Part shown: piece by piece, positions 1 to 60,717 of the stretch
Position numbering within the stretch: the first letter of the stretch is position 1
Layout: each line of letters begins with the position of its first letter
NCBI RefSeq assembly: GCF_023910635.1
Contig: NZ_JAAVVZ010000016.1
Span: forward strand, 1-60,717
Length of the DNA: 60,717 nt
From: Sphingorhabdus sp.
Lineage (GTDB): Bacteria; Pseudomonadota; Alphaproteobacteria; Sphingomonadales; Sphingomonadaceae
Reading direction: 5' to 3'
Notes under the pieces: model-generated
Seen by the model: the letters and a program-made list of their open reading frames with translations, nothing else
What the model was told of the DNA's origin: nothing
The model's database searches: none
Program-made: the position numbers and the translations under genes

Positions 1-426
1 ACACAAACGCTCGAGATCATCACGACCGTCACCCATGACGAACCCAGCGCAACATCGTCGCAGATCGTGCGCTCGGTCCTCGCTGGCACCGCGACAGGAA
101 CCTATTTGGGCAAGGTCGCCGTCGCCCGCGATGCGCAGCTGACCGACAGCGTGCAGTCAGTGAAGGCCATGCTGCTTGACCGCAGCGCGACCGCCAACGC
201 CAAACCCGAGCTTGAAATCTACGCCGACGACGTCAAATGCGCCCATGGTTGTGCGATTGGTGAGTTGGACCCGATGGGGCTGTTCTATCTGCAAGCACGT
301 GGCATTGCGCCAGCGGATGCAAAGAAGTTGATGTTGCAGGCCTTTGTCGCTGGCGTGTTTGAAGGTGCGGCGGATGAAGAGATGCTGACCGAAGCGGCGT
401 TGAAGAAATTGGGGGAATTGGTGTGA
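1..426 (+). CDS. sufD: SufD, Fe-S cluster scaffold subunit (C-terminal part)
   Basis: The reading frame is open from the first base of the window, so only the last 141 codons of the gene are present. The fragment has the repetitive beta-helix character of SufB/SufD proteins and ends in the family's conserved C-terminal core, including AHGCAIGELDP, whose His matches the position important for cluster assembly in SufD. In the SufBC2D complex SufD helps build nascent Fe-S clusters in the cytoplasm. The stop codon overlaps the GTG start of sufS (GTGA), which indicates a translationally coupled suf operon. SufD is preferred over SufB because sufS follows immediately, the usual alphaproteobacterial order. 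The N-terminus lies outside the window. Confidence 0.9.
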   Translation, partial: TQTLEIITTVTHDEPSATSSQIVRSVLAGTATGTYLGKVAVARDAQLTDSVQSVKAMLLDRSATANAKPELEIYADDVKCAHGCAIGELDPMGLFYLQARGIAPADAKKLMLQAFVAGVFEGAADEEMLTEAALKKLGELV

Positions 427-1736
427 GTGAAATCACCGCCATGTCTCCCCTCCCGCAGGCGGGAGGGGCTGGGGGTGGGCATCCGACTTCAGCGTCAGAA
501 AGTTCGCCTGCGGCTCACCCCACCCCTAACCCCTCCCGCCTGCGGGAGGGGAATGTTCGCGACCAATTCCCCGGCCTTGCCAACAACTGGCATTATCTCG
601 ACACCGCCGCGACCGCCCAAAAACCGCAGGTCGTGCTCGACGCGATGATGCGGGCTGGCGGCGTTGATTACGCAACCGTGCATCGCGGTGTGTATGCGCG
701 GTCGGCGAATATGACTGTGGCATTCGAAGCGGCGCGGGATCGCGTGGCGCGCTTCATGGGCGCAGCTTCGTCCAATGAAATCGTTTTTGTGCGTGGTGCC
801 ACCGAAGGCATTAACTTGGTTGCGCATAGCTGGGGCCCAGCGAACATAAAGGCGGGCGACCGCATCATGCTGAGCCAGTTGGAGCATCACAGCAACATCG
901 TGCCATGGCAGATGCTTGCCGAGAAGGTTGGCGCGCATATCGATGTCTGTCCGTTGACCGCGGACGGCCAAATCGACCTCGACTGGTTAGAGACGCATTT
1001 GACGCCAGCGCATAAGATGGTCGCGTTGGCGCATGTGTCGAACGTGCTTGGATCAGTGCTCGACGCGAGACGCGCAGCAGATGCCGCGCATGCGGTTGGT
1101 GCAAAATTCTTGCTCGACGGCTGCCAGGCGGCACCGCGGATGCATTTGAACATGGCGGACCTCGCCTGCGATTTCTACGTCATGTCCGGGCATAAATTGT
1201 ACGGCCCGACGGGTATTGGCGTGCTTTGGGCGCATGCCGATATGCTTGAAGCGATGCCTCCATGGCAAGGCGGCGGCGCGATGATTGACCGGGTGACGTT
1301 TGAAAAGACGACCTACGCCCCTGCGCCTTCACGGTTTGAGGCGGGAACGCCGATGATCATTGAAGTCATTGGATTGCACGCCGCTATCGACTTCATCGAC
1401 AGCTTTGGCCCGGAAGCCATTTTCGCGCATGAAAGCGCGCTGGCCGCGCAGACGCGCGATGCTTTGCGTGCGATCAATTCGATCACTTTATACGGTCCTG
1501 AACAATCGGCGGGGATTGTCTCCTTCTCAATGGAGGGCGTGCATCCGCATGACATCGGCACGATATTGGACGAAGAAGATGTCGCCATTCGCGCTGGCCA
1601 CCATTGTGCGCAGCCGTTGATGGACCATTTGGGCGTGCCGGCCACCGCGCGGGCGAGCTTTGGGATTTACAATGATGAAGATGATGTCGCGGCTTTGGTG
1701 CGCGGCCTCGAACGGGTGAAGAGGATTTTTGGATGA
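423..1736 (+). CDS. sufS: SufS, group II cysteine desulfurase with a repeat-derived N-terminal insertion
   Basis: SufS is a PLP-dependent cysteine desulfurase that mobilises sulfur from cysteine for the SUF pathway. The PLP lysine is K258 in SGHKLYGP and the persulfide cysteine is C395 in RAGHHCAQP. The start is a GTG overlapping the sufD stop and preceded by a GGGGGA ribosome-binding site. An in-frame ATG at 441 is an alternative. The enzyme proper begins near residue 44 (VRDQFPGL). Residues 9-43 are encoded entirely by a 105-bp palindromic repeat (447-551), so the N-terminus carries 35 extra residues. The next gene overlaps by ATGA. The function is secure. Whether the extra segment stays in the mature protein is not known. 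Confidence 0.94.
   Translation: MSEITAMSPLPQAGGAGGGHPTSASESSPAAHPTPNPSRLREGNVRDQFPGLANNWHYLDTAATAQKPQVVLDAMMRAGGVDYATVHRGVYARSANMTVAFEAARDRVARFMGAASSNEIVFVRGATEGINLVAHSWGPANIKAGDRIMLSQLEHHSNIVPWQMLAEKVGAHIDVCPLTADGQIDLDWLETHLTPAHKMVALAHVSNVLGSVLDARRAADAAHAVGAKFLLDGCQAAPRMHLNMADLACDFYVMSGHKLYGPTGIGVLWAHADMLEAMPPWQGGGAMIDRVTFEKTTYAPAPSRFEAGTPMIIEVIGLHAAIDFIDSFGPEAIFAHESALAAQTRDALRAINSITLYGPEQSAGIVSFSMEGVHPHDIGTILDEEDVAIRAGHHCAQPLMDHLGVPATARASFGIYNDEDDVAALVRGLERVKRIFG
447..551. repeat. Family A palindromic repeat inside sufS (copy A1)
   Basis: Two near-identical hairpins bound this 105-bp unit: 447-468 and 530-551, each with a 10-bp stem CCCCTCCCGC/GCGGGAGGGG. Between them lie a GGGGGTGGG motif and a matching CCCCACCCC motif, so the unit as a whole is also inversely symmetric. 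It is exactly 35 codons long, begins on a codon boundary and contains no stop in the sufS frame. The same architecture occurs twice inside ileS (57747-57845 and 58263-58361). Confidence 0.9.
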
Positions 1737-2188
1737 ACGAGAACATCCGCATACAATTAGTCGATAGCGTAGAAAAACCCCCAAAGGCGCGGGTGGAAAG
1801 CGCAACCGATGCGTCCGAACGTAAGAAAGATTATCTGGAAGGCTTCCTTGCGCAAAAGCCAGCCGCGCCCGCACCAAGCGAGCCCGATGGTGATTTGTAC
1901 GAGGCGGTGATTGCTGCGCTTAAGGAAATATATGACCCCGAAATTCCGGTGAACATTTATGACCTTGGCCTGATTTACAATGTCGAGATCAATGATGGCC
2001 ATGCTGTCGTGTCGATGACACTGACGACGCCGAATTGCCCTGTTGCAGAATCGATGCCTGGCGAAGTTGAACTGCGCGTTGGCGCGGTGCCCGGCATTGG
2101 CGATGCCGAAGTGAATTTGGTGTGGGAGCCAGCATGGAGCCCAGCCAATATGACCGATGAAGCCCGTTTGGAGCTTGGAATGTTATGA
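1733..2188 (+). CDS. sufT: SufT-like DUF59 (MIP18 family) Fe-S assembly protein
   Basis: This 151-residue protein has a variable, charged N-terminal tail (about 50 residues) followed by a DUF59/MIP18 domain with the hallmark DPEIPVNIYDLGLIYNV and the TTPNCPVAESMP segment carrying the conserved cysteine. Such proteins assist maturation of Fe-S proteins and are commonly the penultimate gene of alphaproteobacterial suf operons. It overlaps sufS by ATGA and the next gene by four bases, so the operon is tightly coupled. The family assignment is firm. The exact biochemical role of SufT is less settled than that of SufS. Confidence 0.9.
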   Translation: MNENIRIQLVDSVEKPPKARVESATDASERKKDYLEGFLAQKPAAPAPSEPDGDLYEAVIAALKEIYDPEIPVNIYDLGLIYNVEINDGHAVVSMTLTTPNCPVAESMPGEVELRVGAVPGIGDAEVNLVWEPAWSPANMTDEARLELGML

Positions 2189-2541
2189 CCGATGTGAAAA
2201 CACGTGCACGCCCTGCGGCAGTTATGCTCACCGCGGCATCCGAAGCGCGCATTGCCGAACTGATGTCCAAGGCACCCGAAGGGGCAATTGGCGTGAAGCT
2301 TTCCACCCCGCGCCGTGGCTGTTCGGGCCTTGCTTACTCGGTCGATTATGTGACTGAGGCCGTCGCGTTCGACGAAAAGATCGAAACCCCAGGCGGCGTG
2401 CTGTATATCGACGGCGGATCCGTCCTTTATCTCGTTGGTTCAATCATGGACTGGGTCGAGGATGAATTTGCCGCAGGCTTTGTGTTCACCAACCCCAATG
2501 CGACGGGAAGTTGTGGATGCGGAGAGAGTTTTACCGTTTAG
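2185..2541 (+). CDS. sufA: SufA/IscA-type A-type Fe-S carrier
   Basis: A 118-residue HesB/IscA-family protein with the three conserved cysteines of A-type carriers: one in RGCSGLAY and two in the C-terminal SCGCGES. It receives Fe-S clusters from the SufBCD scaffold and passes them to targets. It closes the suf operon, starting within the sufT stop. Its TAG stop overlaps the TAA stop of the convergent protease gene (shared TTAG at 2538-2541), so there is no room for an intergenic terminator. SufA is chosen over IscA or ErpA purely because of operon context. Confidence 0.9.
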   Translation: MTDVKTRARPAAVMLTAASEARIAELMSKAPEGAIGVKLSTPRRGCSGLAYSVDYVTEAVAFDEKIETPGGVLYIDGGSVLYLVGSIMDWVEDEFAAGFVFTNPNATGSCGCGESFTV

Positions 2542-4925
2542 AAGTCGAATTTGAGCCGGAAGGCGATACCCACATCATCGGGTGCGTTTTCAAAGTGCCC
2601 CGGTTCCTGCCGCCAGAACAGATTTGACGAGAAATGGCCGCCATATATCGGCACGCCCCATACAAGCTCGCTGGCAATCTCCTGCCCCTTTGGTGCCAGC
2701 GAAATCTGGCGGACAGCCAATGTCGTCCCAAGCGTTGCATAATCATACGCCACAGGCAGATTGAGGGCGAGTCCGCCGCGTGTGACGCGCAAGGGCTGCG
2801 CAATCCGGAACGCAATGCGATCACCGCGCGTCAACACATGAGCACCCGACAGGTCCAGCGAAAAGGCGTTGCTTTGCAGCGAGCTTCGAGCTGTTAGCGA
2901 CGCGCCGGCATTGGCGTTGGTCCATCCCTGCCGCCAGCTTGCGCCAAGCGACCAAGCGCCAATCAATGTGACATCAGCCCGGCCATCGACAAACAGGCTG
3001 CGTGCGCCATTTTGGCCAATGAAGTTAGCGAACCTTGCGCCAAGCACGGTTGCGTCTTCGCGCATCCAATTTGCACCAAAGGCGAATGACGCTGGACCAA
3101 TCTTCCGATCCAGCGAGACGCCGACAAAGGCATAAGGATAACGATTGTCTGTGTGGCGCAAAAACGCCGCGCCGCCGCGTTCGAACACAGGTGCATGGCC
3201 TGCCTCAACGCTGCCTGTCAGGCCAAAGCGCCCAAGTTGCTGGCGCAACGCAAATGACTGACCGGGTGCACGTTCGAACCCGCCCTCCATGCGCGCATCT
3301 GTCGCGGTCAGGAAAGCGCTGCTAGACATGCCCTGCAACGCCGCAACCTGTCCAGCAGCCGCTTGGCGGATGCCAAGGCTAAACCGGGTGTCGCGTGCAA
3401 TGGCGGCACTCACGCGCCCCGCCAGAATACGCGCTTGGTTTTGCTGCCCATATGACAAAAGCAATGGCGAAAGGCCCACGCTTCCGGCGTTGCTGGCGCT
3501 GATGGAAAAGGCAATGTCGGTTGTTCCGCGTGATATGCTGACGGATCGTCCCTGATCCACCAGAGCAGGCGCCAGCCGAAGACGCGCCGGGCTTGCGCTT
3601 ATCCCTTCGGCAATGTTGATGTCATATGCACGGCCATAGCTGTCCAACACCACCGCATTTGCGGACATGGGGGACAACGCAGCATCACCCATGGCCGCTG
3701 ATGTTGTGCCGCCATTTCCGCTAAGCGGAACTGCCATAGTTGTGCCTGCAAGCGACGTTTTACCTACAGGTGCAAAGGCGCGGCCAATATCCAATATGCC
3801 GCGTCCGTAAATCGCATCCGTGCCAGGTGCCCCGGCGTCACGCGCTGATGACAAGAGCAGATTTACAATCTGTGCGCCCGTGAGATTGGGGAAGGCTTGT
3901 GCCAGCAAAGCTGCGGCACCAGATATCTGTGGCGCGGAATAGGACGTGCCATTGAACACCCGCACAGAGGTCCCATCATTCGCAACTAAGCGGTAAATAG
4001 CGTCGTTGCGATATTCGCAGCAAATGCCTTGGCCCAGCGCGGACAACACCGCGTTTTGGGCAACCCCCGCCTTGTTGCTGAATTTTGTTATTATATTATT
4101 GTCATCAACGGCGGTGGCAATGATGACAAGCCCGTTGCCGTTGGCCAATAATGATTGTGCAAAGGGGCTTGGGCTATTCGGCTCAAAGGCGGGGTCTAAT
4201 TTATCTCCCTCATTGCCTGCTGATACGACCACCACAACGCCAGCCGATGTTGCACGATTTATCGCGGAACGCAGCGCGCTACTCGCGCCGCCCGCGCCAC
4301 CGAGCGAAATGTTAATGACGCGTGCTTTATTATCCACGGCACGGTCAACGCCAGTGGCAATTGCAGAATCGAAGAACGAACACCCCGCTTCGTCAACACC
4401 CTGGGCCGTCGGGGCGCAGCTTCCCGCTTGATCGGCCCGCAATGCCAATATTGTGGCGTCAAACGCTATACCGTGGATGTCGCGATCATCTTTGGCGGCA
4501 GCCAAAACGCGCGAAACGCTTGTGCCATGACCATCGTCGTCGCCAAGCGGCCGGCCCGCGCCCGTTACATCCCCCGACTGCGCATGGATTCGGCCCGCAA
4601 ATTCGTGGCTATTTGGGTCAATTCCTGAATCAACTATACCAACGGTAACATCGCGGCCACTGGCCCCCGCTTGATAGGCGGTGATCGCCCGATGAAAATC
4701 TGGACCATCCGAGCGGAGATATTCCGGGGTTGCAAAACTTATCGTTGGCGGAGGCGGAGGTGGCGGCGCAGGGGGTGGTGCTGGAGGTGCTGGTGGTACG
4801 TCCGCTGTAGGAGGAGGCGGCACGGGTGTCGAGCCTACACCCCCTCCGCCGCAAGCAGACAGCGCGAGCGCAAAAATGACAGAGCTGCCGATCGCAAGTT
4901 TACGACCAATGCGTGGTTCATGCAT
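2538..4925 (-). CDS. Surface-exposed subtilisin-like (S8) serine protease with autotransporter-like C-terminus
   Basis: The 795-residue protein starts with a lipoprotein signal (ALSAC, lipidated Cys25), then a glycine run and a proline-rich linker (about residues 31-60). Next comes an S8 peptidase domain with the full triad: D99 (VDSGID), H133 (DGHGTSV) and S328 (NGTSYSAPQ). The last 350-400 residues are a series of amphipathic beta-strand-like segments ending in FRLKFDF, with a terminal phenylalanine as expected for an outer-membrane barrel. The layout recalls the lipidated subtilisin autotransporters SphB1 and NalP, which process other surface proteins. The substrate is unknown. It has a long divergent upstream region facing the nucleotidase gene and converges on sufA. 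Confidence 0.85.
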   Translation of the reverse strand: MHEPRIGRKLAIGSSVIFALALSACGGGGVGSTPVPPPPTADVPPAPPAPPPAPPPPPPPTISFATPEYLRSDGPDFHRAITAYQAGASGRDVTVGIVDSGIDPNSHEFAGRIHAQSGDVTGAGRPLGDDDGHGTSVSRVLAAAKDDRDIHGIAFDATILALRADQAGSCAPTAQGVDEAGCSFFDSAIATGVDRAVDNKARVINISLGGAGGASSALRSAINRATSAGVVVVVSAGNEGDKLDPAFEPNSPSPFAQSLLANGNGLVIIATAVDDNNIITKFSNKAGVAQNAVLSALGQGICCEYRNDAIYRLVANDGTSVRVFNGTSYSAPQISGAAALLAQAFPNLTGAQIVNLLLSSARDAGAPGTDAIYGRGILDIGRAFAPVGKTSLAGTTMAVPLSGNGGTTSAAMGDAALSPMSANAVVLDSYGRAYDINIAEGISASPARLRLAPALVDQGRSVSISRGTTDIAFSISASNAGSVGLSPLLLSYGQQNQARILAGRVSAAIARDTRFSLGIRQAAAGQVAALQGMSSSAFLTATDARMEGGFERAPGQSFALRQQLGRFGLTGSVEAGHAPVFERGGAAFLRHTDNRYPYAFVGVSLDRKIGPASFAFGANWMREDATVLGARFANFIGQNGARSLFVDGRADVTLIGAWSLGASWRQGWTNANAGASLTARSSLQSNAFSLDLSGAHVLTRGDRIAFRIAQPLRVTRGGLALNLPVAYDYATLGTTLAVRQISLAPKGQEIASELVWGVPIYGGHFSSNLFWRQEPGHFENAPDDVGIAFRLKFDF

Positions 4926-5029
4926 AAAAATGCGACTTTCAGCGATTGAATTTACATTTAAGCACTATTCGCCTTAACTTATCCTAACGTCCCCGTTGAG
5001 TATAGATGGGTTTCTGGCTAGGTGGCTGG

Positions 5030-5704
5030 ATGCATTTATCTTTCAGTAATATCGACAATTGGATTTTTGATCTAGACCTTACCCTTTATGGGCCAGAGGC
5101 GAATATTATGGCGCAAGTTCGGGACCGAATTGCGTTGTATGTTGAACGGTTTTTCAACATCGATTCTGATGCTGCGCATCAAATTCGTCACGCTTATTGG
5201 AAGAAATATGGAACCACGCTGGGCGGATTGATGACCGAGCATGCGGTCGACCCGCATGGATATCTTGATTTCGTCCATGATGTGGACATGACCCTATTGC
5301 AGCCTGCCGCCGATTTGCGCGACCAGATCGAGGCTTTACCGGGGCGCAAGTTGATTTTCACGAACGCAGATGCGCCTTATGCGCAGCGGGTTCTGACCGC
5401 GCGCGGCCTTGATGGCGTGTTTGAGGATATATTCGACATTCACCGGATGCAGCATCTGCCCAAGCCTGCGTCGGCGAGTTATGATAGGCTGTGCACTGAG
5501 CTACATATCGATCCGACCCGCGCACTTTTTGTCGAGGATTCGGCCCATAATCTTGGTCCGGCCAAAGCCTTGGGCATGACAACTATTTGGGTGAATCATG
5601 ACGTCGAAGCTGATAGCGGTTGCGAAGAACCATTTATTGATCATGAGATTGCCGACTTGAGCGGGTGGCTTTGCGCACTCCATGCCATTGAAAGAACTAT
5701 ATGA
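5030..5704 (+). CDS. HAD-family pyrimidine 5'-nucleotidase-like hydrolase
   Basis: The protein is a HAD hydrolase of the pyrimidine 5'-nucleotidase (SDT1/PPM1-like) group. Motif I is DLDLTLY near residue 14, motif II lies in LIFTNAD, the lysine is in [12 protein letters not shown], and motif III/IV is [17 protein letters not shown]. Homologues usually read DLDNTLY, so here Asn is replaced by Leu while both catalytic aspartates remain. The ATG at 5030 is preferred because AGGTGG precedes it and family members start at this distance from motif I; an upstream in-frame ATG at 5006 would add eight residues. The stop overlaps dapD (ATGA), an arrangement that suggests co-translation. The true substrate is not established. 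Confidence 0.82.
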
Positions 5705-6540
5705 CTGACCAACTTGCCACGATCATTGACGCTGCATGGGATGCACGCGACGGCATTTCCAGCTTTACCCAAGGCGAAGTGCGCGACGCGGTGCAGACGG
5801 CCTTGGCTGGCCTAGATGACGGGTCGTTCCGCGTCGCTGAGAAGCTTTCGGGTAGTTGGCAGGTCCACCAGTATTTGAAAAAAGCTGTGCTTTTGTCGTT
5901 CCGCCTGAATGACAATATTGTGGTCGATGGTGGAGCGTCCGGTGCGCCTGCTTATGACAAGGTTCCGTCTAAATTCGGCGGTTGGGATGCCGACCGTTTC
6001 CGCAATGCAGGTTTCCGCGTCGTGCCCGGGGCCGTGGCCCGACATGGCAGCTATATCGGCAAAAACGTCATCCTGATGCCAAGCTTTGTCAACATTGGCG
6101 CGCGCGTGGATGAAGGGACGATGGTCGATACATGGGCTACCGTCGGCAGTTGCGCGCAAATCGGCAAGAATGTGCATTTGTCCGGTGGCGTTGGCATTGG
6201 GGGCGTTTTGGAACCACTTCAGGCTGGACCAGTAATCATAGAAGACAATTGCTTCATTGGTGCGCGGTCGGAGGTTGTCGAAGGCGTGATCGTCGAAGAA
6301 GGCGCCGTGCTGTCCATGGGCGTGTTCATCAGTTCAACCAGCAAGATTATCGATCGCACGACAGGCGAGATATTCGTTGGCCGCGTCCCCGCTTACTCGG
6401 TCGTGGTGCCAGGCTCAATCCCCGGAAAGGCCTTGCCTGACGGCAGCCCTGGACCCAATTTGTCCTGTGCCGTCATCGTCAAACGCGTCGATGCGCAGAC
6501 CCGTGCAAAGACCGCAATCAACGACCTGTTGAGGGATTAA
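5701..6540 (+). CDS. dapD: Tetrahydrodipicolinate N-succinyltransferase (DapD)
   Basis: DapD transfers succinyl from succinyl-CoA to tetrahydrodipicolinate in the lysine and meso-diaminopimelate pathway. The 279-residue length is normal for the family. The N-terminal helical region contains LLSFRLND and the central part is a left-handed beta-helix of hexapeptide repeats. The signature runs through [42 protein letters not shown] and the [11 protein letters not shown] loop. It starts inside the stop codon of the upstream nucleotidase gene. A short inverted repeat just after the stop (AACTCG/CGAGTT) is a weak terminator candidate only. Confidence 0.97.
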
Positions 6541-6776
6541 CTCGACGAGCCGAGTTTCTTGTGTGGCAATCGTCTTGCAATTCTGACTGAATCGCTCCAT
6601 AGCATTTGGGCGGACCGGGCCCCTCTGACGCTCGCTTCTTCGGAAGGAACGTGATGTCGGCCGCATCGGATGTTTCCGGTGCAGTGGTCAGGCGGTCTTC
6701 AAATACCCCCGAAATACGCTTGGCCATGCCCGGAACATCCGATTGAACTTAAACTTATGTTCAAAGAGGATGAGCT
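6541..6776. other. Intergenic region between dapD and the DUF465 gene
   Basis: These 236 bases lack a convincing gene. A 69-codon frame on the minus strand (6518-6727) overlaps the dapD end and resembles nothing I recognise. The 3' end carries a good ribosome-binding site (GAGG) for the DUF465 peptide. A promoter for the peptide-TerC-Usp group must lie here or just downstream, but no clear -35/-10 pair stands out. Confidence 0.5.
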
Positions 6777-6959
6777 ATGACTTTTTCGTCATTTCGATTG
6801 ATGCAATATCACCAGAAGATTGACCGCGAATTGCGCGCAGAAATCACCCGGCGTTGGCCAGATGTTTTTCGCGTTCAAAGGCTGAAGCGGCTTAAACTGG
6901 CAATCAAGGATCGCCTTGAGAGTCATACAAAAGCGCCATTGCGTCTTAACAAAATCTAA
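6777..6959 (+). CDS. Small DUF465 (YdcH-like) protein
   Basis: This 60-residue basic peptide fits the DUF465 helical hairpin pattern: RLMQYHQKIDRELR, then a charged helix, a WPD motif, and the diagnostic LKRLKLAIKDRL near the C-terminus. Short DUF465 proteins are widespread in alphaproteobacteria and have no assigned reaction. A GAGG ribosome-binding site sits seven bases before the ATG, which supports a real gene. It precedes the TerC-Usp pair, separated by a strong hairpin at 6975-7002. The family call rests on pattern alone. Confidence 0.72.
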   Translation: MTFSSFRLMQYHQKIDRELRAEITRRWPDVFRVQRLKRLKLAIKDRLESHTKAPLRLNKI

Positions 6960-6974
6960 CATTTCAAACTTAGC

Positions 6975-7002
6975 CGCCACGCGGATTGTCGTCCGCGTGG
7001 CG
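6975..7002 (+). terminator. Strong hairpin between the DUF465 gene and terC
   Basis: A perfect 11-bp stem (CGCCACGCGGA with TCCGCGTGGCG) closes a six-base loop. No T-run follows, so it is not a standard intrinsic terminator. It may protect the 3' end of the small-gene transcript or act as a leader element for terC 30 bases downstream. The region is too short for the yybP-ykoY manganese riboswitch known upstream of some terC-like genes. Confidence 0.45.
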
Positions 7003-7032
7003 CATAGCATTAAGTAAAACAGGAAATATTTC

Positions 7033-8022
7033 ATGGAATTTTTGACGATGGACTGGTTGGGGACACCAGTTTGGTTTTGGCTCGCTTTTCTAAGCATCGT
7101 TGTTGCGTTGACAGCCTTTGACCTTGGCATCCTGCACAAGGAGGACAAGGAAATGGGCATCGCCGAAAGCCTGAAGCTGTCCGCTTTTTATATCAGCATT
7201 GCCATGCTGTTTGGCCTATGGGTCTGGTTTCAAAAAGGCGCCGACTTCGGCATGAAATATTATACAGGCTTTTTCATCGAAAAGGCGCTGTCGATTGACA
7301 ATGTCTTCGTCATCAGCCTGATTTTCACCTTCTTTGCGATACCGCGCAAATATCAATATCGCGCGCTTTTGTGGGGCATTATCGCGGTCATTGTGTTGCG
7401 CGGCCTCATGATCGCTGCTGGCGCGGCTATTGTGCAGGAATATTATTGGACGCTGTATATCTTCGCGGCCTTCCTCATCGGAACCGGCATCAAGATGCTG
7501 TTCACTGGTGATCAGGAAATGGACGTCGCCAAAAACCCGGTCGTCAAATATATCTCGACACATATGCGGGTGACCAAAGAGCTTCATGACGAGAAGTTTT
7601 TCGTCAAGGTGCCGGACGAGAAGACCGGCAAGATGGTCCGCGCAGCGACGCCCTTGTTCCTTGCGCTGGTCGTCATCAACCTTGCCGACTTGGTGTTTGC
7701 GGTAGACTCGGTGCCAGCGATCTTTGCGATCACCACCGATACCTTCATTGTCTATACGTCGAACATCATGGCCATATTGGGCCTACGTGCGCTGTATTTC
7801 GCATTGGCGGCGATGGTTCATCGTTTCCATTATCTGAAATATGCGCTGGCGCTGGTTTTGGTCTTCATTGGGTCCAAGATTTTCGTGTCGGACTTCCTGA
7901 TGGAAGGCGACAAATTCCCGCCGGTGTTGAGCCTTGGCGTTACCTTTGGCCTTATCTTGGGCGGCATCCTGTTTTCCCTCTGGAAAACCAAGGATGACGG
8001 CCATTCACAAGCATCCCATTAA
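7033..8022 (+). CDS. TerC/Alx family integral membrane protein
   Basis: The 329-residue protein has about nine hydrophobic segments and the TerC family hallmarks: FDLGILHKEDKEMG early, FIEKALSIDNVFVISLIF around residues 85-102, and NLADLVFAVDSVPAIFAIT around 215-233, with the conserved acidic residues in membrane segments. Alx/TerC proteins are linked to Mn2+ homeostasis or export, envelope stress and tellurite resistance. An AGGAAA site precedes the ATG. The next gene, a universal stress protein, begins 11 bases after the stop, so the two probably form a stress-related operon. Metal specificity cannot be read from the sequence. Confidence 0.92.
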   Translation: MEFLTMDWLGTPVWFWLAFLSIVVALTAFDLGILHKEDKEMGIAESLKLSAFYISIAMLFGLWVWFQKGADFGMKYYTGFFIEKALSIDNVFVISLIFTFFAIPRKYQYRALLWGIIAVIVLRGLMIAAGAAIVQEYYWTLYIFAAFLIGTGIKMLFTGDQEMDVAKNPVVKYISTHMRVTKELHDEKFFVKVPDEKTGKMVRAATPLFLALVVINLADLVFAVDSVPAIFAITTDTFIVYTSNIMAILGLRALYFALAAMVHRFHYLKYALALVLVFIGSKIFVSDFLMEGDKFPPVLSLGVTFGLILGGILFSLWKTKDDGHSQASH

Positions 8023-8033
8023 GGAGAAAACAG

Positions 8034-8816
8034 ATGGCGATGAAATCAATATTTCTCTTTGCACCTGCCGAAACAGCTCTGGGGAAGAAAGGGCCAGTGG
8101 GTTTTGCCATTAGCCTCGCTAAGGCGTACGGCGCACAGCTGACGATTTTCACAGTTGCGCTCGATGTTACGACGCCTGAACGCCACACAGATACACAGGC
8201 GGTGGCATTGGATTTGCGTTCTGCTGCTCAAGCGGCGGGTGTAGAATGTACGTTAATCACCGAACATTCGCATGCCTTGGGCGTCCACGAAGTTGTGGCT
8301 GAACATGCGCGATTGCATGACATAAGCGTTATTGGCAGCCAAGAATCGGGGCTTTTGAACGAGCGGATGGTTGCCGAATATCTTATGTTCGAAAGCGGCC
8401 GACCAGTGATTGTTGTACCCGAAGCCTATGATGCGCCCTACCAAAATGGGGCATTGGGCATCGCTTGGGATAACACCCCAGCCGCTGCGCGCGCGCTGGG
8501 CGATGCCATAACCCTGCTTGGTCCTGAACAAGTGCATTTCATCACCATCGTGGGCGAAAAGCCGCTGCCAACAGACATGGATAACCAGGCACTTGTCCAA
8601 GTTGTTGCCCGACGCGGCGTCAAGGCGGACCATATAAACGCTGCGCTGTTCGGACGCACTATTGGGTTAGCGCTACAACAAGAAGCGGTTGCCGCTGGCT
8701 CCCACATGCTCATCATGGGCGCCTTTGGGCACTCGCGATTACGCAGTTTTATATTGGGCAGCGCCACAGCGGACATTCTGCAAAGCAGCACGATGCCCAC
8801 CCTGTTCTCTCACTGA
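8034..8816 (+). CDS. Universal stress protein, tandem UspA domains
   Basis: The 260-residue protein comprises two UspA-like halves of about 130 residues. The second half carries the nucleotide-binding style C-terminal loop (HMLIMGAFGHSRLRSFILGSAT), close to the G-2x-G-9x-G-S/T pattern of ATP-binding Usp proteins, while the first half is more degenerate (SVIGSQESGLLNERMVAEYLMFESGRPVIVVP). A strong AAGGAG site lies before the ATG. It follows the TerC gene closely. Usp proteins modulate survival under stress in the cytoplasm. No specific partner is identifiable. Confidence 0.9.
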   Translation: MAMKSIFLFAPAETALGKKGPVGFAISLAKAYGAQLTIFTVALDVTTPERHTDTQAVALDLRSAAQAAGVECTLITEHSHALGVHEVVAEHARLHDISVIGSQESGLLNERMVAEYLMFESGRPVIVVPEAYDAPYQNGALGIAWDNTPAAARALGDAITLLGPEQVHFITIVGEKPLPTDMDNQALVQVVARRGVKADHINAALFGRTIGLALQQEAVAAGSHMLIMGAFGHSRLRSFILGSATADILQSSTMPTLFSH

Positions 8817-8843
8817 ACGCACAAACAGCAGTGGATTAGAAGG

Positions 8844-9164
8844 CTAACGCCGGTCTTTGGTCGGTGCGTTAAAGTCGGGCGGTTTGTTGGCTATCCAGTC
8901 GACAAACCGCCCGATTTCGTCATGCGCCAATAAAGCGCCGACAGTGGCGAAGCGCTTTTCAAGATCGCTGTTGGTGAAATTGGCGTGAATGGTCCGGTGG
9001 CAGATCGGGTGCACCGGTTGCCGCTCTTTCCCGCCCCGGCTTTTCGGCACGGGATGATGCCATTCGGTCACATTACCCATTGGGCGCGCGCAGAGCCAGC
9101 AGCTCAATTCTGGCTCCGCTGACACTTCGTCCGCTTCGTAATGATCGCGAATTTTGCGCGCCAT
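8844..9164 (-). CDS. HNH-type nuclease-like protein
   Basis: A 106-residue protein with a compact HNH/zinc-finger core: the CWLC pair near residue 22, then EWHHPVPKSRGGKE, then HPICHRTIHANF. This matches the C-x2-C, H-H, N/G-rich loop and second histidine layout of small HNH domains. The rest is short helical sequence. An AGGAAA site precedes the start. It lies alone between the Usp gene and the M20 hydrolase, with no methylase or phage genes nearby. Its target is unknown. A housekeeping role is as plausible as a defensive one. Confidence 0.78.
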   Translation of the reverse strand: MARKIRDHYEADEVSAEPELSCWLCARPMGNVTEWHHPVPKSRGGKERQPVHPICHRTIHANFTNSDLEKRFATVGALLAHDEIGRFVDWIANKPPDFNAPTKDRR

Positions 9165-9197
9165 AATGGCTTTTCCTATACTCTGCTTGGCCAGCGA

Positions 9198-10532
9198 TCA
9201 GTTTTTGCTTGGCCCAAGCAAATCGAGCACCGCAGCGGTCGTTGCCTCAATCCCCAGCCGCACGGATGATTCCGGATCAATTTTGAACAAAGGCGAATGG
9301 TGGCCAGCCACGGAAGGTCCGCCATTCTTTGCGGCAGCGATCCATTCAGGCTTCGTCCCGCCAACAGCGAAATAATAGCCCGGAATGCCATGTTTCTGAT
9401 CCACGAAGAAGGCAAAGTCTTCGGCGCCCATTGTCGTCTGGCGGAATGGTGTCACCACATCCTTACCCAAGGCATCGGCAATAGCCCCGTTCAAGCGGCG
9501 GGCAAGCGCGCCGTCATTGACCGTGACCGGCGTGCTTTCCGTCACTGTAACAATCGGCAACTTGTCTGCGGGCAAGCCATGTGCCGCGCCAATGCCCTTG
9601 GCAACGCGCTCAATGGAGGCAATCAACTGGTCGCGCACCGCCTGATTGTTGGAACGCACCGTTACCTGCAAGTCCGCATATTCGGATATGATATTATGCT
9701 TTGTTCCGGCGTGGAAAGCGCCAACGGTAATCACGCCGGGGTCCAATGGTCCCTTTTCGCGGCTGATGATCGATTGAAGGCCGACAACGATCTGCGAGGC
9801 AATATAGACCGGGTCGCGGCCCAAATGGGGCGCTGCGCCATGGGTGGCAATGCCGGGAACGCGAATATCAACGCTGTCGGCCGACGAATATTGAATACCT
9901 TCTGACGCGGAGATTTTACCGGTCTCAAGCTCTGCTGCGACATGGAAGGCCAATGCATAATCCGGCTTTGGAAAACGGGTGTAGAGCCCGTCTGCTATCA
10001 TCGCCTTTGCGCCGCCGACGCGTTCTTCGGCAGGTTGAACGATGAACAATACTGTCCCCTTCCAACGATCCTTCATCCGCGCCAACTGGCGCGCTGTACC
10101 CACCAATGAGGTGATATGCACATCATGGCCGCACGCGTGCATCACGGGCATTTCAAGGCCATCGATCCCGACCTGTTTCACCGTCGACGCATTGGCAAGA
10201 CCGGAGCGTTCTTGCACAGGCAGACCGTCCATATCCGCACGGACAAGGACGACTGGTCCATCACCGTTTTTCAACATACCAACGACGCCGGTGCCGCCGA
10301 CTTTCTCGGTGACGACCATTCCGGGCACGGCGCGCAGTTCCTGCGCCATACGCGCGGCGGTTTTAAATTCGCGGAATGACAATTCAGGGTTGCGATGAAA
10401 ATGGTCCCACAGGCTCGCCAGCGACTTGTCATAATCCGCCTTAATCGACTCTGCGTAATCTGGCTGCGCGACTGCTGGCGTTACGACCAACGCGCTGGCC
10501 AAGAATGCGCCCAAAATAGACCTTTTAATCAT
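9198..10532 (-). CDS. M20 family metallo-amidohydrolase, exported
   Basis: The 444-residue protein begins with a cleavable signal peptide (about residues 1-22, ending VTPAVAQ) and is a peptidase M20D-type amidohydrolase. Metal-binding motifs include MHACGHDVH, the EERVGGA segment with the catalytic glutamate, and the C-terminal MGAEDFAFF. Relatives hydrolyse N-acyl amino acids, hippurate or indole-3-acetyl amino acids. Periplasmic location follows from the signal peptide. A textbook AGGAGG site is present. It lies downstream of the serine hydrolase with 49 bases between them and could share its transcript. Substrate specificity is not inferable. Confidence 0.92.
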   Translation of the reverse strand: MIKRSILGAFLASALVVTPAVAQPDYAESIKADYDKSLASLWDHFHRNPELSFREFKTAARMAQELRAVPGMVVTEKVGGTGVVGMLKNGDGPVVLVRADMDGLPVQERSGLANASTVKQVGIDGLEMPVMHACGHDVHITSLVGTARQLARMKDRWKGTVLFIVQPAEERVGGAKAMIADGLYTRFPKPDYALAFHVAAELETGKISASEGIQYSSADSVDIRVPGIATHGAAPHLGRDPVYIASQIVVGLQSIISREKGPLDPGVITVGAFHAGTKHNIISEYADLQVTVRSNNQAVRDQLIASIERVAKGIGAAHGLPADKLPIVTVTESTPVTVNDGALARRLNGAIADALGKDVVTPFRQTTMGAEDFAFFVDQKHGIPGYYFAVGGTKPEWIAAAKNGGPSVAGHHSPLFKIDPESSVRLGIEATTAAVLDLLGPSKN

Positions 10533-10581
10533 CTTACTTCCTCCTGTTATCTAAGTTTTCCGTTATCTATCGCCAACGCTA

Positions 10582-11739
10582 TCATGGACACCGGTCAAAG
10601 CAATGCCCAACGGCGGAAAATTCATCGACCATAGTCACGTAGCGGTAAAAGCCCCTGCGTTCGGCAGGGTTGATCCAAAAGCCCGCACGCAGCGAATACG
10701 CCTCCCCCACATGGCCGAACCAGCGATGGCCAGCCTTGTCGGTCAACCAATGCACGCCAAGGCCATAGCCGGTAAAATAGCCCTTATCATCATCACCATT
10801 TTTGCCGTCAAAGGTCCAGACAGGGCCAATCATCTGCGCGAAACTTTTGCGCGACAATAAAGGTGCGCCATCGCGCAACAGCAATTGACCGATTTTTGCC
10901 AGATCGCCCGCCGAAATACGTAATCCGCCCTGCGGGCTGAAAGCCGACCCGTTGCGACCAAGCACATAGAGCTTATCAACGTCACAGCTTCCGTCGCTGG
11001 CGGGGTAAACCGCGCATGGGTCAGGCCCGTTCATCGGCGCATCGCGCGCTAGGTCTCCATTGGGTCGCAGCAAAGTGACCGCCTGCGCACGCCGCCCGTC
11101 GCTGCACCCGGCACCCCAATTATAGCAGGCATCCAGCCCAAGCGGCGTCAGCACCAGCCGCGCCATCAGCCGGTCAAAGCGTTCACCTGTTGCCCCCTCC
11201 ATCACCGCCGCGATCAACGGCGAATTTATATTGGCGTAAGAAAAATATGTGCCCGGCGCGTGGTTCAGTTCCCATGCCTTTGGGTCGACAAGCACGGCCT
11301 CAAGACTGCCATCAAGCGGCACGATATAATCCACAGAGTCACGTAAACCGCTTTGATGCGATAACAAAACGCGCAAGGTAATTGGTGCATCGGGAAAGGC
11401 CGGATTGCGGACACGCCAACCCAGATAGTCATTCACGTCGCGATCGAGATCAAGAGTGCCTTGTTCCCATAACCGCATGACGCCAATGGCGACCACCAGT
11501 TTTGAAATCGACGCGACCCGCGCCGGATCATCTATGGTCACTGGCCGCCCGGCAACGCCGGCATCGCCCTCGACTATCGCGGGGGTGATGCTGTCCGATG
11601 TGAAATCGACTTTGACCACTGCGGGCCGGATATTGGCCTGGCCAGACAGCGTTTCCGCACCGCCGGTCGTTGCACATCCGGAGGCTATAACCACGGCCAG
11701 CGTTGCGCAGACCAACCTTAAGCGGCGCAGATGCATCAT
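10582..11739 (-). CDS. Class C beta-lactamase-like serine hydrolase (lipoprotein)
   Basis: The N-terminus carries a lipoprotein signal ending in ASGCAT. The catalytic fold of the class C beta-lactamase/esterase/DD-peptidase superfamily is evident: the SxxK nucleophile in ASISKLVVA, a Tyr-x-Asn motif in FSYANIN, and an HVG triad near the C-terminus (WFGHVGEAY). The 385-residue length is typical of the beta-lactamase-related esterase group. Two tandem ATGs (11739 and 11736) overlap the stop of the upstream DUF3617 gene, so it is the third gene of a coupled group. An antibiotic resistance role should not be assumed. Confidence 0.88.
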   Translation of the reverse strand: MMHLRRLRLVCATLAVVIASGCATTGGAETLSGQANIRPAVVKVDFTSDSITPAIVEGDAGVAGRPVTIDDPARVASISKLVVAIGVMRLWEQGTLDLDRDVNDYLGWRVRNPAFPDAPITLRVLLSHQSGLRDSVDYIVPLDGSLEAVLVDPKAWELNHAPGTYFSYANINSPLIAAVMEGATGERFDRLMARLVLTPLGLDACYNWGAGCSDGRRAQAVTLLRPNGDLARDAPMNGPDPCAVYPASDGSCDVDKLYVLGRNGSAFSPQGGLRISAGDLAKIGQLLLRDGAPLLSRKSFAQMIGPVWTFDGKNGDDDKGYFTGYGLGVHWLTDKAGHRWFGHVGEAYSLRAGFWINPAERRGFYRYVTMVDEFSAVGHCFDRCP

Positions 11740-12293
11740 GACGCGGGGCAGGCACCCATATATTTGCCCCTTGCCGTGCCCTGCATGGCGACCTTTCCGA
11801 CCATCGGCAGGCGGACATCTAATGTGCTGTCATAGTTGAATTCGGTTTCGCCCATGACGCCGGCAAGTTCCATGTCCACGCTGCCCATGCTATCCATGCC
11901 GCAAGACAATTTCATGCGCACATTTTGTCCGGAAATATCAAACGCCTTGTAAACGCATTTTTCAGCGCCGGTGCCGCCAAAGAAATCCGCACCTGGTTTT
12001 TTCGCTTCGGCATCGGTCAGGCAACTTTGGCTGGAGGCGCTTTTCGCCAGTTCGTCCATGATCCGCTGCTTTTCGGCTTTACCCAGCGTCGAAACATTGA
12101 TGTCCGCAAAAACGAAATTGGTTTCCCAAAGCCCGGGCTTCATCGGAATGAACGCATCATAATCCATTTCGGCCGCGCGCTCTTGGCTGTCGATGATGCC
12201 GTTGCCGTCCTTATCCGCGCTGCTGTCGGCGCAAGATGCCAAACCCAGCACGGCCATTGCGGGCAACACCGCCTGTGTCATAATCATCTTCAT
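11736..12293 (-). CDS. DUF3617 lipoprotein with an EF-hand loop
   Basis: The 185-residue protein has a lipoprotein-type signal (VLGLASCADS). A canonical EF-hand calcium loop, DKDGNGIIDSQE, follows immediately. The remainder is a DUF3617 domain, opened by MKPGLWETN and containing the conserved cysteine pairs (SCLTDAEA, EKCVYK, KLSCGM). DUF3617 proteins are periplasmic and uncharacterised. It overlaps both neighbours by ATGA and is a paralogue of the next gene upstream, which carries the same loop-plus-domain arrangement. Calcium binding is inferred from the loop only. Confidence 0.85.
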   Translation of the reverse strand: MKMIMTQAVLPAMAVLGLASCADSSADKDGNGIIDSQERAAEMDYDAFIPMKPGLWETNFVFADINVSTLGKAEKQRIMDELAKSASSQSCLTDAEAKKPGADFFGGTGAEKCVYKAFDISGQNVRMKLSCGMDSMGSVDMELAGVMGETEFNYDSTLDVRLPMVGKVAMQGTARGKYMGACPAS

Positions 12294-12832
12294 GCGGGGC
12301 AGTCTCCGACGCGCTTTCCTTCGATCTTACCGGTCATCTTGACTGCACCCATCGGCGTGCCGTCAGTGTTCTGTTCAATGCTCATGGTGTAGGTTTCAGC
12401 GCTGAATTTGCCATCCATTTTGCTCTTCACAATTATTGGGCCCGCAGGTTTACAGGTCATAGCCATCTTCACACCGGCAGTAGAACGGTCGAGCGCTTCA
12501 AAGGTGCAATTGGCCTCCGGCTGCGCGCCAAAAAACTCCATACCGGGCTTGTCGACTTGCGCTTGCGTCAGGCAGCTGCGCTGGGTCACGCCTTGGCCCA
12601 TTTGCGTCTTGAGGGTTTCCTGCATTGCGGCGGAGGCACCGGGCGCTTCAATTTTATCGAAACTAATTTTTACCTCCCATAGGCCGGGTTTCATCGCCAT
12701 CGCGCCACCATCTGCCATTTCGGTCGCTGCTTCGGCGTCGCTGATTTTGCCGTCGCCATTGGTGTCGGCACCCTTGTCGGCACAGGCGGATAACGCCAGC
12801 GCGGCGGCGCTTAATAGGAAGAATTTATGCAT
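12290..12832 (-). CDS. DUF3617 lipoprotein with an EF-hand loop (paralogue, first gene of the group)
   Basis: I place the start at the ATG at 12832, which gives a clean lipoprotein signal (MHKFFLLSAAALALSACAD). The frame stays open further upstream but without a signal-like sequence. As in its neighbour, an EF-hand loop (DTNGDGKISDAE) follows the lipid cysteine, and a DUF3617 domain starts at MKPGLWEVK with cysteines in RSCLTQ, ANCTFE and MTCKPA. The product would be about 180 residues. The 5' region of this operon ends about 90 bases from the IS5-family element, so its promoter lies between the element and the gene or reads out from the element. Confidence 0.83.
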   Translation of the reverse strand: MHKFFLLSAAALALSACADKGADTNGDGKISDAEAATEMADGGAMAMKPGLWEVKISFDKIEAPGASAAMQETLKTQMGQGVTQRSCLTQAQVDKPGMEFFGAQPEANCTFEALDRSTAGVKMAMTCKPAGPIIVKSKMDGKFSAETYTMSIEQNTDGTPMGAVKMTGKIEGKRVGDCPA

Positions 12833-12998
12833 TGAACTATCCTCTCGTCTGTCCTGACCCTTAGTGTCGCCGCATGCCCCAAAAGGCAACAGCGATAAAC
12901 AATGCCGCTGAAAGGTCACACTAGGTCACATACTCATAAATTGGATTCCCAAAGTGATTGATATCTGATTCAATGCTTTTTCTGGAAGGGAGAAGCTG

Positions 12999-13364
12999 AT
13001 GGCACGGTTTGATTTGACAGATTTCGAGTGGTTGGTGATCCAGCCTTTGTTGCCGACCAAGGTGCGTGGCGTGAAGCGGGTTGATGATCGGCGGGTTTTG
13101 AACGGGATATTCTGGCGGTTACGCACTGGCGCGCCTTGGGCGGATATTCCGGCGCGATACGGTCCGTATACGACCTGTGTGAACCGGTTCAACCGCTGGC
13201 GCAGAGCCGGTGTGTGGAAGCATATATTGGATGCAGTTTCCGTGGCTTACGAAGGCAATATCCAGATGATCGACTCGTCTTCGATCCGGGTTCATCAACA
13301 TGGAGCCAATGGTAAAAAAAAGACCAGCGATCCCGTTGCATGGGTCACTCGCGTGGCGGCCTGA
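12999..13364 (+). CDS. IS5-family transposase, N-terminal frame (OrfA)
   Basis: The frame encodes the N-terminal DNA-binding and linker part of an IS427-type transposase (FDLTDFEWLVIQPLLP near the start, then the RRVLNGIFWRLRTGAPWADIP signature). It contains the first catalytic aspartate in QMIDSSSIRVH. An AAGGGAG site lies upstream of the ATG. Read without a shift, the protein ends a few codons after the A8 tract with unrelated residues. A -1 slip at 13314-13321 joins it to OrfB. Confidence 0.88.
   Translation: MARFDLTDFEWLVIQPLLPTKVRGVKRVDDRRVLNGIFWRLRTGAPWADIPARYGPYTTCVNRFNRWRRAGVWKHILDAVSVAYEGNIQMIDSSSIRVHQHGANGKKKTSDPVAWVTRVAA
13314..13321 (+). promoter_or_regulatory. A8 slippery site for -1 transposase frameshift
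   Basis: Eight consecutive A residues followed by G (codons AAA AAA AAG in OrfA) provide an AAAAAAG slippery heptamer at the OrfA/OrfB junction. OrfA is in frame 3 and OrfB in frame 2, so one base of backward slippage yields the full DDE protein. I see no clear downstream pseudoknot. Confidence 0.75.
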
Positions 13365-13768
13365 CCACCAAGATACATGCACTGGTCGATGCGATGGGCA
13401 TGCCGATCATGCTCAAGCTGACCGAAGGGCAAGCCGCCGATGGTCGCAGTGCAGCAGACATGTTCGATACCGTCGGCAAAGGGGATATCCTGCTCGCCGA
13501 CCGGGCTTATGACTCCGATGCGTTGCGCGCCGAAATGGAGGCGCGCGGTGCCAGGGCCAATATCCGCGCCATGCCGCAACGCGTGATCAAACCGGCATTT
13601 AGTCACTTCCTCTATAAGCAACGCAACCTCGTCGAGCGCTTCTTTAATAAACTCAAGCATTTCAGAGCAGTTGCCACGCGATACGATCAAAGAGACGATA
13701 ATTATCTCGCCTCTGTCCAACTCGCATCAATCCGGATCTGGTTGAGACATAATGAGTCTGTGGCCTAA
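13340..13768 (+). CDS. IS5-family transposase, C-terminal frame (OrfB)
   Basis: This frame carries the rest of the DDE catalytic domain: GHSRGGLTTKIHALVDA, the second aspartate in LLADRAYDSD and the glutamate in RNLVERFFNKLKHF. It is probably expressed mainly as an OrfA-OrfB fusion by -1 frameshifting at the A-run upstream. After the shift the junction reads GKKK then DQRSRCMGHSRGGL, which matches the continuous sequence of single-frame relatives. The ATG at 13340 has no evident ribosome-binding site. The TAA stop overlaps the right-hand TA target copy. Confidence 0.86.
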   Translation: MGHSRGGLTTKIHALVDAMGMPIMLKLTEGQAADGRSAADMFDTVGKGDILLADRAYDSDALRAEMEARGARANIRAMPQRVIKPAFSHFLYKQRNLVERFFNKLKHFRAVATRYDQRDDNYLASVQLASIRIWLRHNESVA

Positions 13769-13976
13769 GGTCTCACCTAAAACGCCTGCTTTTGCCGCGA
13801 ATAACGCCCGTATAAACCTCGGTTGCGTCTGTATTCATCCCAACGCCTTTACGTCCCTTATTCATGGCGAAGGATAAAACAAATATCTGCCGTGTAGGAA
13901 AGTAAATTTGTTGCATCGCGCCGCAATCCTGCCCACGCCTCTTGCCCTTGCTGCGTGCAAAGCACATATAGCGAAC
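13769..13976. other. Leader region of uvrB next to the IS element
   Basis: About 208 bases separate the IS element from the proposed uvrB start. I looked for the alphaproteobacterial LexA box (GTTC-N7-GTTC) and found none. No other gene or repeat is evident. The original upstream control region may have been displaced by the insertion. Confidence 0.4.
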
Positions 13977-16163
13977 ATGGCAGAGCTCATCATCCGCCGT
14001 GGGCTGGAAGAACCGGACACGGTTGGCACCTTCACCCCGCACCGCCCGGAACGCCCGTCCAAGCTGGAGGGAGGCAGGCCTTTTAAGATCGTGTCGGATT
14101 ATGCGCCGGCCGGCGACCAGCCGACGGCCATTCGCGAACTTGTCGAAACGGCACTGACGGGGGAAAAGAATCAGGTTCTGTTAGGCGTCACTGGATCGGG
14201 TAAGACCTTTACCGTGGCGCAAGTCATTGAAAAATTGCAGCGTCCGGCGCTTATCCTTGCGCCAAACAAGATACTGGCGGCGCAGCTATATGGCGAGTTT
14301 AAAAGCTTCTTCCCCGACAATGCAGTGGAATATTTCGTCTCTTATTATGACTATTACCAGCCCGAGGCCTATGTCCCGCGTAGCGACACCTATATCGAAA
14401 AGGAATCGAGCGTAAACGAGGCGATTGATCGGATGCGCCATTCGGCGACTCGGTCTTTGCTGGAACGCGACGACGTGATCATTGTCGCTTCGGTGTCATG
14501 TATTTACGGCATCGGCTCCGTCGAAACATATTCTGCGATGATTTTCGACCTGAAAAAGGGCGAAAGCGTTGATCAGCGTGAATTGATCCGCAAGCTTGTC
14601 GCGCTTCAATATAAGCGCAACGACATGGCCTTTGGCCGTGGTAATTTCCGCGTGCGCGGCGACAATCTCGAAATATTCCCATCGCATTACGAAGATACCG
14701 CGTGGCGCGTCAGTTTCTTTGGCGACGAGATTGAGGAGATTGCCGAGTTCGACCCGCTGACCGGCAATACAGGCGCGAAGTTGAACAGCGTGCGCGTTTA
14801 CGCCAACAGCCATTATGTCACCCCCGGTCCAACGATGAAGCAAGCCAGCGAAGCAATCCGCTTTGAGCTGACTGAGCGGTTGAAGGAGCTTGTTTCCGAG
14901 GGCAAATTGCTGGAGGCGCAGCGATTAGAGGAGCGGACCAATTTCGATCTTGAGATGATTGCCGCAACGGGTTCATGTGCTGGCATCGAAAATTATTCGC
15001 GCTTTCTAACGGGCCGCTTGCCGGGTGAGCCACCGCCGACCTTGTTTGAATATCTGCCCGACAATGCGCTTTTGTTCGTTGACGAAAGTCACCAGACGGT
15101 GCCGCAAATTGGTGCAATGGCCAAAGGCGACCATCGGCGAAAGCTGACCTTGGCCGAATATGGCTTCCGCCTGCCGTCGTGCATCGATAACCGGCCACTG
15201 CGTTTCAACGAATGGGACATTATGCGCCCACAAACGGTGTGCGTTTCGGCAACGCCGGGCGGGTGGGAAATGGAGCAATCGGGCGGCGTCTTTGCCGAAC
15301 AGGTCATTCGTCCAACGGGACTGATCGACCCGCCGGTTGAGATCAAGCCTGTCGAAGACCAAGTGCAGGATTGCATAAACGAATGCCGCAAAACGGCGGA
15401 AGCGGGATTCCGCACGTTGGTCACCACGCTGACCAAGCGCATGGCGGAGGACTTGACCGAGTTCATGCACGAAGCGGGGCTGCGCGTGCGATATATGCAC
15501 AGCGATGTTGAGACTTTGGAGCGCATTGAACTGATCCGCGACCTGCGGCGCGGGGTGTATGACGTGCTGGTGGGTATCAACTTGCTGCGGGAAGGTCTCG
15601 ATATTCCCGAATGCGCGCTAGTCGCGATATTGGATGCCGACAAAGAAGGTTTCCTGCGCAGCGAAACGTCCTTAATCCAGACGATCGGCCGCGCGGCGCG
15701 CAACATTGAAGGCCGCGTGATCCTATATGCCGACCGTATGACCGGCAGCATGGAGCGCGCCATTCGCGAAACCGACCGCCGCCGTGAAAAGCAGCATGCT
15801 TACAATATCGAACATGGGATCACCCCGGCCACGATCAAGCGCGACATTCACGACATCGTCGCCGACACGGCCAGCCGCGATTCGGTGCTTGTCGAGATTG
15901 ACGCCGACGGTGCCAACAACCTCGTCGGGCATAATTTGCGGGCCTATATTGATGATCTGGAAAAGAAGATGCGCGCTGCAGCCGCCGATCTGGAGTTCGA
16001 AGAGGCTGGCCGCCTGCGCGACGAAATCAGGTCTTTGGAGGCAAGTGAACTTGGCCTGCCGCACCCGCAGCATGTTGCTGCCCCCAAGGGCCGCGCCACC
16101 GAAGGCCAGCCCGGCACACGCAAAATGCGTTATGGCAAAACGCAGCGCAAGTTCGGGAAATAA
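13977..16163 (+). CDS. uvrB: UvrB, excinuclease ABC subunit B
   Basis: UvrB is the damage-verifying helicase-like subunit of nucleotide excision repair. The protein has the Walker A motif GVTGSGKT (about residue 55), the beta-hairpin [20 protein letters not shown], helicase motifs through [18 protein letters not shown], and the C-terminal UVR domain ([24 protein letters not shown]) that contacts UvrC. The ATG at 13977 gives the normal N-terminus ([15 protein letters not shown]). The frame extends 23 codons upstream but those codons look non-homologous. About 728 residues is a usual length for alphaproteobacterial UvrB. It converges on the TSUP gene with a three-base gap. Confidence 0.97.
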
Positions 16164-16166
16164 GCT

Positions 16167-16922
16167 TTAATTCAGTAACCGCAAAACGGCCGAAAGCCCG
16201 GCAAGGCCAAGAACACCAGCGACAAAACTGCGCCACAAGGTCGGTGGCACCCGGCCAAAGGATTTCGCGCCAAGCCAGTTGCCCAGCAGCACCGACGGGA
16301 ACAGCAACAACGATAACCACAACAGGCGCGCGTTCGCCAATCCAAGGACATAAGCGGATATCGTGCCCGCAATCGCGGTGGCGAAAAACACCAGCATCAT
16401 GGATGCCCGCGCTTCCTTGGGCGGGATAGGCTGGCGCAGATAAAAGGGCACCACGGGCGGGCCCGGCATCGCGGCAAAACCGGTCAATATGCCCGAGGCG
16501 ATTCCCGTTAGCGCCGTTTCCTTCGGCCCGGGACGCAGTCCCCCGCGTTGCGGCAGCAGCACGAGCACAAACGCCCCAATCGCGATGGCAGCAATCATCA
16601 ACCGCGCAACATCTGGGCTGGTATGCATCAACAGCCAAATCCCCAGCGGCGTTGCCAACATGGCAAAAACCGCAATCATCAACGCGCTTTGCCGGTGCGC
16701 GTCGGCGTAAATGACTTTCAACCCAACAGGCCCAATCAGCACCTGAAGCAATATGCCGATGACCACTGCCTCACCCGGCTTCACAATCAACCCGAACAAA
16801 GGCACAAGAATGATGGCCATGCCAAAGCCAGTCAGCCCACGAATATAGGCCGCGCCAAAAGTCATCGCCGCCAACAGCAATGCTTGCGCTGTGGTAATTC
16901 CAATCAGGTCTTGAATGTTCAA
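16167..16922 (-). CDS. TSUP (TauE/SafE) family membrane permease
   Basis: A 251-residue, highly hydrophobic protein with about eight transmembrane segments arranged as two halves, each with a glycine- and proline-rich motif (GLTGFGMAIILVPLFGLI and GFAAMPGPPVVPFYL). This is the TSUP pattern of sulfite, sulfonate or other organic-anion exporters. The likely start is a TTG at 16922 that overlaps the stop of the upstream DUF305 gene (TTGA), because the next ATG would remove the first membrane helix. Translational coupling with DUF305 is therefore expected. The substrate is unknown. Confidence 0.85.
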   Translation of the reverse strand: MNIQDLIGITTAQALLLAAMTFGAAYIRGLTGFGMAIILVPLFGLIVKPGEAVVIGILLQVLIGPVGLKVIYADAHRQSALMIAVFAMLATPLGIWLLMHTSPDVARLMIAAIAIGAFVLVLLPQRGGLRPGPKETALTGIASGILTGFAAMPGPPVVPFYLRQPIPPKEARASMMLVFFATAIAGTISAYVLGLANARLLWLSLLLFPSVLLGNWLGAKSFGRVPPTLWRSFVAGVLGLAGLSAVLRLLN

Positions 16923-17335
16923 TGCCCCATGGCGGCATGGTCAGCGGCGGTCATCGGCTTTTGTGCAGCCACGCCGTTTTTGTCGAGCCATGCCTGCATG
17001 TCCTTCATCTCGGCTTCTTGCGCGGCGATGACCTTTTGCGCCAGCGCGCGCACTTCGGGGTCCTTGCCATGCTCCAGCGCAACCTTCGCCATGTCAACCG
17101 CGCCCTTATGGTGCGGGATCATGCCTTGCATGAAGGCAATATCGGCGTCGGCATTGATATTGCCCATGCCGACATGCATCTTGTCATTGGCCGCAGCATA
17201 AGCCTTTTGCGCGGCATTGTAGCTGGCGGTCGCATCTGCTGTTGCCGCTGGGGTTTCGGCGGCTTGTTCCGCCGCGGGTTGCTGACACGCGGCCAAGAAA
17301 AATACCCCTGCAAGCGTCAATGATAGTGTTTTCAT
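16919..17335 (-). CDS. DUF305 lipoprotein
   Basis: The protein opens with a lipoprotein signal (GVFFLAACQQ), then an alanine-rich linker, then a DUF305 four-helix-bundle domain marked by FMQGMIPHHKGAVDMAK, EVRALAQKVIAAQEAEMKDM and a histidine/methionine-rich end (TAADHAAMGH). DUF305 proteins such as CopM bind copper or silver in the periplasm. Metal binding here is inference from the His/Met pattern. The ATG at 17335 has an AGGAG site six bases upstream; a GTG one codon earlier is less well placed. It is followed by the coupled TSUP permease. Confidence 0.87.
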   Translation of the reverse strand: MKTLSLTLAGVFFLAACQQPAAEQAAETPAATADATASYNAAQKAYAAANDKMHVGMGNINADADIAFMQGMIPHHKGAVDMAKVALEHGKDPEVRALAQKVIAAQEAEMKDMQAWLDKNGVAAQKPMTAADHAAMGH

Positions 17336-17364
17336 CACATTCTCCTTGAAAGACGTCTATTGGT

Positions 17365-19362
17365 TCAACGCAAATCGGGCGGCGTTGCTTCATGCTTGAG
17401 CATATCAATCGCCTCTTCGAGCGTCATGATACGCTGGCCATCGGAGCCAAGGCTGCGGATTGCGACCTTGCCCTCTTCTGCCTCACGCATGCCGACCACC
17501 AACAAATGCGGCACCTTGGCAACGCTATGTTCGCGCACCTTGTAATTGATTTTTTCGTTGCGTGTATCGGCCTCAACACGAATGCCCGCCGCCTTCAACT
17601 TCGCGGTGACATCATGCGCATAGCCATCGGCCTCCGACGTAATCGTCGCGACCACGGCTTGCACAGGCGCGAGCCAGACTGGGAACCGGCCGGCGTAATG
17701 CTCGATAAGGATACCGATAAAGCGTTCATAGCTGCCGAAAATCGCGCGGTGCAGCATGACCGGCCGGTGGCGTGCGCCGTCCTCACCAACATAGCTTGCG
17801 TCGAGACGCTCGGGCAATACGCGGTCGGATTGAATCGTGCCCACCTGCCACGTCCGGCCAATCGCGTCGGTTAAATGCCATTCCAGCTTTGGCGCGTAGA
17901 AGGCACCTTCGCCGGGCAGTTCTTCCCAACCAAATTCGGACGTCGCAAGGCCAGCGCGGACCACGGCATCGCGCAGTTCGTTTTCCGCTTTGTCCCAATC
18001 CGCGTCCGAACCGAAGCGTTGTTCAGGACGCAGAGCGAGCTTGATCGAATAGGTAAAACCAAATTCCTTGTAGACCCGATCGGCCAGCGCGCAGAACGCC
18101 TGCACCTCTTCGACAATCTGGTCTTCGCGGCAAAAGATGTGCGCGTCATCCTGCGTAAACTGACGCACGCGCATCAGGCCATGCAACGCACCATGCGGTT
18201 CGTTGCGGTGGCAACAGCCATTTTCGTAAATGCGCAAGGGTAAGTCGCGATAGGACTTAATACCTTGGCGGAAAATGAGAACATGCGCAGGGCAGTTCAT
18301 CGGCTTCAACGCCATCCAGTCGGCATCGCCCGAAATCACGGGGCCTTCATCGTCGACATTGGGCACTTCATCAGGGATCACGAACATATTGGCGCGATAT
18401 TTGCCCCAATGCCCCGATTGCTCCCATTGCCGTGCGTCCATGACTTGCGGCGTTTTGACTTCTTTATAACCAGCGCCGTCAATCGCGCGGCGCATATAGC
18501 CTTCAAGTTCGCGCCAGATCAGATAGCCATTGGGATGCCAGAACACCGAACCATGCGCCTCTTGCTGCAAATGAAACAGGTCCATCTCTTGGCCCAGACG
18601 GCGATGGTCGCGCTTGGCGGCCTCTTCCAACCGGAGAAGATGCGCGTCCAATTGCTTTTTATTTAGCCAGCCCGTGCCGTATATCCGGCTTAATTGCGGA
18701 TTATTCTGGTCGCCGCGCCAATAGGCACCCGCCACCCGCGTCAGCTTGAACGCCGCAGGGTCCAACTTACCCGTCGAGGCCAAATGCGGACCACGGCACA
18801 TGTCCATCCAGTCATTGCCGGACCAATAGACGGACAATTCCTCGCCCTCCGGCAATTCCGCCGCCCACTCTGCCTTGAAACTTTCGCCCGCATTTTGCCA
18901 ACTCGCAATCAAGGCGTCACGCGCCATGACTTCACGGCGCAGCGGCTTATCGGCGCGGATGATCGCGCGCATGTGTTCTTCTATCGCGGGCAGATCATCC
19001 ATTGTGAACGGCCCGCGTGTGGCAGGTGCCATGACGTCATAATAAAAACCGTCATCGGTCGATGGGCCAAAGGTGATTTGCGTGCCCGGATACAGCGCCT
19101 GCACCGCCTCTGCCAATATATGCGCGAAATCGTGCCGGGCGAGCTCAAGCGCATCCGCCTCGTCGCGGCTGGTCACCAACGCCAACTGGGCATCGGCCTC
19201 AATCGGGCGCATGATATCGCGCAATTCGCCATCGACGCGCGCCGCAATCGCTGCCTTGGCTAAACCCGGGCCAATCGCGGCGGCAATGTCCGCAGGGGTA
19301 GTCCCGCGCGCGACTTCACGGGCAGTGCCATCGGGAAGGGTAATGCGGATCATCTCGGACAT
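17365..19362 (-). CDS. thrS: Threonyl-tRNA synthetase
   Basis: ThrS charges tRNA-Thr. The domains in order are an N-terminal TGS domain ([20 protein letters not shown]), the editing domain with [17 protein letters not shown], a class II catalytic core with the zinc ligands in MNCPAH and DDAHIF and a third His in [12 protein letters not shown], and a C-terminal anticodon-binding domain. At about 665 residues it is of family length. The ATG at 19362 (MSEMIRITL) is preferred to the in-frame codon at 19380. No leader peptide or T-box-like control was seen in the short upstream space. Confidence 0.97.
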
Positions 19363-19473
19363 GGAGTATCTTGCTTTCAACTGCGGTTAGAAGCGCCCCT
19401 TTGCCAGCCCAGAGGCGAAGTCGCAAGTGCGCTAAGTGTCCCCGAACAAGACCCCTCATCGCAGTAAGCGCGA

Positions 19474-19899
19474 CTAATCGGTCGTCTTCTCGCTTCGATA
19501 AGGCACGAATTCGCCAAGGCTGCAAACGCCGCCGGTCATGCCGCTTGTCCGGTCCACCAGACGGATGATGTCGCCTTTGCATTTCTGGCTGCCAAATTGT
19601 TCGGACACAATGATGTCATTGTCCCGCGCAAGTCCGCTGCAAGCGGATCGCAAGTTGTTTTGATACACCAAGCGGCCGGATACGCGGTAGAGCAGGATAT
19701 TGTCGCTAACACGGATGGTGTTGGTGGCGTTAAAGTCGCTGATACAATTTACCGGCTTGCCCGCGACCTTGCCGTTCAGTTCTTTCATCAAGACTGCGCT
19801 CTGTTTCTCGGTCAGCGGCTTTGGCGTGCTGTCCACTTGTCCGCACGCAGCGACCAGTGTCAAAGGAAAGGCAAAGAGGGCCAATTTGAGAATGTGCAT
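19474..19899 (-). CDS. Small lipoprotein of unknown function
   Basis: From the ATG at 19899, preceded by GGAG, the product is a 141-residue lipoprotein with signal LTLVAACGQV. The mature part contains four further cysteines (NCISD, SACSGL, QKCKGD, GGVCSLGEF), probably forming two disulfides in the periplasm. I do not recognise a named family. The ORF is open 41 codons further upstream, but that part lacks a signal and overlaps promoter territory. It lies between thrS and the thiolase-like gene on the same strand. Confidence 0.75.
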   Translation of the reverse strand: MHILKLALFAFPLTLVAACGQVDSTPKPLTEKQSAVLMKELNGKVAGKPVNCISDFNATNTIRVSDNILLYRVSGRLVYQNNLRSACSGLARDNDIIVSEQFGSQKCKGDIIRLVDRTSGMTGGVCSLGEFVPYRSEKTTD

Positions 19900-19960
19900 C
19901 GATTTTCTCCAGATCACGCGAGCAGCATAACATATACCCAGCAGGATGAACCACAGATTA

Positions 19961-21451
19961 TCAGACAAATGTCGCAATATGGCGTTTTTCGCCCGGGGTG
20001 ACGTAAACGACCGCGTTGCCAAGGTCGGTATCCACCGGACAATCGATCACCGCCATCGCCCGCGCGCCACCTTCGGTTTCCAGCAGAGCCGTCGCCGGAC
20101 CAAAACCGTCCTTGCCCGCCGGTCGCACAAAGCTGCGCACCCGCGCCGTGCCCTGCGGCGCATCATCGAGCGCGCGCGGTGTGGGGGCATAGCCCTTTGC
20201 CACGTCGCCGGACCATGGAACGCTGGGCTGCGTTGCGGTGTAAATACCGACCGCTTGCTTTGACATCACGCCGCCATTGGCCGTTAATATGGCGGGCTTG
20301 GCCCCATCACGGCGCAGTGCATCGACCATCGCGGCGATATTATACATGGCAAAGCCATTGCCCGGGCCGCCAAAAAAGCTCAGCCCGCCGGTGAGCGTAT
20401 AATCACCAAGCGCCCGGCCTGCATCCTGCATACTGTCCACTGCCGCGAAGACCGCGCAGGGAAAGCAGCTATAAATGTCGACCGGGCCAAGGTCGGTCAC
20501 GGCAAGGCCCGCTTGACCCAGCGCCGCAGGAATGGCGAAATCGAGCGCAGCGGAACGATGGATAACGGCACGTTCGGACAAGGGTGGCTCTGCGGCCTCG
20601 GCAGCGCCCGCCAGCCACACCCATTTGTCTTGCGGAACACCCAAATCGCGCGCCTTGCCTGCGCTGGTCAGGATGACCGCGCCACCCAGATCGACCGCAT
20701 CCTGCGCCACATGCCAGCGCCGGTAGATGTCGGTCAGCGGGTAATTGGCATTGTCCCCGCTTTGCAGCGCTTCGGGGGATCGAAAACCGGGGAATTGTGC
20801 ATGGAGCCGTGTTTCGGCCTTAACGGAGAAAGCGGACCATAAGGCCGCCATCTCGCGGGCATAAGCGGCACCGTCAAGGCCGAGCGCCATCCGCCGCGCA
20901 TTTTCAATGAGGCTATACGCCAGCGGCATCGAAATGATGCCATGGCGTATTTCGGTGCGGCTTAGAATCGGGAAGCTGGACAGCCGATTGTCGAACGGGG
21001 TGTCCGAAGGAAGGCTCCAGTCCAAGGATACCCCCGCCTTACGTGCGCGCTTGGCAGTGCCCGTCGCTTCAGCCGCGACCAACACCGCCATGTCGCAAGT
21101 ACCGCGCCTTATGTCACCGGCCAGTTCGTTCAACATCGCCTGCGGGCTTTGTCCGCCAACATCGGCATAGATCAGGCGTTTTGCCGTAATCCCACCCGCA
21201 GCGCCAAAGGCCTCAGGCGCGTTATCGGGAGAGCCGGTGCCAAGGCTGACGCCGCTATCCTCGAACGTGCGGATGGCGGCGATGGTGTGAATCACGGCGG
21301 CAACGGCTTGCGACTGCCCAGTATCGGCGAGTGCCACTTTGATGGCGGCTCCCGCCAGTTCGCGTGGGGCAGGCCATTCGCCAGCGACGGTTTTCCGGCT
21401 GGCCTCACCTACGCCGATGATCACTGGCGCGCGCGCGTCAAAATTGCCCAT
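19961..21451 (-). CDS. Non-canonical thiolase-fold acyl-CoA enzyme with C-terminal OB-like domain
   Basis: From the ATG at 21451 (GGAG site), the 496-residue protein has a thiolase fold (VIIGVGEASR start, ADVGGQSPQAMLNELAG, FIP-like strand pairs, GGLSFFGGPGNGFAMYN) plus a C-terminal beta-rich domain. Compared with true thiolases, the nucleophilic cysteine position in the QCGSG motif reads VGGQSP, and the GHP histidine position reads GGPGNG. It resembles the acetyl-CoA acetyltransferase-like proteins often found in CoA-ester gene clusters. Standard thiolysis is therefore doubtful. It is divergent from the CaiB-type gene across a shared operator-like palindrome. Confidence 0.78.
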   Translation of the reverse strand: MGNFDARAPVIIGVGEASRKTVAGEWPAPRELAGAAIKVALADTGQSQAVAAVIHTIAAIRTFEDSGVSLGTGSPDNAPEAFGAAGGITAKRLIYADVGGQSPQAMLNELAGDIRRGTCDMAVLVAAEATGTAKRARKAGVSLDWSLPSDTPFDNRLSSFPILSRTEIRHGIISMPLAYSLIENARRMALGLDGAAYAREMAALWSAFSVKAETRLHAQFPGFRSPEALQSGDNANYPLTDIYRRWHVAQDAVDLGGAVILTSAGKARDLGVPQDKWVWLAGAAEAAEPPLSERAVIHRSAALDFAIPAALGQAGLAVTDLGPVDIYSCFPCAVFAAVDSMQDAGRALGDYTLTGGLSFFGGPGNGFAMYNIAAMVDALRRDGAKPAILTANGGVMSKQAVGIYTATQPSVPWSGDVAKGYAPTPRALDDAPQGTARVRSFVRPAGKDGFGPATALLETEGGARAMAVIDCPVDTDLGNAVVYVTPGEKRHIATFV

Positions 21452-21470
21452 GTTGCTCTCCAGATTATCT

Positions 21471-21488
21471 CTTAACTGCACGCTTAAA
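21471..21488. promoter_or_regulatory. Candidate operator 1 (TTAA-N8-TTAA) between the thiolase-like and CoA transferase genes
   Basis: The 18-mer CTTAACTGCACGCTTAAA shares the 7-4-7 layout and the CG[A/C]TTAAA right arm with two other sites in this cluster (26494-26511 and 31832-31849). It sits in the divergent promoter region, 20 bases before the minus-strand start and 40 before the plus-strand start. The island encodes a TetR repressor, the obvious candidate ligand-responsive binder, but nothing in the sequence proves that link. Confidence 0.5.
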
Positions 21489-21527
21489 TATGCTAGCAGT
21501 TGATGCAAGGACTTTGGGAGAGCGCAC

Positions 21528-22721
21528 ATGGCGAAATGGCCGAAATTGAAATGGGACACAGAACCAACCGGGCCGTTGAAGGGCATTAAGGTCGTTGACA
21601 TGGCCACGGTCGTGCTTGGGCCTTATGCCACGGTGCAATTGGCCGATCTGGGCGCCGAGGTTATCAAGATCGAAAATAGCCAGGGCAATACGCCGGGCGA
21701 CATGATGCGCCATGGCGGCGATTCGCCCACCAAGCAGCATGGGCCGATTTTCACCGCGCTCAACCGCAACAAAAAAGCGATCAACCTCAACATCAAAAAG
21801 CCCGAAGACAAAGCCGTTCTTGAGGCATTGTTGGAAGAGGCCGACGTCTTCATCCACAATGTCCGTATGGCTGGCGTCGAGCGACTTGGCTTTGGCTATG
21901 AGGCGGTGAAGGCGATCAACCCCAATATCGTCTATGTGCATTGCGCGGGCTTTGGCGCGGGCGGTGCCTATGGCGAGCGGCAGGCATATGACGACCTCAT
22001 TCAGGCCGCTTCGGGCTTTGCCGCCTTAAGCGAACAGCGCGATGGTGGACGGCCAACTTATTCCCCCAGCCTTGTCGCCGACAAGGTCAGCGGCCTGTTT
22101 GCCGCCAACGCCACGATGGCAGCATTGCTTGGCCGCGCGGGCGGACAGGGCGGGCAGTTTGTCCAAGTACCGATGTTTGAATGCTTCACCTGGTTCAACA
22201 TGGTGGAAAATCTGTGGGGCGAAACCTTCGTCCCCGGCAATGGCCGCATGGGCTACACGCGCTCGGTCAACCCGCGCCGGCGGCCTTATCCGACCAAGGA
22301 CAGCTTTATTGCCATCGTCCCTTATAATGACCGGCAATGGGCGACATTTTTTGAACTGGGCGGGCGGCCCAATGTCTTCGACGACCCGCGCTTTTCAACC
22401 TATCAGGAGCGCACTAAGCACACCGGCGAATTATATGCGTTGATTGAGGAAGTCAGCGCGACGCGGACCACCGCCGAATGGCTTGACCTATTGGCGCAGC
22501 ATGACATTCCGGCGATGAAATATAACCGCATGGCCGATGTGCTGGCCGATCCGCATTTGGCCGATGTCGGGTTTTTTGAAGAACGAGAATCGCCGGACAT
22601 CGGCAAATATCGGTCGATGAAGCATCCCGTGCATTATGCCGGGACGCCGGTATCCAATTACGCCCATCCGCCAATGCTGGATGCCGACGGAGATGAGATT
22701 AAGGCCGCATTGGGGATGTAA
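21528..22721 (+). CDS. CaiB/BaiF family (class III) CoA transferase
   Basis: The 397-residue protein is a family III CoA-transferase: LKGIKVVDMATVVLGPYATVQLADLGAEVIKIE at the N-terminus, followed by NRNKKAINLNIKKPE, the VHCAGFGAGG and AYDDLIQAASG regions with the acyl-binding aspartate, and the C-terminal PCMKYNR-like segment (IPAMKYNRMADVLADPHLAD). Members move CoA between carboxylic acids or act as racemases. GGGAGA precedes the ATG. It is the only rightward gene of the island and is divergent from the thiolase-like gene. The acid that it activates is not identifiable. Confidence 0.92.
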   Translation: MAKWPKLKWDTEPTGPLKGIKVVDMATVVLGPYATVQLADLGAEVIKIENSQGNTPGDMMRHGGDSPTKQHGPIFTALNRNKKAINLNIKKPEDKAVLEALLEEADVFIHNVRMAGVERLGFGYEAVKAINPNIVYVHCAGFGAGGAYGERQAYDDLIQAASGFAALSEQRDGGRPTYSPSLVADKVSGLFAANATMAALLGRAGGQGGQFVQVPMFECFTWFNMVENLWGETFVPGNGRMGYTRSVNPRRRPYPTKDSFIAIVPYNDRQWATFFELGGRPNVFDDPRFSTYQERTKHTGELYALIEEVSATRTTAEWLDLLAQHDIPAMKYNRMADVLADPHLADVGFFEERESPDIGKYRSMKHPVHYAGTPVSNYAHPPMLDADGDEIKAALGM

Positions 22722-22723
22722 TC

Positions 22724-22742
22724 CCTCTCCCACAGGGAGAGG
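22724..22742. terminator. Short GC hairpin between convergent genes
   Basis: CCTCTCCC and GGGAGAGG form an 8-bp stem around a three-base loop, immediately after the CoA transferase stop and just before the convergent TetR stop. There is no long T-run. It may serve as a bidirectional transcription stop or be a minimal relic of the GC-rich palindromic repeats seen elsewhere in the window. Confidence 0.5.
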
Positions 22743-22748
22743 ATAAAC

Positions 22749-23387
22749 CTAAACCAACAACCCGCGCATGATCAGATCAATGGTATGCTCGCGATAGGCA
22801 TCGCGCATATTCTCGTCGAAATCGTCTTGATTGTAACAATGGCGAAGCACCAACCGTGATGAATAGAAACGGTCGGCTGCGCCTGTTACCGTGAAGTAAA
22901 AAAATTGCGGGTCGGTTTTGCGAAACTTACCCGCCTTTACGCCCTGCGTAATCAGCACTTCATAAACGTTAGAAATCGGCTTGAGATACAGTTCCGCAAT
23001 GCGCGCGGCTTCGGCAGGGGCGCTGTCGCGGACCATGCGCATCAACAGGCGGTTGAGGTAAGGAAAGGCGTGATAGGTGTCGATCACCGCGCCAATATGG
23101 ACACGCAATTTGTCGGCAGGCGGCATGTCTTTGGCCACCAAAGCACCAAGCCTTTGCACGATATTGCCCATGTCGCGATCAAGCAACGCCAGCATCAGGC
23201 CATTTTTATTACCGAAATAATATTTGACCAGGGCACTGTTCAGTCCAGCACGAAGCGACAATTCGGATAGCGAGAGGTCAATCGTATCACCTTCGCGCAT
23301 GATCTGGCTGGCGGCCTCGATCAATTGATCGCGCGCCGTGTTGCCATCGGATGAATCGCTTGCCAGTCTTGGTCCTGTTGTTGCCAT
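22749..23387 (-). CDS. TetR family transcriptional regulator
   Basis: The 212-residue protein has an N-terminal TetR helix-turn-helix (about residues 20-65: RDQLIEAASQIMREGD, LSLSELSLRAGLNSALVKYYFGNKNGLMLALL) and a helical ligand-binding C-terminal domain of roughly 140 residues. Regulators of this sort usually repress neighbouring catabolic genes and are released by an acyl-CoA or the free substrate. It lies in the middle of the CoA-ester island, with the crotonase gene 27 bases upstream of its start and on the same strand. The shared TTAA-N8-TTAA palindrome is not seen in front of this gene itself. Confidence 0.93.
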   Translation of the reverse strand: MATTGPRLASDSSDGNTARDQLIEAASQIMREGDTIDLSLSELSLRAGLNSALVKYYFGNKNGLMLALLDRDMGNIVQRLGALVAKDMPPADKLRVHIGAVIDTYHAFPYLNRLLMRMVRDSAPAEAARIAELYLKPISNVYEVLITQGVKAGKFRKTDPQFFYFTVTGAADRFYSSRLVLRHCYNQDDFDENMRDAYREHTIDLIMRGLLV

Positions 23388-23414
23388 TGGTGCCCGCTCC
23401 CCATTTACCTAAGG

Positions 23415-24287
23415 TTACTTATAAACAGGTTCGTCCCACCATGGGAAGAAGTCAGGCAAGTCTGTGGAAACTTTGTCGGGGTAGACCGGACTGCGTTTCT
23501 CCAGAAAGCTGGCGATGCCCTCTTTTGCATCGCCGGACCGCGAACGGCGGTAAATTGCCCGGCTGTCAATGGCATGCGCGGCCATCGGGTGGTCCGCAGC
23601 AGACAGCCGCCACAACATGGCGCGCGTCAGGGCAATGGATACCGGCGCAGTATTATCCGCTATCTCACGCGCCAGCACCCGCGCCGCTTCCATCAATTCG
23701 GTCGGCGCATGGACAGAGCGGACGAGGCCGCCATTCAACGCCTCGACGGCATCGAACACCCGACCCGTCATGCACCATTCCAACGCCTGTTGCATGCCAA
23801 CCAAGCGCGGCAGGAACCAGCTAGAGGCCGCCTCTGGCACAATCCCGCGCCGCGCAAAGACAAAGCCGAAGCGCGCAGTGTCGCTCGCCAAACGGAAATC
23901 CATCGGCAATTGCATCGTTGCGCCAATGCCCACCGCCGCGCCGTTGATTGCGCCAATGACAGGCTTTTTGCACTGGAATATCCGCAACGTTAGCCGACCG
24001 CCGGAATCGCGCACGCGTTCGTCCGAAAGCGATTCGACCTGTGATCGGCTGGCGAACACATCGCCGCCCGCGTCCGGTGTAAGGTCCGCGCCCGCACAAA
24101 AGGCACGTTCACCTGCCCCCGTTACAATGACCGCACGCACAGCATCATCAGCGTCCACCAAATCAAACGCCGCGCACATCTCGCGCATCATCACATTGGT
24201 GAATGCATTCATCTTTTCGGGACGATGCATGGTGATGGTCGCGATGCCGTCGGCGACAGCATATTGGATTTGGGTGAATTCGGTCAT
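23415..24287 (-). CDS. Enoyl-CoA hydratase/isomerase (crotonase) family protein
   Basis: A 290-residue crotonase with HRPEKMNAFTNVMMREM near the N-terminus, the oxyanion-hole region RAFCAGADLTPD, and the second signature GAINGAAVGIGATMQLPMDFRLAS followed by GIVPEAASSWFLPRLVG, which holds one catalytic glutamate. It probably hydrates, isomerises or hydrolyses a CoA ester in the pathway of the island. The C-terminal tail (DFFPWWDEP) is longer than in short-chain crotonases. GAGG lies before the ATG. It is upstream of the TetR gene on the same strand. Confidence 0.9.
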   Translation of the reverse strand: MTEFTQIQYAVADGIATITMHRPEKMNAFTNVMMREMCAAFDLVDADDAVRAVIVTGAGERAFCAGADLTPDAGGDVFASRSQVESLSDERVRDSGGRLTLRIFQCKKPVIGAINGAAVGIGATMQLPMDFRLASDTARFGFVFARRGIVPEAASSWFLPRLVGMQQALEWCMTGRVFDAVEALNGGLVRSVHAPTELMEAARVLAREIADNTAPVSIALTRAMLWRLSAADHPMAAHAIDSRAIYRRSRSGDAKEGIASFLEKRSPVYPDKVSTDLPDFFPWWDEPVYK

Positions 24288-24311
24288 GGCAATTGGCCTC
24301 GCAATGAAAAC

Positions 24312-24383
24312 GAAGCCCTGAGCAGCGGTCGCATAACAGATGCGCCAGTCAAAAGGCGTTGCGCTAACAACTCAGGGCTTGGG
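24312..24383. repeat. Degenerate family B repeat
   Basis: AAGCCCTGAG at the left and CTCAGGGCTT at the right form perfect 10-bp inverted ends separated by about 52 bases. The left end continues CAGCGGTCGC, as in the better copy at 33649-33782. It lies in the space between the crotonase start and the SDR stop. Confidence 0.55.
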
Positions 24384-24408
24384 GTTATTTTTCATGGATA
24401 AGTGGCGT

Positions 24409-25191
24409 TTAGCGGGGCGCCATGCGGATCGCACCATCAACGCGCACATCTTCGCCGTTGAAATACCCACATTCGATCATCGTCATCGCAACGTGCGCAA
24501 ATTCATGCGGGTGGCCAAGGCGCTTCGGGAACGGCACCGATGCAGCAAGGGCGTCTTTTACGGTTTGTGGAGCACCATTCATCAACGGCGTGTTGAAAAT
24601 GCCCGGCAGGATGGTGTTGATGCGAATGCCTTCGCTCATCAAATCGCGCGCGATTGGCAAGGTCATACCGACAATGCCGCCCTTGGATGCGGAATAGGCC
24701 GCTTGCCCCATCTGGCCGTCCTCAGCCGCCACCGACGCGGTGTTGACCATCGCGCCACGTTCACCATCTTCCATCGGCTCCAGTGTCAACATGCCCGCTG
24801 CCGACTTGGCGATGCAGCGGAACGTGCCAACAAGGTTGATCTGAATGATGCGGTCAAAGGCATCGAGCGGGAAATGCTTGATCGATCCGTCTTCCTTCGA
24901 ACGGCTGGCGGTCTTAGCCGCGTTGCCCGTTCCAGCGCAATTTACCAAGATACGTTCCTGACCATGGCCTGCGCGTGCCTTAGCAAAGCCAGCATCAACG
25001 CTTTCGTCGCTGGTGACATTTACGTTGCAAAACACGCCGCCAATTTCAGCGGCAAGCGCTTCGCCCTTGTCGGCTTGCAAGTCGAAAATCGCGACCCGCA
25101 CACCCTTTGCCGCGAGCGCCCGTGCGGTTGCTTCGCCAAGTCCCGATGCGCCGCCAGTGACGACGGCTGCGACTGTTGAATCCAATTTCAT
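24409..25191 (-). CDS. SDR oxidoreductase, 3-hydroxyacyl-CoA dehydrogenase type II-like
   Basis: From the ATG at 25191 (AAAAGGAA site) the protein is 260 residues. The NAD-binding motif TGGASGLGEATARALA is followed by NCAGTGNAAKT, the catalytic serine region MVNTASVAAEDGQ and the YSASKGG active-site pair. The extended region between NCAGTG and the active site and the ending resemble type II 3-hydroxyacyl-CoA dehydrogenases (HSD17B10-like). In the island it would oxidise the hydroxyacyl-CoA formed by a crotonase. Upstream, codons to 25392 are open but overlap repeat DNA and the next gene. Confidence 0.9.
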   Translation of the reverse strand: MKLDSTVAAVVTGGASGLGEATARALAAKGVRVAIFDLQADKGEALAAEIGGVFCNVNVTSDESVDAGFAKARAGHGQERILVNCAGTGNAAKTASRSKEDGSIKHFPLDAFDRIIQINLVGTFRCIAKSAAGMLTLEPMEDGERGAMVNTASVAAEDGQMGQAAYSASKGGIVGMTLPIARDLMSEGIRINTILPGIFNTPLMNGAPQTVKDALAASVPFPKRLGHPHEFAHVAMTMIECGYFNGEDVRVDGAIRMAPR

Positions 25192-25210
25192 GTAAATTCC
25201 TTTTCCAAAT

Positions 25211-25280
25211 ACCGTAGTGCTGAGCTGCGTCGAAGCGCGTTTAACCGATAAGCGCCCTTCGACAGGTTCAGGGCTACGGT
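25211..25280. repeat. Family B repeat, short copy (B1)
   Basis: Bounded by ACCGTAG and CTACGGT, with the inner GCGCCCTTCGAC segment typical of the family. At 70 bp it is the shortest full-ended copy. It sits in the 109-base gap between the thiolase and SDR genes and could act as a transcript-stabilising hairpin. Confidence 0.75.
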
Positions 25281-25300
25281 GAAGTTTATCTGGTCGCGAG

Positions 25301-26470
25301 TTAAACCCGTTCAATAATCGTGACATTGGCCTGACCGCCGCCTTCGCACATTGTTTGCAGGCCATAGCGCCCGCCACGTGCTTCCAGCGCATTCAGTAAT
25401 GTTGCCATCAACTTCGTTCCCGACGCACCAAGCGGATGGCCAAGTGCAATTGCGCCGCCATGAACATTTATCTTCGAACGATCGCCGCCTATGTGCTTGA
25501 GCCAAGCCAAAGGCACCGGTGCAAAGGCTTCATTGACCTCATACAAGTCAATGTCGGATATTTTCATGCCCGAACGCTGAAACGCGCGGTCGGTTGCGAA
25601 CAATGGTTCTTCCAACATGATGACGGGGTCACCCGCCGTCACCGTCAGGTTGACGATCCGCGCGCGCGGGGTCAGGCCATGTTCTTTCAACGCCTTTTCC
25701 GATACGATCAGAACCGCGGATGCGCCGTCGCAGATCTGGCTGGCGTTGGCGGCGGTAATACTCCCGCCTTCCTGAAGCAACTTCACGCCGGACAGGCTTT
25801 CAAAGGTCGCGTCATAGCGGATGCCTTCGTCTTTATTGTGGACGAACTTGCCCTCTGGCGTATCGACTTCCACGCCGACAATTTCATTGGCAAATGCACC
25901 GCTTTGCGAGGCCGCAATCGCCTTTTGATGCGATTCTAACGCGAACTGGTCGAGGTCTTCGCGGGTAAAGCCATATTTTTTGACCAGCATTTCAGCGCCC
26001 ATAAACTGGCTGAACATGATGCCGGGATAGGCTTCTTCCAAACGCGGGCTTTTGTACGTGCCCATGCCTTCTTTTTTGAACAGCATGGATGTCGAGCCCA
26101 TCGGCACGCGCGTCATGCTTTCGATACCAGCGGCAAGCACAATGTCCTGCGTGCCTGACATGACGCCTTGGGCGGCAAACATCATCGACTGCTGTGATGA
26201 TCCGCACTGGCGGTCAATGCTAACCGAAGGGATCGAATTTGGCAGGCGCGACGCAAGCACGATGTTGCGACCAACGTCGCCCGCTTGCTCGCCACCCTGC
26301 ATGACGCATCCCATGATAACGTCTTCAATCGCCGCAGGGTCAAAATCATTACGGTCGGCAATAGAATCAAGAACCGCAGCGCCCAAATCCACCGGATGCA
26401 CACCGGCAAGCTTGCCGCCACGACGGCCACCTGCGGTACGAACCGCATCCACAATATAGGCGTCTGCCAT
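25301..26470 (-). CDS. Acetyl-CoA acyltransferase (thiolase)
   Basis: A canonical type II thiolase of 389 residues. The nucleophilic cysteine is in DRQCGSSQQS, the general-base histidine in GGAIALGHPLGASG and the second cysteine in MCEGGGQA. It would cleave the 3-ketoacyl-CoA made by the SDR enzyme. The ATG at 26470 has AGGAG seven bases upstream; the GTG two codons earlier lies too close to it. A perfect palindrome TTTAATC-N4-GATTAAA sits 24 bases before the start, so this gene is probably regulated together with two other promoters of the island. Confidence 0.95.
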   Translation of the reverse strand: MADAYIVDAVRTAGGRRGGKLAGVHPVDLGAAVLDSIADRNDFDPAAIEDVIMGCVMQGGEQAGDVGRNIVLASRLPNSIPSVSIDRQCGSSQQSMMFAAQGVMSGTQDIVLAAGIESMTRVPMGSTSMLFKKEGMGTYKSPRLEEAYPGIMFSQFMGAEMLVKKYGFTREDLDQFALESHQKAIAASQSGAFANEIVGVEVDTPEGKFVHNKDEGIRYDATFESLSGVKLLQEGGSITAANASQICDGASAVLIVSEKALKEHGLTPRARIVNLTVTAGDPVIMLEEPLFATDRAFQRSGMKISDIDLYEVNEAFAPVPLAWLKHIGGDRSKINVHGGAIALGHPLGASGTKLMATLLNALEARGGRYGLQTMCEGGGQANVTIIERV

Positions 26471-26493
26471 AGTCACTCTCCTGTTGTTCGAAA

Positions 26494-26511
26494 TTTAATC
26501 AAACGATTAAA
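26494..26511. promoter_or_regulatory. Candidate operator 2 (TTAA-N8-TTAA), perfect palindrome upstream of the thiolase
   Basis: TTTAATCAAACGATTAAA has perfect 7-bp arms around a 4-base spacer, and lies directly upstream of the thiolase ribosome-binding site. The right arm GATTAAA recurs at 31843-31849 and, with one change, at 21482-21488. This is the best match of the three and defines the motif. Confidence 0.6.
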
Positions 26512-26542
26512 CTTTGAAGGGGGAGAGTCAAGTTCGGATTAT

Positions 26543-26675
26543 TCTCCCCATCGACTTGCGATGGGGAGGTGGCGCACTTACGCAAAGCGGAAGTGTGACG
26601 GAGGGGACTTTGGCGTTAAAGGCCCGTCCACCACCCTTCGGGTGGTCCCCCTCCCCATCGCAAGTCGATGGAGAG
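26543..26675. repeat. Family F palindromic repeat
   Basis: The left hairpin CTCCCCATCGACTTGCGATGGGGAG and the right hairpin carrying CTCCCCATCGCAAGTCGATG are reverse complements and bound a 133-bp unit. A further internal hairpin (CCACCCTTCGGGTGG) is present. The unit fills the space between the thiolase promoter and the aldehyde dehydrogenase stop. The paired-hairpin plan is the same as in family A but the sequence differs. Confidence 0.8.
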
Positions 26676-26684
26676 GATTTGGGT

Positions 26685-28106
26685 TTAAGCCGCCTCGCGC
26701 GCTATCGTGATCACTTGTGGATAGGTAAACTCAAGCAAGCCTTCCTCACCCAATTCCGCGCCAAAGCCTGACTGCTTATGCCCGGCAAAAGGCGCGTTGG
26801 GGGCGAGATGCATGGACTCGTTAATCCAGACAGTTCCTGTCTCCAATTGCTCGGCAACTTCGACCGCAGCATCCGGGTTGCTGGTCCAGATAGATCCGGC
26901 AAGTCCGTAATCCGACGCGTTGGCGCGGCTGATGACTTCATTAATCGTTGAAAATTTCATCAACGGCATCACGGGGCCAAACTGTTCCTCGGCAACAATC
27001 CGCGCATCTTCGGGCGGGTTATCAAGCACGGTGACAGGCACAAAATAGCCAGGGATAGATGGGTCATGATCGCCGCCGGCGAGGAATTTATAGCCCTTGT
27101 CCTTCGCGTCCTGAATAAGCTCCAAAACGCGCTTATATTGTGGCTTGTTCTGAATAGGACCAATGGCGGTGCCCTGTTCGGCGCCATCGCCAACCTTGAC
27201 TGCCTTGGCATAGGCCGCAATCGCGCCCGACAATTCGTCATAGATATCTTCGTGAATGTAGATACGCTTGGCTGCGATGCAGACTTGGCCCGCATTGTAG
27301 AAGCTCGCCCAAAACAGCTTTTCCGCGACCTTGCCCACATCGGCATCAGGCAGAACGATTGCGGCGTCATTACCGCCCAATTCAAGCGTGATGCGCTTCA
27401 GATCCTTCGATGCCGATTCCATGACGCGTTTGCCCGTGGCGGTCGAGCCGGTGAAGGTGATCTTGTCAATGTCAGGGTGCGACGTCAGCAATGGTCCAAG
27501 CGCATCACCGCCCGTGATGATGTTGAGCACGCCCGGCGGGAATATGCCCGCCACCAGTTCAGCCAAACGCAAAGTCGCCAGCGGCGTGAAAGGCGATGGT
27601 TTTAGCACCATCGTGCAACCCGACAACAACGCAGGCACAATCTTCTGAATCGCCATCAACACCGGGAAGTTCCACGGCACGATGCCGCCAACCACGCCAA
27701 CGGGAACGCGGCGGGTGCGACTGAGGCGCTTGTCGCTGTCTTCGGTAATTTTCTCTTCCAAATTCAGCATTGGCAAAGCGCGCGTCATGCCAACGCAGCC
27801 AGCGATTTCACTGCCCGCCTGCATATGCGGCTTGCCCTGTTCGGCGGTGAGCAAGCGCATCAGTTCGTCGCTGTTCGTCTTGATCACGTCGGCCATTTTG
27901 GCAAACAAGGCGCGGCGCTCTTCTACGCTCGTTTTCTTCCAGGTCTGAAATGCAGCGCGCGCAGCGGCAACCGCCTTGTCGAGATCGGCCTGTCCGCAAT
28001 CGGGCACTTGGCCAATGACCTGCTCTGTCGCTGGGTTTACAACATCAATCCACTGGCCATTATCCACCAGTTCGCCGTTGATCAGATTTTTATATTGGGT
28101 GGTCAT
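26685..28106 (-). CDS. NAD(P)-dependent aldehyde dehydrogenase
   Basis: A 473-residue ALDH superfamily enzyme. The catalytic cysteine is in NAGQVCIAAKR, the general-base glutamate in ITLELGGND, the oxyanion asparagine in VPWNFP, and the cofactor loop in FTGSTATGKR. It would oxidise an aldehyde to the acid that the neighbouring acyl-CoA synthetase can activate. AGGAG sits seven bases before the ATG. It lies between the thiolase and acyl-CoA synthetase genes, all on the minus strand. The exact aldehyde is unknown. Confidence 0.94.
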   Translation of the reverse strand: MTTQYKNLINGELVDNGQWIDVVNPATEQVIGQVPDCGQADLDKAVAAARAAFQTWKKTSVEERRALFAKMADVIKTNSDELMRLLTAEQGKPHMQAGSEIAGCVGMTRALPMLNLEEKITEDSDKRLSRTRRVPVGVVGGIVPWNFPVLMAIQKIVPALLSGCTMVLKPSPFTPLATLRLAELVAGIFPPGVLNIITGGDALGPLLTSHPDIDKITFTGSTATGKRVMESASKDLKRITLELGGNDAAIVLPDADVGKVAEKLFWASFYNAGQVCIAAKRIYIHEDIYDELSGAIAAYAKAVKVGDGAEQGTAIGPIQNKPQYKRVLELIQDAKDKGYKFLAGGDHDPSIPGYFVPVTVLDNPPEDARIVAEEQFGPVMPLMKFSTINEVISRANASDYGLAGSIWTSNPDAAVEVAEQLETGTVWINESMHLAPNAPFAGHKQSGFGAELGEEGLLEFTYPQVITIAREAA

Positions 28107-28141
28107 TGTCTATCTCCTGATGAGTCTTTGGCGTTATAGCC

Positions 28142-29677
28142 TTAATCTGACACTTTGTCCTGCTTCGCCCAATATTCATCGCGCAGCAGGCGTTTGTATA
28201 ATTTTCCGGTATCATGGCGGGGAAGCTCTTCGCGAAAATCAATGCGGCGCGGGATCTTGATACCCGACAATTTTTCACGTGCGTAGGCGGTGAGTTCGTC
28301 GCGCAAATCATCTCCCGCGTCGGCCATATCGAGCGGCTGCACCACGGCAATCACCTCTTCCCCCATTTCGTCATGCGGGCCACCGATGACGGCGACGTCG
28401 CGCACGCGGGGATGCGTGACCAAGTGGTTTTCGATCTCTTGCGGATAGATGTTTACCCCGCCCGAAATGATCATGAAGCTTTTGCGGTCGGTGAGGTATA
28501 AATAACCTTCCTCATCCAACCGCCCCACATCACCAAGCGTGGTCCAGCCATGTTTGTTGGTCGCGCCCTTGGTTTTATCAGGATCATTATGATAGCTGAA
28601 AGACGCCGCACTTTCGAAGAACACGGTGCCTTCCTGGCCCACGGGAACATCATCCCCGTCTTCGTCGCATATATGCATGACCGCGTTCAATGGCCGTCCA
28701 ACCGAGCCCTTGTGTGTCAGCCACTCCTCGCTGGAGATGAAGGTTATTCCCTGTCCCTCGGTCCCAGCATAATATTCGCGTAATACCGGACCCCACCAGT
28801 CAATCATCGCCTCCTTAATGGGAACGGGACATGGCGCGGCGGCATGGACCGCTGTTTCCAAGCTGGAAACATCATATTTGGCGCGTAGTTCTGCGGGCAG
28901 CTTAAGCATACGTGCAAAGTGCGTTGGCACCCATTGGCTGGCGGTTATCTTGTATGTCTCGATAGCCGCGAGCGCCGCTTCGGGGTCGAATTTCTCCATC
29001 ACCACCACTGTGCCGCCAAGGCGATGCACCGCCGTACACCAGCGCAACGGCGCAGCATGATAAAGCGGCGCTGGCGACAAATAAATGCTGTCGCCCGAAA
29101 ATTTGAACGCCATCATGGCAAGGCCCGCCAACACATTGGGGGCCGCAATATTGGCGTCTTCGGGCAGCGGAAAGCGAATGCCCTTCGGTTGTCCCGTCGT
29201 GCCCGAACTGTACAACATGTCGGTGCCTGCGCGCTCATCGGCCACCGGCGTGATCGGCATCTTGGCTACCGCATCAGCGTAATTTTCCCAGCCGGCATGT
29301 GCGCCGCCGAGGATGAAACGCGTCACCGGGCTTTCAATCTGGTCCAGCGCCGCGCCCAAATAAGGCGAGGCAAAAAGCGCCTTCGACCCGCTGTCCTTCA
29401 GGATATAGTCGATTTCGGGGGCCGTAAGCCGACAACTAATCGCGACATAGATCAGCCCCGCCCGTTGCGCGCCCCAGACAAGATCGAAAAATTCGGCACG
29501 GTTTTCGAGGCAAATTGCCACCGTATCGCCATGCTGAAGCCCAAGCGACCGGAACAAATGGGCACACTGGTTGGAACGTTCATCCAATTGCTTGTATGTA
29601 ATGGTCTCGCCCGAACCCGCCATGATGACAGCTGGTTTGTCGGGGTTGGCTAAAGCGTGGACAACAGGATGGCCCAT
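28142..29677 (-). CDS. AMP-forming acyl-CoA synthetase
   Basis: The ANL-superfamily ligase activates a carboxylic acid with ATP and CoA. The P-loop is in DMLYSSGTTGQPKGIRFP, the adenylate motifs include REYYAGTEGQG and TLGDVGRLDEEGYLYLTDR, and the C-terminal lysine lies in PRHDTGKLYKRLLRDEY. The start at 29677 is one base from the stop of the upstream crotonase gene, indicating coupling; the 47 upstream open codons overlap that gene. The length, about 511 residues, suits medium-chain, branched or aromatic acids as much as fatty acids. Confidence 0.93.
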   Translation of the reverse strand: MGHPVVHALANPDKPAVIMAGSGETITYKQLDERSNQCAHLFRSLGLQHGDTVAICLENRAEFFDLVWGAQRAGLIYVAISCRLTAPEIDYILKDSGSKALFASPYLGAALDQIESPVTRFILGGAHAGWENYADAVAKMPITPVADERAGTDMLYSSGTTGQPKGIRFPLPEDANIAAPNVLAGLAMMAFKFSGDSIYLSPAPLYHAAPLRWCTAVHRLGGTVVVMEKFDPEAALAAIETYKITASQWVPTHFARMLKLPAELRAKYDVSSLETAVHAAAPCPVPIKEAMIDWWGPVLREYYAGTEGQGITFISSEEWLTHKGSVGRPLNAVMHICDEDGDDVPVGQEGTVFFESAASFSYHNDPDKTKGATNKHGWTTLGDVGRLDEEGYLYLTDRKSFMIISGGVNIYPQEIENHLVTHPRVRDVAVIGGPHDEMGEEVIAVVQPLDMADAGDDLRDELTAYAREKLSGIKIPRRIDFREELPRHDTGKLYKRLLRDEYWAKQDKVSD

Positions 29678-29678
29678 G

Positions 29679-30437
29679 TTACGCCCCCTGCCAGTTTGGT
29701 TTGCGTTTCTCGGCAAAGGCCAACGCGCCTTCGCGTGAATCTTTCGACGCAAAAACAGGTGCGCAAATCTCGTTCTGTTTCTTCCACATCTCGGTGGAGT
29801 TCCAGTCAGGTCGCTCATTGATCACGCGCTTCGTCGCAATCAGTGCCAGCGGACCGTTCGCGGCCACCTTAAAAGCAAGCTCAAGCGCGGCGTCAATGGC
29901 GGCGCCGTCGGTCACGCGGTTCACAAAGCCGACCTCATACGCCCGCTGCGCCGAGATAAAATCACCCGTCAGCGCAAGTTCCATCGCCATACGTTTACCG
30001 ATAATCGACGGCAGCGTCAGCAAGCCTCCTGCGGCCGCGACAAGGCTGCGTTTGACCTCGGGAATGCCAAACTGCGCCTTGTCATTGGCCACGAGCAAGT
30101 CGCAAGCAATCGCGATTTCCATGCCGCCTGCAAGGGCATAGCCCTCCACTGCGCCAATGAGCGGCTTGGCCGGTGGAGATTCGATAAAGCCCGCAAAACC
30201 CTTGCCCTTGATGCTGGGCAGCTCACCGCGCAGAAACGCCTTCAGGTCCATGCCAGAGCAGAAAGTCCCGCCCGCGCCAGTGATAATGCCCGCGTTGAGG
30301 CTTTTATCGCTATCCAACTGCTCCATGGCCGCAGCAATACCTTGCGCGACCGCCTGGTTGACCGCGTTCTTCGCCTCGGGCCGGTTGATCGTGATGATCA
30401 GGACGCCATCTTGGGCTTGGGTTAGGACTTCGGACAT
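29679..30437 (-). CDS. Enoyl-CoA hydratase/isomerase (second crotonase of the island)
   Basis: A 252-residue crotonase with NRPEAKNAVNQAVAQGI, the oxyanion region GTFCSGMDLKAFLRGE, and GAVEGYALAGGMEIAIACDLLVA followed by FGIPEVKRSLVAAAGG, which keeps one glutamate at a catalytic position. The ATG at 30437 has a GAGGAG site; the GTG two codons earlier overlaps that site. It is the first gene of a coupled pair with the acyl-CoA synthetase. It differs clearly from the other crotonase in the window, so the two probably act at different steps. Confidence 0.92.
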   Translation of the reverse strand: MSEVLTQAQDGVLIITINRPEAKNAVNQAVAQGIAAAMEQLDSDKSLNAGIITGAGGTFCSGMDLKAFLRGELPSIKGKGFAGFIESPPAKPLIGAVEGYALAGGMEIAIACDLLVANDKAQFGIPEVKRSLVAAAGGLLTLPSIIGKRMAMELALTGDFISAQRAYEVGFVNRVTDGAAIDAALELAFKVAANGPLALIATKRVINERPDWNSTEMWKKQNEICAPVFASKDSREGALAFAEKRKPNWQGA

Positions 30438-30458
30438 AATCACTCCTCAATAAATCGC

Positions 30459-30588
30459 AGCCTTGAGCCGTCAGCGCATAGCGCTGACGAAGGGTCGAAG
30501 GGCGCTTCACCGCATGTGCGGCGTTCGAACGACAGACACCCTTCGACGGACGCAGTTGTTTAGCAACTGCTGCTCAGGGTTTCGGCCC
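30459..30588. repeat. Family B repeat (B2)
   Basis: This copy has the CCTTGAGCCGTCAGCGC start, a GTCAGCGC-TAGC-GCTGAC hairpin, the CCCTTCGACGGACGCAG core and a CTGCTCAGGGTTT end. It occupies most of the space between the acyl-CoA dehydrogenase stop and the crotonase start. The family recurs at 25211, 33649 and 60581. Confidence 0.75.
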
Positions 30589-30598
30589 ATAGTCACAG

Positions 30599-31810
30599 TC
30601 ACCGTCCCTTGGGCAGGCCAAGCACATGTTCGCCGATGATATTCTTCTGAATCTGGCTCGTGCCGCCGCCAATCGTGGCCGAAAAGCTGTTCAAATAGGA
30701 CCGATGCCAATAGCCGTCATCGACCGCGTTTTCATCGCCAACATAATAGCCAGCGCGTGCGCCCTGAAACTGCAACGAGAACTCAGTCAATTCCCGCACC
30801 AATTCGGTCCGCGCCAGCTTGTTCATCAACGCAAGCCCCATCGGGCGATCACTGGTGAGCGGCGCCATGCGGCGGCGTTGGTTGTTCAGGTTCAGCGCCT
30901 GAATCTCGATCATATAATCGACCAGCCTGTCGCGCATCACGGGATCATCCAGCACTGGCTTGCCACCGCGCTTGGCCGAACGTGCCATATCGACGACGCC
31001 CATCACGTCCATTTCTTTGACGAAATAGCCGCCAACCGGATTAACCTTTGCGCCGCGTTCATATTCCAGCGTCTTCATCGCGACCATCCAGCCCTGGCCC
31101 TCTTCGCCGACAAGGCCCGATGCCGGAATGCGTGCATCGGTGAAAAAGCATTGGGTGAAGCCATATTCGCCGGTGAGTTTCTTCAACCGCCGCGTTTCAA
31201 CGCCAGGAATTTTCATAGGTGCAAGGAAGAAGGAAAGCCCTGCATATTTGCTTGGTCCGTCATTCGATGTCCGCGCGAGCAAAATCATATAATCTGCGCG
31301 ATCGCCCAAGGATGTCCAGATTTTGGAACCATTGATGACATATTCGTCGCCATCCCTGACCGCCTTCGTCTGCGCGCTGCCGAGGTCCGAACCATGCTCC
31401 GGCTCGGAAAAGCCCTGACACCAGATTTCTTCTGCGGACAGCATGGGCTTGATGAAGCGGCTTTTGTCCTCCTCACGGCCAATGTCGAGTAACAAGGGCC
31501 CCGTCCAGCCATTGGCAATCGCGTTGAGCATGATCGGCGCATCATGGCTTTTCATGATCCGCGTGGCGATCCGCTGATATTCGGGATGCATGCCATAGCC
31601 GCCATATTCTGTGGGCCAAGACATGCCGAAATAGCCCGCCTCATACACCTTGCGCTGCCAATTGCGTAGGAAATCAAACTGCTGATCTGTCGACACTTCC
31701 ATAAAGGTCAAAGGCAGCATGAAACCCGGGTCGCGCAATGTGTTTTCGGCAAACCACGCATCACATTGCTTTTCGAAACGGCTCAGTTCTTCAGGGCTCG
31801 GTGTGCTCAT
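30599..31810 (-). CDS. Acyl-CoA dehydrogenase
   Basis: A 403-residue flavin-dependent acyl-CoA dehydrogenase. It has the usual three domains: an N-terminal helical part with GMSWPTEYGGYGM, the middle beta-domain with IWCQGFSEPEHGSDLGSAQTKA and INGSKIWTS, and a C-terminal helical bundle ending IGGGTSQIQKNIIGEHVLGLPKG. The C-terminal signature resembles dehydrogenases acting on bulky or polycyclic acyl-CoAs rather than straight fatty acyl chains; that reading is inference. Some such enzymes are heterotetramers with a second subunit, but only one gene is present here. A TTAA-N8-TTAA motif sits just upstream. Confidence 0.93.
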   Translation of the reverse strand: MSTPSPEELSRFEKQCDAWFAENTLRDPGFMLPLTFMEVSTDQQFDFLRNWQRKVYEAGYFGMSWPTEYGGYGMHPEYQRIATRIMKSHDAPIMLNAIANGWTGPLLLDIGREEDKSRFIKPMLSAEEIWCQGFSEPEHGSDLGSAQTKAVRDGDEYVINGSKIWTSLGDRADYMILLARTSNDGPSKYAGLSFFLAPMKIPGVETRRLKKLTGEYGFTQCFFTDARIPASGLVGEEGQGWMVAMKTLEYERGAKVNPVGGYFVKEMDVMGVVDMARSAKRGGKPVLDDPVMRDRLVDYMIEIQALNLNNQRRRMAPLTSDRPMGLALMNKLARTELVRELTEFSLQFQGARAGYYVGDENAVDDGYWHRSYLNSFSATIGGGTSQIQKNIIGEHVLGLPKGR

Positions 31811-31831
31811 GGGACGATTCCTCTCTCCGCA

Positions 31832-31849
31832 ATTAATTGCGCGATTAAA
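31832..31849. promoter_or_regulatory. Candidate operator 3 (TTAA-N8-TTAA) upstream of the acyl-CoA dehydrogenase
   Basis: ATTAATTGCGCGATTAAA matches the other two sites in spacing and in the right arm GATTAAA; the left arm is less perfect. It lies 22 bases before the start codon, a position in which a bound repressor would block transcription. Confidence 0.5.
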
Positions 31850-31879
31850 TTGAGGATTGCAAGAGCCGTTTGACTGGCC

Positions 31880-33010
31880 TCAGCCCTTCTTAAATGGCGC
31901 CATTTCGCCCAGAAATTCAATCTCGCGTTCCATGGCCACTGTTTCGCGTTCCAGAAAATCGGCAACTGCGGCCCGGAACCCTGCATTGGCGATATAATGC
32001 GCCGAATAGGTCGGCACCGCTTCATAACCGCGCGCCAATTTATGTTCGCCTTGTGCGCCAGCCTCAACGCGGGCGAGGCGATGCGCGATGGCATAATCAA
32101 TCGCCTGATAATAACACAGTTCAAAATGCAAAAATGGCACATCGCGGGTGCAACCCCAATAGCGGCCATAGAGGCAATCGGGTCCGACGAAGTTCAGCGC
32201 GCCTGCAATCGGGCGGTCGTCATCAAAGGCCAAAAACAACACGATGCTGTCGCGCATGCTTGTCCCGATGATGTCGAAAAACGCGCGCGTCAAATATGGC
32301 GTACCCCATTTGCGCGCGCCAGTATCCTGATAGAATATCCAGAACGCATCCCAATGTTCCGGCGTAATGTCCGCGCCCGAAATCTGTTGTATGCGCACCG
32401 CGTCTTGCGCGCCGGCACGTTCCTTGCGGATTGCCTTGCGCTTGCGTGAAGACAGCGCGCCCAGAAAGTCTTCAAAATCCGCATAATCGCGGTTCTGCCA
32501 ATGAAATTGGGTGCCGACCCGCGTCAGCCATCCCGCCGCGCGAAATTGCTCCAGCTCGGCCTCCTCCACAAAGGTCGCGTGCGCGGACGACAGGCCATTT
32601 TGGTCAACCACCGCTTCGGCGGCGCGCAAGATTGGCAACGCCATCGCTGGATCGCGCAATAACAATCGTGGCCCCGGCACGGGCGAGAATGGCGCGGCAA
32701 TCTGCAACTTGGGGTAATATTGCCCGCCCGCCCGATGAAATGCGTCAGCCCAATGATGGTCGAACACATATTCGCCCTGGCTATGTGTCTTGAGATAGGC
32801 CGGAAGCGCTGCCGTCGGAATATCATCCGCATCGCGCATGATGACGGGCGCAGGCGACCAACCTGTGCCCGGACCGACGCTCCCGGATTGCTCCAGCGCC
32901 GACAGGAACGCGTGGCCCACAAACGGATTGCCCCGAGGGTTCAGCGCATCCCATTGGTCGGCGGGAATGTCGCTGACCTTGGTTAGAAGTTCGGCGGTGA
33001 CTTTAGTCAT
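31880..33010 (-). CDS. GNAT-like N-acyltransferase of the DUF482/FemAB-related group
   Basis: From the ATG at 33010 the protein is 376 residues and matches the COG3146 (DUF482) family: WDALNPRGNPFVGHAFLSALE near the start, a middle SRKRKAIRKERA basic helix, PIAGALNFVGPDCLYGRYWGC and the HFELCYYQAIDYAI plus AGAQGEHKLARGYEPV-like segment in the second GNAT fold. Such proteins are predicted acyltransferases without known substrates. It lies just upstream of the acyl-CoA dehydrogenase gene, but a metabolic link to the island is not shown. Confidence 0.85.
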   Translation of the reverse strand: MTKVTAELLTKVSDIPADQWDALNPRGNPFVGHAFLSALEQSGSVGPGTGWSPAPVIMRDADDIPTAALPAYLKTHSQGEYVFDHHWADAFHRAGGQYYPKLQIAAPFSPVPGPRLLLRDPAMALPILRAAEAVVDQNGLSSAHATFVEEAELEQFRAAGWLTRVGTQFHWQNRDYADFEDFLGALSSRKRKAIRKERAGAQDAVRIQQISGADITPEHWDAFWIFYQDTGARKWGTPYLTRAFFDIIGTSMRDSIVLFLAFDDDRPIAGALNFVGPDCLYGRYWGCTRDVPFLHFELCYYQAIDYAIAHRLARVEAGAQGEHKLARGYEAVPTYSAHYIANAGFRAAVADFLERETVAMEREIEFLGEMAPFKKG

Positions 33011-33062
33011 TGATATAGCCGTGAGCGGCTGCCGCATAGCCGCCACGTCCGTTGAAGAGCGG

Positions 33063-33630
33063 TTAAGGGTTTCGACTGCGACATCTTGCTAACTCCGATA
33101 CACGATCCCAATCACCCCGTATTAACGCCTCTTTCTTCGCCCTGCTCCAGCCTTTAATCTGCTTTTCCGCAGCCTTTGCGTCATCGCGGGTCTGGAACAT
33201 GTCGCTCCATATCAACTCTACGGGTCGCCGTTTATAAGTGTAGCCGGGAAATACCCATAGGGTCAGGACCACTTAAATCCACCTTCGCGGCGTCAAAATG
33301 GCAAAGATATCGAAGGAAAATGTCCGCCGCAGGCAGTTATTCTGCCTGCAAGGGCATTTTGCTTTGAGATCGAAGCCATTTTGGCGTCCTTCGGATTTGA
33401 CCCATACTGTCCATTGCCGCGTTGGCAAGCTTGGACTTAGAACCACTAAGCCCTGCGCTTGCCGCCTTGCACTGAACAGTATGGCCTCAAACCGCGAAGG
33501 TGGATTTAAGTGGTCCTGACCCTAGCGGATGCTCCGCAAATCGCCTCTCCATGTTATCGGTATGGCCGACATAATAGGTTCCGTCAGCGCATTTGAGTAT
33601 GTAGCAATAAAACAACCAATCGCCCGTCAT
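33063..33630 (-). pseudogene. GIY-YIG nuclease gene interrupted by a 267-bp mobile element
   Basis: The N-terminal half reads from an ATG at 33630: MTGDWLFYCYILKCADGTYY, followed by VGHTDNMERRFAEHP. It then enters the inserted element at 33524 and meets a stop. The C-terminal half (33063-33257) reads WVFPGYTYKRRPVELIWSD and continues to a stop. Removing the element and one TA gives 303 bases, a continuous frame of 100 codons plus stop, and reproduces the family spacing between EH and GYT. The gene was therefore a normal small UvrC-like GIY-YIG protein before insertion. As it stands it should be inactive. Confidence 0.88.
33258..33524. mobile_element. 267-bp MITE-like element, copy 1 (in the GIY-YIG gene)
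   Basis: The element has 33-bp perfect inverted ends, beginning TAGGGTCAGGACC and ending GGTCCTGACCCTA, which include a flanking TA at both sides. It encodes no protein. Internal inverted repeats are extensive: GCAGGCAG/CTGCCTGC, GGCAAGC/GCTTGCC enclosing CTTAG/CTAAG, and subterminal copies of CAAAATGGC. It is therefore strongly foldable as single-stranded DNA or RNA. A second copy of identical length lies at 51029-51295. TA flanking resembles IS630/Tc1-type MITEs and Correia elements. No matching transposase is in the window. Confidence 0.88.
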
Positions 33631-33648
33631 CGCTTCGGCCTCATCATT

Positions 33649-33782
33649 ACCGTAGCCCTGAGCAGCGGTCGTGCAGCGACCGCGTCCGTCGAAGGGCGCT
33701 TATCCGCCCAATACGGCGCTATGACGAGAAGCGTCCTTCGACTTTCGTCAGCGCTTTTGCGCTGACGGCTCAGGACTACGGT
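33649..33782. repeat. Family B repeat (B3)
   Basis: Bounded by ACCGTAG and CTACGGT; contains GCGGTCG-TGCA-GCGACCGC and GTCAGCGC-TTTT-GCGCTGAC hairpins and two GTCGAAGG/CCTTCGAC cores. It is 134 bp long and overlaps nothing. It fills the region between the GIY-YIG start and the ridA-like stop. Confidence 0.8.
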
Positions 33783-33801
33783 TATTTTTCCACATCAGTG
33801 C

Positions 33802-34263
33802 TTAACTTCGAATTTTCACAACGCAGTCGATTTCGACAGTGGCATTGCGCGGCAAGACTGGGACCGACACCGCAGCCCGCGCATGCTTGCCTGCGTCGCC
33901 GAACACTGCTTCCATCAGGTCCGATGCGCCATTGGCGGCTTCGGGTTGATCCGTGAAATCAGCGGTCGAGGCGACGAATACGCCAAGCTTGACGATCCGT
34001 TCGACGCGGTCAAGATCTCCGCCCAACGCAGCCTTCATTTGCGCGATGAGCATGACTGCGCATGCTTTGGCCGCAGCCTTTCCGTCTTCAAGACTGCGCG
34101 TGTCGCCGACTTTGCCGGTGACAACCTTGCCATCGACAAAGGGCAACTGCCCCGAAATGAACAGCATGCCATTCGCTTCGACAGCGGGCACATAGGATGC
34201 GACCGGCGCAGCAGGTGCCGGAAGAGTAATGCCCAGTTCGGCCAATTTTGCTTCAATCATCAT
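33802..34263 (-). CDS. RidA (YjgF/UK114) family protein
   Basis: A 153-residue member of the RidA family: NGMLFISGQLPFVDGKVVTGKVGD, GKAAAKACAVMLIAQMKAALGGDLDRVERIVKLGVFV and the C-terminal GKHARAAVSVPVLPRNATVEIDC. RidA enzymes hydrolyse reactive enamine/imine intermediates. The conserved arginine of archetypal RidA appears at HARAAV. The sequence is of the slightly longer subgroup in which substrate preference is less certain. It begins within the stop of the HAD gene (ATGATGA), the last of three coupled genes. Confidence 0.9.
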   Translation of the reverse strand: MMIEAKLAELGITLPAPAAPVASYVPAVEANGMLFISGQLPFVDGKVVTGKVGDTRSLEDGKAAAKACAVMLIAQMKAALGGDLDRVERIVKLGVFVASTADFTDQPEAANGASDLMEAVFGDAGKHARAAVSVPVLPRNATVEIDCVVKIRS

Positions 34264-34916
34264 ACTAGCTTCTCCAACGCGGGCGCTGGTACGTTCGCCA
34301 CCAGCTTATCCCTAATCCAAACTTCCGCGTCCGCCCAGCATTCCAAACGCGCATGCGCAGACTTCGACGGTTTCACGCGATCCCATAACAATGGTTCACC
34401 CACAAAATGCAGACGCCACACATCGGGATGTTGTTCGCCGACCGATTCATGTTGATGCCCCAGATCATCGACGAAAACCGCTACACTCGGCCGATATTCT
34501 TCGAGAATTCGTCCAAGCGCCTCACCCTTGCCGCCTTGATTGCAATAGACTGGCGCATCAATACCAACGGCACGCAGTTGCTCTGTGCGCGGCCCCGCCC
34601 GGTGGTCGAGCAGGTTGGTCAGGATAACAACATCGGCATGTTCACGCAGGCGGTTGAGGCTGTCTACCGCGCCATGTATCGCCTGTTGCCGGTGCATTTC
34701 GGTATCGAAAAAGCCATTGAGCAAATCCCAAACCCGCCCGCGTTCAACGACCGTGCCGTCATGTTTGTGGCGCAGCGCCTCACCCCAATCGCCATGGACA
34801 AGGTCGAAATGGATGTGGTGCGCCTCATCGAGCCAATCGCGAAAGGGCACAATCATATGCAGCAACACTTCGTCGCAATCTGAAATCAAAAGTGGCCGGG
34901 AACCCATGATACTCAT
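34260..34916 (-). CDS. HAD-family hydrolase
   Basis: The 218-residue protein opens with a HAD motif I (LLISDCDEVLLHM), has a motif II threonine in VVILTNLLDHRAGPR, a lysine in the GKGEALGRIL segment and acidic motif IV in VAVFVDDLGHQHESV. The lineup supports a phosphatase-type HAD enzyme of unknown substrate. It overlaps the DUF3572 gene upstream and the RidA gene downstream, so all three are probably translated together. Nothing in the neighbourhood narrows the substrate. Confidence 0.85.
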   Translation of the reverse strand: MSIMGSRPLLISDCDEVLLHMIVPFRDWLDEAHHIHFDLVHGDWGEALRHKHDGTVVERGRVWDLLNGFFDTEMHRQQAIHGAVDSLNRLREHADVVILTNLLDHRAGPRTEQLRAVGIDAPVYCNQGGKGEALGRILEEYRPSVAVFVDDLGHQHESVGEQHPDVWRLHFVGEPLLWDRVKPSKSAHARLECWADAEVWIRDKLVANVPAPALEKLV

Positions 34917-35182
34917 GCTTCTAACGCCTGGCGCGCTTGCACCAATAAAGCAGGTGACACCCCGATGACCGCCGCACAGGCAATCAGGTCAGGCTCATAA
35001 GCCTCCAAAAACGACAGGATCGCGGCCTGCGTGCTGCGTTCCATAACGCTGCTGCGCAAGCCCTCTGGCGTGAGGCCAGTGAGCGACAATAATCGCTCCG
35101 CCCGTGATTCTTCCATCAACGCCCAAGCTAATGCCTGGAACGCCATAGCCGATGCGTCTAACTTGTCGTTTGTTTCATGCAT
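34913..35182 (-). CDS. DUF3572 family protein
   Basis: An 89-residue helical protein that fits the DUF3572 pattern: a helix ending ALAWALMEE, then LLSLTGLTPEGLRS, a variable stretch and AAILSFLEAYEPDLIACAAVIGV. No function is known for the family. It is divergent from divK with about 50 bases between the starts, an arrangement repeatedly seen in alphaproteobacteria. Its stop overlaps the HAD gene start (ATGA). Confidence 0.83.
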   Translation of the reverse strand: MHETNDKLDASAMAFQALAWALMEESRAERLLSLTGLTPEGLRSSVMERSTQAAILSFLEAYEPDLIACAAVIGVSPALLVQARQALEA

Positions 35183-35234
35183 GGCTTTCGCTTAAGCCAT
35201 GCCCTGTGCGAACGCAAAGCGGGAAAAGGTCGGT

Positions 35235-35606
35235 ATGCGTAAAAAGGTAATGATCGTTGAGGATAATGAACTCAACCTCAAGCTATTCACCGACCTTTTG
35301 CGCGCGCATCAGTTTACGGTGGAGGGCGTCCGCGATGGACGGCTGGCGCTGGAACGCGCGCTAAGCTTTGCACCTGACCTTGTCATCATGGACATTCAAT
35401 TGCCGCATGTCAGCGGCATCGACTTGATCGAAGCCATGCAGAAAGAAGCCGCGCTGTCGGCTATCCCCGTGCTAGCCGTCACCGCTTATGCGGGCAAAGG
35501 CGACGAAGAACGCATCATGGCCGCAGGTGCGCGCGGATATTTGTCGAAGCCGGTGTCAGTGATGAAGTTTTTGGAAGCGGTGCGCGGGATTGTGGGTAGT
35601 TATTGA
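35235..35606 (+). CDS. divK: DivK, single-domain response regulator
   Basis: DivK is the CheY-like regulator that controls polarity and cell-cycle kinases in alphaproteobacteria. The 123-residue receiver domain has the acidic pair in VMIVEDNELN, the phosphorylated aspartate in LVIMDIQLPHVSG, the threonine in VLAVTAYAGKGDEE and the lysine in YLSKPVSVMKF. DNELNLKLF and the KGDEERI loop are typical of DivK. The ATG at 35235 is preferred over the codon at 35199. pleD, which follows divK in Caulobacter, is missing; a PemK-like gene and a possible RNA lie here instead. Confidence 0.92.
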   Translation: MRKKVMIVEDNELNLKLFTDLLRAHQFTVEGVRDGRLALERALSFAPDLVIMDIQLPHVSGIDLIEAMQKEAALSAIPVLAVTAYAGKGDEERIMAAGARGYLSKPVSVMKFLEAVRGIVGSY

Positions 35607-35646
35607 ATTTGCTCGCTATATTGCACCCAACAGCTTAACATTTATC

Positions 35647-36072
35647 ATGGCGTTATCATATTATCCCAGCATCGGCGAAATCGTCCTGTGTGACTATCGC
35701 GGTTTTATTGAACCCGAAATGATCAAGACGCGACCGGTCGTCGTGGTCTCACCACGTCTTAGACGGCGCGGTAATTTAATCGGTGTTGTGCCATTAAGTA
35801 CCACTGCCCCCAAGCCCGCCGAAGCTTATCACTGCCTAATCCAATTGGACAATCCTCTTCCAGCGCCTTTCGACAACCCGATCATGTGGGCAAAATGCGA
35901 CATGTACAGCGTTGTTGCTATGCAACGGCTGGATAGATTCAAGGAAGCAAAGCAGAGACATGGGGGCGCACGTCAGTGGCGTGTGGGTAGGGCCAATACC
36001 CTGCAAATCGCCGCTTTGAAAAAGGGGATACTTTGTGGCCTAGGGTTTGATTCATTGACAATTCACCTTTAG
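35647..36072 (+). CDS. PemK/MazF-like toxin without a visible antitoxin
   Basis: The 141-residue protein has the PemK/MazF core: GEIVLCDYRGFIEPEMIKTRPVVVVSPR at the N-terminus, NLIGVVPLSTTAPKP in the middle and MWAKCDMYSVVAMQRLDRF toward the end. Family members are mRNA interferases paired with a small upstream antitoxin. Here the upstream neighbour is divK, 40 bases away, and no antitoxin-like ORF is evident on either strand nearby. It may be an orphan toxin, a protein whose antitoxin is elsewhere, or a domesticated relative. The ATG at 35647 gives a normal N-terminus. Confidence 0.8.
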   Translation: MALSYYPSIGEIVLCDYRGFIEPEMIKTRPVVVVSPRLRRRGNLIGVVPLSTTAPKPAEAYHCLIQLDNPLPAPFDNPIMWAKCDMYSVVAMQRLDRFKEAKQRHGGARQWRVGRANTLQIAALKKGILCGLGFDSLTIHL

Positions 36073-36213
36073 TACCTTACTACATAAAGGTACCCGCTCT
36101 GCCTTGGCATCGGGCTTGGAGACTGTCGCAAGGCAGCCAGTTTCACAATGGCGATAACAAGCCGGTGAAACTGTAGTGTGTTCAGAAAAGCCGCCCAATG
36201 GGCGGCTTTTCTT
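36072..36213 (+). ncRNA. Candidate structured non-coding RNA with terminator
   Basis: Directly after the toxin stop codon three perfect-stem hairpins occur in tandem: GTACCTT/AAGGTAC (36072-36093), CTGCCTTG/CAAGGCAG (36099-36136) and CAGTTTCAC/GTGAAACTG (36138-36173, with an inner GGC/GCC pair). An intrinsic terminator follows (36186-36213). No ORF crosses the region. It could be an independent sRNA of about 140 nt or a structured 3' UTR of the toxin mRNA. It does not match SRP RNA, tmRNA or 6S RNA features that I know. Confidence 0.5.
36186..36213 (+). terminator. Intrinsic terminator after the toxin/RNA region
   Basis: AGCCGCCC and GGGCGGCT form an 8-bp GC-rich stem around AAT, extended by AAA/TTT and followed by TTCTTGTTT. 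It is well formed for rightward transcription. Confidence 0.85.
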
Positions 36214-36233
36214 GTTTAGGCTACCGGACTAAT

Positions 36234-36257
36234 CAAAAAGGGCGCCCGAAGCGCCCT
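36234..36257 (-). terminator. Intrinsic terminator of rpmG
   Basis: Read leftward, AGGGCGC-TTCGG-GCGCCCT is followed by a run of T residues, directly downstream of rpmG. It faces the terminator at 36186-36213, so the two convergent units are insulated. Confidence 0.88.
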
Positions 36258-36291
36258 GATCGATACCCTACTATTCAAGCAACGCTTGTGC

Positions 36292-36459
36292 TTACTTGAT
36301 TTTGGCTTCCTTGAACTCAACATGCTTGCGCACGACGGGGTCATATTTGCGGAACGTCATCTTTTCGGTGATGTTGCGCGGATTTTTCTTGGTCACGTAG
36401 AAAAAGCCCGTGTCAGCGGTGCTGAGCAGCTTGATCTTGATCGTGGCTGGCTTCGCCAT
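36292..36459 (-). CDS. rpmG: 50S ribosomal protein L33
   Basis: The ATG at 36459, with an AAGGAA site, gives the standard 55-residue L33 ([20 protein letters not shown], then [14 protein letters not shown] and [15 protein letters not shown]). This is the cysteine-free form, independent of zinc. The open frame extends 26 codons upstream but those codons are not part of the family. It has its own terminator. Its position close to divK is conserved in alphaproteobacteria, with the toxin gene and RNA candidate lying between them here. Confidence 0.97.
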
Positions 36460-36735
36460 GGCCCATTCCTTTTGTTCAAAAAATTTCGTAAAAAACTGCG
36501 CAGTAAAAAAGCCGCGCTGTTCACAGATGGGGGCCAATGCGGATTCGCGGGGCTAAAGTCAAGCCAATAAGCGGGCACTGGGGTCGCAGACCGACCAAAT
36601 TTGCGCCAAAGCGTCATGATTGCGCGCGATTGTTGCAACATTGCGGCATAAGGCACGACCCACGCGCCCCATAGGTTGGAAATCGGTCCCTTCGTTCCCA
36701 TATCAAGCTTCCCCCCCCAATAAAGGAGAACTGCA

Positions 36736-37200
36736 ATGGCAGCCGGTGATAATAGCAAAAAGGCGTTGGCCGACGCGTTAAATGGCCTATTGGCCGATTA
36801 TTACGCGTTATATTTGAAAACCAAGAATTTCCACTGGCATGTCACGGGTCCGCATTTCCGAGAATATCATCTGCTGTTTGACGAACAAGCAACAGAGCTG
36901 ATCGCGACGACTGACCTTGTGGCCGAACGCGTGCGCAAATTGGGTCAGGATACGCTGACCTCAATCGGCTCTATCGCGGCAAAGCAGCGGATCGCGGATC
37001 ATGATTCGACGACAACCGATGCCGCCCAGATGCTGAAAGAGCTACACGCAGATAATGAGACGCTGATCACAGCGTTAAAGGACGCCAAAGACCTAGCCGA
37101 CGAAGCAGGGGACAATGCGACCGACGGTTTGCTGGACGATTGGACCGACCAAGCCGAGCAACGCGCTTGGTTCTTAGCCGCGACCATCGGCAAGGCGTAA
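36736..37200 (+). CDS. dps: Dps-family DNA-binding ferritin-like protein
   Basis: Dps dodecamers store iron and shield DNA during starvation and oxidative stress. The 154-residue protein has the ferroxidase ligands at the subunit interface: His in NFHWHVTGPHF, His/Asp/Glu in HLLFDEQATE, and a typical five-helix pattern. The N-terminus (MAAGDNSKKALADALN) carries few positive charges. AAAGGAG lies before the ATG. About 200 bases upstream contain no gene and probably hold the promoter. A strong bidirectional terminator follows. Confidence 0.93.
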   Translation: MAAGDNSKKALADALNGLLADYYALYLKTKNFHWHVTGPHFREYHLLFDEQATELIATTDLVAERVRKLGQDTLTSIGSIAAKQRIADHDSTTTDAAQMLKELHADNETLITALKDAKDLADEAGDNATDGLLDDWTDQAEQRAWFLAATIGKA

Positions 37201-37211
37201 GGTCCGGATAC

Positions 37212-37251
37212 AAAAAAGGCGGGCGAAGCCTATTGCTGCACCCGCCTTTTT
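37212..37251. terminator. Bidirectional terminator between dps and the cold-shock gene
   Basis: AAAAAGGCGGG pairs with CCCGCCTTTTT, giving an 11-bp stem with A/T tails on both sides and a 17-base loop. It can end dps rightward and the cold-shock gene leftward. Confidence 0.88.
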
Positions 37252-37268
37252 CGATGTCAGAAGTGCGC

Positions 37269-38078
37269 TTATTCGGAAAGCGTGCTCAGGTTCGTTGCCG
37301 AATATTTGCCGCGACGGTCGATTTCGATGTCGAAGGACAAACGGTCGCCTTGGGTCACTTGGCCCATGCCCGAACGCTCAAGCGCCGAAATGTGCACAAA
37401 TACATCTTCGCCGCCATCATCACGCTGTACAAAACCAAAACCCTTCATGTCGTTGAAGAATTTCACGGTGCCATTGGCCCGTTCACCAGTCGATTCGCGC
37501 TGCGGACCGCGTGGAGCCGAATCGCGATCGCCACCACGGAAGCCGCCACGATCATCGCCGCGCGGTGCACGGTCACGATCAAAAGCTGGACGGTCAGGAC
37601 GCGGTGCGCGTTCACTGACGGCCATTGGCTCACCGTCGATCACGAGATCGGTTGCCGACACCTTGCCACCACGTTCCACAAGTTGAAACTCGAGCGGTTG
37701 GCCCTCGGCAAGGCCAGCCAGGCCAGCTTGCTCGACAGCGCTGATGTGAACGAAGACGTCGTCGGGACGACCATCTACCTGAATGAAGCCAAAACCTTTT
37801 TGGCCATTGAAAAATTTGACGATTCCCTTGCCAGAACCGATGACTTGAGCCGGCATTGGGGGGCCGCCGGGGCCACGGCGCGGGGCACCAAAGCCACCTC
37901 CGCCGCCGCTGTTACTGCCGCCGCTATTACCGCCGCCGCCATATCCACCGCCGCCTGAACGACCGCCACCAAAATCACTTTGATAGGGGGATGGCGCGCG
38001 ATAGCCATCGTAGCTTTCATCACCGAAACCGTCTCTCTTGTCCCGGCCCTTGCCAGCACGCTTGCGATCAAAACCCAT
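37269..38078 (-). CDS. Double cold-shock domain RNA-binding protein with glycine-rich and RGG regions
   Basis: A 269-residue protein with two cold-shock domains. CSD1 (about residues 82-147) has [19 protein letters not shown] and [13 protein letters not shown]2 (about 201-266) has [19 protein letters not shown] and [10 protein letters not shown]. Both keep RNP1 and RNP2 aromatic residues. The N-terminus is a glycine/serine-rich low-complexity tract, and the linker is rich in RGG/RG and RD repeats, suggesting disordered RNA-binding segments. Two-CSD proteins are common in alphaproteobacteria and act as RNA chaperones in cold or stationary phase. It is divergent from rnd. Confidence 0.93.
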
Positions 38079-38293
38079 AACTTCTTGCTTGCCTTCTCAT
38101 CGCCCCAAACCACTATGTTATGCAGTCGAGGGCGACTGTACTGCACGTCACAAGCGCAACCGTTGGTGATTACGCGAGAAACAGCTATATCGTAATAAAA
38201 TGTGACGCGATAGCAAATATTGTGACAGAAATGCGCCATGCGATATCTGTACTTTCATTTGCCTTGGGCAACACGGTCGGGCAAGGGGCAAGC

Positions 38294-38911
38294 ATGAGCG
38301 TATATTTGCATGAAGAAGACCTTCCCGCTGGCGTATTGGCCGAAGGTCCTGTCGCCGTTGACACCGAAACCATGGGGTTGATTACCCCACGCGACCGGCT
38401 CTGCCTGTTGCAGATTTCCGATGGTCGCGGGGACGAACATCTGATCCGCTTTGGCCGGGACAGCGACTATTCAGCGCCCAATTTGCGCGCCGTTCTTGCC
38501 GACCCTGCACGCCTCAAGCTATTTCATTATGCCCGATTCGATCTGGCCGCGATTTCGCATTATTTGAATGTCGTCGCGACACCATTATTCTGCACGAAAA
38601 TCGCCTCACGCCTGACCCGGACATATACGGATCGCCATGGTTTGAAAGAATTGGTGAAGGAAATGCTGGCAACCGATATTTCGAAGCAGCAGCAATCCAG
38701 CGATTGGGGCGGCCCCATGTTATCCGAAGCGCAAAAGGATTATGCCGCAAGCGATGTACGCTATCTCCACCGCCTGCATGCCGAATTTGTTATCCGCCTT
38801 GAACGTGAAGGCCGCACCGCCTTGGCGCAGGCATGTTTTGACTTTCTGCCGCACCGTGCAGACCTTGATCTTGCAGGTTGGCCAGAAATCGACATATTCG
38901 GGCACAGTTAA
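38294..38911 (+). CDS. rnd: Ribonuclease D-like 3'-5' exonuclease
   Basis: From the ATG at 38294 the 205-residue protein is a short RNase D with only the DEDD exonuclease domain: the first acidic pair in VAVDTETMGL, the second in FHYARFDLAAISHYL and the third motif in KDYAASDVRYLHRLH. The HRDC domains of longer RNase D are absent, as in many alphaproteobacterial homologues. It trims RNA 3' ends such as tRNA precursors. The preceding open codons from 38120 look non-coding. It is followed closely by lptC. Confidence 0.92.
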   Translation: MSVYLHEEDLPAGVLAEGPVAVDTETMGLITPRDRLCLLQISDGRGDEHLIRFGRDSDYSAPNLRAVLADPARLKLFHYARFDLAAISHYLNVVATPLFCTKIASRLTRTYTDRHGLKELVKEMLATDISKQQQSSDWGGPMLSEAQKDYAASDVRYLHRLHAEFVIRLEREGRTALAQACFDFLPHRADLDLAGWPEIDIFGHS

Positions 38912-38936
38912 GTTTCGATCTAGTTAGGCATCTATC

Positions 38937-39572
38937 ATGTCAGCACAAGCCGATCTTGAACGCACACAAAGACAGCTTTGGGCAATGCCGGGCGGACGGC
39001 ATGATCGCCTAATCCGCGCGCTGCGTGTTGTGTTGCCCATCATCATTGGCCTGTTGGTGGCGCTACTGGCATTCAGCCCCTTTACCGGCAAGCAGGAATT
39101 AAGCTTCGTTCTAAACAAGGACGAAGTAAGCCTATCGCGTGAGCGGCTGCGCGTTGTCGAGGCATTATACCGCGGCGATGACAGTAAAGGTCGCCCTTTT
39201 TCCTTGCGCGCGGGCAGCGCTGTGCAGAAAACATCCGCTGATCCTGTCTTGGACATGACATCCCTGTCGGGCCGGATAATGTTGGATGACGGGCCAGCGT
39301 CCATCGTCGCGCAGAGCGGTGTCTATGACCTGAACAAAGAAACGATGCGCGTGAAAGGCCCCTTAGCTGTTGAATCAACGGGCTATGACATGGTCGCCAG
39401 CAATGTAGTGCTATCGCTGAAAGATCGTTCAATGCAAAGCTTTGGCCCTGTTAGCGGTCGGACGAAAGTTGGCACCTTCCACGCGGGGCGCCTGCGCGCT
39501 GACCTCGACACGCGTATTGTACGTCTGGATGGTGGCGTTCGTTTGCGTATCGACCAGAATGCGATTAAGTGA
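38937..39572 (+). CDS. lptC: LptC, LPS-transport bridge protein
   Basis: The 211-residue protein has one N-terminal membrane anchor (LRVVLPIIIGLLVALLAF, about residues 29-46) and a periplasmic beta-jellyroll region. It lies directly before lptA and lptB. LptC joins the inner-membrane LptBFG complex to LptA and carries LPS across the periplasm. Sequence conservation is low in the family, so much of the call rests on topology and gene order. Confidence 0.87.
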   Translation: MSAQADLERTQRQLWAMPGGRHDRLIRALRVVLPIIIGLLVALLAFSPFTGKQELSFVLNKDEVSLSRERLRVVEALYRGDDSKGRPFSLRAGSAVQKTSADPVLDMTSLSGRIMLDDGPASIVAQSGVYDLNKETMRVKGPLAVESTGYDMVASNVVLSLKDRSMQSFGPVSGRTKVGTFHAGRLRADLDTRIVRLDGGVRLRIDQNAIK

Positions 39573-39579
39573 GCGCGCA

Positions 39580-40107
39580 ATGACTATCCGTTCTCTCTCT
39601 TTTGGCCTGTGTGCGGCGATTGCTGGCATGAGCATGCTGTCCACGGCGTCGACGGCGCAAAGCATTCGTAATCATGATAGCAACGCCCCTGTCGATTTTT
39701 CAGCCGCTTCTATGGAGTTGCAAGACCGTGCCGACCGCGTGGTGTTGTCTGGCGGCGTGACGGCGATGCAAGCAGGGCTTACGCTGAAAGCAAATCGCGT
39801 GACCGCCGCATATTCCGGCAATGACGGCGTTGATGTGAACCGCCTAGACGCCACCGGCGGCGTGATAATAACCAAGGATGACCTGCGCGCCACGAGCAAC
39901 TCTGCCATTTATGATCTCGACTCAAGCCTGATCACCCTGATCGGCAATGTGAACCTCGTCCAAGGTAGCAACCGTCTCACCGGCGGCCGATTGGTCATTG
40001 ATCTGAACTCAGGCCGTTCAACCATCAACGGCGGCGCTGCACCAGGCACGACAAATGGCGGTGGCCGAGTCACTGGGACCTTCAGCGTACCACAACGCAA
40101 AGATTAA
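39580..40107 (+). CDS. lptA: LptA (OstA), periplasmic LPS-transport protein
   Basis: From the ATG at 39580 the 175-residue protein has a signal peptide (cleaved near STAQS) and an OstA domain of repeating beta-strands: VDFSAASMELQDRADRVVLSGGV, LTLKANRVTAAY, GGVIITKDDLRATSNSAIYDL. LptA forms the periplasmic bridge for LPS. The ATG lies seven bases after the lptC stop. The C-terminus is glycine-rich (GGAAPGTTNGGGRVTG). Gene order lptC-lptA-lptB confirms the role. Confidence 0.92.
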   Translation: MTIRSLSFGLCAAIAGMSMLSTASTAQSIRNHDSNAPVDFSAASMELQDRADRVVLSGGVTAMQAGLTLKANRVTAAYSGNDGVDVNRLDATGGVIITKDDLRATSNSAIYDLDSSLITLIGNVNLVQGSNRLTGGRLVIDLNSGRSTINGGAAPGTTNGGGRVTGTFSVPQRKD

Positions 40108-40209
40108 GTGTGAACTGACGCATCATAAACCATGCCAATTGCAAAATGCTTCGCTATTCACTAGCTATCATCCAGAATTTAAAAGCATCATGGCAGGCGA
40201 CTATTGAAT

Positions 40210-40989
40210 ATGGAAAGCATGAAGGCCACCCGACCTGCTGCTGATGCAACTACCGATGCGGGTATGCAATCGGGGCTGGGTGTTGTGTCCATCGCCAAAA
40301 GCTATGACAAGCGCGCCGTTCTGACGGATGTTTCACTGTCCGTGGCAAAGGGCGAAGTGGTTGGCCTGCTTGGACCCAATGGCGCGGGCAAGACGACCTG
40401 TTTTTACTCGATCATGGGACTGGTTAAACCCGATAGCGGCCGCATTACGCTCGACGGCGCGGATATTACCAAGCTGCCAATGTATCGCCGCGCCATTTTG
40501 GGGCTTGGCTATCTGCCGCAGGAAACCTCCATTTTTCGCGGGATGACGGTTGAACAGAATATCAGCGCGGTTCTCGAAATGTCGGAACCCGACGCAGAAT
40601 CTCGCGGTGAGCGGCTGGAAAAACTGCTGGACGAATTTGGCCTTACCCGTTTGCGTAGCGCGCCTGCGATGGCCTTGTCCGGCGGAGAGCGTCGGCGGTG
40701 CGAGATCGCCCGCGCACTGGCCGCGAACCCCTCGATCATGCTGCTTGACGAACCTTTTGCCGGCATTGACCCGATTTCGATCTCTGACATTCGCGATCTT
40801 GTGAAGGAACTCAAGACACGTGGAATTGGCGTGCTCATCACTGACCATAATGTCCGCGAAACATTGGATATCGTGGACCGTGCCTGCATCATTTACGGCG
40901 GGCAGGTCCTGTTTGCCGGATCACCAGAGGCGCTGGTCGCCGATCCTAATGTCCGTCGCCTGTATCTGGGCGAAAGCTTTGCGATGTGA
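40210..40989 (+). CDS. lptB: LptB, LPS-transport ATPase
   Basis: LptB is the cytoplasmic ATPase that powers LPS extraction with LptFG. Walker A is GPNGAGKTT, the Q-loop lies in YLPQETSIFRGMTVEQN, the signature is LSGGERRRCEIARAL, Walker B is IMLLDEPFAGIDP, and the H-loop is LITDHNVRETL. The ATG at 40210 is preferred over a TTG at 40204; an ATG at 40219 is also possible. The first 25 or so residues are an extension relative to the shortest homologues. It is followed by rpoN after 29 bases, the classic order. Confidence 0.96.
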   Translation: MESMKATRPAADATTDAGMQSGLGVVSIAKSYDKRAVLTDVSLSVAKGEVVGLLGPNGAGKTTCFYSIMGLVKPDSGRITLDGADITKLPMYRRAILGLGYLPQETSIFRGMTVEQNISAVLEMSEPDAESRGERLEKLLDEFGLTRLRSAPAMALSGGERRRCEIARALAANPSIMLLDEPFAGIDPISISDIRDLVKELKTRGIGVLITDHNVRETLDIVDRACIIYGGQVLFAGSPEALVADPNVRRLYLGESFAM

Positions 40990-41018
40990 TGTAGGGGAGA
41001 TGGCGGAAAACTAACTTC

Positions 41019-42512
41019 ATGGCATTAGCTCCGCGCCTCGACCTTCGCCAAAGCCAGTCGCTGGTCATGACGCCGCAGCTGCAGCAAGCGATCAAGCTGT
41101 TGGCGCTATCGTCGCTCGAAATCGAAGCCTTCATCGCCGAAGAGATCGAACGCAACCCGGTGCTTGATGCAGGCGGCGGCGATTCCATATCCGACACGCC
41201 GCTTAACGAATTGACGCAACCCACAATTGCCGAGAGCAACGAACGCGGCAGTGACGAGATATTAGGCAATGACAGCCACGCCGCCTCCGACGCGCTTGAT
41301 GTCGATTTCGGTGCAGCGACCTTCCATCATGATGCGCCATCCGACAGCGTGGCGGGTGCGGACGGGATGCTTGGCCTGTCGGGCAGCGCGATGTCCAGTG
41401 GCAGTTTTGACGGCGACGGCCCTGATTTCGACAGCTTTGCCGCACGCGACGTTAATTTGCGCGAGCATTTAATGGCGCAGGCAGGTGCAAGCCTTTCGGG
41501 TCGTCCGCTTTTTCTGGTGCAGCAGATTATCGAGCACATTGAACCCACAGGTTATGTGGGTGAGGATTTGCTGGCAATGGCGCAAAGGCTTGGGGTGCCC
41601 CTTCCGCAAGTAGAAGCCGCGCTGACCGAGCTTCAACGCTTTGACCCGACGGGGGTTGGCGCACGCAATCTTGCCGAGTGCCTTGCGCTTCAGGCCAAGG
41701 ATGCGGACCGATATGACCCATGCATGGCAAGGCTGATCGACAATCTCGATCTGGTGGCCAAGGGCGCGTTTGACCAATTGAAGCGCATGTGCCGAGTCGA
41801 TGACGAAGATTTGAGCGATATGTTGATGGAACTGCGCGGCTATGATCCAAAGCCGGGGTGCCGTTTTGACAGCGAAGACGCCATGGCGGTGACACCCGAC
41901 ATCTATGTGACACCACGTGGCGATGGTTGGTCGATTGAATTGAACAGCGCCAACTTACCGCGCTTGTTGATCAACCGAAGCTATGTGGCCGAGCTTGGCC
42001 AGGACAAAGCTACCAAGGCGTGGCTCAGCGATTGCATGGCGGATGCCAATTGGCTGATCAAGGCCATGGACCAACGGCAGCGCACGATCGTCAAAGTTGC
42101 GACCGAAATCGTGAAGCAGCAAGAAGGGTTTTTCCGGCGCGGTGTTGCGCATTTGCGGCCCTTGACGCTGCGCCAGGTTGCCGATGCTATTGAGATGCAT
42201 GAATCTACCGTCAGCCGGGTGACGAGTAACAAATATCTGCACTGCGGACGCGGGCTGTTTGACCTCAAATATTTCTTTTCGTCAGGTGTTCAGTCGGCAG
42301 ATGGCGAAGGCGCATCTGCCGAAGCGGTCAAAAGCCATATCAAATCGCTGATTGAGGCCGAAGGAAGTAAAATCCTATCGGACGATACGTTGGTCGAACT
42401 GCTGACGGCAAAGGGCTTTAACATTGCCCGCCGCACGGTCGCCAAATATCGTGAGGCCATGGGTATTGGTTCGTCGGTGCAGCGTCGTCGGCAAAAGAAA
42501 ATGGGCCGTTAA
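41019..42512 (+). CDS. rpoN: RNA polymerase sigma-54 factor
   Basis: The 497-residue protein shows all three sigma-54 regions: the N-terminal activator-interacting region with LRQSQSLVMTPQLQQAIKLL, an acidic variable region II (about residues 50-140), and the core-binding and DNA-binding domains ending in the RpoN box ARRTVAKYRE. A helix-turn-helix lies in LRQVADAIEMHESTVSRV. It directs transcription of enhancer-dependent promoters. The hpf/ptsN genes that often follow rpoN are absent here. Its stop abuts the convergent nucleotidyltransferase stop with no gap. Confidence 0.97.
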   Translation: MALAPRLDLRQSQSLVMTPQLQQAIKLLALSSLEIEAFIAEEIERNPVLDAGGGDSISDTPLNELTQPTIAESNERGSDEILGNDSHAASDALDVDFGAATFHHDAPSDSVAGADGMLGLSGSAMSSGSFDGDGPDFDSFAARDVNLREHLMAQAGASLSGRPLFLVQQIIEHIEPTGYVGEDLLAMAQRLGVPLPQVEAALTELQRFDPTGVGARNLAECLALQAKDADRYDPCMARLIDNLDLVAKGAFDQLKRMCRVDDEDLSDMLMELRGYDPKPGCRFDSEDAMAVTPDIYVTPRGDGWSIELNSANLPRLLINRSYVAELGQDKATKAWLSDCMADANWLIKAMDQRQRTIVKVATEIVKQQEGFFRRGVAHLRPLTLRQVADAIEMHESTVSRVTSNKYLHCGRGLFDLKYFFSSGVQSADGEGASAEAVKSHIKSLIEAEGSKILSDDTLVELLTAKGFNIARRTVAKYREAMGIGSSVQRRRQKKMGR

Positions 42513-43307
42513 TCAGGCCGCATCGGTGCCGCCGCGCCGCGCTTCGCGTTCTGTCAGTATTTTTTCTGCAAGCATATGATCGCTCAGCTTATCGACATCG
42601 ATGGCGGCAACGGGGTCGGACATGGGAACCAGCTTTGCGTCTAAACCAAGCCGCTTCCCAGCTCTCTCCATCGCCTGATGCAAGCCAATGGTGCGGGTCA
42701 GCGCACGCGTCGCCAAACGCAGGCCAAAATGCAAGAACAGCCGCCACGCCTTTTTGCGGTCCTGCTCGGCATCGGCCCATAAATCGAGTGCGAACGATGA
42801 CTTCTGGGTCATCAGCGCAAACAGATTGGCACCGGACCAAGCTCCGTCCGAAAAGCGAAGCCAGGTTCGCTGCGCATCCGGAAACTGCTTTAACATGTTT
42901 TGGCGTTCAACCATCGCCACCGCAATATCCCCATCCGCATTGCGCACAAATTCGTCGATCATCTCCACAGTCAATAAGGGATGGTCCGCCGTGGTCACCA
43001 ATAATGGCGCAGAAAACCCCAGGGCCTCGGCCTGCGCTTTAATGCTCCGTGAAATGCTGTTCTGGCTTTCCACCAAAATGGCGCCGCCAGCTGCGTCAAC
43101 GGCCGGGCGCAGATGTTCTATGTCTTGCGACAATATAACGACCTTACCAATGTGCGGTGACAAATGCAGCGTGCGGACAACATGGCAAATCATCGGCTCG
43201 CCGCGGACCGGAACTAAGGCCTTGCGTTCAAGGGCGAAATGCTGGGCAAGCATATCAGGGCCGGGCCGCTGTCCGGCAAGGACGATGCAGGTCCATTGCG
43301 CTTGCAA
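42513..43307 (-). CDS. MobA-like nucleotidyltransferase
   Basis: The protein has the N-terminal nucleotide-binding motif of the MobA-like NTP transferase fold (WTCIVLAGQRPGPD) and a metal-binding aspartate in LLVTTADHPLLT. I favour a TTG start at 43307: it is seven bases from AGGAG and leaves an 83-base promoter region before the divergent HAD gene. The ATGs at 43403 and 43385 would overlap or abut that gene. The product is about 264 residues. Context with a CDP-glycerol-type transferase suggests it makes a nucleotide-activated alcohol or sugar; this is inference. Confidence 0.82.
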   Translation of the reverse strand: MQAQWTCIVLAGQRPGPDMLAQHFALERKALVPVRGEPMICHVVRTLHLSPHIGKVVILSQDIEHLRPAVDAAGGAILVESQNSISRSIKAQAEALGFSAPLLVTTADHPLLTVEMIDEFVRNADGDIAVAMVERQNMLKQFPDAQRTWLRFSDGAWSGANLFALMTQKSSFALDLWADAEQDRKKAWRLFLHFGLRLATRALTRTIGLHQAMERAGKRLGLDAKLVPMSDPVAAIDVDKLSDHMLAEKILTEREARRGGTDAA

Positions 43308-43390
43308 GTTGCTTCTCCTAAACGCGAAAAAATCAGAAGGTTTCGTCAGTCTGTCTGACAGCACCTTGAGGCGGGGCTTGGCCATCAAAT

Positions 43391-44074
43391 ATGAATATTG
43401 CAATATATGATCTCGACAAAACCATTACGCGCCGTCCGACCTTCACCCGTTTTCTGCTATATTACGCACGGCGGACAGCGCCCTTCCGGCTCGTCGGTCT
43501 ACCCATATGGATCATGGCCTTAATAGGGTACCGCATTGGTTTATATGGCCGCAAGCCATTGAAACAATTTGGCATAAGCATATTCATGGGACGTAATTTG
43601 GACGCTGATATCCTCGCAAAAATGGTCGCAGATTTTGTGTCCGAAGCCGTTTTGACCGACATTCAACCCGGCGCGGCCAAATCTATTGAAAATGACCGAA
43701 GCCAAAACCAAAAACTGGTTATCGCTACCGCTGCACCGGCATTTTACGCCAATGAAATTGGCGGGCGCATGGGTTTTGATGCGGTTGTGGCGACCCGGCA
43801 CAGATTGCGACCAGACGGCAAGACCTGCCACTTCATCGATGGCGAAAATTGCTATGGCCCGGAAAAGTTGAAAATGGTCAGGGCATGGTTTGCCGCTGAG
43901 GGGCTAAAGCGCGAAGACTGCCATGTTTCAGTATATTCCGACCACGCCAGCGACGCACCTTTGATGGATTGGGCAGATGCCGCATATCTCGTCAACCCGT
44001 CCGGAAAGCTGCGCCTGTTGGCGGCGCAAAAAAATTGGCAAGTGCGGGATTTTTCAAGCGGTAAAGGGCATTGA
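43391..44074 (+). CDS. HAD-IB family phosphatase
   Basis: A 227-residue HAD subfamily IB hydrolase: motif I YDLDKTITRRPTF, a hydrophobic segment (about residues 33-52) that may be a membrane-associated hairpin, motif II in LVIATAAPAF, and the acidic motif III/IV in VSVYSDHASDAPLM. Relatives act on phosphoserine or polar head-group phosphates. It overlaps the downstream CDP-glycerol-type gene and is divergent from the nucleotidyltransferase. The three genes together suggest synthesis of a phosphorylated surface polymer building block. Confidence 0.86.
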   Translation: MNIAIYDLDKTITRRPTFTRFLLYYARRTAPFRLVGLPIWIMALIGYRIGLYGRKPLKQFGISIFMGRNLDADILAKMVADFVSEAVLTDIQPGAAKSIENDRSQNQKLVIATAAPAFYANEIGGRMGFDAVVATRHRLRPDGKTCHFIDGENCYGPEKLKMVRAWFAAEGLKREDCHVSVYSDHASDAPLMDWADAAYLVNPSGKLRLLAAQKNWQVRDFSSGKGH

Positions 44075-45240
44075 AGCACGTGCAAAAAATCTGCTTCCTG
44101 TTCAACCATGATCAAACGCACCAGATTGCGCATAGTCTGCCAATTGCATTGCAGATGGCCAAAAGCGGCGTTGCCGATGTAACACTGGCCGTTACCAGCA
44201 TTTTGGTTGAAGCGGAAATCCGCAGGTTGAGCGGCGCGGGGCTAGCAGGCATGAAAATTGTCCGGCTGCAGACCAGATCGACTGTGTCGCAAATGCTCGT
44301 GCGTGCATTCGATAGTTTGGTGCCGGCGCGGAAGCTCCTCGTCTACCGTGACAATCTCGATTTTTTTAGGCAGTTTGACGCGCTGGTAGTGTCGGAAAAA
44401 TCCAGCCTCATCCTGAAATCGCGATATGGATTGGAAGACATAAAGTTCATCCACACGCGGCATGGGGCAGGTGACCGCGCGATTGGGTTCAATGCGCAAA
44501 GCGCACAGTTCGACCTCATTTTGGTATCGGGCAAAAAGATCCGCGACCGCCTTGTCTGTGATGCAGGGGTGCCGCCCGAAAAAATCCGTGTCACCGGTTA
44601 TGCAAAATTCGATATTGTGGTGCCCGAACACAAGCCGCTGTTTGCGCCATCTGATCGCCGGACCATTTTATACAACCCCCACCCTTCGCCGCATCTTTCA
44701 AGCTGGTTCAAATTCGGAGCGAATGTTTTGGAGCAATTCTACCAAAGTGACCGCTACAACCTTATTTTTGCGCCGCATGTGATGCTGTTTGCGCGGCGAT
44801 GGACGGTCACCATCGATAGGCTGTCGATTGCGTCCGCCAAAAAGCCCGATCCCCGATATAATGATGCACCGCATATGTTAATGGATTTGGGCAGCCCGGC
44901 CTGCACAGATATGACCTATACCAATGCGGCTGACCTGTATCTGGGCGATGTGAGTAGTCAGGTCTATGAGTTTCTGAATCGCCCACGGCCTTGCTTGTTT
45001 TTGGATGCCCATGATACGCCGTGGCAAGGTAACCCAAACTACCGGCACTGGACGACGGGCCCTGTGAAGACAGACGCAAGTGATATTATCGGTGCTGTCG
45101 ATGCTGCCTTTGCATCACAGGCTTCTTACAGCGATGCGCAGCGTGCCGTATTGGAGGCCAGTTTTTCAGTCACCGCCACGCCTGCATCGGTGCGCGCGGC
45201 GACGGCCATTATCGAATATCTGGATGAAGCCATTGGTTGA
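44071..45240 (+). CDS. CDP-glycerol glycerophosphotransferase-like protein
   Basis: The 389-residue protein shows the pattern of CDP-glycerol:poly(glycerophosphate) transferases (TagF/TagB-like, PF04464 type): a Rossmann start (ICFLFNHDQTHQIAHSL), FIHTRHGAGDRAIGFN, KIRVTGYAKFD, ILYNPHPSPHLSSW, FAPHVML, and ADLYLGDVSSQVYEFL near the end. Those enzymes build teichoic-acid-like phosphate polymers from CDP-alcohols. In Gram-negatives they occur in capsule loci. The start is a TTG at 44071 within the HAD stop, or a GTG at 44080 better spaced from AAAGGG. No N-terminal membrane segment is seen. Confidence 0.82.
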   Translation: MKHVQKICFLFNHDQTHQIAHSLPIALQMAKSGVADVTLAVTSILVEAEIRRLSGAGLAGMKIVRLQTRSTVSQMLVRAFDSLVPARKLLVYRDNLDFFRQFDALVVSEKSSLILKSRYGLEDIKFIHTRHGAGDRAIGFNAQSAQFDLILVSGKKIRDRLVCDAGVPPEKIRVTGYAKFDIVVPEHKPLFAPSDRRTILYNPHPSPHLSSWFKFGANVLEQFYQSDRYNLIFAPHVMLFARRWTVTIDRLSIASAKKPDPRYNDAPHMLMDLGSPACTDMTYTNAADLYLGDVSSQVYEFLNRPRPCLFLDAHDTPWQGNPNYRHWTTGPVKTDASDIIGAVDAAFASQASYSDAQRAVLEASFSVTATPASVRAATAIIEYLDEAIG

Positions 45241-46567
45241 AGAGGCACCCCAATTGCCCGTATCGGCCCATTCACCACTGCGACGCATCGCCGGGAATAT
45301 GGGTCGGCTGCTGTCAGGCAAGGCGGCGGCAGGCATCATCAGCCTTGGCTCGATTGCTATCGCGGCGCGAATCCTTGGGGTCGAACAATATGGTGTGCTA
45401 AATCTGGTGCACGGCTTTGCGACGCTGATGGGTGGAACCATCGCCTTTTCCGGCTTCCACGGCATGGTGCGCTATGGCGCAGAGGCGCTCAACCGTGGCG
45501 CACCTGCACAGTTCCGCAACCTCGTGCTGTTACTGGGACTTGTTGAACTCGGCATGGCCGCAGCCGCCATTGGCGTGGCGATGCTGCTGGTTCCATGGGT
45601 TGGGGCATCCTTGGGGTGGAGCCCACAAGCCATTCAATTTGGCGGGCTGTATTGCTTGGCCATTCTCGCCACGGTTCGGGCCACGCCACAAGGTTTGCTT
45701 CAGTTGGCCGAGCGCTTTGACTTGATCGGTCTGCACCCGGTCATCATGCCACTGATCCGCTTATTGGGGGCACTTGCCATTTTGTTTACGGGCGGCGGCT
45801 TGGCGGCATTTTTGTGGGTGTGGCTCGCCGCAGCGATTGCCGAGGGCCTTTCGATGTGGATATTGTGCTGGATTGGCACGCGCCATCTGGCAATAGGCGC
45901 AGATGGGCGGCCGACGCTAAAGGGCACGCGGCGGGACAATCCGGGTATCGTGCGCTTCATTGCGACAACCAACCTCGACCTCACCTTGCGCGACATTGCG
46001 CCTAAGGCGACGCCTTTAATCATCGGTTGGATGCTCGGGCCAGCCGCTGCGGGCCTGTATGCCCTCGTGCAAAGGGCGAGCGCCATTCTGATTCAACCCG
46101 CACAAATGCTGGGGGAGGCAGCCTATCCGGTCGTAACCCGCCTGTTGATTAGCGGCAATGACCAGGCAGCGGGCAAGGCTGTCCGGCGTTCGGCCATATT
46201 CGCAACAGGCGCGGCATTGCTAGCCGCGGCTATCATGTGCCTGTTCGCCGGAAAAGTTCTGGTGCTGCTTGGCGGCGCAAGCTTTGCAGGCGGTGCGTCG
46301 TTGCTTATCCTGGTCCTGCTTGGCCGGGCGATGATTGCAGGCATGCCGACTTTATCGGCGGCGCTCACCGCGCAAGGACGACCCTGGATCAGCGCCCGCG
46401 CCAATTTGGCCAGCAATGTGGGTATGTTACCGATGCTACCGCTCATGATTTGGTGGTTCGGTCTGAACGGTGCTGGCATACATGGCATATTGCAAAGCCT
46501 TGTTCTCCTTAGCTTGTTGATATGGAGTTATAATGGATCGCGCCTTGCACCGGGCATCAGGATGTGA
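45224..46567 (+). CDS. Wzx-type oligosaccharide flippase/MOP exporter
   Basis: From the ATG at 45224 (overlapping the preceding stop by 17 bases) the 447-residue protein has 12-14 transmembrane segments starting at GKAAAGIISLGSIAIAARILG, the usual N-terminus of polysaccharide flippases of the MOP superfamily. LGVEQYGVLNLVHGFATLM is typical. It would move a lipid-linked glycan or polymer across the inner membrane. It fits between the phosphotransferase and FkbM genes. The 48 upstream open codons duplicate the other frame and are not used. Confidence 0.88.
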   Translation: MKPLVEEAPQLPVSAHSPLRRIAGNMGRLLSGKAAAGIISLGSIAIAARILGVEQYGVLNLVHGFATLMGGTIAFSGFHGMVRYGAEALNRGAPAQFRNLVLLLGLVELGMAAAAIGVAMLLVPWVGASLGWSPQAIQFGGLYCLAILATVRATPQGLLQLAERFDLIGLHPVIMPLIRLLGALAILFTGGGLAAFLWVWLAAAIAEGLSMWILCWIGTRHLAIGADGRPTLKGTRRDNPGIVRFIATTNLDLTLRDIAPKATPLIIGWMLGPAAAGLYALVQRASAILIQPAQMLGEAAYPVVTRLLISGNDQAAGKAVRRSAIFATGAALLAAAIMCLFAGKVLVLLGGASFAGGASLLILVLLGRAMIAGMPTLSAALTAQGRPWISARANLASNVGMLPMLPLMIWWFGLNGAGIHGILQSLVLLSLLIWSYNGSRLAPGIRM

Positions 46568-46600
46568 TTACGCGGCCACCTACGCGGCAGGGGAAGTAAG

Positions 46601-47374
46601 ATGACGAACGGCGATTTTTTGATCAAGCAGTTGAAAAAGGCTGTTTTTCTGCCATACGCCAAATTGCGGGCAAAGCTTGGCGGCGAAGGCACTGGTTTTA
46701 GCCGCTCAAGCTATGGCGTGCTGATGAAAACAAACTGGCGCGACCGGACATTCATTTACTGCCGTTTCGCCGTCTATGGGCACGGCCTGTCCGATTATCT
46801 GAAAAGCCTCAAACAGCCTTTCGTCTTCTTAGACATTGGTGCGAACCAAGGCCTGTACAGCCTGATTGCCGGACAGAACCCGCATTGCACCCGCGCGATA
46901 GCGCTTGAGCCAGTGCCGGATACATTTGAGCGGCTGAGCCAGAATATCAACGCCAACAACCTTCAAGGCAAAGTCCAAGCGGTGCAAGCCGCCCTATCAA
47001 GCCAAGCGGGCACAGCGAAAATCGTCTTTGATGCCGCGCATAGCGGGCTCGCCTCGCTACGTGATGACGGCGCAGAAGGTTTGGACATCAGTACCATCAA
47101 TATGGAAGCTTTCGATGATCTGCTTGGCGATCCCGAAATGTTGGTCATCAAGGTCGATGTCGAAGGGCATGAAGCCGCGGTGATGGCAGAGCTGGTCAAG
47201 TCGCGTTTTCTGTCGCGCATCCAGTCGGTGTTTTACGAAGTCGATGCCAAATGGAGCGATGCCGACAGCTTGCGTGCGATTTTGGAAAGCGGCGGCTTTA
47301 CCCATTTCGTGACCGTGGGCCGTGGCAAGCATTATGACGTATTGGCCACCCGCAAGCCACAAGCGGTCGCTTGA
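46601..47374 (+). CDS. FkbM family methyltransferase
   Basis: A 257-residue SAM-dependent methyltransferase: the SAM motif VFLDIGANQGLYSLIAG, the second motif ALEPVPDTFERLSQN and the FkbM-type C-terminal VIKVDVEGHEAAVM. Such enzymes O-methylate sugars in surface glycans and are common in polysaccharide loci. It is the last gene of the cluster, 33 bases after the flippase, and converges on the alpha/beta hydrolase. The sugar that it modifies is unknown. Confidence 0.9.
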   Translation: MTNGDFLIKQLKKAVFLPYAKLRAKLGGEGTGFSRSSYGVLMKTNWRDRTFIYCRFAVYGHGLSDYLKSLKQPFVFLDIGANQGLYSLIAGQNPHCTRAIALEPVPDTFERLSQNINANNLQGKVQAVQAALSSQAGTAKIVFDAAHSGLASLRDDGAEGLDISTINMEAFDDLLGDPEMLVIKVDVEGHEAAVMAELVKSRFLSRIQSVFYEVDAKWSDADSLRAILESGGFTHFVTVGRGKHYDVLATRKPQAVA

Positions 47375-47379
47375 AATGG

Positions 47380-48270
47380 TCAGTGCGCGTTTATGAAGTT
47401 CACGACATCCTTCACAATGGGCGCCTTTTGACGGAACGGACGCGCGACGGCCATGATGATATCTGCGTGGCCCACATCAGGATAAATCCTTAACTGCTGC
47501 TGCCCGCCGAGCTTTTGTATCTTCTCGGATAGGATTTTGCTGTTGCGGGGCTTCACGACGGTGTCCTTATCACCTGTGAGCAGAAGCAGCGGTGGAGCAT
47601 CCGCGCGCGCAAAAGTGATTGGCTGCGTTTCGGTCAGGTCCGGCCACTGGCCCAAGGCAATTTTTGATGAATCGGTCGTCAGCGGCAGGAAATCATACGG
47701 CCCGGCAAGGCCGATGACCCCTTTGATCACATCCGGCGTCAGATTTTTCGCCGCCAGCCATTGCGGGTCAAGCGCCGTCATCATCGCGATATGCGCGCCA
47801 GCGCTATGTCCCATAAGAAAAATACGTTCGGGGTCGCCGTCATGCTCGACGATGTTGGCATTGACCCAAGCAATAGCGGCGGCTGTGTCTTGCACAAATG
47901 CAGGAAAGCGCACCTTCGGCGATTTGCGATAGTCGGCAATAACGGTAACAAAACCGCGCGATGCAAAGGCACGTCCCAGAAAGCCATAGCCCTCTCGTTC
48001 GCCATCACGCCACGCGCCGCCGTGAAAGAAAATAAGCACGGGAAGCGGCGATTTGGCTTTTTTGGTTGGCGCATAAATATCGAGCTTCTGCCGTGCATCG
48101 ACGCCATATGCGATGCCCGTCACGGGCGGTTCTGTATACTCCGCAGCACCCGGCGCCATCCGGTCTGCGAAATCCAGTTTCTGCGGGTCGGTTTTGCTCC
48201 AGAACCAAAAGCCGGAACAGATGAGAACGAGAAGCAACGCACTAAGGATATATTTGATCATCAGCACCAT
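47380..48270 (-). CDS. Membrane-anchored alpha/beta hydrolase
   Basis: The protein has an N-terminal hydrophobic anchor or signal (MIKYILSALLLVLICSGFWFW) and an alpha/beta hydrolase domain of the carboxylesterase type (HSL/BD-FAE-like): oxyanion HGGAWRDG, nucleophile FLMGHSAGAH, and the acid/histidine pair in LTGDKDTVV and YPDVGHADI. At about 296 residues it is typical for small-ester hydrolases. The ATG at 48270 is preferred; one at 48261 would start directly at the anchor. It lies downstream of the ribosomal protein terminator and converges with fkbM. Natural ester substrate unknown. Confidence 0.87.
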   Translation of the reverse strand: MVLMIKYILSALLLVLICSGFWFWSKTDPQKLDFADRMAPGAAEYTEPPVTGIAYGVDARQKLDIYAPTKKAKSPLPVLIFFHGGAWRDGEREGYGFLGRAFASRGFVTVIADYRKSPKVRFPAFVQDTAAAIAWVNANIVEHDGDPERIFLMGHSAGAHIAMMTALDPQWLAAKNLTPDVIKGVIGLAGPYDFLPLTTDSSKIALGQWPDLTETQPITFARADAPPLLLLTGDKDTVVKPRNSKILSEKIQKLGGQQQLRIYPDVGHADIIMAVARPFRQKAPIVKDVVNFINAH

Positions 48271-48297
48271 GTGCCAATCAAAGTGCTGGTCCACAAC

Positions 48298-48329
48298 AAA
48301 AAAGGCGACCCCAATGGAGCCGCCTTTTT
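48298..48329 (-). terminator. Intrinsic terminator of the rplM-rpsI operon
   Basis: Read leftward, AAAAAGGCGG-loop-CGCCTTTTTT makes a stem with a terminal T-run about 40 bases after rpsI. It overlaps the upstream codons of the hydrolase ORF, which supports the later start chosen for that gene. Confidence 0.85.
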
Positions 48330-48369
48330 GTGTAAGCCATAAAATTGGCCCACGGTGTTCTGCTTATTA

Positions 48370-48861
48370 TTAGCGCTTCGAGAATTGGAAGCTCTTACGC
48401 GCCTTGGCCTTGCCGTATTTCTTACGCTCGACCACGCGGCTGTCGCGGGTCAGGAAGCCTTCCGACTTCACGGCGCTACGCAGCAACGGCTCATATTTCG
48501 ACAGCGCTTGCGCGATGCCGTGCTTTACGGCGCCGGCTTGACCGGAAAGACCGCCGCCCTTCACGGTTGCGATAACGTCATATTGGCCGGTACGCTCGGT
48601 AACACCAAATGGTTGGTTGATGACGAGACGCAGCGACGGACGTGCGAAATAGATTTCTTGGTCGCGGCCATTGACGACAATCTTGCCAGTGCCAGGCTTC
48701 AACCATACGCGGGCAACCGCGTCCTTGCGGCGGCCAGTGGCATAAGCGCGGCCTTGCGCGTCGATTTCCTGTTCACGAATGACAGCAGCGATCTGTGCAG
48801 GTGCTTGAACGTCGGCGCCCAAGGTTTCGAGATCAGCCAGCGAAGTTGCAGTATCGGACAT
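48370..48861 (-). CDS. rpsI: 30S ribosomal protein S9
   Basis: The 163-residue protein has the universal S9 features: [44 protein letters not shown] and the basic C-terminus ending [12 protein letters not shown], whose tail reaches the P-site tRNA. The N-terminal 30 residues or so are the alphaproteobacterial extension. Start and the rplM stop share one base (48861), so the two are translated together. A terminator follows. Confidence 0.97.
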
Positions 48862-49340
48862 TATGCACCCACCTTATTCTTGCGGTTCATGGAAGCGACG
48901 TCGAGCGTCGTTGGCTGTTGACCGGCATGCGGATGCTCGGTGCCATTGTACAAATGCAGCGCGCGCATTTGCGCGCGACCCAACGGACCACGTGGAACCA
49001 TGCGCTCAACGGCCTTTTCAAGGACACGCTCAGGAAACTTACCGTCGAGTATCTTGCCGGCAGTGATTGCCTTGATACCGCCGATGTAACCGGTGTGGCG
49101 ATAATAGACCTTGTCGGTCAATTTCTTGCCGGTGAACTTCACCTTGTCCGCATTGATGACGACAACATGGTCGCCGCAATCCACATGTGGGGTGTAGCTT
49201 GGCTTGGTCTTACCACGCAGGATGTTGGCGATAAGGCTGGCCACACGGCCAACAACCAAACCTTCTGCGTCAATGAGGATCCACGATTTCTCGACGTCCT
49301 GCGGACGGATCGATTTCGTAACTCTGGATAGCGTTTTCAT
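48861..49340 (-). CDS. rplM: 50S ribosomal protein L13
   Basis: A normal 159-residue L13: [27 protein letters not shown], then [23 protein letters not shown] and the [26 protein letters not shown] signature. It heads the rplM-rpsI operon. The 142-base region upstream probably holds the promoter and any L13 autoregulatory leader; I see no defined leader structure near the start codon. Confidence 0.97.
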
Positions 49341-49418
49341 CGCTAATCACACCTTTCGAAATTTTGTAGATAACTAGAATCATGAATGACCCACATGCGA
49401 AGCGGAGCCAATGGCGAC

Positions 49419-49453
49419 AAAACCCCCGATAGTCAAGCAAAAGCAGGGGTTTT
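49419..49453 (-). terminator. Hairpin downstream of ctaA
   Basis: AAAACCCC and GGGGTTTT pair across a 19-base loop, 30 bases beyond the ctaA stop on the minus strand. It ends in a short T-run in that direction and is a reasonable intrinsic terminator for ctaA, separating it from the rplM promoter. Confidence 0.65.
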
Positions 49454-49482
49454 ACGACGGGTATAATAATACCGTTTGAAAA

Positions 49483-50541
49483 TTATGCCGTTTCGCGTCC
49501 CAATATATGCGCGCCCCATATGGTGGCTGCGACCAGCACAGCGCCGACCGCCTGATGCGACACCGCCAGAACGATGTTGACGCCGGTCATGACGGTAGCA
49601 ATGCCTAAGATGATCTGAACGCCAAAGGCGCTGTGGATGGCAATAGAGGCGCTACGTACGCCCGCTTGTTTGACGCGGCGCGCCAGCAGGATCAAGGCGA
49701 ACACTGCGACCCACGCCCACCAGCGATGGACGAAATGCGTGAGATAGGGGTCGTTCACCAACGCATAGAAAACGCCTTTGGCAGTATCTACGCCGTCGGG
49801 ATACAGCCGGTCGTTCATCAATGGCCAACTGTTGGACACATAGCCTGCGTTCAACCCTGCGACCCAGGCCCCAAACAGCATCTGGATAAACAGGATCACA
49901 AAAACCGACGCCGTAAACAGAGTGAGTCTCGCCGGCTTCGCAGCGGGGTTTTTGACCAGTGCCTTTAGGTCGAGCGCAGTCCAAACCAGTCCACCCAGAA
50001 TGATAAAAGCGGTGAGCAAATGTACGGCAAGGCGGTAATGGCTGACATCGGTGCGCGCCGAAAGGCCCGATGACACCATCCACCAGCCAATGGTGCCCTG
50101 AAGCCCGCCCAAGGCCAGCAACGCAAGCAAACGCGGCTTATACCCGGCGGGAATGGCTTGCTTTATCCAAAACCATGCCAGCGGAAGTGCAAAGGCCAAG
50201 CCAATGACGCGCCCAAGTAAACGGTGAACCCATTCCCAGAAATAGATGAATTTGAATTCCGCTATGGTCATGCCGGCGGGCCCATTAATCTGGGTATATT
50301 CCGGAATCTGCTTATATTTCTCAAATTCGCTCATCCAGGCTGCCTCGTTGAGCGGAGGAAGTGCGCCGGTTATGGGTTTCCATTCGGTGATCGATAGTCC
50401 CGATTCGGTCAGACGCGTGATCCCGCCGACGACGACCATTGCAAAGACCAAGGCAGCGACGCCCATCAGCCAGTTGATCAAAGCAGCAGGTCGTGCGGAT
50501 GGGATTTCGGACGCGGGATGTAAGTTGAGCGCAGTATTCAT
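49483..50541 (-). CDS. ctaA: Heme A synthase (COX15/CtaA)
   Basis: CtaA oxidises heme O to heme A for cytochrome aa3. From the ATG at 50541 the protein is 352 residues with eight transmembrane helices. Conserved histidines lie in FWEWVHRLLGRVIG, SHYRLAVHLLTAF, THFVHRWWAWV and SHQAVGAVLVAATIWG; GGITRLTESGLSITEWKPI is a hallmark of the COX15/CtaA type 2 family. The codons upstream of 50541 lack membrane character. It is divergent from the MerC-like gene. Confidence 0.95.
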   Translation of the reverse strand: MNTALNLHPASEIPSARPAALINWLMGVAALVFAMVVVGGITRLTESGLSITEWKPITGALPPLNEAAWMSEFEKYKQIPEYTQINGPAGMTIAEFKFIYFWEWVHRLLGRVIGLAFALPLAWFWIKQAIPAGYKPRLLALLALGGLQGTIGWWMVSSGLSARTDVSHYRLAVHLLTAFIILGGLVWTALDLKALVKNPAAKPARLTLFTASVFVILFIQMLFGAWVAGLNAGYVSNSWPLMNDRLYPDGVDTAKGVFYALVNDPYLTHFVHRWWAWVAVFALILLARRVKQAGVRSASIAIHSAFGVQIILGIATVMTGVNIVLAVSHQAVGAVLVAATIWGAHILGRETA

Positions 50542-50665
50542 GCGCGCCGATATGCCGCTTAATGCCGATGGTCGCAAGCAAAGGCGGTTGCAAAAATTGC
50601 TAACCAAGCTGCAATTTAGCGATGTAATGTTGTAACGTGCATCGAATCAGTGTAGGGGCCGAGTC

Positions 50666-51031
50666 ATGGCACAGGTATGGCAAAAATGGCGTTGGGACGG
50701 GCTTGGCCTGAGCATCGCCGGACTGTGCCTGTTGCATTGCCTGATAACCACGGTTTTGCTGGCCATATTTGCGTCGGCGGGTGGCTTACTGTTGAACCCC
50801 ATGATCCATGAGGTCGGGCTGGGCCTCGCCATCCTCCTGGGCGTTTTGGCATTGGGCAAGGGCTTCCGTGCGCATGGCTTGTTCATGCCCGCCTTTATAG
50901 GCGCGCTGGGCATCGGCATGATGGGCGGCGCACTGACGCTGCCACATGGCACTATGGAAATCGCCTGGACGGTCATTGGCGTTGTCTTTTTGGGACTTGG
51001 CCATTTGCTCAACCATCGGGCCAGACGTTAG
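50666..51031 (+). CDS. MerC-domain membrane protein
   Basis: The 121-residue protein is nearly all hydrophobic with four transmembrane segments and the MerC-like motif LCLLHCLITTVLLAIF, followed by a C-terminal GHLLNHRARR. MerC proteins of the mercury operon transport Hg2+ through a paired-cysteine motif; here only one cysteine pair (C27 and C30 region) is retained and no mer genes are nearby, so mercury transport is unproven. The stop codon is formed at the junction with the 267-bp mobile element. Confidence 0.75.
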   Translation: MAQVWQKWRWDGLGLSIAGLCLLHCLITTVLLAIFASAGGLLLNPMIHEVGLGLAILLGVLALGKGFRAHGLFMPAFIGALGIGMMGGALTLPHGTMEIAWTVIGVVFLGLGHLLNHRARR

Positions 51032-51295
51032 GGTCAGGACCTATTAAATCCACCTTCGCGGCGTCAAAATGGCAAAGATATCGAAGTAAAATGGCCGCCG
51101 CAGGCAGTCATTCTGCCTGCAAGGGCATTTTGTTTCGAGATCGAAGCCATTTTGGCGTCCTTCGGATTTGACCCATTTTGTCCATTGCCACGTTGGCAAG
51201 CTTGGACTTAGAACCACTAAGCCCTGCGCTTGCCGCCTGGCACTGAACAGTATGGCCTCAAACCGCGAAGGTGGATTTAATAGGTCCTGACCCTA
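51029..51295. mobile_element. 267-bp MITE-like element, copy 2 (between the MerC-like gene and zur)
   Basis: It has the same length and about 95 percent the same sequence as the copy at 33258, with perfect inverted ends TAGGGTCAGGACC and GGTCCTGACCCTA. The bases after GGACC read TATTAAATCC instead of ACTTAAATCC, and the opposite end has changed to match. The left TA belongs to the MerC-like stop: GTTAG now, GTTAA if the element is removed with one TA. The protein is unchanged either way. The right end lies 54 bases from the zur start, so zur may be transcribed from or through the element. Confidence 0.88.
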
Positions 51296-51349
51296 AACCT
51301 TAATCGCGCAGTGATTGACCCGCCGCATGCCAACGCCTACATCGGCATC

Positions 51350-51808
51350 ATGGCAGCACATCACCATCATGAGCATGCAGGCGCATCGCTTGCGCACGCC
51401 GCAGAAGCCGCGCTTGTCGGGGCGGGCGAACAATGGACCGATATGCGGTCAGATATTTTCGCCGTACTCGCAACTTTTGAAAAACCGGCGTCGGCTTATG
51501 ATATTGCTGACCTCGTGTCGCAAAAGCGCGGCAAACGCGTTGCCCCCAACAGCGTCTACCGCATCTTGGACCTATTTGTGACGACGAACCTCGCGCGCCG
51601 CGTGGAAAGCGCGAATGCCTATATCGCCAATTCGCACCCGGGGTGCTTGCATGATTGTATTTTCCTGATTTGCGATAGCTGCGGCACCGCAACACATATT
51701 GATGATGATGCGCTGACCATGAGCGTGCGGGCAGCGGCGGAACATGCTGGCTTTGCGCAAGTTCGCCCCGTCATAGAAGTACGCGGCAAATGTGCCGATT
51801 GTGATTGA
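51350..51808 (+). CDS. zur: Fur-family regulator, Zur-like
   Basis: The protein (152 residues from the ATG at 51350) has a winged-helix DNA-binding domain (KPASAYDIADLVSQKRGKRVAPNSVYRILDLFV) and metal-binding cysteine pairs in ICDSCGTA and GKCADCD typical of structural zinc in Fur proteins. The histidine-rich N-terminus (MAAHHHHEHAG) and overall similarity favour the zinc regulator Zur over Fur or PerR. A GTG at 51311 could give a longer form. The 267-bp mobile element directly upstream may alter its promoter. Confidence 0.82.
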   Translation: MAAHHHHEHAGASLAHAAEAALVGAGEQWTDMRSDIFAVLATFEKPASAYDIADLVSQKRGKRVAPNSVYRILDLFVTTNLARRVESANAYIANSHPGCLHDCIFLICDSCGTATHIDDDALTMSVRAAAEHAGFAQVRPVIEVRGKCADCD

Positions 51809-51862
51809 AAAATCTGCAATTACCCGTTCGACAGCCAGATAAAACGCCGCTAAGCTTAAAAT

Positions 51863-53794
51863 ATGACACATTCGCCTGACACGCCGTTACTTGACACGGT
51901 TAAAGTGCCCTCGGACCTTCGCAATCTTGCCGCATCGCAGCTTCGCCAGCTTGCCGACGAATTGCGCGCCGAAACCATTTCTGCCGTATCGGTCACGGGT
52001 GGTCATTTGGGCGCGGGGCTTGGCGTTGTTGAGCTGACCACCGCCATCCATTATGTGTTTAACACGCCCGAAGACCGGTTGATCTGGGATGTGGGCCATC
52101 AATGCTATCCGCACAAAATCCTCACTGGACGCCGCGACCGCATTCGCACCTTGCGTACTGGCGGGGGGCTTTCGGGCTTCACGAAGCGCAGCGAGAGCGA
52201 ATATGACCCGTTCGGCGCTGCACATAGCTCAACGTCGATTTCCGCAGCTTTGGGCTTTGCCGTAGCCAACAAAATTTCTGGCAAGCCCGGCAAGGCAATT
52301 GCCGTCATTGGCGATGGCGCGATGTCCGCCGGCATGGCGTATGAGGCGATGAACAACGCGCAAGCCGCAGGCAACCGTTTGGTCGTCATCCTGAACGACA
52401 ATGACATGTCGATCGCGCCGCCGGTGGGTGGCCTGTCCGCCTATCTGTCGCGCTTGGTGTCCTCAAGCGAATATCTGGGGCTGCGCAGCCTTGCGAGTAA
52501 GGTCGCCAAGCGCCTGTCGCGGCGCATCTATACCGCCGCATCAAAGGCCGAAGAATTCGCCCGTGGCATGGCGATGGGCGGCACCTTGTTTGAAGAGCTG
52601 GGCTTTTATTATGTCGGTCCCATCGACGGCCATAATCTGGACCAGCTAATTCCCGTACTCGAAAATGTCCGCGACAATGCCGAAGGTCCAGTCCTCATCC
52701 ATGTCGTCACGCAAAAGGGCAAAGGCTATGCCCCTGCCGAAGCGGCCGACGACAAATATCATGGTGTGGTGAAATTCGACGTCATTACCGGCAAGCAGGA
52801 AAAAGGCCCCGGAGGGGGGCCGCCTGCCTATCAAAATGTGTTTGGCGAAACGCTGTCCAAGCTTGCGGAAACCGACCCCAAAATCTGTGCAATTACGGCC
52901 GCCATGCCCGGCGGGACGGGCGTTGACAAATTTTCCGCCACCCACCCCGAACGCTCGTTCGATGTGGGCATCGCGGAACAACATGCCGTGACCTTCGCCG
53001 CTGGCCTTGCCGCGCAAGGCATGCGCCCATTCTGCGCAATTTATTCAACCTTCCTGCAACGCGCTTACGATCAAGTCGTCCATGATGTCGCGATCCAGAA
53101 TCTGCCCGTACGCTTTGCCATCGACCGCGCTGGTTTGGTCGGTGCCGACGGCAGCACGCACGCCGGGTCTTTCGACATCACATATCTTGCGACCCTGCCA
53201 AATATGGTCGTCATGTCACCAGCCGATGAGGCGGAGTTGGTCCATATGACCTACACCGCCGTCTTGCACGACAGCGGCCCAATCGCCTTCCGCTATCCGC
53301 GCGGCAATGGCACGGGCGTTGCCTTACCCGAAGTGCCTCAACAGCTCGAAATCGGTAAGGGCCGGATCATGCGTGAAGGCAAGAAGGTCGCTATCCTGTC
53401 GCTCGGTACGCGACTGGCCGAAGCGATCAAGGCGGCGGACACGCTGGACGCAAAGGGCCTTAGCACGACCGTTGCAGACTTGCGCTTTGCCAAGCCGTTG
53501 GACGAAAAATTGATCCGCCACCTCATCGCCACGCATGAAGTCGTCATAACCGTCGAAGAAGCCGCAGTTGGCGGCCTTGGCGCGCATGTGCTCACGCTGG
53601 CGAGCGATGCCGGCCTGATGGACACGGGCCTAAAAATCCGCACCATGCGCCTGCCCGATATCTTCCAAGAGCATGATAGCCCGCAAAAGCAATATGACCA
53701 AGCGGGCCTGAACGCGCCACAGATCGTCGAAACCGTGTTGAAAGCGCTGCGCCACAATAGCGCAGGCGTTGAGGAAGCGAGCGTGCGCGCTTAA
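51863..53794 (+). CDS. dxs: 1-deoxy-D-xylulose-5-phosphate synthase
   Basis: Dxs condenses pyruvate and glyceraldehyde 3-phosphate at the start of the non-mevalonate isoprenoid pathway. The 643-residue protein has the thiamine diphosphate motif [23 protein letters not shown] in its standard N-terminal place, with [14 protein letters not shown] upstream and the transketolase-like second half [17 protein letters not shown] and [19 protein letters not shown]. Length and motifs are normal. Its TAA stop overlaps the ATG of the mrr-like gene by one base, an unusual coupling for dxs. Confidence 0.97.
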
Positions 53795-54657
53795 TGGGGC
53801 CCGGAGACCTCCCCCGGTATTGGGAGCTTATGCAACCGACTTTGGTGGCACTTGATCAGCTTGGCGGGTCAGCTTCAATTGATGAAATCGATGATCGCGT
53901 CGCTCTATTACTATCACTTCCAGACGATATGCTGGAAATCCCTTATCCGAGCGGTAACGGATTGGTCTTTCCTGATCGCGTATCATGGGCCCGCAGTCAT
54001 CTTAAAGTCGCGGGGCTCTTGGAATCCGGTGGTCGAGGAATTTGGATCCTTACTGATGCCGGCCGGGATGCGATGGCATTAGATGGCCGACACTTGCAAA
54101 GACTTTACCGGGATGCACGATCGGAACGAAATACAGTCAACGCTTTAGATTCGTCGGAGCGAATGGCCGATCTTGAAGAGGATGAAAAGCAATCCACTTT
54201 GGATTGGCGCGATGAACTCCTTACTAAATTGAAGGGCATGGACCCCGCCGCGTTCGAGCGGCTCGCGCAACGAATTTTGCGCGAAAGTGGCTTCATCAAA
54301 GTGGAAGTAACGGGGCGGTCAGGCGACGGCGGCATTGATGGCACCGGAATTCTCCAGCTCAGTTTAATGTCATTTCATGTGTTGTTCCAGTGCAAGCGCT
54401 ATCAAGGATCCGTTGGTTCCGGAGCGGTCCGCGATTTTCGTGGAGCGATGATGGGACGAACGGACAAGGGCCTGATCATTACAACAGGTACATTTTCTCC
54501 CGATGCTCGACGTGAAGCGACGCGCGACGGGGCTCCCCCCATTGACTTAATCGATGGTGAAGCGCTTTGCGAAAAGCTCAAGGAGCTCCATCTTGGGGTT
54601 CGCACTGTGATGGTTGAACACATCACTATTGAACCGAGTTGGTTCGACGAAATTTGA
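53794..54657 (+). CDS. Mrr-like type IV restriction endonuclease
   Basis: The 287-residue protein has an N-terminal winged-helix Mrr_N region (PTLVALDQLGGSASIDEI and the RVSWARSHLKVAGLLESGGRGIWILTDAG core) and a C-terminal Mrr catalytic domain with MDPAAFERLAQRILRESGF, the D-x-n-Q-x-K nuclease site in GDGGIDGTG and FQCKRYQG. Such enzymes cleave modified DNA. It has no partner methylase and its codon use is visibly less GC-biased than neighbouring dxs, suggesting acquisition. The ATG lies in the dxs stop (TAATG), so expression may depend on dxs translation. Confidence 0.88.
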   Translation: MGPGDLPRYWELMQPTLVALDQLGGSASIDEIDDRVALLLSLPDDMLEIPYPSGNGLVFPDRVSWARSHLKVAGLLESGGRGIWILTDAGRDAMALDGRHLQRLYRDARSERNTVNALDSSERMADLEEDEKQSTLDWRDELLTKLKGMDPAAFERLAQRILRESGFIKVEVTGRSGDGGIDGTGILQLSLMSFHVLFQCKRYQGSVGSGAVRDFRGAMMGRTDKGLIITTGTFSPDARREATRDGAPPIDLIDGEALCEKLKELHLGVRTVMVEHITIEPSWFDEI

Positions 54658-54699
54658 AATCAGATACTCGTAAGTATCAACCAACCGTTAGGGGCAGGC

Positions 54700-55113
54700 T
54701 TAACCCGGAATAACTGCCTGCGCGGTTTGGCCGTCGCCTTCTGGGGCGGCGATGATATCGCGTGTGATGCTGCCCTTGTTTACGGTCGTGGTCTGCGGAT
54801 CGCCGACCGATGAACGAATGCCCAATTCTGCAGTGCCAGACGTCGTCGAAATCGCGCGTTCAGCAGCGGAGCGCGTTGCGGTCCCGCCAAACAAAGTCTC
54901 CAGCATCTGCTCCTGACCAGCTTGGGCAGGGCGCATGACCGATACCGCCGTTGGCTCAAGCGCAAAATCAGGCGGAACCACCAAGGGCGCAGCGCGGCCA
55001 ACCGACGGCGCAGCCGCTTGATTGCCACCTAAGATGCTGCCCATTGACCCACATCCCGACAGCACAGGAAGCGTGATCAGGGCAACCGCAAAAAGAACAG
55101 GTTTTGTGTTCAT
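54700..55113 (-). CDS. DUF3035 (BamF-like) lipoprotein
   Basis: From the ATG at 55113 the product is a 137-residue lipoprotein with signal LPVLSGCGSM and the DUF3035 core PLVVPPDFALEPTAV followed by MLETLFGG. DUF3035 lipoproteins sit downstream of lspA in many alphaproteobacteria and have been connected with the outer-membrane BAM complex (BamF); I give that link from memory. It is the second of two tandem DUF3035 genes after lspA. The C-terminal half is low in conserved motifs. Confidence 0.82.
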   Translation of the reverse strand: MNTKPVLFAVALITLPVLSGCGSMGSILGGNQAAAPSVGRAAPLVVPPDFALEPTAVSVMRPAQAGQEQMLETLFGGTATRSAAERAISTTSGTAELGIRSSVGDPQTTTVNKGSITRDIIAAPEGDGQTAQAVIPG

Positions 55114-55137
55114 AAATATATCCATTTTCAGGCCGAG

Positions 55138-55395
55138 TTACGGGCGAGGAGGCGTTGCAGGCGCAGTGCCGCCAAACATGGCGTCCAAAACCTGCTCCTT
55201 CGTGTCGCCATCCTGCGGACGCGGCGCGTTAGGGGTCGGCGTTGGCAAAGTGAAGGTCTTGGGAACCTCAATTGGCTTTGACCGGCTCACCGCAAATTCA
55301 TCAGGGCGTTCGCGGTCATAGATGCTGGTCGTTCCGCAGCCCGAAAGCGCAAGAATAGCAACTGACGCCGCCGCTAAGATAGATATCCGCTTCAT
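55138..55395 (-). CDS. Short DUF3035-type lipoprotein
   Basis: An 85-residue lipoprotein with signal LALSGCGTT, then YDRERPDEFAVSRSKPIEVPKTFTLP and a C-terminal VLDAMFGGTAP, the same VP-x-F and MFGG markers as its longer neighbour. Its start overlaps the lspA stop by four bases. The pair looks like a duplication or a split of a longer DUF3035 protein. Function may be in outer-membrane assembly, by family association only. Confidence 0.8.
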   Translation of the reverse strand: MKRISILAAASVAILALSGCGTTSIYDRERPDEFAVSRSKPIEVPKTFTLPTPTPNAPRPQDGDTKEQVLDAMFGGTAPATPPRP

Positions 55396-55940
55396 GACTT
55401 CTCCACTATGTCGGCATTGCTTGCAGTTTCCTGAACATCAGGGCCGCGACCGGCGTCCTTGTCACCTATCAGGAACGCGCGGGCAAGCAATATCAATACG
55501 CCAATGCTAATGCAGGCATCGGCCAAGTTGAATATGTAAAATGGTCGGAACGCACCAAAATGCAGATCGGCATAATCCACAACATAGCCATAACGCACGC
55601 GGTCAACGATATTCCCCAGCGCGCCGCCCAAGACCAATGACAAAGCCAGCACGTCGCCGCGCAATTTCTCGCGCCACATCCACACGCCTACGCCGACCGC
55701 AATCACCGCCGTGAGCGCAACCAGTGCCCAGCGTTCGCCATCACTATCCGCGGTGAGGAAACTCATCGAAACGCCCCGATTTTCGGCGTAGCGCAGGTCG
55801 AAGAACGACACGATGTGAATGACGCCACGTTCTTTCAACTGCAACGGCCCAAGCATCGCATATTTCACCATTTGATCCGCGATAAACACGAGGCTGGCGA
55901 GCAGGAGGCCCTGAAGGCGGAATTTGGGGTTCGGGTTCAT
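55392..55940 (-). CDS. lspA: Lipoprotein signal peptidase II
   Basis: LspA cleaves lipoprotein signal peptides after lipidation. The 182-residue protein has four transmembrane helices and both aspartic-protease motifs: GGALGNIVDRVRYGYVVDYAD and FNLADACISIGVLIL. YAENRGVSMSFL is the conserved N-terminal loop. It is coupled to the two DUF3035 lipoprotein genes, all of which need its activity. It lies downstream of ileS, separated by repeat-rich DNA. Confidence 0.96.
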   Translation of the reverse strand: MNPNPKFRLQGLLLASLVFIADQMVKYAMLGPLQLKERGVIHIVSFFDLRYAENRGVSMSFLTADSDGERWALVALTAVIAVGVGVWMWREKLRGDVLALSLVLGGALGNIVDRVRYGYVVDYADLHFGAFRPFYIFNLADACISIGVLILLARAFLIGDKDAGRGPDVQETASNADIVEKS

Positions 55941-55990
55941 GGGTTCGTCCTAACCTACCAAAACTGCATCGTCACTATCAAACCCCAAAG

Positions 55991-56125
55991 CGTCACCCTG
56001 AACTTGTTTGACCGATGGTCACTTCGTTCCAGGGTCCATTTATCATCCGCAACCGGCGGTTTGTTGGGCACGATGGATCCTGAAACAGTTGTGCTCTGCA
56101 CGCCTTCGGCTCCAGGATGACGGGA
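55991..56125. repeat. Family C repeat (C1) between lspA and ileS
   Basis: It begins CGTCACCCTGAACTT and ends CTCCAGGATGACGGG, with GGTTTGTTGGGCACGATGG in the middle. The ends are inversely related, as in the copy at 59452-59585 on the other side of ileS. Directly next to it is a second palindrome (56136-56207). Confidence 0.75.
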
Positions 56126-56135
56126 TTGGGAGAAT

Positions 56136-56207
56136 CTTTGTGTCTTTGTGCCTTTGTGCGAACCAAATAAAGTTGATGGTTCGCACAAAGACATGAAGGC
56201 ACAAAGA
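56136..56207. repeat. Long imperfect palindrome between lspA and ileS
   Basis: CTTTGTGCCTTTGTGCGAACCA and TGGTTCGCACAAAG with GGCACAAAG form a large hairpin around AATAAAGTTGA. It touches the end of ileS and could terminate or stabilise its transcript, although it lies partly on the family C boundary. The CTTTGTG units are also short direct repeats. Confidence 0.65.
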
Positions 56208-56213
56208 AGCGTG

Positions 56214-59200
56214 CTACCCACCAACAACATCCGCACAGCGACCGCACAATGCGCCGTCGTCGACAACCTCGGGAAGATGCCTCCAACAGCGACCGCATTT
56301 GTGGTTGGTGGTCTTGGTGACGAACACAGGAACGCCAACCAAACCATCAACCTGCTCAAATTCGGCTTTGGAGACGATAAGTAGCTCAGCCAAATCGGTT
56401 TCATCCGCATGGGACAACTGAACCTTAACTTGCGCCTCTAAACTGGAGCCGATTGTTTTATCACGTCGGTAAGGTTCAATCGCTTCTGTTACAGTGCGCC
56501 GCACGTCTCTTAAACGAGACCACTTGGCAACCAACTCGTCGCCCCAGCGCAGGCTGGGGCCTATCCCGTCTATCGAACCAACGCCGCCCTGGGTTGCAAG
56601 GCGTGATGGACCCCAGCCTTCGCTGGGGTGACGGGTGATGGGGAGTTCCGGCCAATCCGAAAAATGCACGCTGTCCGCATCGGGGAAGCGCGTCTGCCAT
56701 ACTTCTTCGCTGGTAAACACCAGCACGGGCGCGGCGTAGCGGACGAGGGCGTGGAACAAAGTGTCAAGCACCGTGCGGTACGCCATGCGCTTTGGATCCG
56801 TCGCGGCATCGCAATAGAGGCAATCTTTACGGATATCGAAGAAAAAGGCCGACAGGTCTTCATTCGCAAAATCGGTCAGCAACCGGACATAGCTATTAAA
56901 GTCGAAGTCATTGACCGCCGTCTTCAACTTCGCATCCATGTCCGCCAGCAGATGGAGCATATAGCGCTCCAGCTCTGGCATGTCGGCGACGGCAACCTTC
57001 TCGGCATCGGAAAACCCATCGAGCGCGCCCAGCAGATAGCGGAAGGTGTTGCGCAATTTGCGATATTGGTCGGACACGCCAGCAAGGATTTCCTTGCCAA
57101 TGCGATGGTCCTCGGTGAAGTCCACGGTCAGCGCCCATAGCCGCAAGATATCCGCGCCGCTGTCACGCATCAGGTCCAACGGGTTGATCGTGTTGCCCAA
57201 GGACTTGGACATTTTCATGCCCTTTTGGTCCATGGTAAAGCCATGCGTCAGCACGGCATTATAGGGCGCACGGCCCCTTGTGCCGCAGCTTTGCAAAAGG
57301 CTTGACTGGAACCAGCCACGATGTTGGTCGCTGCCTTCGAGATACAAATCCGCAGGCCATGACAGATCAGGCCAGCGCCCGCTTTCAAGCACAAAGGCAT
57401 GGGTGCAGCCCGAATCGAACCACACATCCAATATGTCGGTTACGCGCTCATAATCAGCGAGAGCATAATCGCTGCCCAGATATTCTTGCGCGCGTTCGTC
57501 GGACCAACCATCGACGCCATTTTCGCGGATGCCGGCGATGATGCGGGCATTGACGCCCGCGTCGTCGAGATATTGGTTGGTTCCCTTTTTCACAAAAAGC
57601 GTGATCGGCACGCCCCATGCGCGTTGCCGCGACAGCACCCAATCGGGGCGGCCTTCGACCATCGACGACAGGCGATTGCGCCCCTTTTCAGGGATGAAGC
57701 GCGTTGCAGCGATGGCGGAGGTAGCGGTTTGACGTAATGTTGAAAGCCCCTCCCCTTCAGGGGAGGGGTTGGGGTGGGGTTTCTCCGCGAACGCGGCGCC
57801 AGACGGAGAGACCCCACCCCCGTCCCCTCCCCTAAAGGGGAGGGGGGATAATTGCGTATCCATCGGCACAAACCATTGCGGGGTGCAGCGGTAAATGACC
57901 TTCGCCTTCGACCGCCAGCTATGCGGATAGCTATGCTTGTAATCCGCCGACGCCGCGAGCAACCCTCCACTTTCGCGCAACGCTGTGCAGATCGGACCGT
58001 CCGGCGCGTTGAACTTGGGGTTGATGACGCTGCCCTCACCGCCCAGCCAAGCCCAATCCGCACGATATTTGCCATCGGCTTCGACCGCAAAGACCGGATC
58101 AATGCCGTTCGCCTTGCACAGGTCGAAATCATCCTCGCCATGGTCAGGCGACATATGGACAAGCCCGGTGCCGCTGTCGGTAGTGACAAAGTCGCCTGCG
58201 AGCATTGGGCGGGGGCGCAGGAAGAATTCCGCAAGCGGGCTATCCCGGTTCAATCCTAGAAGCCCCTCCCCTTCAGGGGAGGGGTTGGGGTGGGGTTTCT
58301 CCGCGAACGCGGCGCCAGACGGAGAGACCCCACCCCCGACCCCTCCCCTGAAGGGGAGGGGTGAAGAAAAGAACTGCGCCATGGGATGGCGGACGGTGGT
58401 TCCGGCGAGGTCGGAACCTTTTCCTCGCCATTTGAATGGCTGCACTGGATCGCCATACCATTCCAATCCTGCCGAAGAAGGTCGGCCTTCTCCTATGGTC
58501 TGATTTCGGTCTAAAAATTGGAGCAATAGCGGCTCAGCTATGAGCAAGTATCGCATAGAAGCATTCGGCATTGATTGCCCGCCGCCTAACCATTCGGCTG
58601 AACCAACGGCGTCAGCCCACAGAACATACTCAACATCCGGCCCATAAGCGATCGCCTGATTGACCGGAATCGTCCAAGGCGTCGTTGTCCAGATCACCGC
58701 ATGCGCGCCGACCAGTTCCGCAATCGGGCTTTCCACAATCTGGAACGCCACATCGATCTGCGTCGAGACGATATCTTCATATTCAATCTCGGCCTCAGCC
58801 AGCGCAGTCTTTTCAACCGGCGACCACATCACGGGCTTTGCGCCACGATAAAGCTGCCCGCTTTCGGCGAACTTCAATAGCTCGGCAACAATCGTTGCTT
58901 CGGCCTGAAAATCCATCGTCAGATAGGGATTGTCCCAATCGGCATTGATGCCCAGCCGCTTCAATTGTTCGCGCTGCGTATCAACCCAATGCTGCGCATA
59001 AGCGCGGCATTCGGCACGGAACTCTTGCTGCGGCACTTCGTCCTTGTTGAGCTTTTTCTTGCGATATTGCTCCTCAACCTTCCACTCAATGGGTAGGCCG
59101 TGACAATCCCAACCGGGCACATAAGGCGCGTCCTTGCCCAACAATGTCTGCGTGCGGACAACCATGTCTTTCAGAATATGGTTCAACGCATGACCAATAT

Positions 59201-59417
59201 GCATGTCGCCATTGGCATAAGGCGGGCCGTCATGCAGGATGAACTTCTCGCGCCCACGGCGGCGGTTGCGCAGGTTCGCGTAGAAATCCTGCTCTTGCCA
59301 GCGCGCCAATATGCCCGGCTCCTTCTGCGGAAGGCCAGCCTTCATCGGAAAGTCTGTTTTGGGCAAGAAGACGCTATCGCGATAGTCTTGTTTCGGTGAG
59401 TCAGCAGGTTCGGTCAT
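56214..59417 (-). CDS. ileS: Isoleucyl-tRNA synthetase with three repeat-derived insertions
   Basis: The class I synthetase has the HIGH motif at residues 73-76 (GDMHIGHALNH), the KMSKS loop near residue 735 (GMKMSKSLGN) and a C-terminal zinc finger (CGRCWRHLPEV and ALCGRCADV). The protein is 1067 residues, about 98 more than expected. The excess is three in-frame insertions encoded by palindromic repeats: residues 353-385 and 525-557 (family A) and 929-960 (family E). The first lies in the editing domain region, the second in the catalytic domain and the third in the anticodon-binding part. The frame is intact throughout, so the enzyme is presumably functional. Confidence 0.95.
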   Translation of the reverse strand: MTEPADSPKQDYRDSVFLPKTDFPMKAGLPQKEPGILARWQEQDFYANLRNRRRGREKFILHDGPPYANGDMHIGHALNHILKDMVVRTQTLLGKDAPYVPGWDCHGLPIEWKVEEQYRKKKLNKDEVPQQEFRAECRAYAQHWVDTQREQLKRLGINADWDNPYLTMDFQAEATIVAELLKFAESGQLYRGAKPVMWSPVEKTALAEAEIEYEDIVSTQIDVAFQIVESPIAELVGAHAVIWTTTPWTIPVNQAIAYGPDVEYVLWADAVGSAEWLGGGQSMPNASMRYLLIAEPLLLQFLDRNQTIGEGRPSSAGLEWYGDPVQPFKWRGKGSDLAGTTVRHPMAQFFSSPLPFRGGVGGGVSPSGAAFAEKPHPNPSPEGEGLLGLNRDSPLAEFFLRPRPMLAGDFVTTDSGTGLVHMSPDHGEDDFDLCKANGIDPVFAVEADGKYRADWAWLGGEGSVINPKFNAPDGPICTALRESGGLLAASADYKHSYPHSWRSKAKVIYRCTPQWFVPMDTQLSPLPFRGGDGGGVSPSGAAFAEKPHPNPSPEGEGLSTLRQTATSAIAATRFIPEKGRNRLSSMVEGRPDWVLSRQRAWGVPITLFVKKGTNQYLDDAGVNARIIAGIRENGVDGWSDERAQEYLGSDYALADYERVTDILDVWFDSGCTHAFVLESGRWPDLSWPADLYLEGSDQHRGWFQSSLLQSCGTRGRAPYNAVLTHGFTMDQKGMKMSKSLGNTINPLDLMRDSGADILRLWALTVDFTEDHRIGKEILAGVSDQYRKLRNTFRYLLGALDGFSDAEKVAVADMPELERYMLHLLADMDAKLKTAVNDFDFNSYVRLLTDFANEDLSAFFFDIRKDCLYCDAATDPKRMAYRTVLDTLFHALVRYAAPVLVFTSEEVWQTRFPDADSVHFSDWPELPITRHPSEGWGPSRLATQGGVGSIDGIGPSLRWGDELVAKWSRLRDVRRTVTEAIEPYRRDKTIGSSLEAQVKVQLSHADETDLAELLIVSKAEFEQVDGLVGVPVFVTKTTNHKCGRCWRHLPEVVDDGALCGRCADVVGG
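56537..56633. repeat. Family E palindromic repeat inside ileS
   Basis: Bounded by CGTCGCCCCAGCG and CGCTGGGGTGACG, with matching inner arms AGGCTGGGGC and GACCCCAGCC, so each end is a hairpin and the two ends are inverse copies. It is about 97 bp and codes for residues 929-960 of IleRS (HPSEGWGPS to SLRWGDE) without a stop. Confidence 0.88.
57747..57845. repeat. Family A palindromic repeat inside ileS (copy A2)
   Basis: A 99-bp unit with terminal hairpins CCCCTCCCC-TTCA-GGGGAGGGG and CCCCTCCCC-TAAA-GGGGAGGGG and an internal GGGGTGGGGT/ACCCCACCCC pair. It is exactly 33 codons, starts on a codon boundary, and codes for residues 525-557 of IleRS. It is 97/99 identical to the copy at 58263. Confidence 0.92.
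58263..58361. repeat. Family A palindromic repeat inside ileS (copy A3)
   Basis: The 99-bp unit again has the paired terminal hairpins and is exactly 33 codons, coding for residues 353-385. It differs from A2 at two positions. The distance between A2 and A3 is 417 bp. In the coding strand the peptide runs PLPFRGG to PSPEGEG. Confidence 0.92.
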
Positions 59418-59451
59418 ATTAGAAGCGCCCTTAGCGCAAGAAATTGTATTT

Positions 59452-59585
59452 CGTCACCCTGAACTTTCTTAGGCATCACCAAAGTACAAATGGCTCACGC
59501 AGAGGCGCAGAGAAGGCAGAGCCATCGAACACCGTCATGCTAAGCTTGTGTGTGCCCTGCATGCCTACGGCTCCAGGGTGACGGG
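59452..59585. repeat. Family C repeat (C2) between ileS and ribF
   Basis: Starts CGTCACCCTGAACTT and ends GGCTCCAGGGTGACGGG, closely like the unit downstream of ileS. Inside and beyond it is another inverted pair, CACGCAGAGGCGCAGAG (about 59493) and CGCGCCTCTGCGTG (about 59608-59622). The 223-base gap between ileS and ribF is filled almost wholly by these repeats; no promoter was identified. Confidence 0.75.
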
Positions 59586-59640
59586 AACAGCAAAATCTCC
59601 GCGACCCCCGCGCCTCTGCGTGAACTTTCTCATTTAGAAA

Positions 59641-60570
59641 TCAGACTAAAATGTCGCGAGCCTTGTCACAATCCTTGGCCATCTGCACCATGAGCGCGTC
59701 GAGACTGTCAAACTTCGCCTCCCCACGAATAAAGGCGTGGAATTCGATTTCGATATTCTGGTCATATAAATCTTCGGCAAAGTCGAAGAAATGTGGCTCA
59801 AGCAATTCTTTGGGCGGGTCAAAGGTTGGGCGGATGCCCAGATTTGCCGCGCCGTTTAGCACGCGACCATCGGGCAAACGGCCCTTTACCGCATAAATGC
59901 CGTAACGCGGGCGCAGATAATGGCCCATGTCGATATTGGCGGTAGGAAAACCCAGAAGTCGGCCGTTTTTGTCACCATGTTGCACAATGCCTTGGACGGT
60001 AAAGGGTCGCGTGAGCAAGGCTGTCGCGGTTGCGCAGTTGCCGTCTTGCAACGCAGTGCGGACGCGGCTTGACGAGATGATACCTGCGTCATCGACCACT
60101 GGGCCCATCGCGGTGGAGGAAAGCCCATGCGCGCCACCCATATCGCGCAGCACATCGATATTGCCGCCGCGCGCTTTGCCAAAGGTGAAGTCTTCGCCCG
60201 TGACAACAGCCGAAATCCCAAGCCGTTCAATGAGCAATTTGACGATGAAATCTTCGGCGCTGGTCGCCGCAAGTTCAGCATCAAAATCAAACACTAACAT
60301 AGCGTCCGCGCCCGCGTCCTCGAAAAGCCGCCGCCGTTGGTCGAGCGTCGTCAGCCGGAACCAGGGCGATTGCGGCGCGAAAAAACGCACCGGATGCGGG
60401 TCAAATGTCGCGATGATGGCTGGACAGCCAGCCGCCTTCGCCTGCGCAATGGCTTCGCCTGCGACCGCCTGATGCCCCAAATGAAAGCCATCAAAATTGC
60501 CCAAAGCGACGACAGCGCCGCGCAAGGTATCAGGCATGCGGTCTTTGGCGGAAAGGCGGGGGATCATCAT
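59641..60570 (-). CDS. ribF: Bifunctional riboflavin kinase/FAD synthetase
   Basis: RibF converts riboflavin to FMN and then FAD. The 309-residue protein has the N-terminal FAD synthetase nucleotidyltransferase domain (VALGNFDGFHLGHQAV, ATFDPHPVRFF, VTGEDFTFGKARGG and ISSSRVRTAL) and the C-terminal riboflavin kinase domain (GFPTANIDMGHYLRPRYGIYAV, then LNGAANLGIRPTF and EIEFHAFIRGE). Two adjacent ATGs (60570 and 60567) are possible. It lies upstream of ileS and lspA, a conserved order in proteobacteria. Confidence 0.96.
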   Translation of the reverse strand: MMIPRLSAKDRMPDTLRGAVVALGNFDGFHLGHQAVAGEAIAQAKAAGCPAIIATFDPHPVRFFAPQSPWFRLTTLDQRRRLFEDAGADAMLVFDFDAELAATSAEDFIVKLLIERLGISAVVTGEDFTFGKARGGNIDVLRDMGGAHGLSSTAMGPVVDDAGIISSSRVRTALQDGNCATATALLTRPFTVQGIVQHGDKNGRLLGFPTANIDMGHYLRPRYGIYAVKGRLPDGRVLNGAANLGIRPTFDPPKELLEPHFFDFAEDLYDQNIEIEFHAFIRGEAKFDSLDALMVQMAKDCDKARDILV

Positions 60571-60580
60571 ATCTCGAAAA

Positions 60581-60697
60581 ACCGTAGCCCTGAGCCGTCA
60601 GTGCGATAGCACTGGCGAAAGTCGAAGGGCGGTATTGCGCAAATGGCCGCCCTTCGACGGACGCAGCCGCTGCGCGACTGCTGCTCAGGGCTACGGT
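60581..60697. repeat. Family B repeat (B4)
   Basis: A complete copy bounded by ACCGTAGCCCTGAG and CTCAGGGCTACGGT, with the inner GTCAGTGC-GATA-GCACTGGC hairpin and the GTCGAAGGGCGG/CCGCCCTTCGAC pair. It is 117 bp and sits directly upstream of ribF at the window end. Confidence 0.85.
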
Positions 60698-60717
60698 TAA
60701 GTCGAAACCTCATTGCG

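What the first reader, a model, noticed from the sequence alone, without database searches (positions are those of the whole stretch)
57747..58361. Two near-identical 99-bp palindromic repeats inserted in frame inside ileS
Both units are exactly 33 codons, fall on codon boundaries, contain no stop in the ileS frame and differ at two bases. They interrupt well-conserved parts of IleRS without shifting the frame. This parallels the protein-coding palindromic elements of Rickettsia (RPE), which I do not know to be described for sphingomonads. 97 percent identity over 417 bp separation suggests recent insertion or gene conversion. If the peptide is tolerated in an essential enzyme, the element may have evolved to be harmless in one reading frame.
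Basis: partly seen in the sequence, partly recalled or inferred. Interest (0 to 1): 0.82.

Follow-up and report, generated by a model that had tools for sequence, protein, structure and literature searches.

The report
Hairpin repeats tolerated inside essential genes
Short selfish-looking hairpin repeats sit in frame inside an essential bacterial enzyme gene, and unrelated repeats have settled in the same loops of this and three other enzymes in related species, which points to a simple rule for where proteins can take in junk DNA.

Summary
Two 99-bp hairpin units lie in frame in the only ileS found, encoding residues 353-385 and 525-557. A third in-frame palindrome, of another family, encodes about residues 928-961. 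The unit is a REP-type inverted dimer at about 21 places in the genome, 6 of them in frame inside recognised proteins (ileS twice, sufC, trmD, carA, mpl-like). The nearest IleRS is empty at all three sites. AlphaFold2 models all three inserts with very low confidence.

At one IleRS loop 27 of 66 Sphingomonadales rows carry a palindromic insert, needing at least 18 changes on a tree. SufC, CarA and TrmD show the same pattern.

Best reading: REP-like palindromes insert widely; selection keeps only frame-preserving copies in tolerant loops. In-frame palindromes are known (Rickettsia RPEs; REPs in tRNA synthetase genes of 'E. lithoralis' and 'S. alaskensis', PMC3733652), so this is a new member of a known kind. 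The shared loops are the informative part. A special harmless frame is not supported.

The parts
56214..59417 (-). ileS, isoleucyl-tRNA synthetase, 1067 aa, the only IleRS found in this genome
   Evidence: ORF; TIGR00392 above cut-off; Pfam; one G000 row in a list that ends near E 2e-27
58263..58361 (-). Site A insert: 99-bp palindromic unit (family F1, hairpins with C4TC4 arms), residues 353-385 (PLPFRGGVGGGVSPSGAAFAEKPHPNPSPEGEG)
   Evidence: one hairpin, z -10.5; short loop in G008 and in 23 of the 29 relatives' loci; pLDDT below 50 at 353-386
57747..57845 (-). Site B insert: 99-bp palindromic unit (family F1), residues 525-557, two mismatches to the site A copy
   Evidence: z -7.2 with DNA parameters; short loop in G008 and in 15 of the 29 relatives' loci, palindromes in 11; pLDDT below 50 at 528-556
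58340..58361 (.). 22-nt self-complementary hairpin at one end of the site A unit (REP-like monomer)
58263..58284 (.). 22-nt hairpin at the other end of the site A unit
57824..57845 (.). 22-nt hairpin at one end of the site B unit
57747..57768 (.). 22-nt hairpin at the other end of the site B unit
56534..56636 (-). Site C insert: different palindrome family, begins with CGTC in the gene's reading direction, about residues 928-961 (RHPSEGWGP...GPSLRWGDE), in frame
   Evidence: inverted repeat I1; sequence; within the genus set a similar insert only in G025 and another palindrome in G027; 47 matches in own genome, both strands counted; pLDDT below 50 at 929-958

Best explanation
The units are non-autonomous REP-type palindromes (inverted dimers of a 22-nt hairpin around a variable spacer). 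They and several unrelated palindrome families spread in Sphingomonadales genomes by a trans-acting activity not identified here. They land in many places; inside essential genes only copies survive whose total length keeps the frame and whose peptide falls in a tolerant, probably disordered loop. The ribosome reads through the hairpin, and IleRS carries three extra segments of roughly 30 residues each without loss of its fold. Because few loops qualify, independent insertions of unrelated families pile up at the same codons in different species. Shown: repeat, copy number, frame, empty sites in relatives, recurrence in four proteins, very low model confidence at the inserts. Inferred: mobility, translation through the hairpin, disorder and surface position, retained activity, purifying selection as the filter.
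For: Family with 43 matches in own genome, both strands counted, about 21 merged places, 6 in frame inside proteins recognised by Pfam or NCBIfam. Empty sites in relatives including the nearest IleRS, G008. IleRS site B: of 66 resolved rows 27 palindromic, 20 short, 19 long but not palindromic; at least 18 changes of palindrome presence on a quick tree. Long inverted repeats in 73 ileS genes of Sphingomonadales and rows grouping with them: 23 of 30 at the three loops; 3 in 34 other ileS genes, none at these loops. SufC loop: 9 of 30 loci filled, at least four kinds of palindrome, 20 empty, 1 unresolved; CarA linker: 7 of 30 filled; TrmD: 3 of 30 filled. Long inverted repeats: SufC 6 of 6, CarA 3 of 3, TrmD 2 of 4 at those loops. 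Three insert sequences were checked for copy number: 6 matches in G029 and 23 in G020; 24 in G034 and 11 in G010; 62 in G015. Segments of pLDDT below 50 are the three inserts plus 1-4, 272-286 and 308-325; fold matches IleRS, TM 0.90 to 8c9f by target length.
Against: No mobilising enzyme is identified: PF01797 has no match in this genome or in 21 of 22 same-genus genomes searched. No target-site duplication is visible, and residues flanking the inserts differ from empty-site relatives, so insertion was not a clean splice or the flanks changed later. The G034 site B insert matched only the ileS site in G029, and nothing in G007 or G000, so not every family is shown to be multi-copy where it sits in ileS. 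The G027 carA insert hardly folds (z -1.0). There is no protein-level proof of the peptides. Low model confidence at the inserts is partly expected because few aligned sequences cover them. The four proteins were chosen because this genome has an insert there.
Confidence: 0.85

Rival explanations
1. Targeted insertion: the loops are hit again and again because their DNA or mRNA contains a preferred target, so recurrence reflects the mobilising enzyme and not selection.
For: Different families at the same residue in SufC (67), CarA (209), TrmD (87) and IleRS (316, 440-445, 816-819).
Against: The families look unrelated in sequence (C-run, CGTC-ended, TTCGACA-type, CTCGAC-type), and the lengths of native loop left on either side vary. 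One shared target in six loops of four genes is unlikely, and about 15 of 21 places in this genome are not shown to interrupt a gene.
Confidence: 0.08
2. Palindrome turnover: one ancestral palindrome took the loop and was later overwritten or invaded by others, so the site is a palindrome landing pad rather than a set of independent insertions.
For: Nested palindromes inside the carA and mpl-like inserts of this genome. The R. japonica paper leaves hotspot versus common origin open for RPE-4/6/7 (PMC3767692, passages).
Against: Empty sites lie between insert-bearing lineages on the tree and in the nearest relative; the families share no sequence that I could recognise.
Confidence: 0.15
3. Domestication: the inserts serve the enzyme or its expression, for example by slowing ribosomes at a stable mRNA hairpin or by adding a binding peptide.
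For: Very stable hairpin in the mRNA; long non-palindromic loops at site B kept in several Novosphingobium, Sphingopyxis and Erythrobacter-type rows.
Against: Different sequences and frames at the same site and empty sites in close relatives argue against a conserved function.
Confidence: 0.05
4. Assembly artefact: a collapsed or duplicated repeat in a draft assembly.
For: Draft genome of 89 contigs; the two repeats are 97% alike.
Against: Both copies have unique flanks on one contig, keep the frame, and the same family sits at site B in G027 and at site A in the named record PKED01000052.
Confidence: 0.01

Closest known systems
Rickettsia palindromic elements (RPE), protein-coding palindromes of Rickettsia and Wolbachia
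   Same: 100-150 bp palindromic repeats, also intergenic, inserted in frame in conserved genes; different RPE groups near the same position in orthologues (PMC2229807 and PMC3767692, passages).
   Different: Another order; sequence relation to RPEs not tested. Here several unrelated-looking families share the same loops, and empty sites occur in sister species.
CGTC- and GTAG-tagged REPs and their dimers (BIME-like), Di Nocera et al. 2013
   Same: Short hairpins, inverted dimers, multi-copy, mostly intergenic, sometimes intragenic, including tRNA synthetases of 'E. lithoralis' and 'S. alaskensis'; [quoted passage not shown] The site C insert begins with CGTC.
   Different: The family at sites A and B shows neither tag in the copies aligned. 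The paper reports different REPs at about the same site for recB of two Xanthomonas species, and different sites for other genes of that functional category.
Bacterial MITEs
   Same: Small, non-autonomous, inverted repeats, open frames fused to genes (PMC2229807, passages).
   Different: No target-site duplication seen; built from REP-like monomers rather than transposon ends.

Membership tests
Rickettsia palindromic elements | Palindromic repeat of about 100-150 bp in several copies per genome | tested here: met
   99-105 bp unit, 43 matches, single hairpin
Rickettsia palindromic elements | In-frame insertion in conserved protein genes | tested here: met
   ileS, sufC, trmD, carA, mpl-like
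Rickettsia palindromic elements | Host in Rickettsia or Wolbachia | tested here: not met
   IleRS groups with Sphingorhabdus and other Sphingomonadales
Rickettsia palindromic elements | Sequence similarity to an RPE family | not tested
   No RPE sequence was fetched
REP / BIME | 20-40 nt palindromic monomers, multi-copy, often as inverted dimers | tested here: met
   22-nt hairpins singly and as dimers
REP / BIME | GTAG or CGTC tag at one end (the two described super-families) | tested here: not met
   Copies of the site A/B family shown mostly have AAG before the first hairpin and no such tag; the site C insert does begin with CGTC
REP / BIME | Mostly outside genes | tested here: inconclusive
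   6 of about 21 places interrupt a recognised protein; the other 15 were not shown to, but not every overlapping ORF was tested
REP with RAYT (REPtron) | Y1 transposase gene in the genome | tested here: not met
   PF01797: no match in G000 and in 21 of 22 same-genus genomes; draft assembly
MITE | Target-site duplication | tested here: inconclusive
   None seen in filled and empty sites side by side, flanks too diverged

The most novel reading that the evidence does not exclude
A handful of loops in essential proteins act as shared landing pads across a bacterial order: unrelated palindromic elements enter the same codons repeatedly, nest inside each other, decay at the DNA level and leave lasting new disordered protein segments (the 29-35 residue non-palindromic IleRS loops of Novosphingobium, Sphingopyxis and Erythrobacter-type rows being possible fossils), with a hairpin-directed insertion process that needs no RAYT.
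Probability: 0.2. Interest if true: 0.8.

Novelty: new member of a known kind. Interest (0 to 1): 0.55.

Why it matters
For Rickettsia it was left open whether orthologues with different palindromes at one place mark insertion hotspots or one old insert that diverged (PMC3767692, passages). Sphingomonads can help to answer this: unrelated-looking families, empty sites in sister species and four proteins give many separate events. The loops they mark are natural maps of where essential enzymes accept about 30 extra residues, and a route by which selfish DNA becomes protein sequence. Some relatives are named isolates, so an insert could be removed and the enzyme tested.

Tried and rejected
Special harmless frame: rejected, four of six frames are open and other genes read other frames. 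Fixed 33-codon length: rejected, six strict units are 93-99 bp. RAYT-driven spread in this genome: no PF01797 match. Import of the insert-bearing stretches by recombination from a distant lineage: window identities gave no clear donor, only slight similarity of the flanking loop residues to other insert-bearing lineages. Known structured RNA: no Rfam match at gathering score in 56000-60717. Target-site duplication: none recognised. ArgC-like and DUF559 places: the repeats lie outside the Pfam domains, so not counted as interruptions.

Weak spots told: the G027 carA insert is degenerate (z -1.0); G034 and G010 site A inserts fold weakly (z -1.8 and -2.3). One of the seven site A inverted repeats (L092) covers ordinary conserved sequence; of the seven repeats elsewhere one is a run of N and two lie before the start codon; two of four in TrmD lie at another, conserved place. 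A row was called palindromic at z of -2 or lower or by a family motif, so L096 (z -1.5) counts by motif; the family labels behind the figure of 27 changes are automatic and some are mixed, so that figure is rough. Control windows had mean z from -2.4 to 0.8, and one control window of L073 reached -9.1, not followed up. 'Same genus' genomes do not form one group on the IleRS tree (G011, G034, G010, G031, G029 and G027 stand apart), so gains and transfers of ileS cannot be told apart there.

In some searches only 30 loci of 42, 35 and 36 matching genomes were examined. A control with random loops or random proteins was not run, and the mpl-like gene was not compared with relatives.

Literature: ten paper searches listed no paper that I recognised as being on shared loops in sphingomonads; only openly licensed papers are held, most listed papers were seen as titles and abstract beginnings only, and supplementary tables of PMC3733652 could not be read.

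Full report
What is there. ileS occupies 59417-56214 on the minus strand (1067 aa). Two 99-bp units lie in it in frame at 58263-58361 and 57747-57845, with two mismatches, within a 105-bp direct repeat of 97% identity. Each unit is a 22-nt hairpin (C4TC4 arms), a spacer that is itself an inverted repeat, and the hairpin again, so that the whole folds as one long hairpin. A third in-frame palindrome, which begins with CGTC in the reading direction of the gene, lies at 56534-56636. No second IleRS of this genome appears among the listed matches, which end near E 2e-27, so the copy with inserts is probably the only one.

The family in this genome. The unit has 43 BLAST matches, both strands counted, in 3.05 Mb; I merged them by eye to about 21 places. 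Spacers differ, and six strictly defined units are 99, 99, 99, 95, 94 and 93 bp. Six places interrupt proteins recognised by Pfam or NCBIfam: ileS twice, an ABC ATPase that I read as SufC, TrmD (PF01746), CarA (between PF00988 and PF00117) and a Mur ligase that I read as Mpl. In carA and the mpl-like gene the insert carries a second palindrome nested inside. The unit is open in four of six frames; the sufC copy starts in one frame and ends in another, and the trmD copy is read in another frame again. The site C family has 47 matches, both strands counted; of 33 places looked at, one lies in a long ORF that I recognise as glyS beta, not confirmed by a search; the other places were not tested by Pfam.

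Relatives. The genome looks Sphingorhabdus-like: the nearest named record is S. rigui, which falls among its same-genus genomes on the IleRS tree. Among the 29 relatives' loci aligned, site A is short in 23, filled in 5 (G029, G020, G034, G010, and G027 as far as its contig reaches) and unresolved in 1; site B is short in 15, palindromic in 11, long but not palindromic in 1 (G011) and unresolved in 2. The nearest IleRS, G008, is empty at A, B and C. Other species carry other inserts at the same points: at A, RHSREGGNP...DPRLRGGD (G029; a variant in G020) and PLPDGERLGE... (G034, G010); at B, RPEPVEG...ASTSSA (G029, G034, G010), RSAELVEAR...STGSG (five genomes), SRLREGPGEG... (G015), PAQAGA...PAFAGAT (G031) and the C4TC4 family (G027); at C, an insert like the own one in G025 and another CGTC-type palindrome in G027. 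Three of these were checked for copy number, the match to itself included: 6 matches in G029 and 23 in G020 for the first; 24 in G034 and 11 in G010 for the second, which in G029 found only the ileS site and in G007 and G000 nothing; 62 in G015 and 22 in G000 for the third.

Breadth. Across Sphingomonadales the loop at site B holds a palindromic insert in 27 of 66 resolved rows, is short in 20 and long but not palindromic in 19; on a tree built without the inserts this needs at least 18 changes, and 27 with rough automatic family labels. The tree is a quick one with weak branches, and 'same genus' genomes do not form one group on it. DNA of most inserts folds far better than its shuffles; windows elsewhere in the same genes have mean z between -2.4 and 0.8. 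A scan for inverted repeats with perfect arms of 11 nt or more found 30 in 73 ileS genes of Sphingomonadales and rows grouping with them: 7 at site A (one of them ordinary coding sequence), 13 at B, 3 at C and 7 elsewhere (two before the start codon, one a run of N); 34 other ileS genes held 3, none at these loops.

Other proteins. I then asked whether the loops filled in sufC, carA and trmD are also filled by other families in the genus. SufC: of 30 loci, 9 have inserts, of at least four kinds (C4TC4 in G000 and G027; CCCCGGCGAAGGCCGGGG-type in G033 and G013; CTCGACTTCGCTCGAG-type in G035; TTCGACA-type in G010 and G034; CGTC-type in G065 and G029), 20 are empty and 1 is unresolved. CarA: 7 of 30 filled (C4TC4 in G000, G035 and a degenerate one in G027; CCCTCCCGC-type in G062; CTCGAC-type in G024, G015, G030), the other 23 short. 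TrmD: 3 of 30 filled (G000, G015, G065), three families, 27 short. The inverted-repeat scan puts 6 of 6 (SufC), 3 of 3 (CarA) and 2 of 4 (TrmD) at those loops. So all four proteins tested show recurrence. They were chosen because this genome has an insert there, and random loops were not tested.

Structure. Against solved bacterial IleRS 8c9e the three inserts fall where the aligned stretches break: query 519 to 560 spans chain residues 415 to 417, 925 to 957 spans 786 to 790, and 266 to 399 spans 254 to 302. AlphaFold2 with 49 sequences gives mean pLDDT 83.9; segments under 50 are 353-386, 528-556 and 929-958, which are the inserts, plus 1-4, 272-286 and 308-325. I take this as disorder, which is an inference. 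The fold matches IleRS 8c9f (TM 0.90 by target length). Surface exposure was not computed.

Spread. The C4TC4 family is patchy: 11 of 42 same-genus genomes (own included) have a match, 30 or more matches only in G000, G035, G025 and G027, one match in G008. The full-length copy nearest to the ileS units outside this genome is the carA insert of G035, 90%, closer than any other full-length copy in this genome (84%). PF01797, which by my knowledge covers RAYT and IS200/IS605 transposases, has no match in G000 and in 21 of 22 same-genus genomes searched. How the units move is therefore unknown.

Interpretation. The plain reading is insertion of REP-like palindromes nearly anywhere, followed by a strict filter in essential genes. 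Recurrence at the same codons by unrelated families is what such a filter predicts when few loops tolerate 30 extra residues. Targeting is less likely, since families, flanks and genes share no evident motif, though no motif search was run. Turnover within an existing palindrome contributes at least in carA and the mpl-like gene, where nesting is seen.

Known and new. In-frame palindromes are known from Rickettsia and Wolbachia (PMC2229807, PMC3767692; passages). Intragenic REPs are known in many bacteria, including tRNA synthetases of 'E. lithoralis' and 'S. alaskensis' (I read these as Erythrobacter litoralis and Sphingopyxis alaskensis), and different REPs at about one site are reported for recB of two Xanthomonas species (PMC3733652, section 15). 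Hence the finding is a new member of a known kind. The ten searches named under Tried and rejected listed no report, that I recognised, of order-wide sharing of loops by unrelated families.

Noticed in passing
window 56534-56636: Third in-frame palindrome of ileS, starting with CGTC, different family from the two reported; folded into the finding.
   Followed up: yes
L024 (G000:C78:74815-74918) and L150 (G000:C5:34252-34373): Second palindromes (GGACCAGTCC... and CTCTGTCC... types) nested inside the first palindrome within carA and an mpl-like gene, in frame.
   Followed up: partly
L168 around 1469-1501 (G000:C3:6968): Long ORF that reads like glycyl-tRNA synthetase beta (my recognition, no search) seems to hold palindrome-type inserts in frame (RSPAQAGA...DPGLRRGTQ and VTPAKAG...DSRLRGND).
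   Followed up: no
window 58383-58631 (IleRS residues 263-345): This stretch is very variable in the genus; G000 matches G009 in 67 of 81 aligned residues but G008 in 25 of 52, which suggests recombination of this piece between species.
   Followed up: partly
window 56135-56207, 56090-56137, 59551-59598, 60573-60698: Further inverted or direct repeats, mostly in the spacers beside ileS and the genes I read as lspA and ribF.
   Followed up: no
L127 (Hyphomonas), IleRS near reference residue 693: A palindrome outside Sphingomonadales in ileS at a different position (PREGGDLVRPETPAFAGV).
   Followed up: no
IleRS site B in L061, L066, L067, L068, L070, L089, L093, L101: 29-35 residue loops of similar sequence without palindromic DNA; possibly decayed inserts, possibly native.
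   Followed up: partly
IleRS tree: Genomes labelled same genus (G011, G034, G010, G031, G029, G027) stand apart from the main genus group by IleRS; label breadth or ileS transfer not settled.
   Followed up: no
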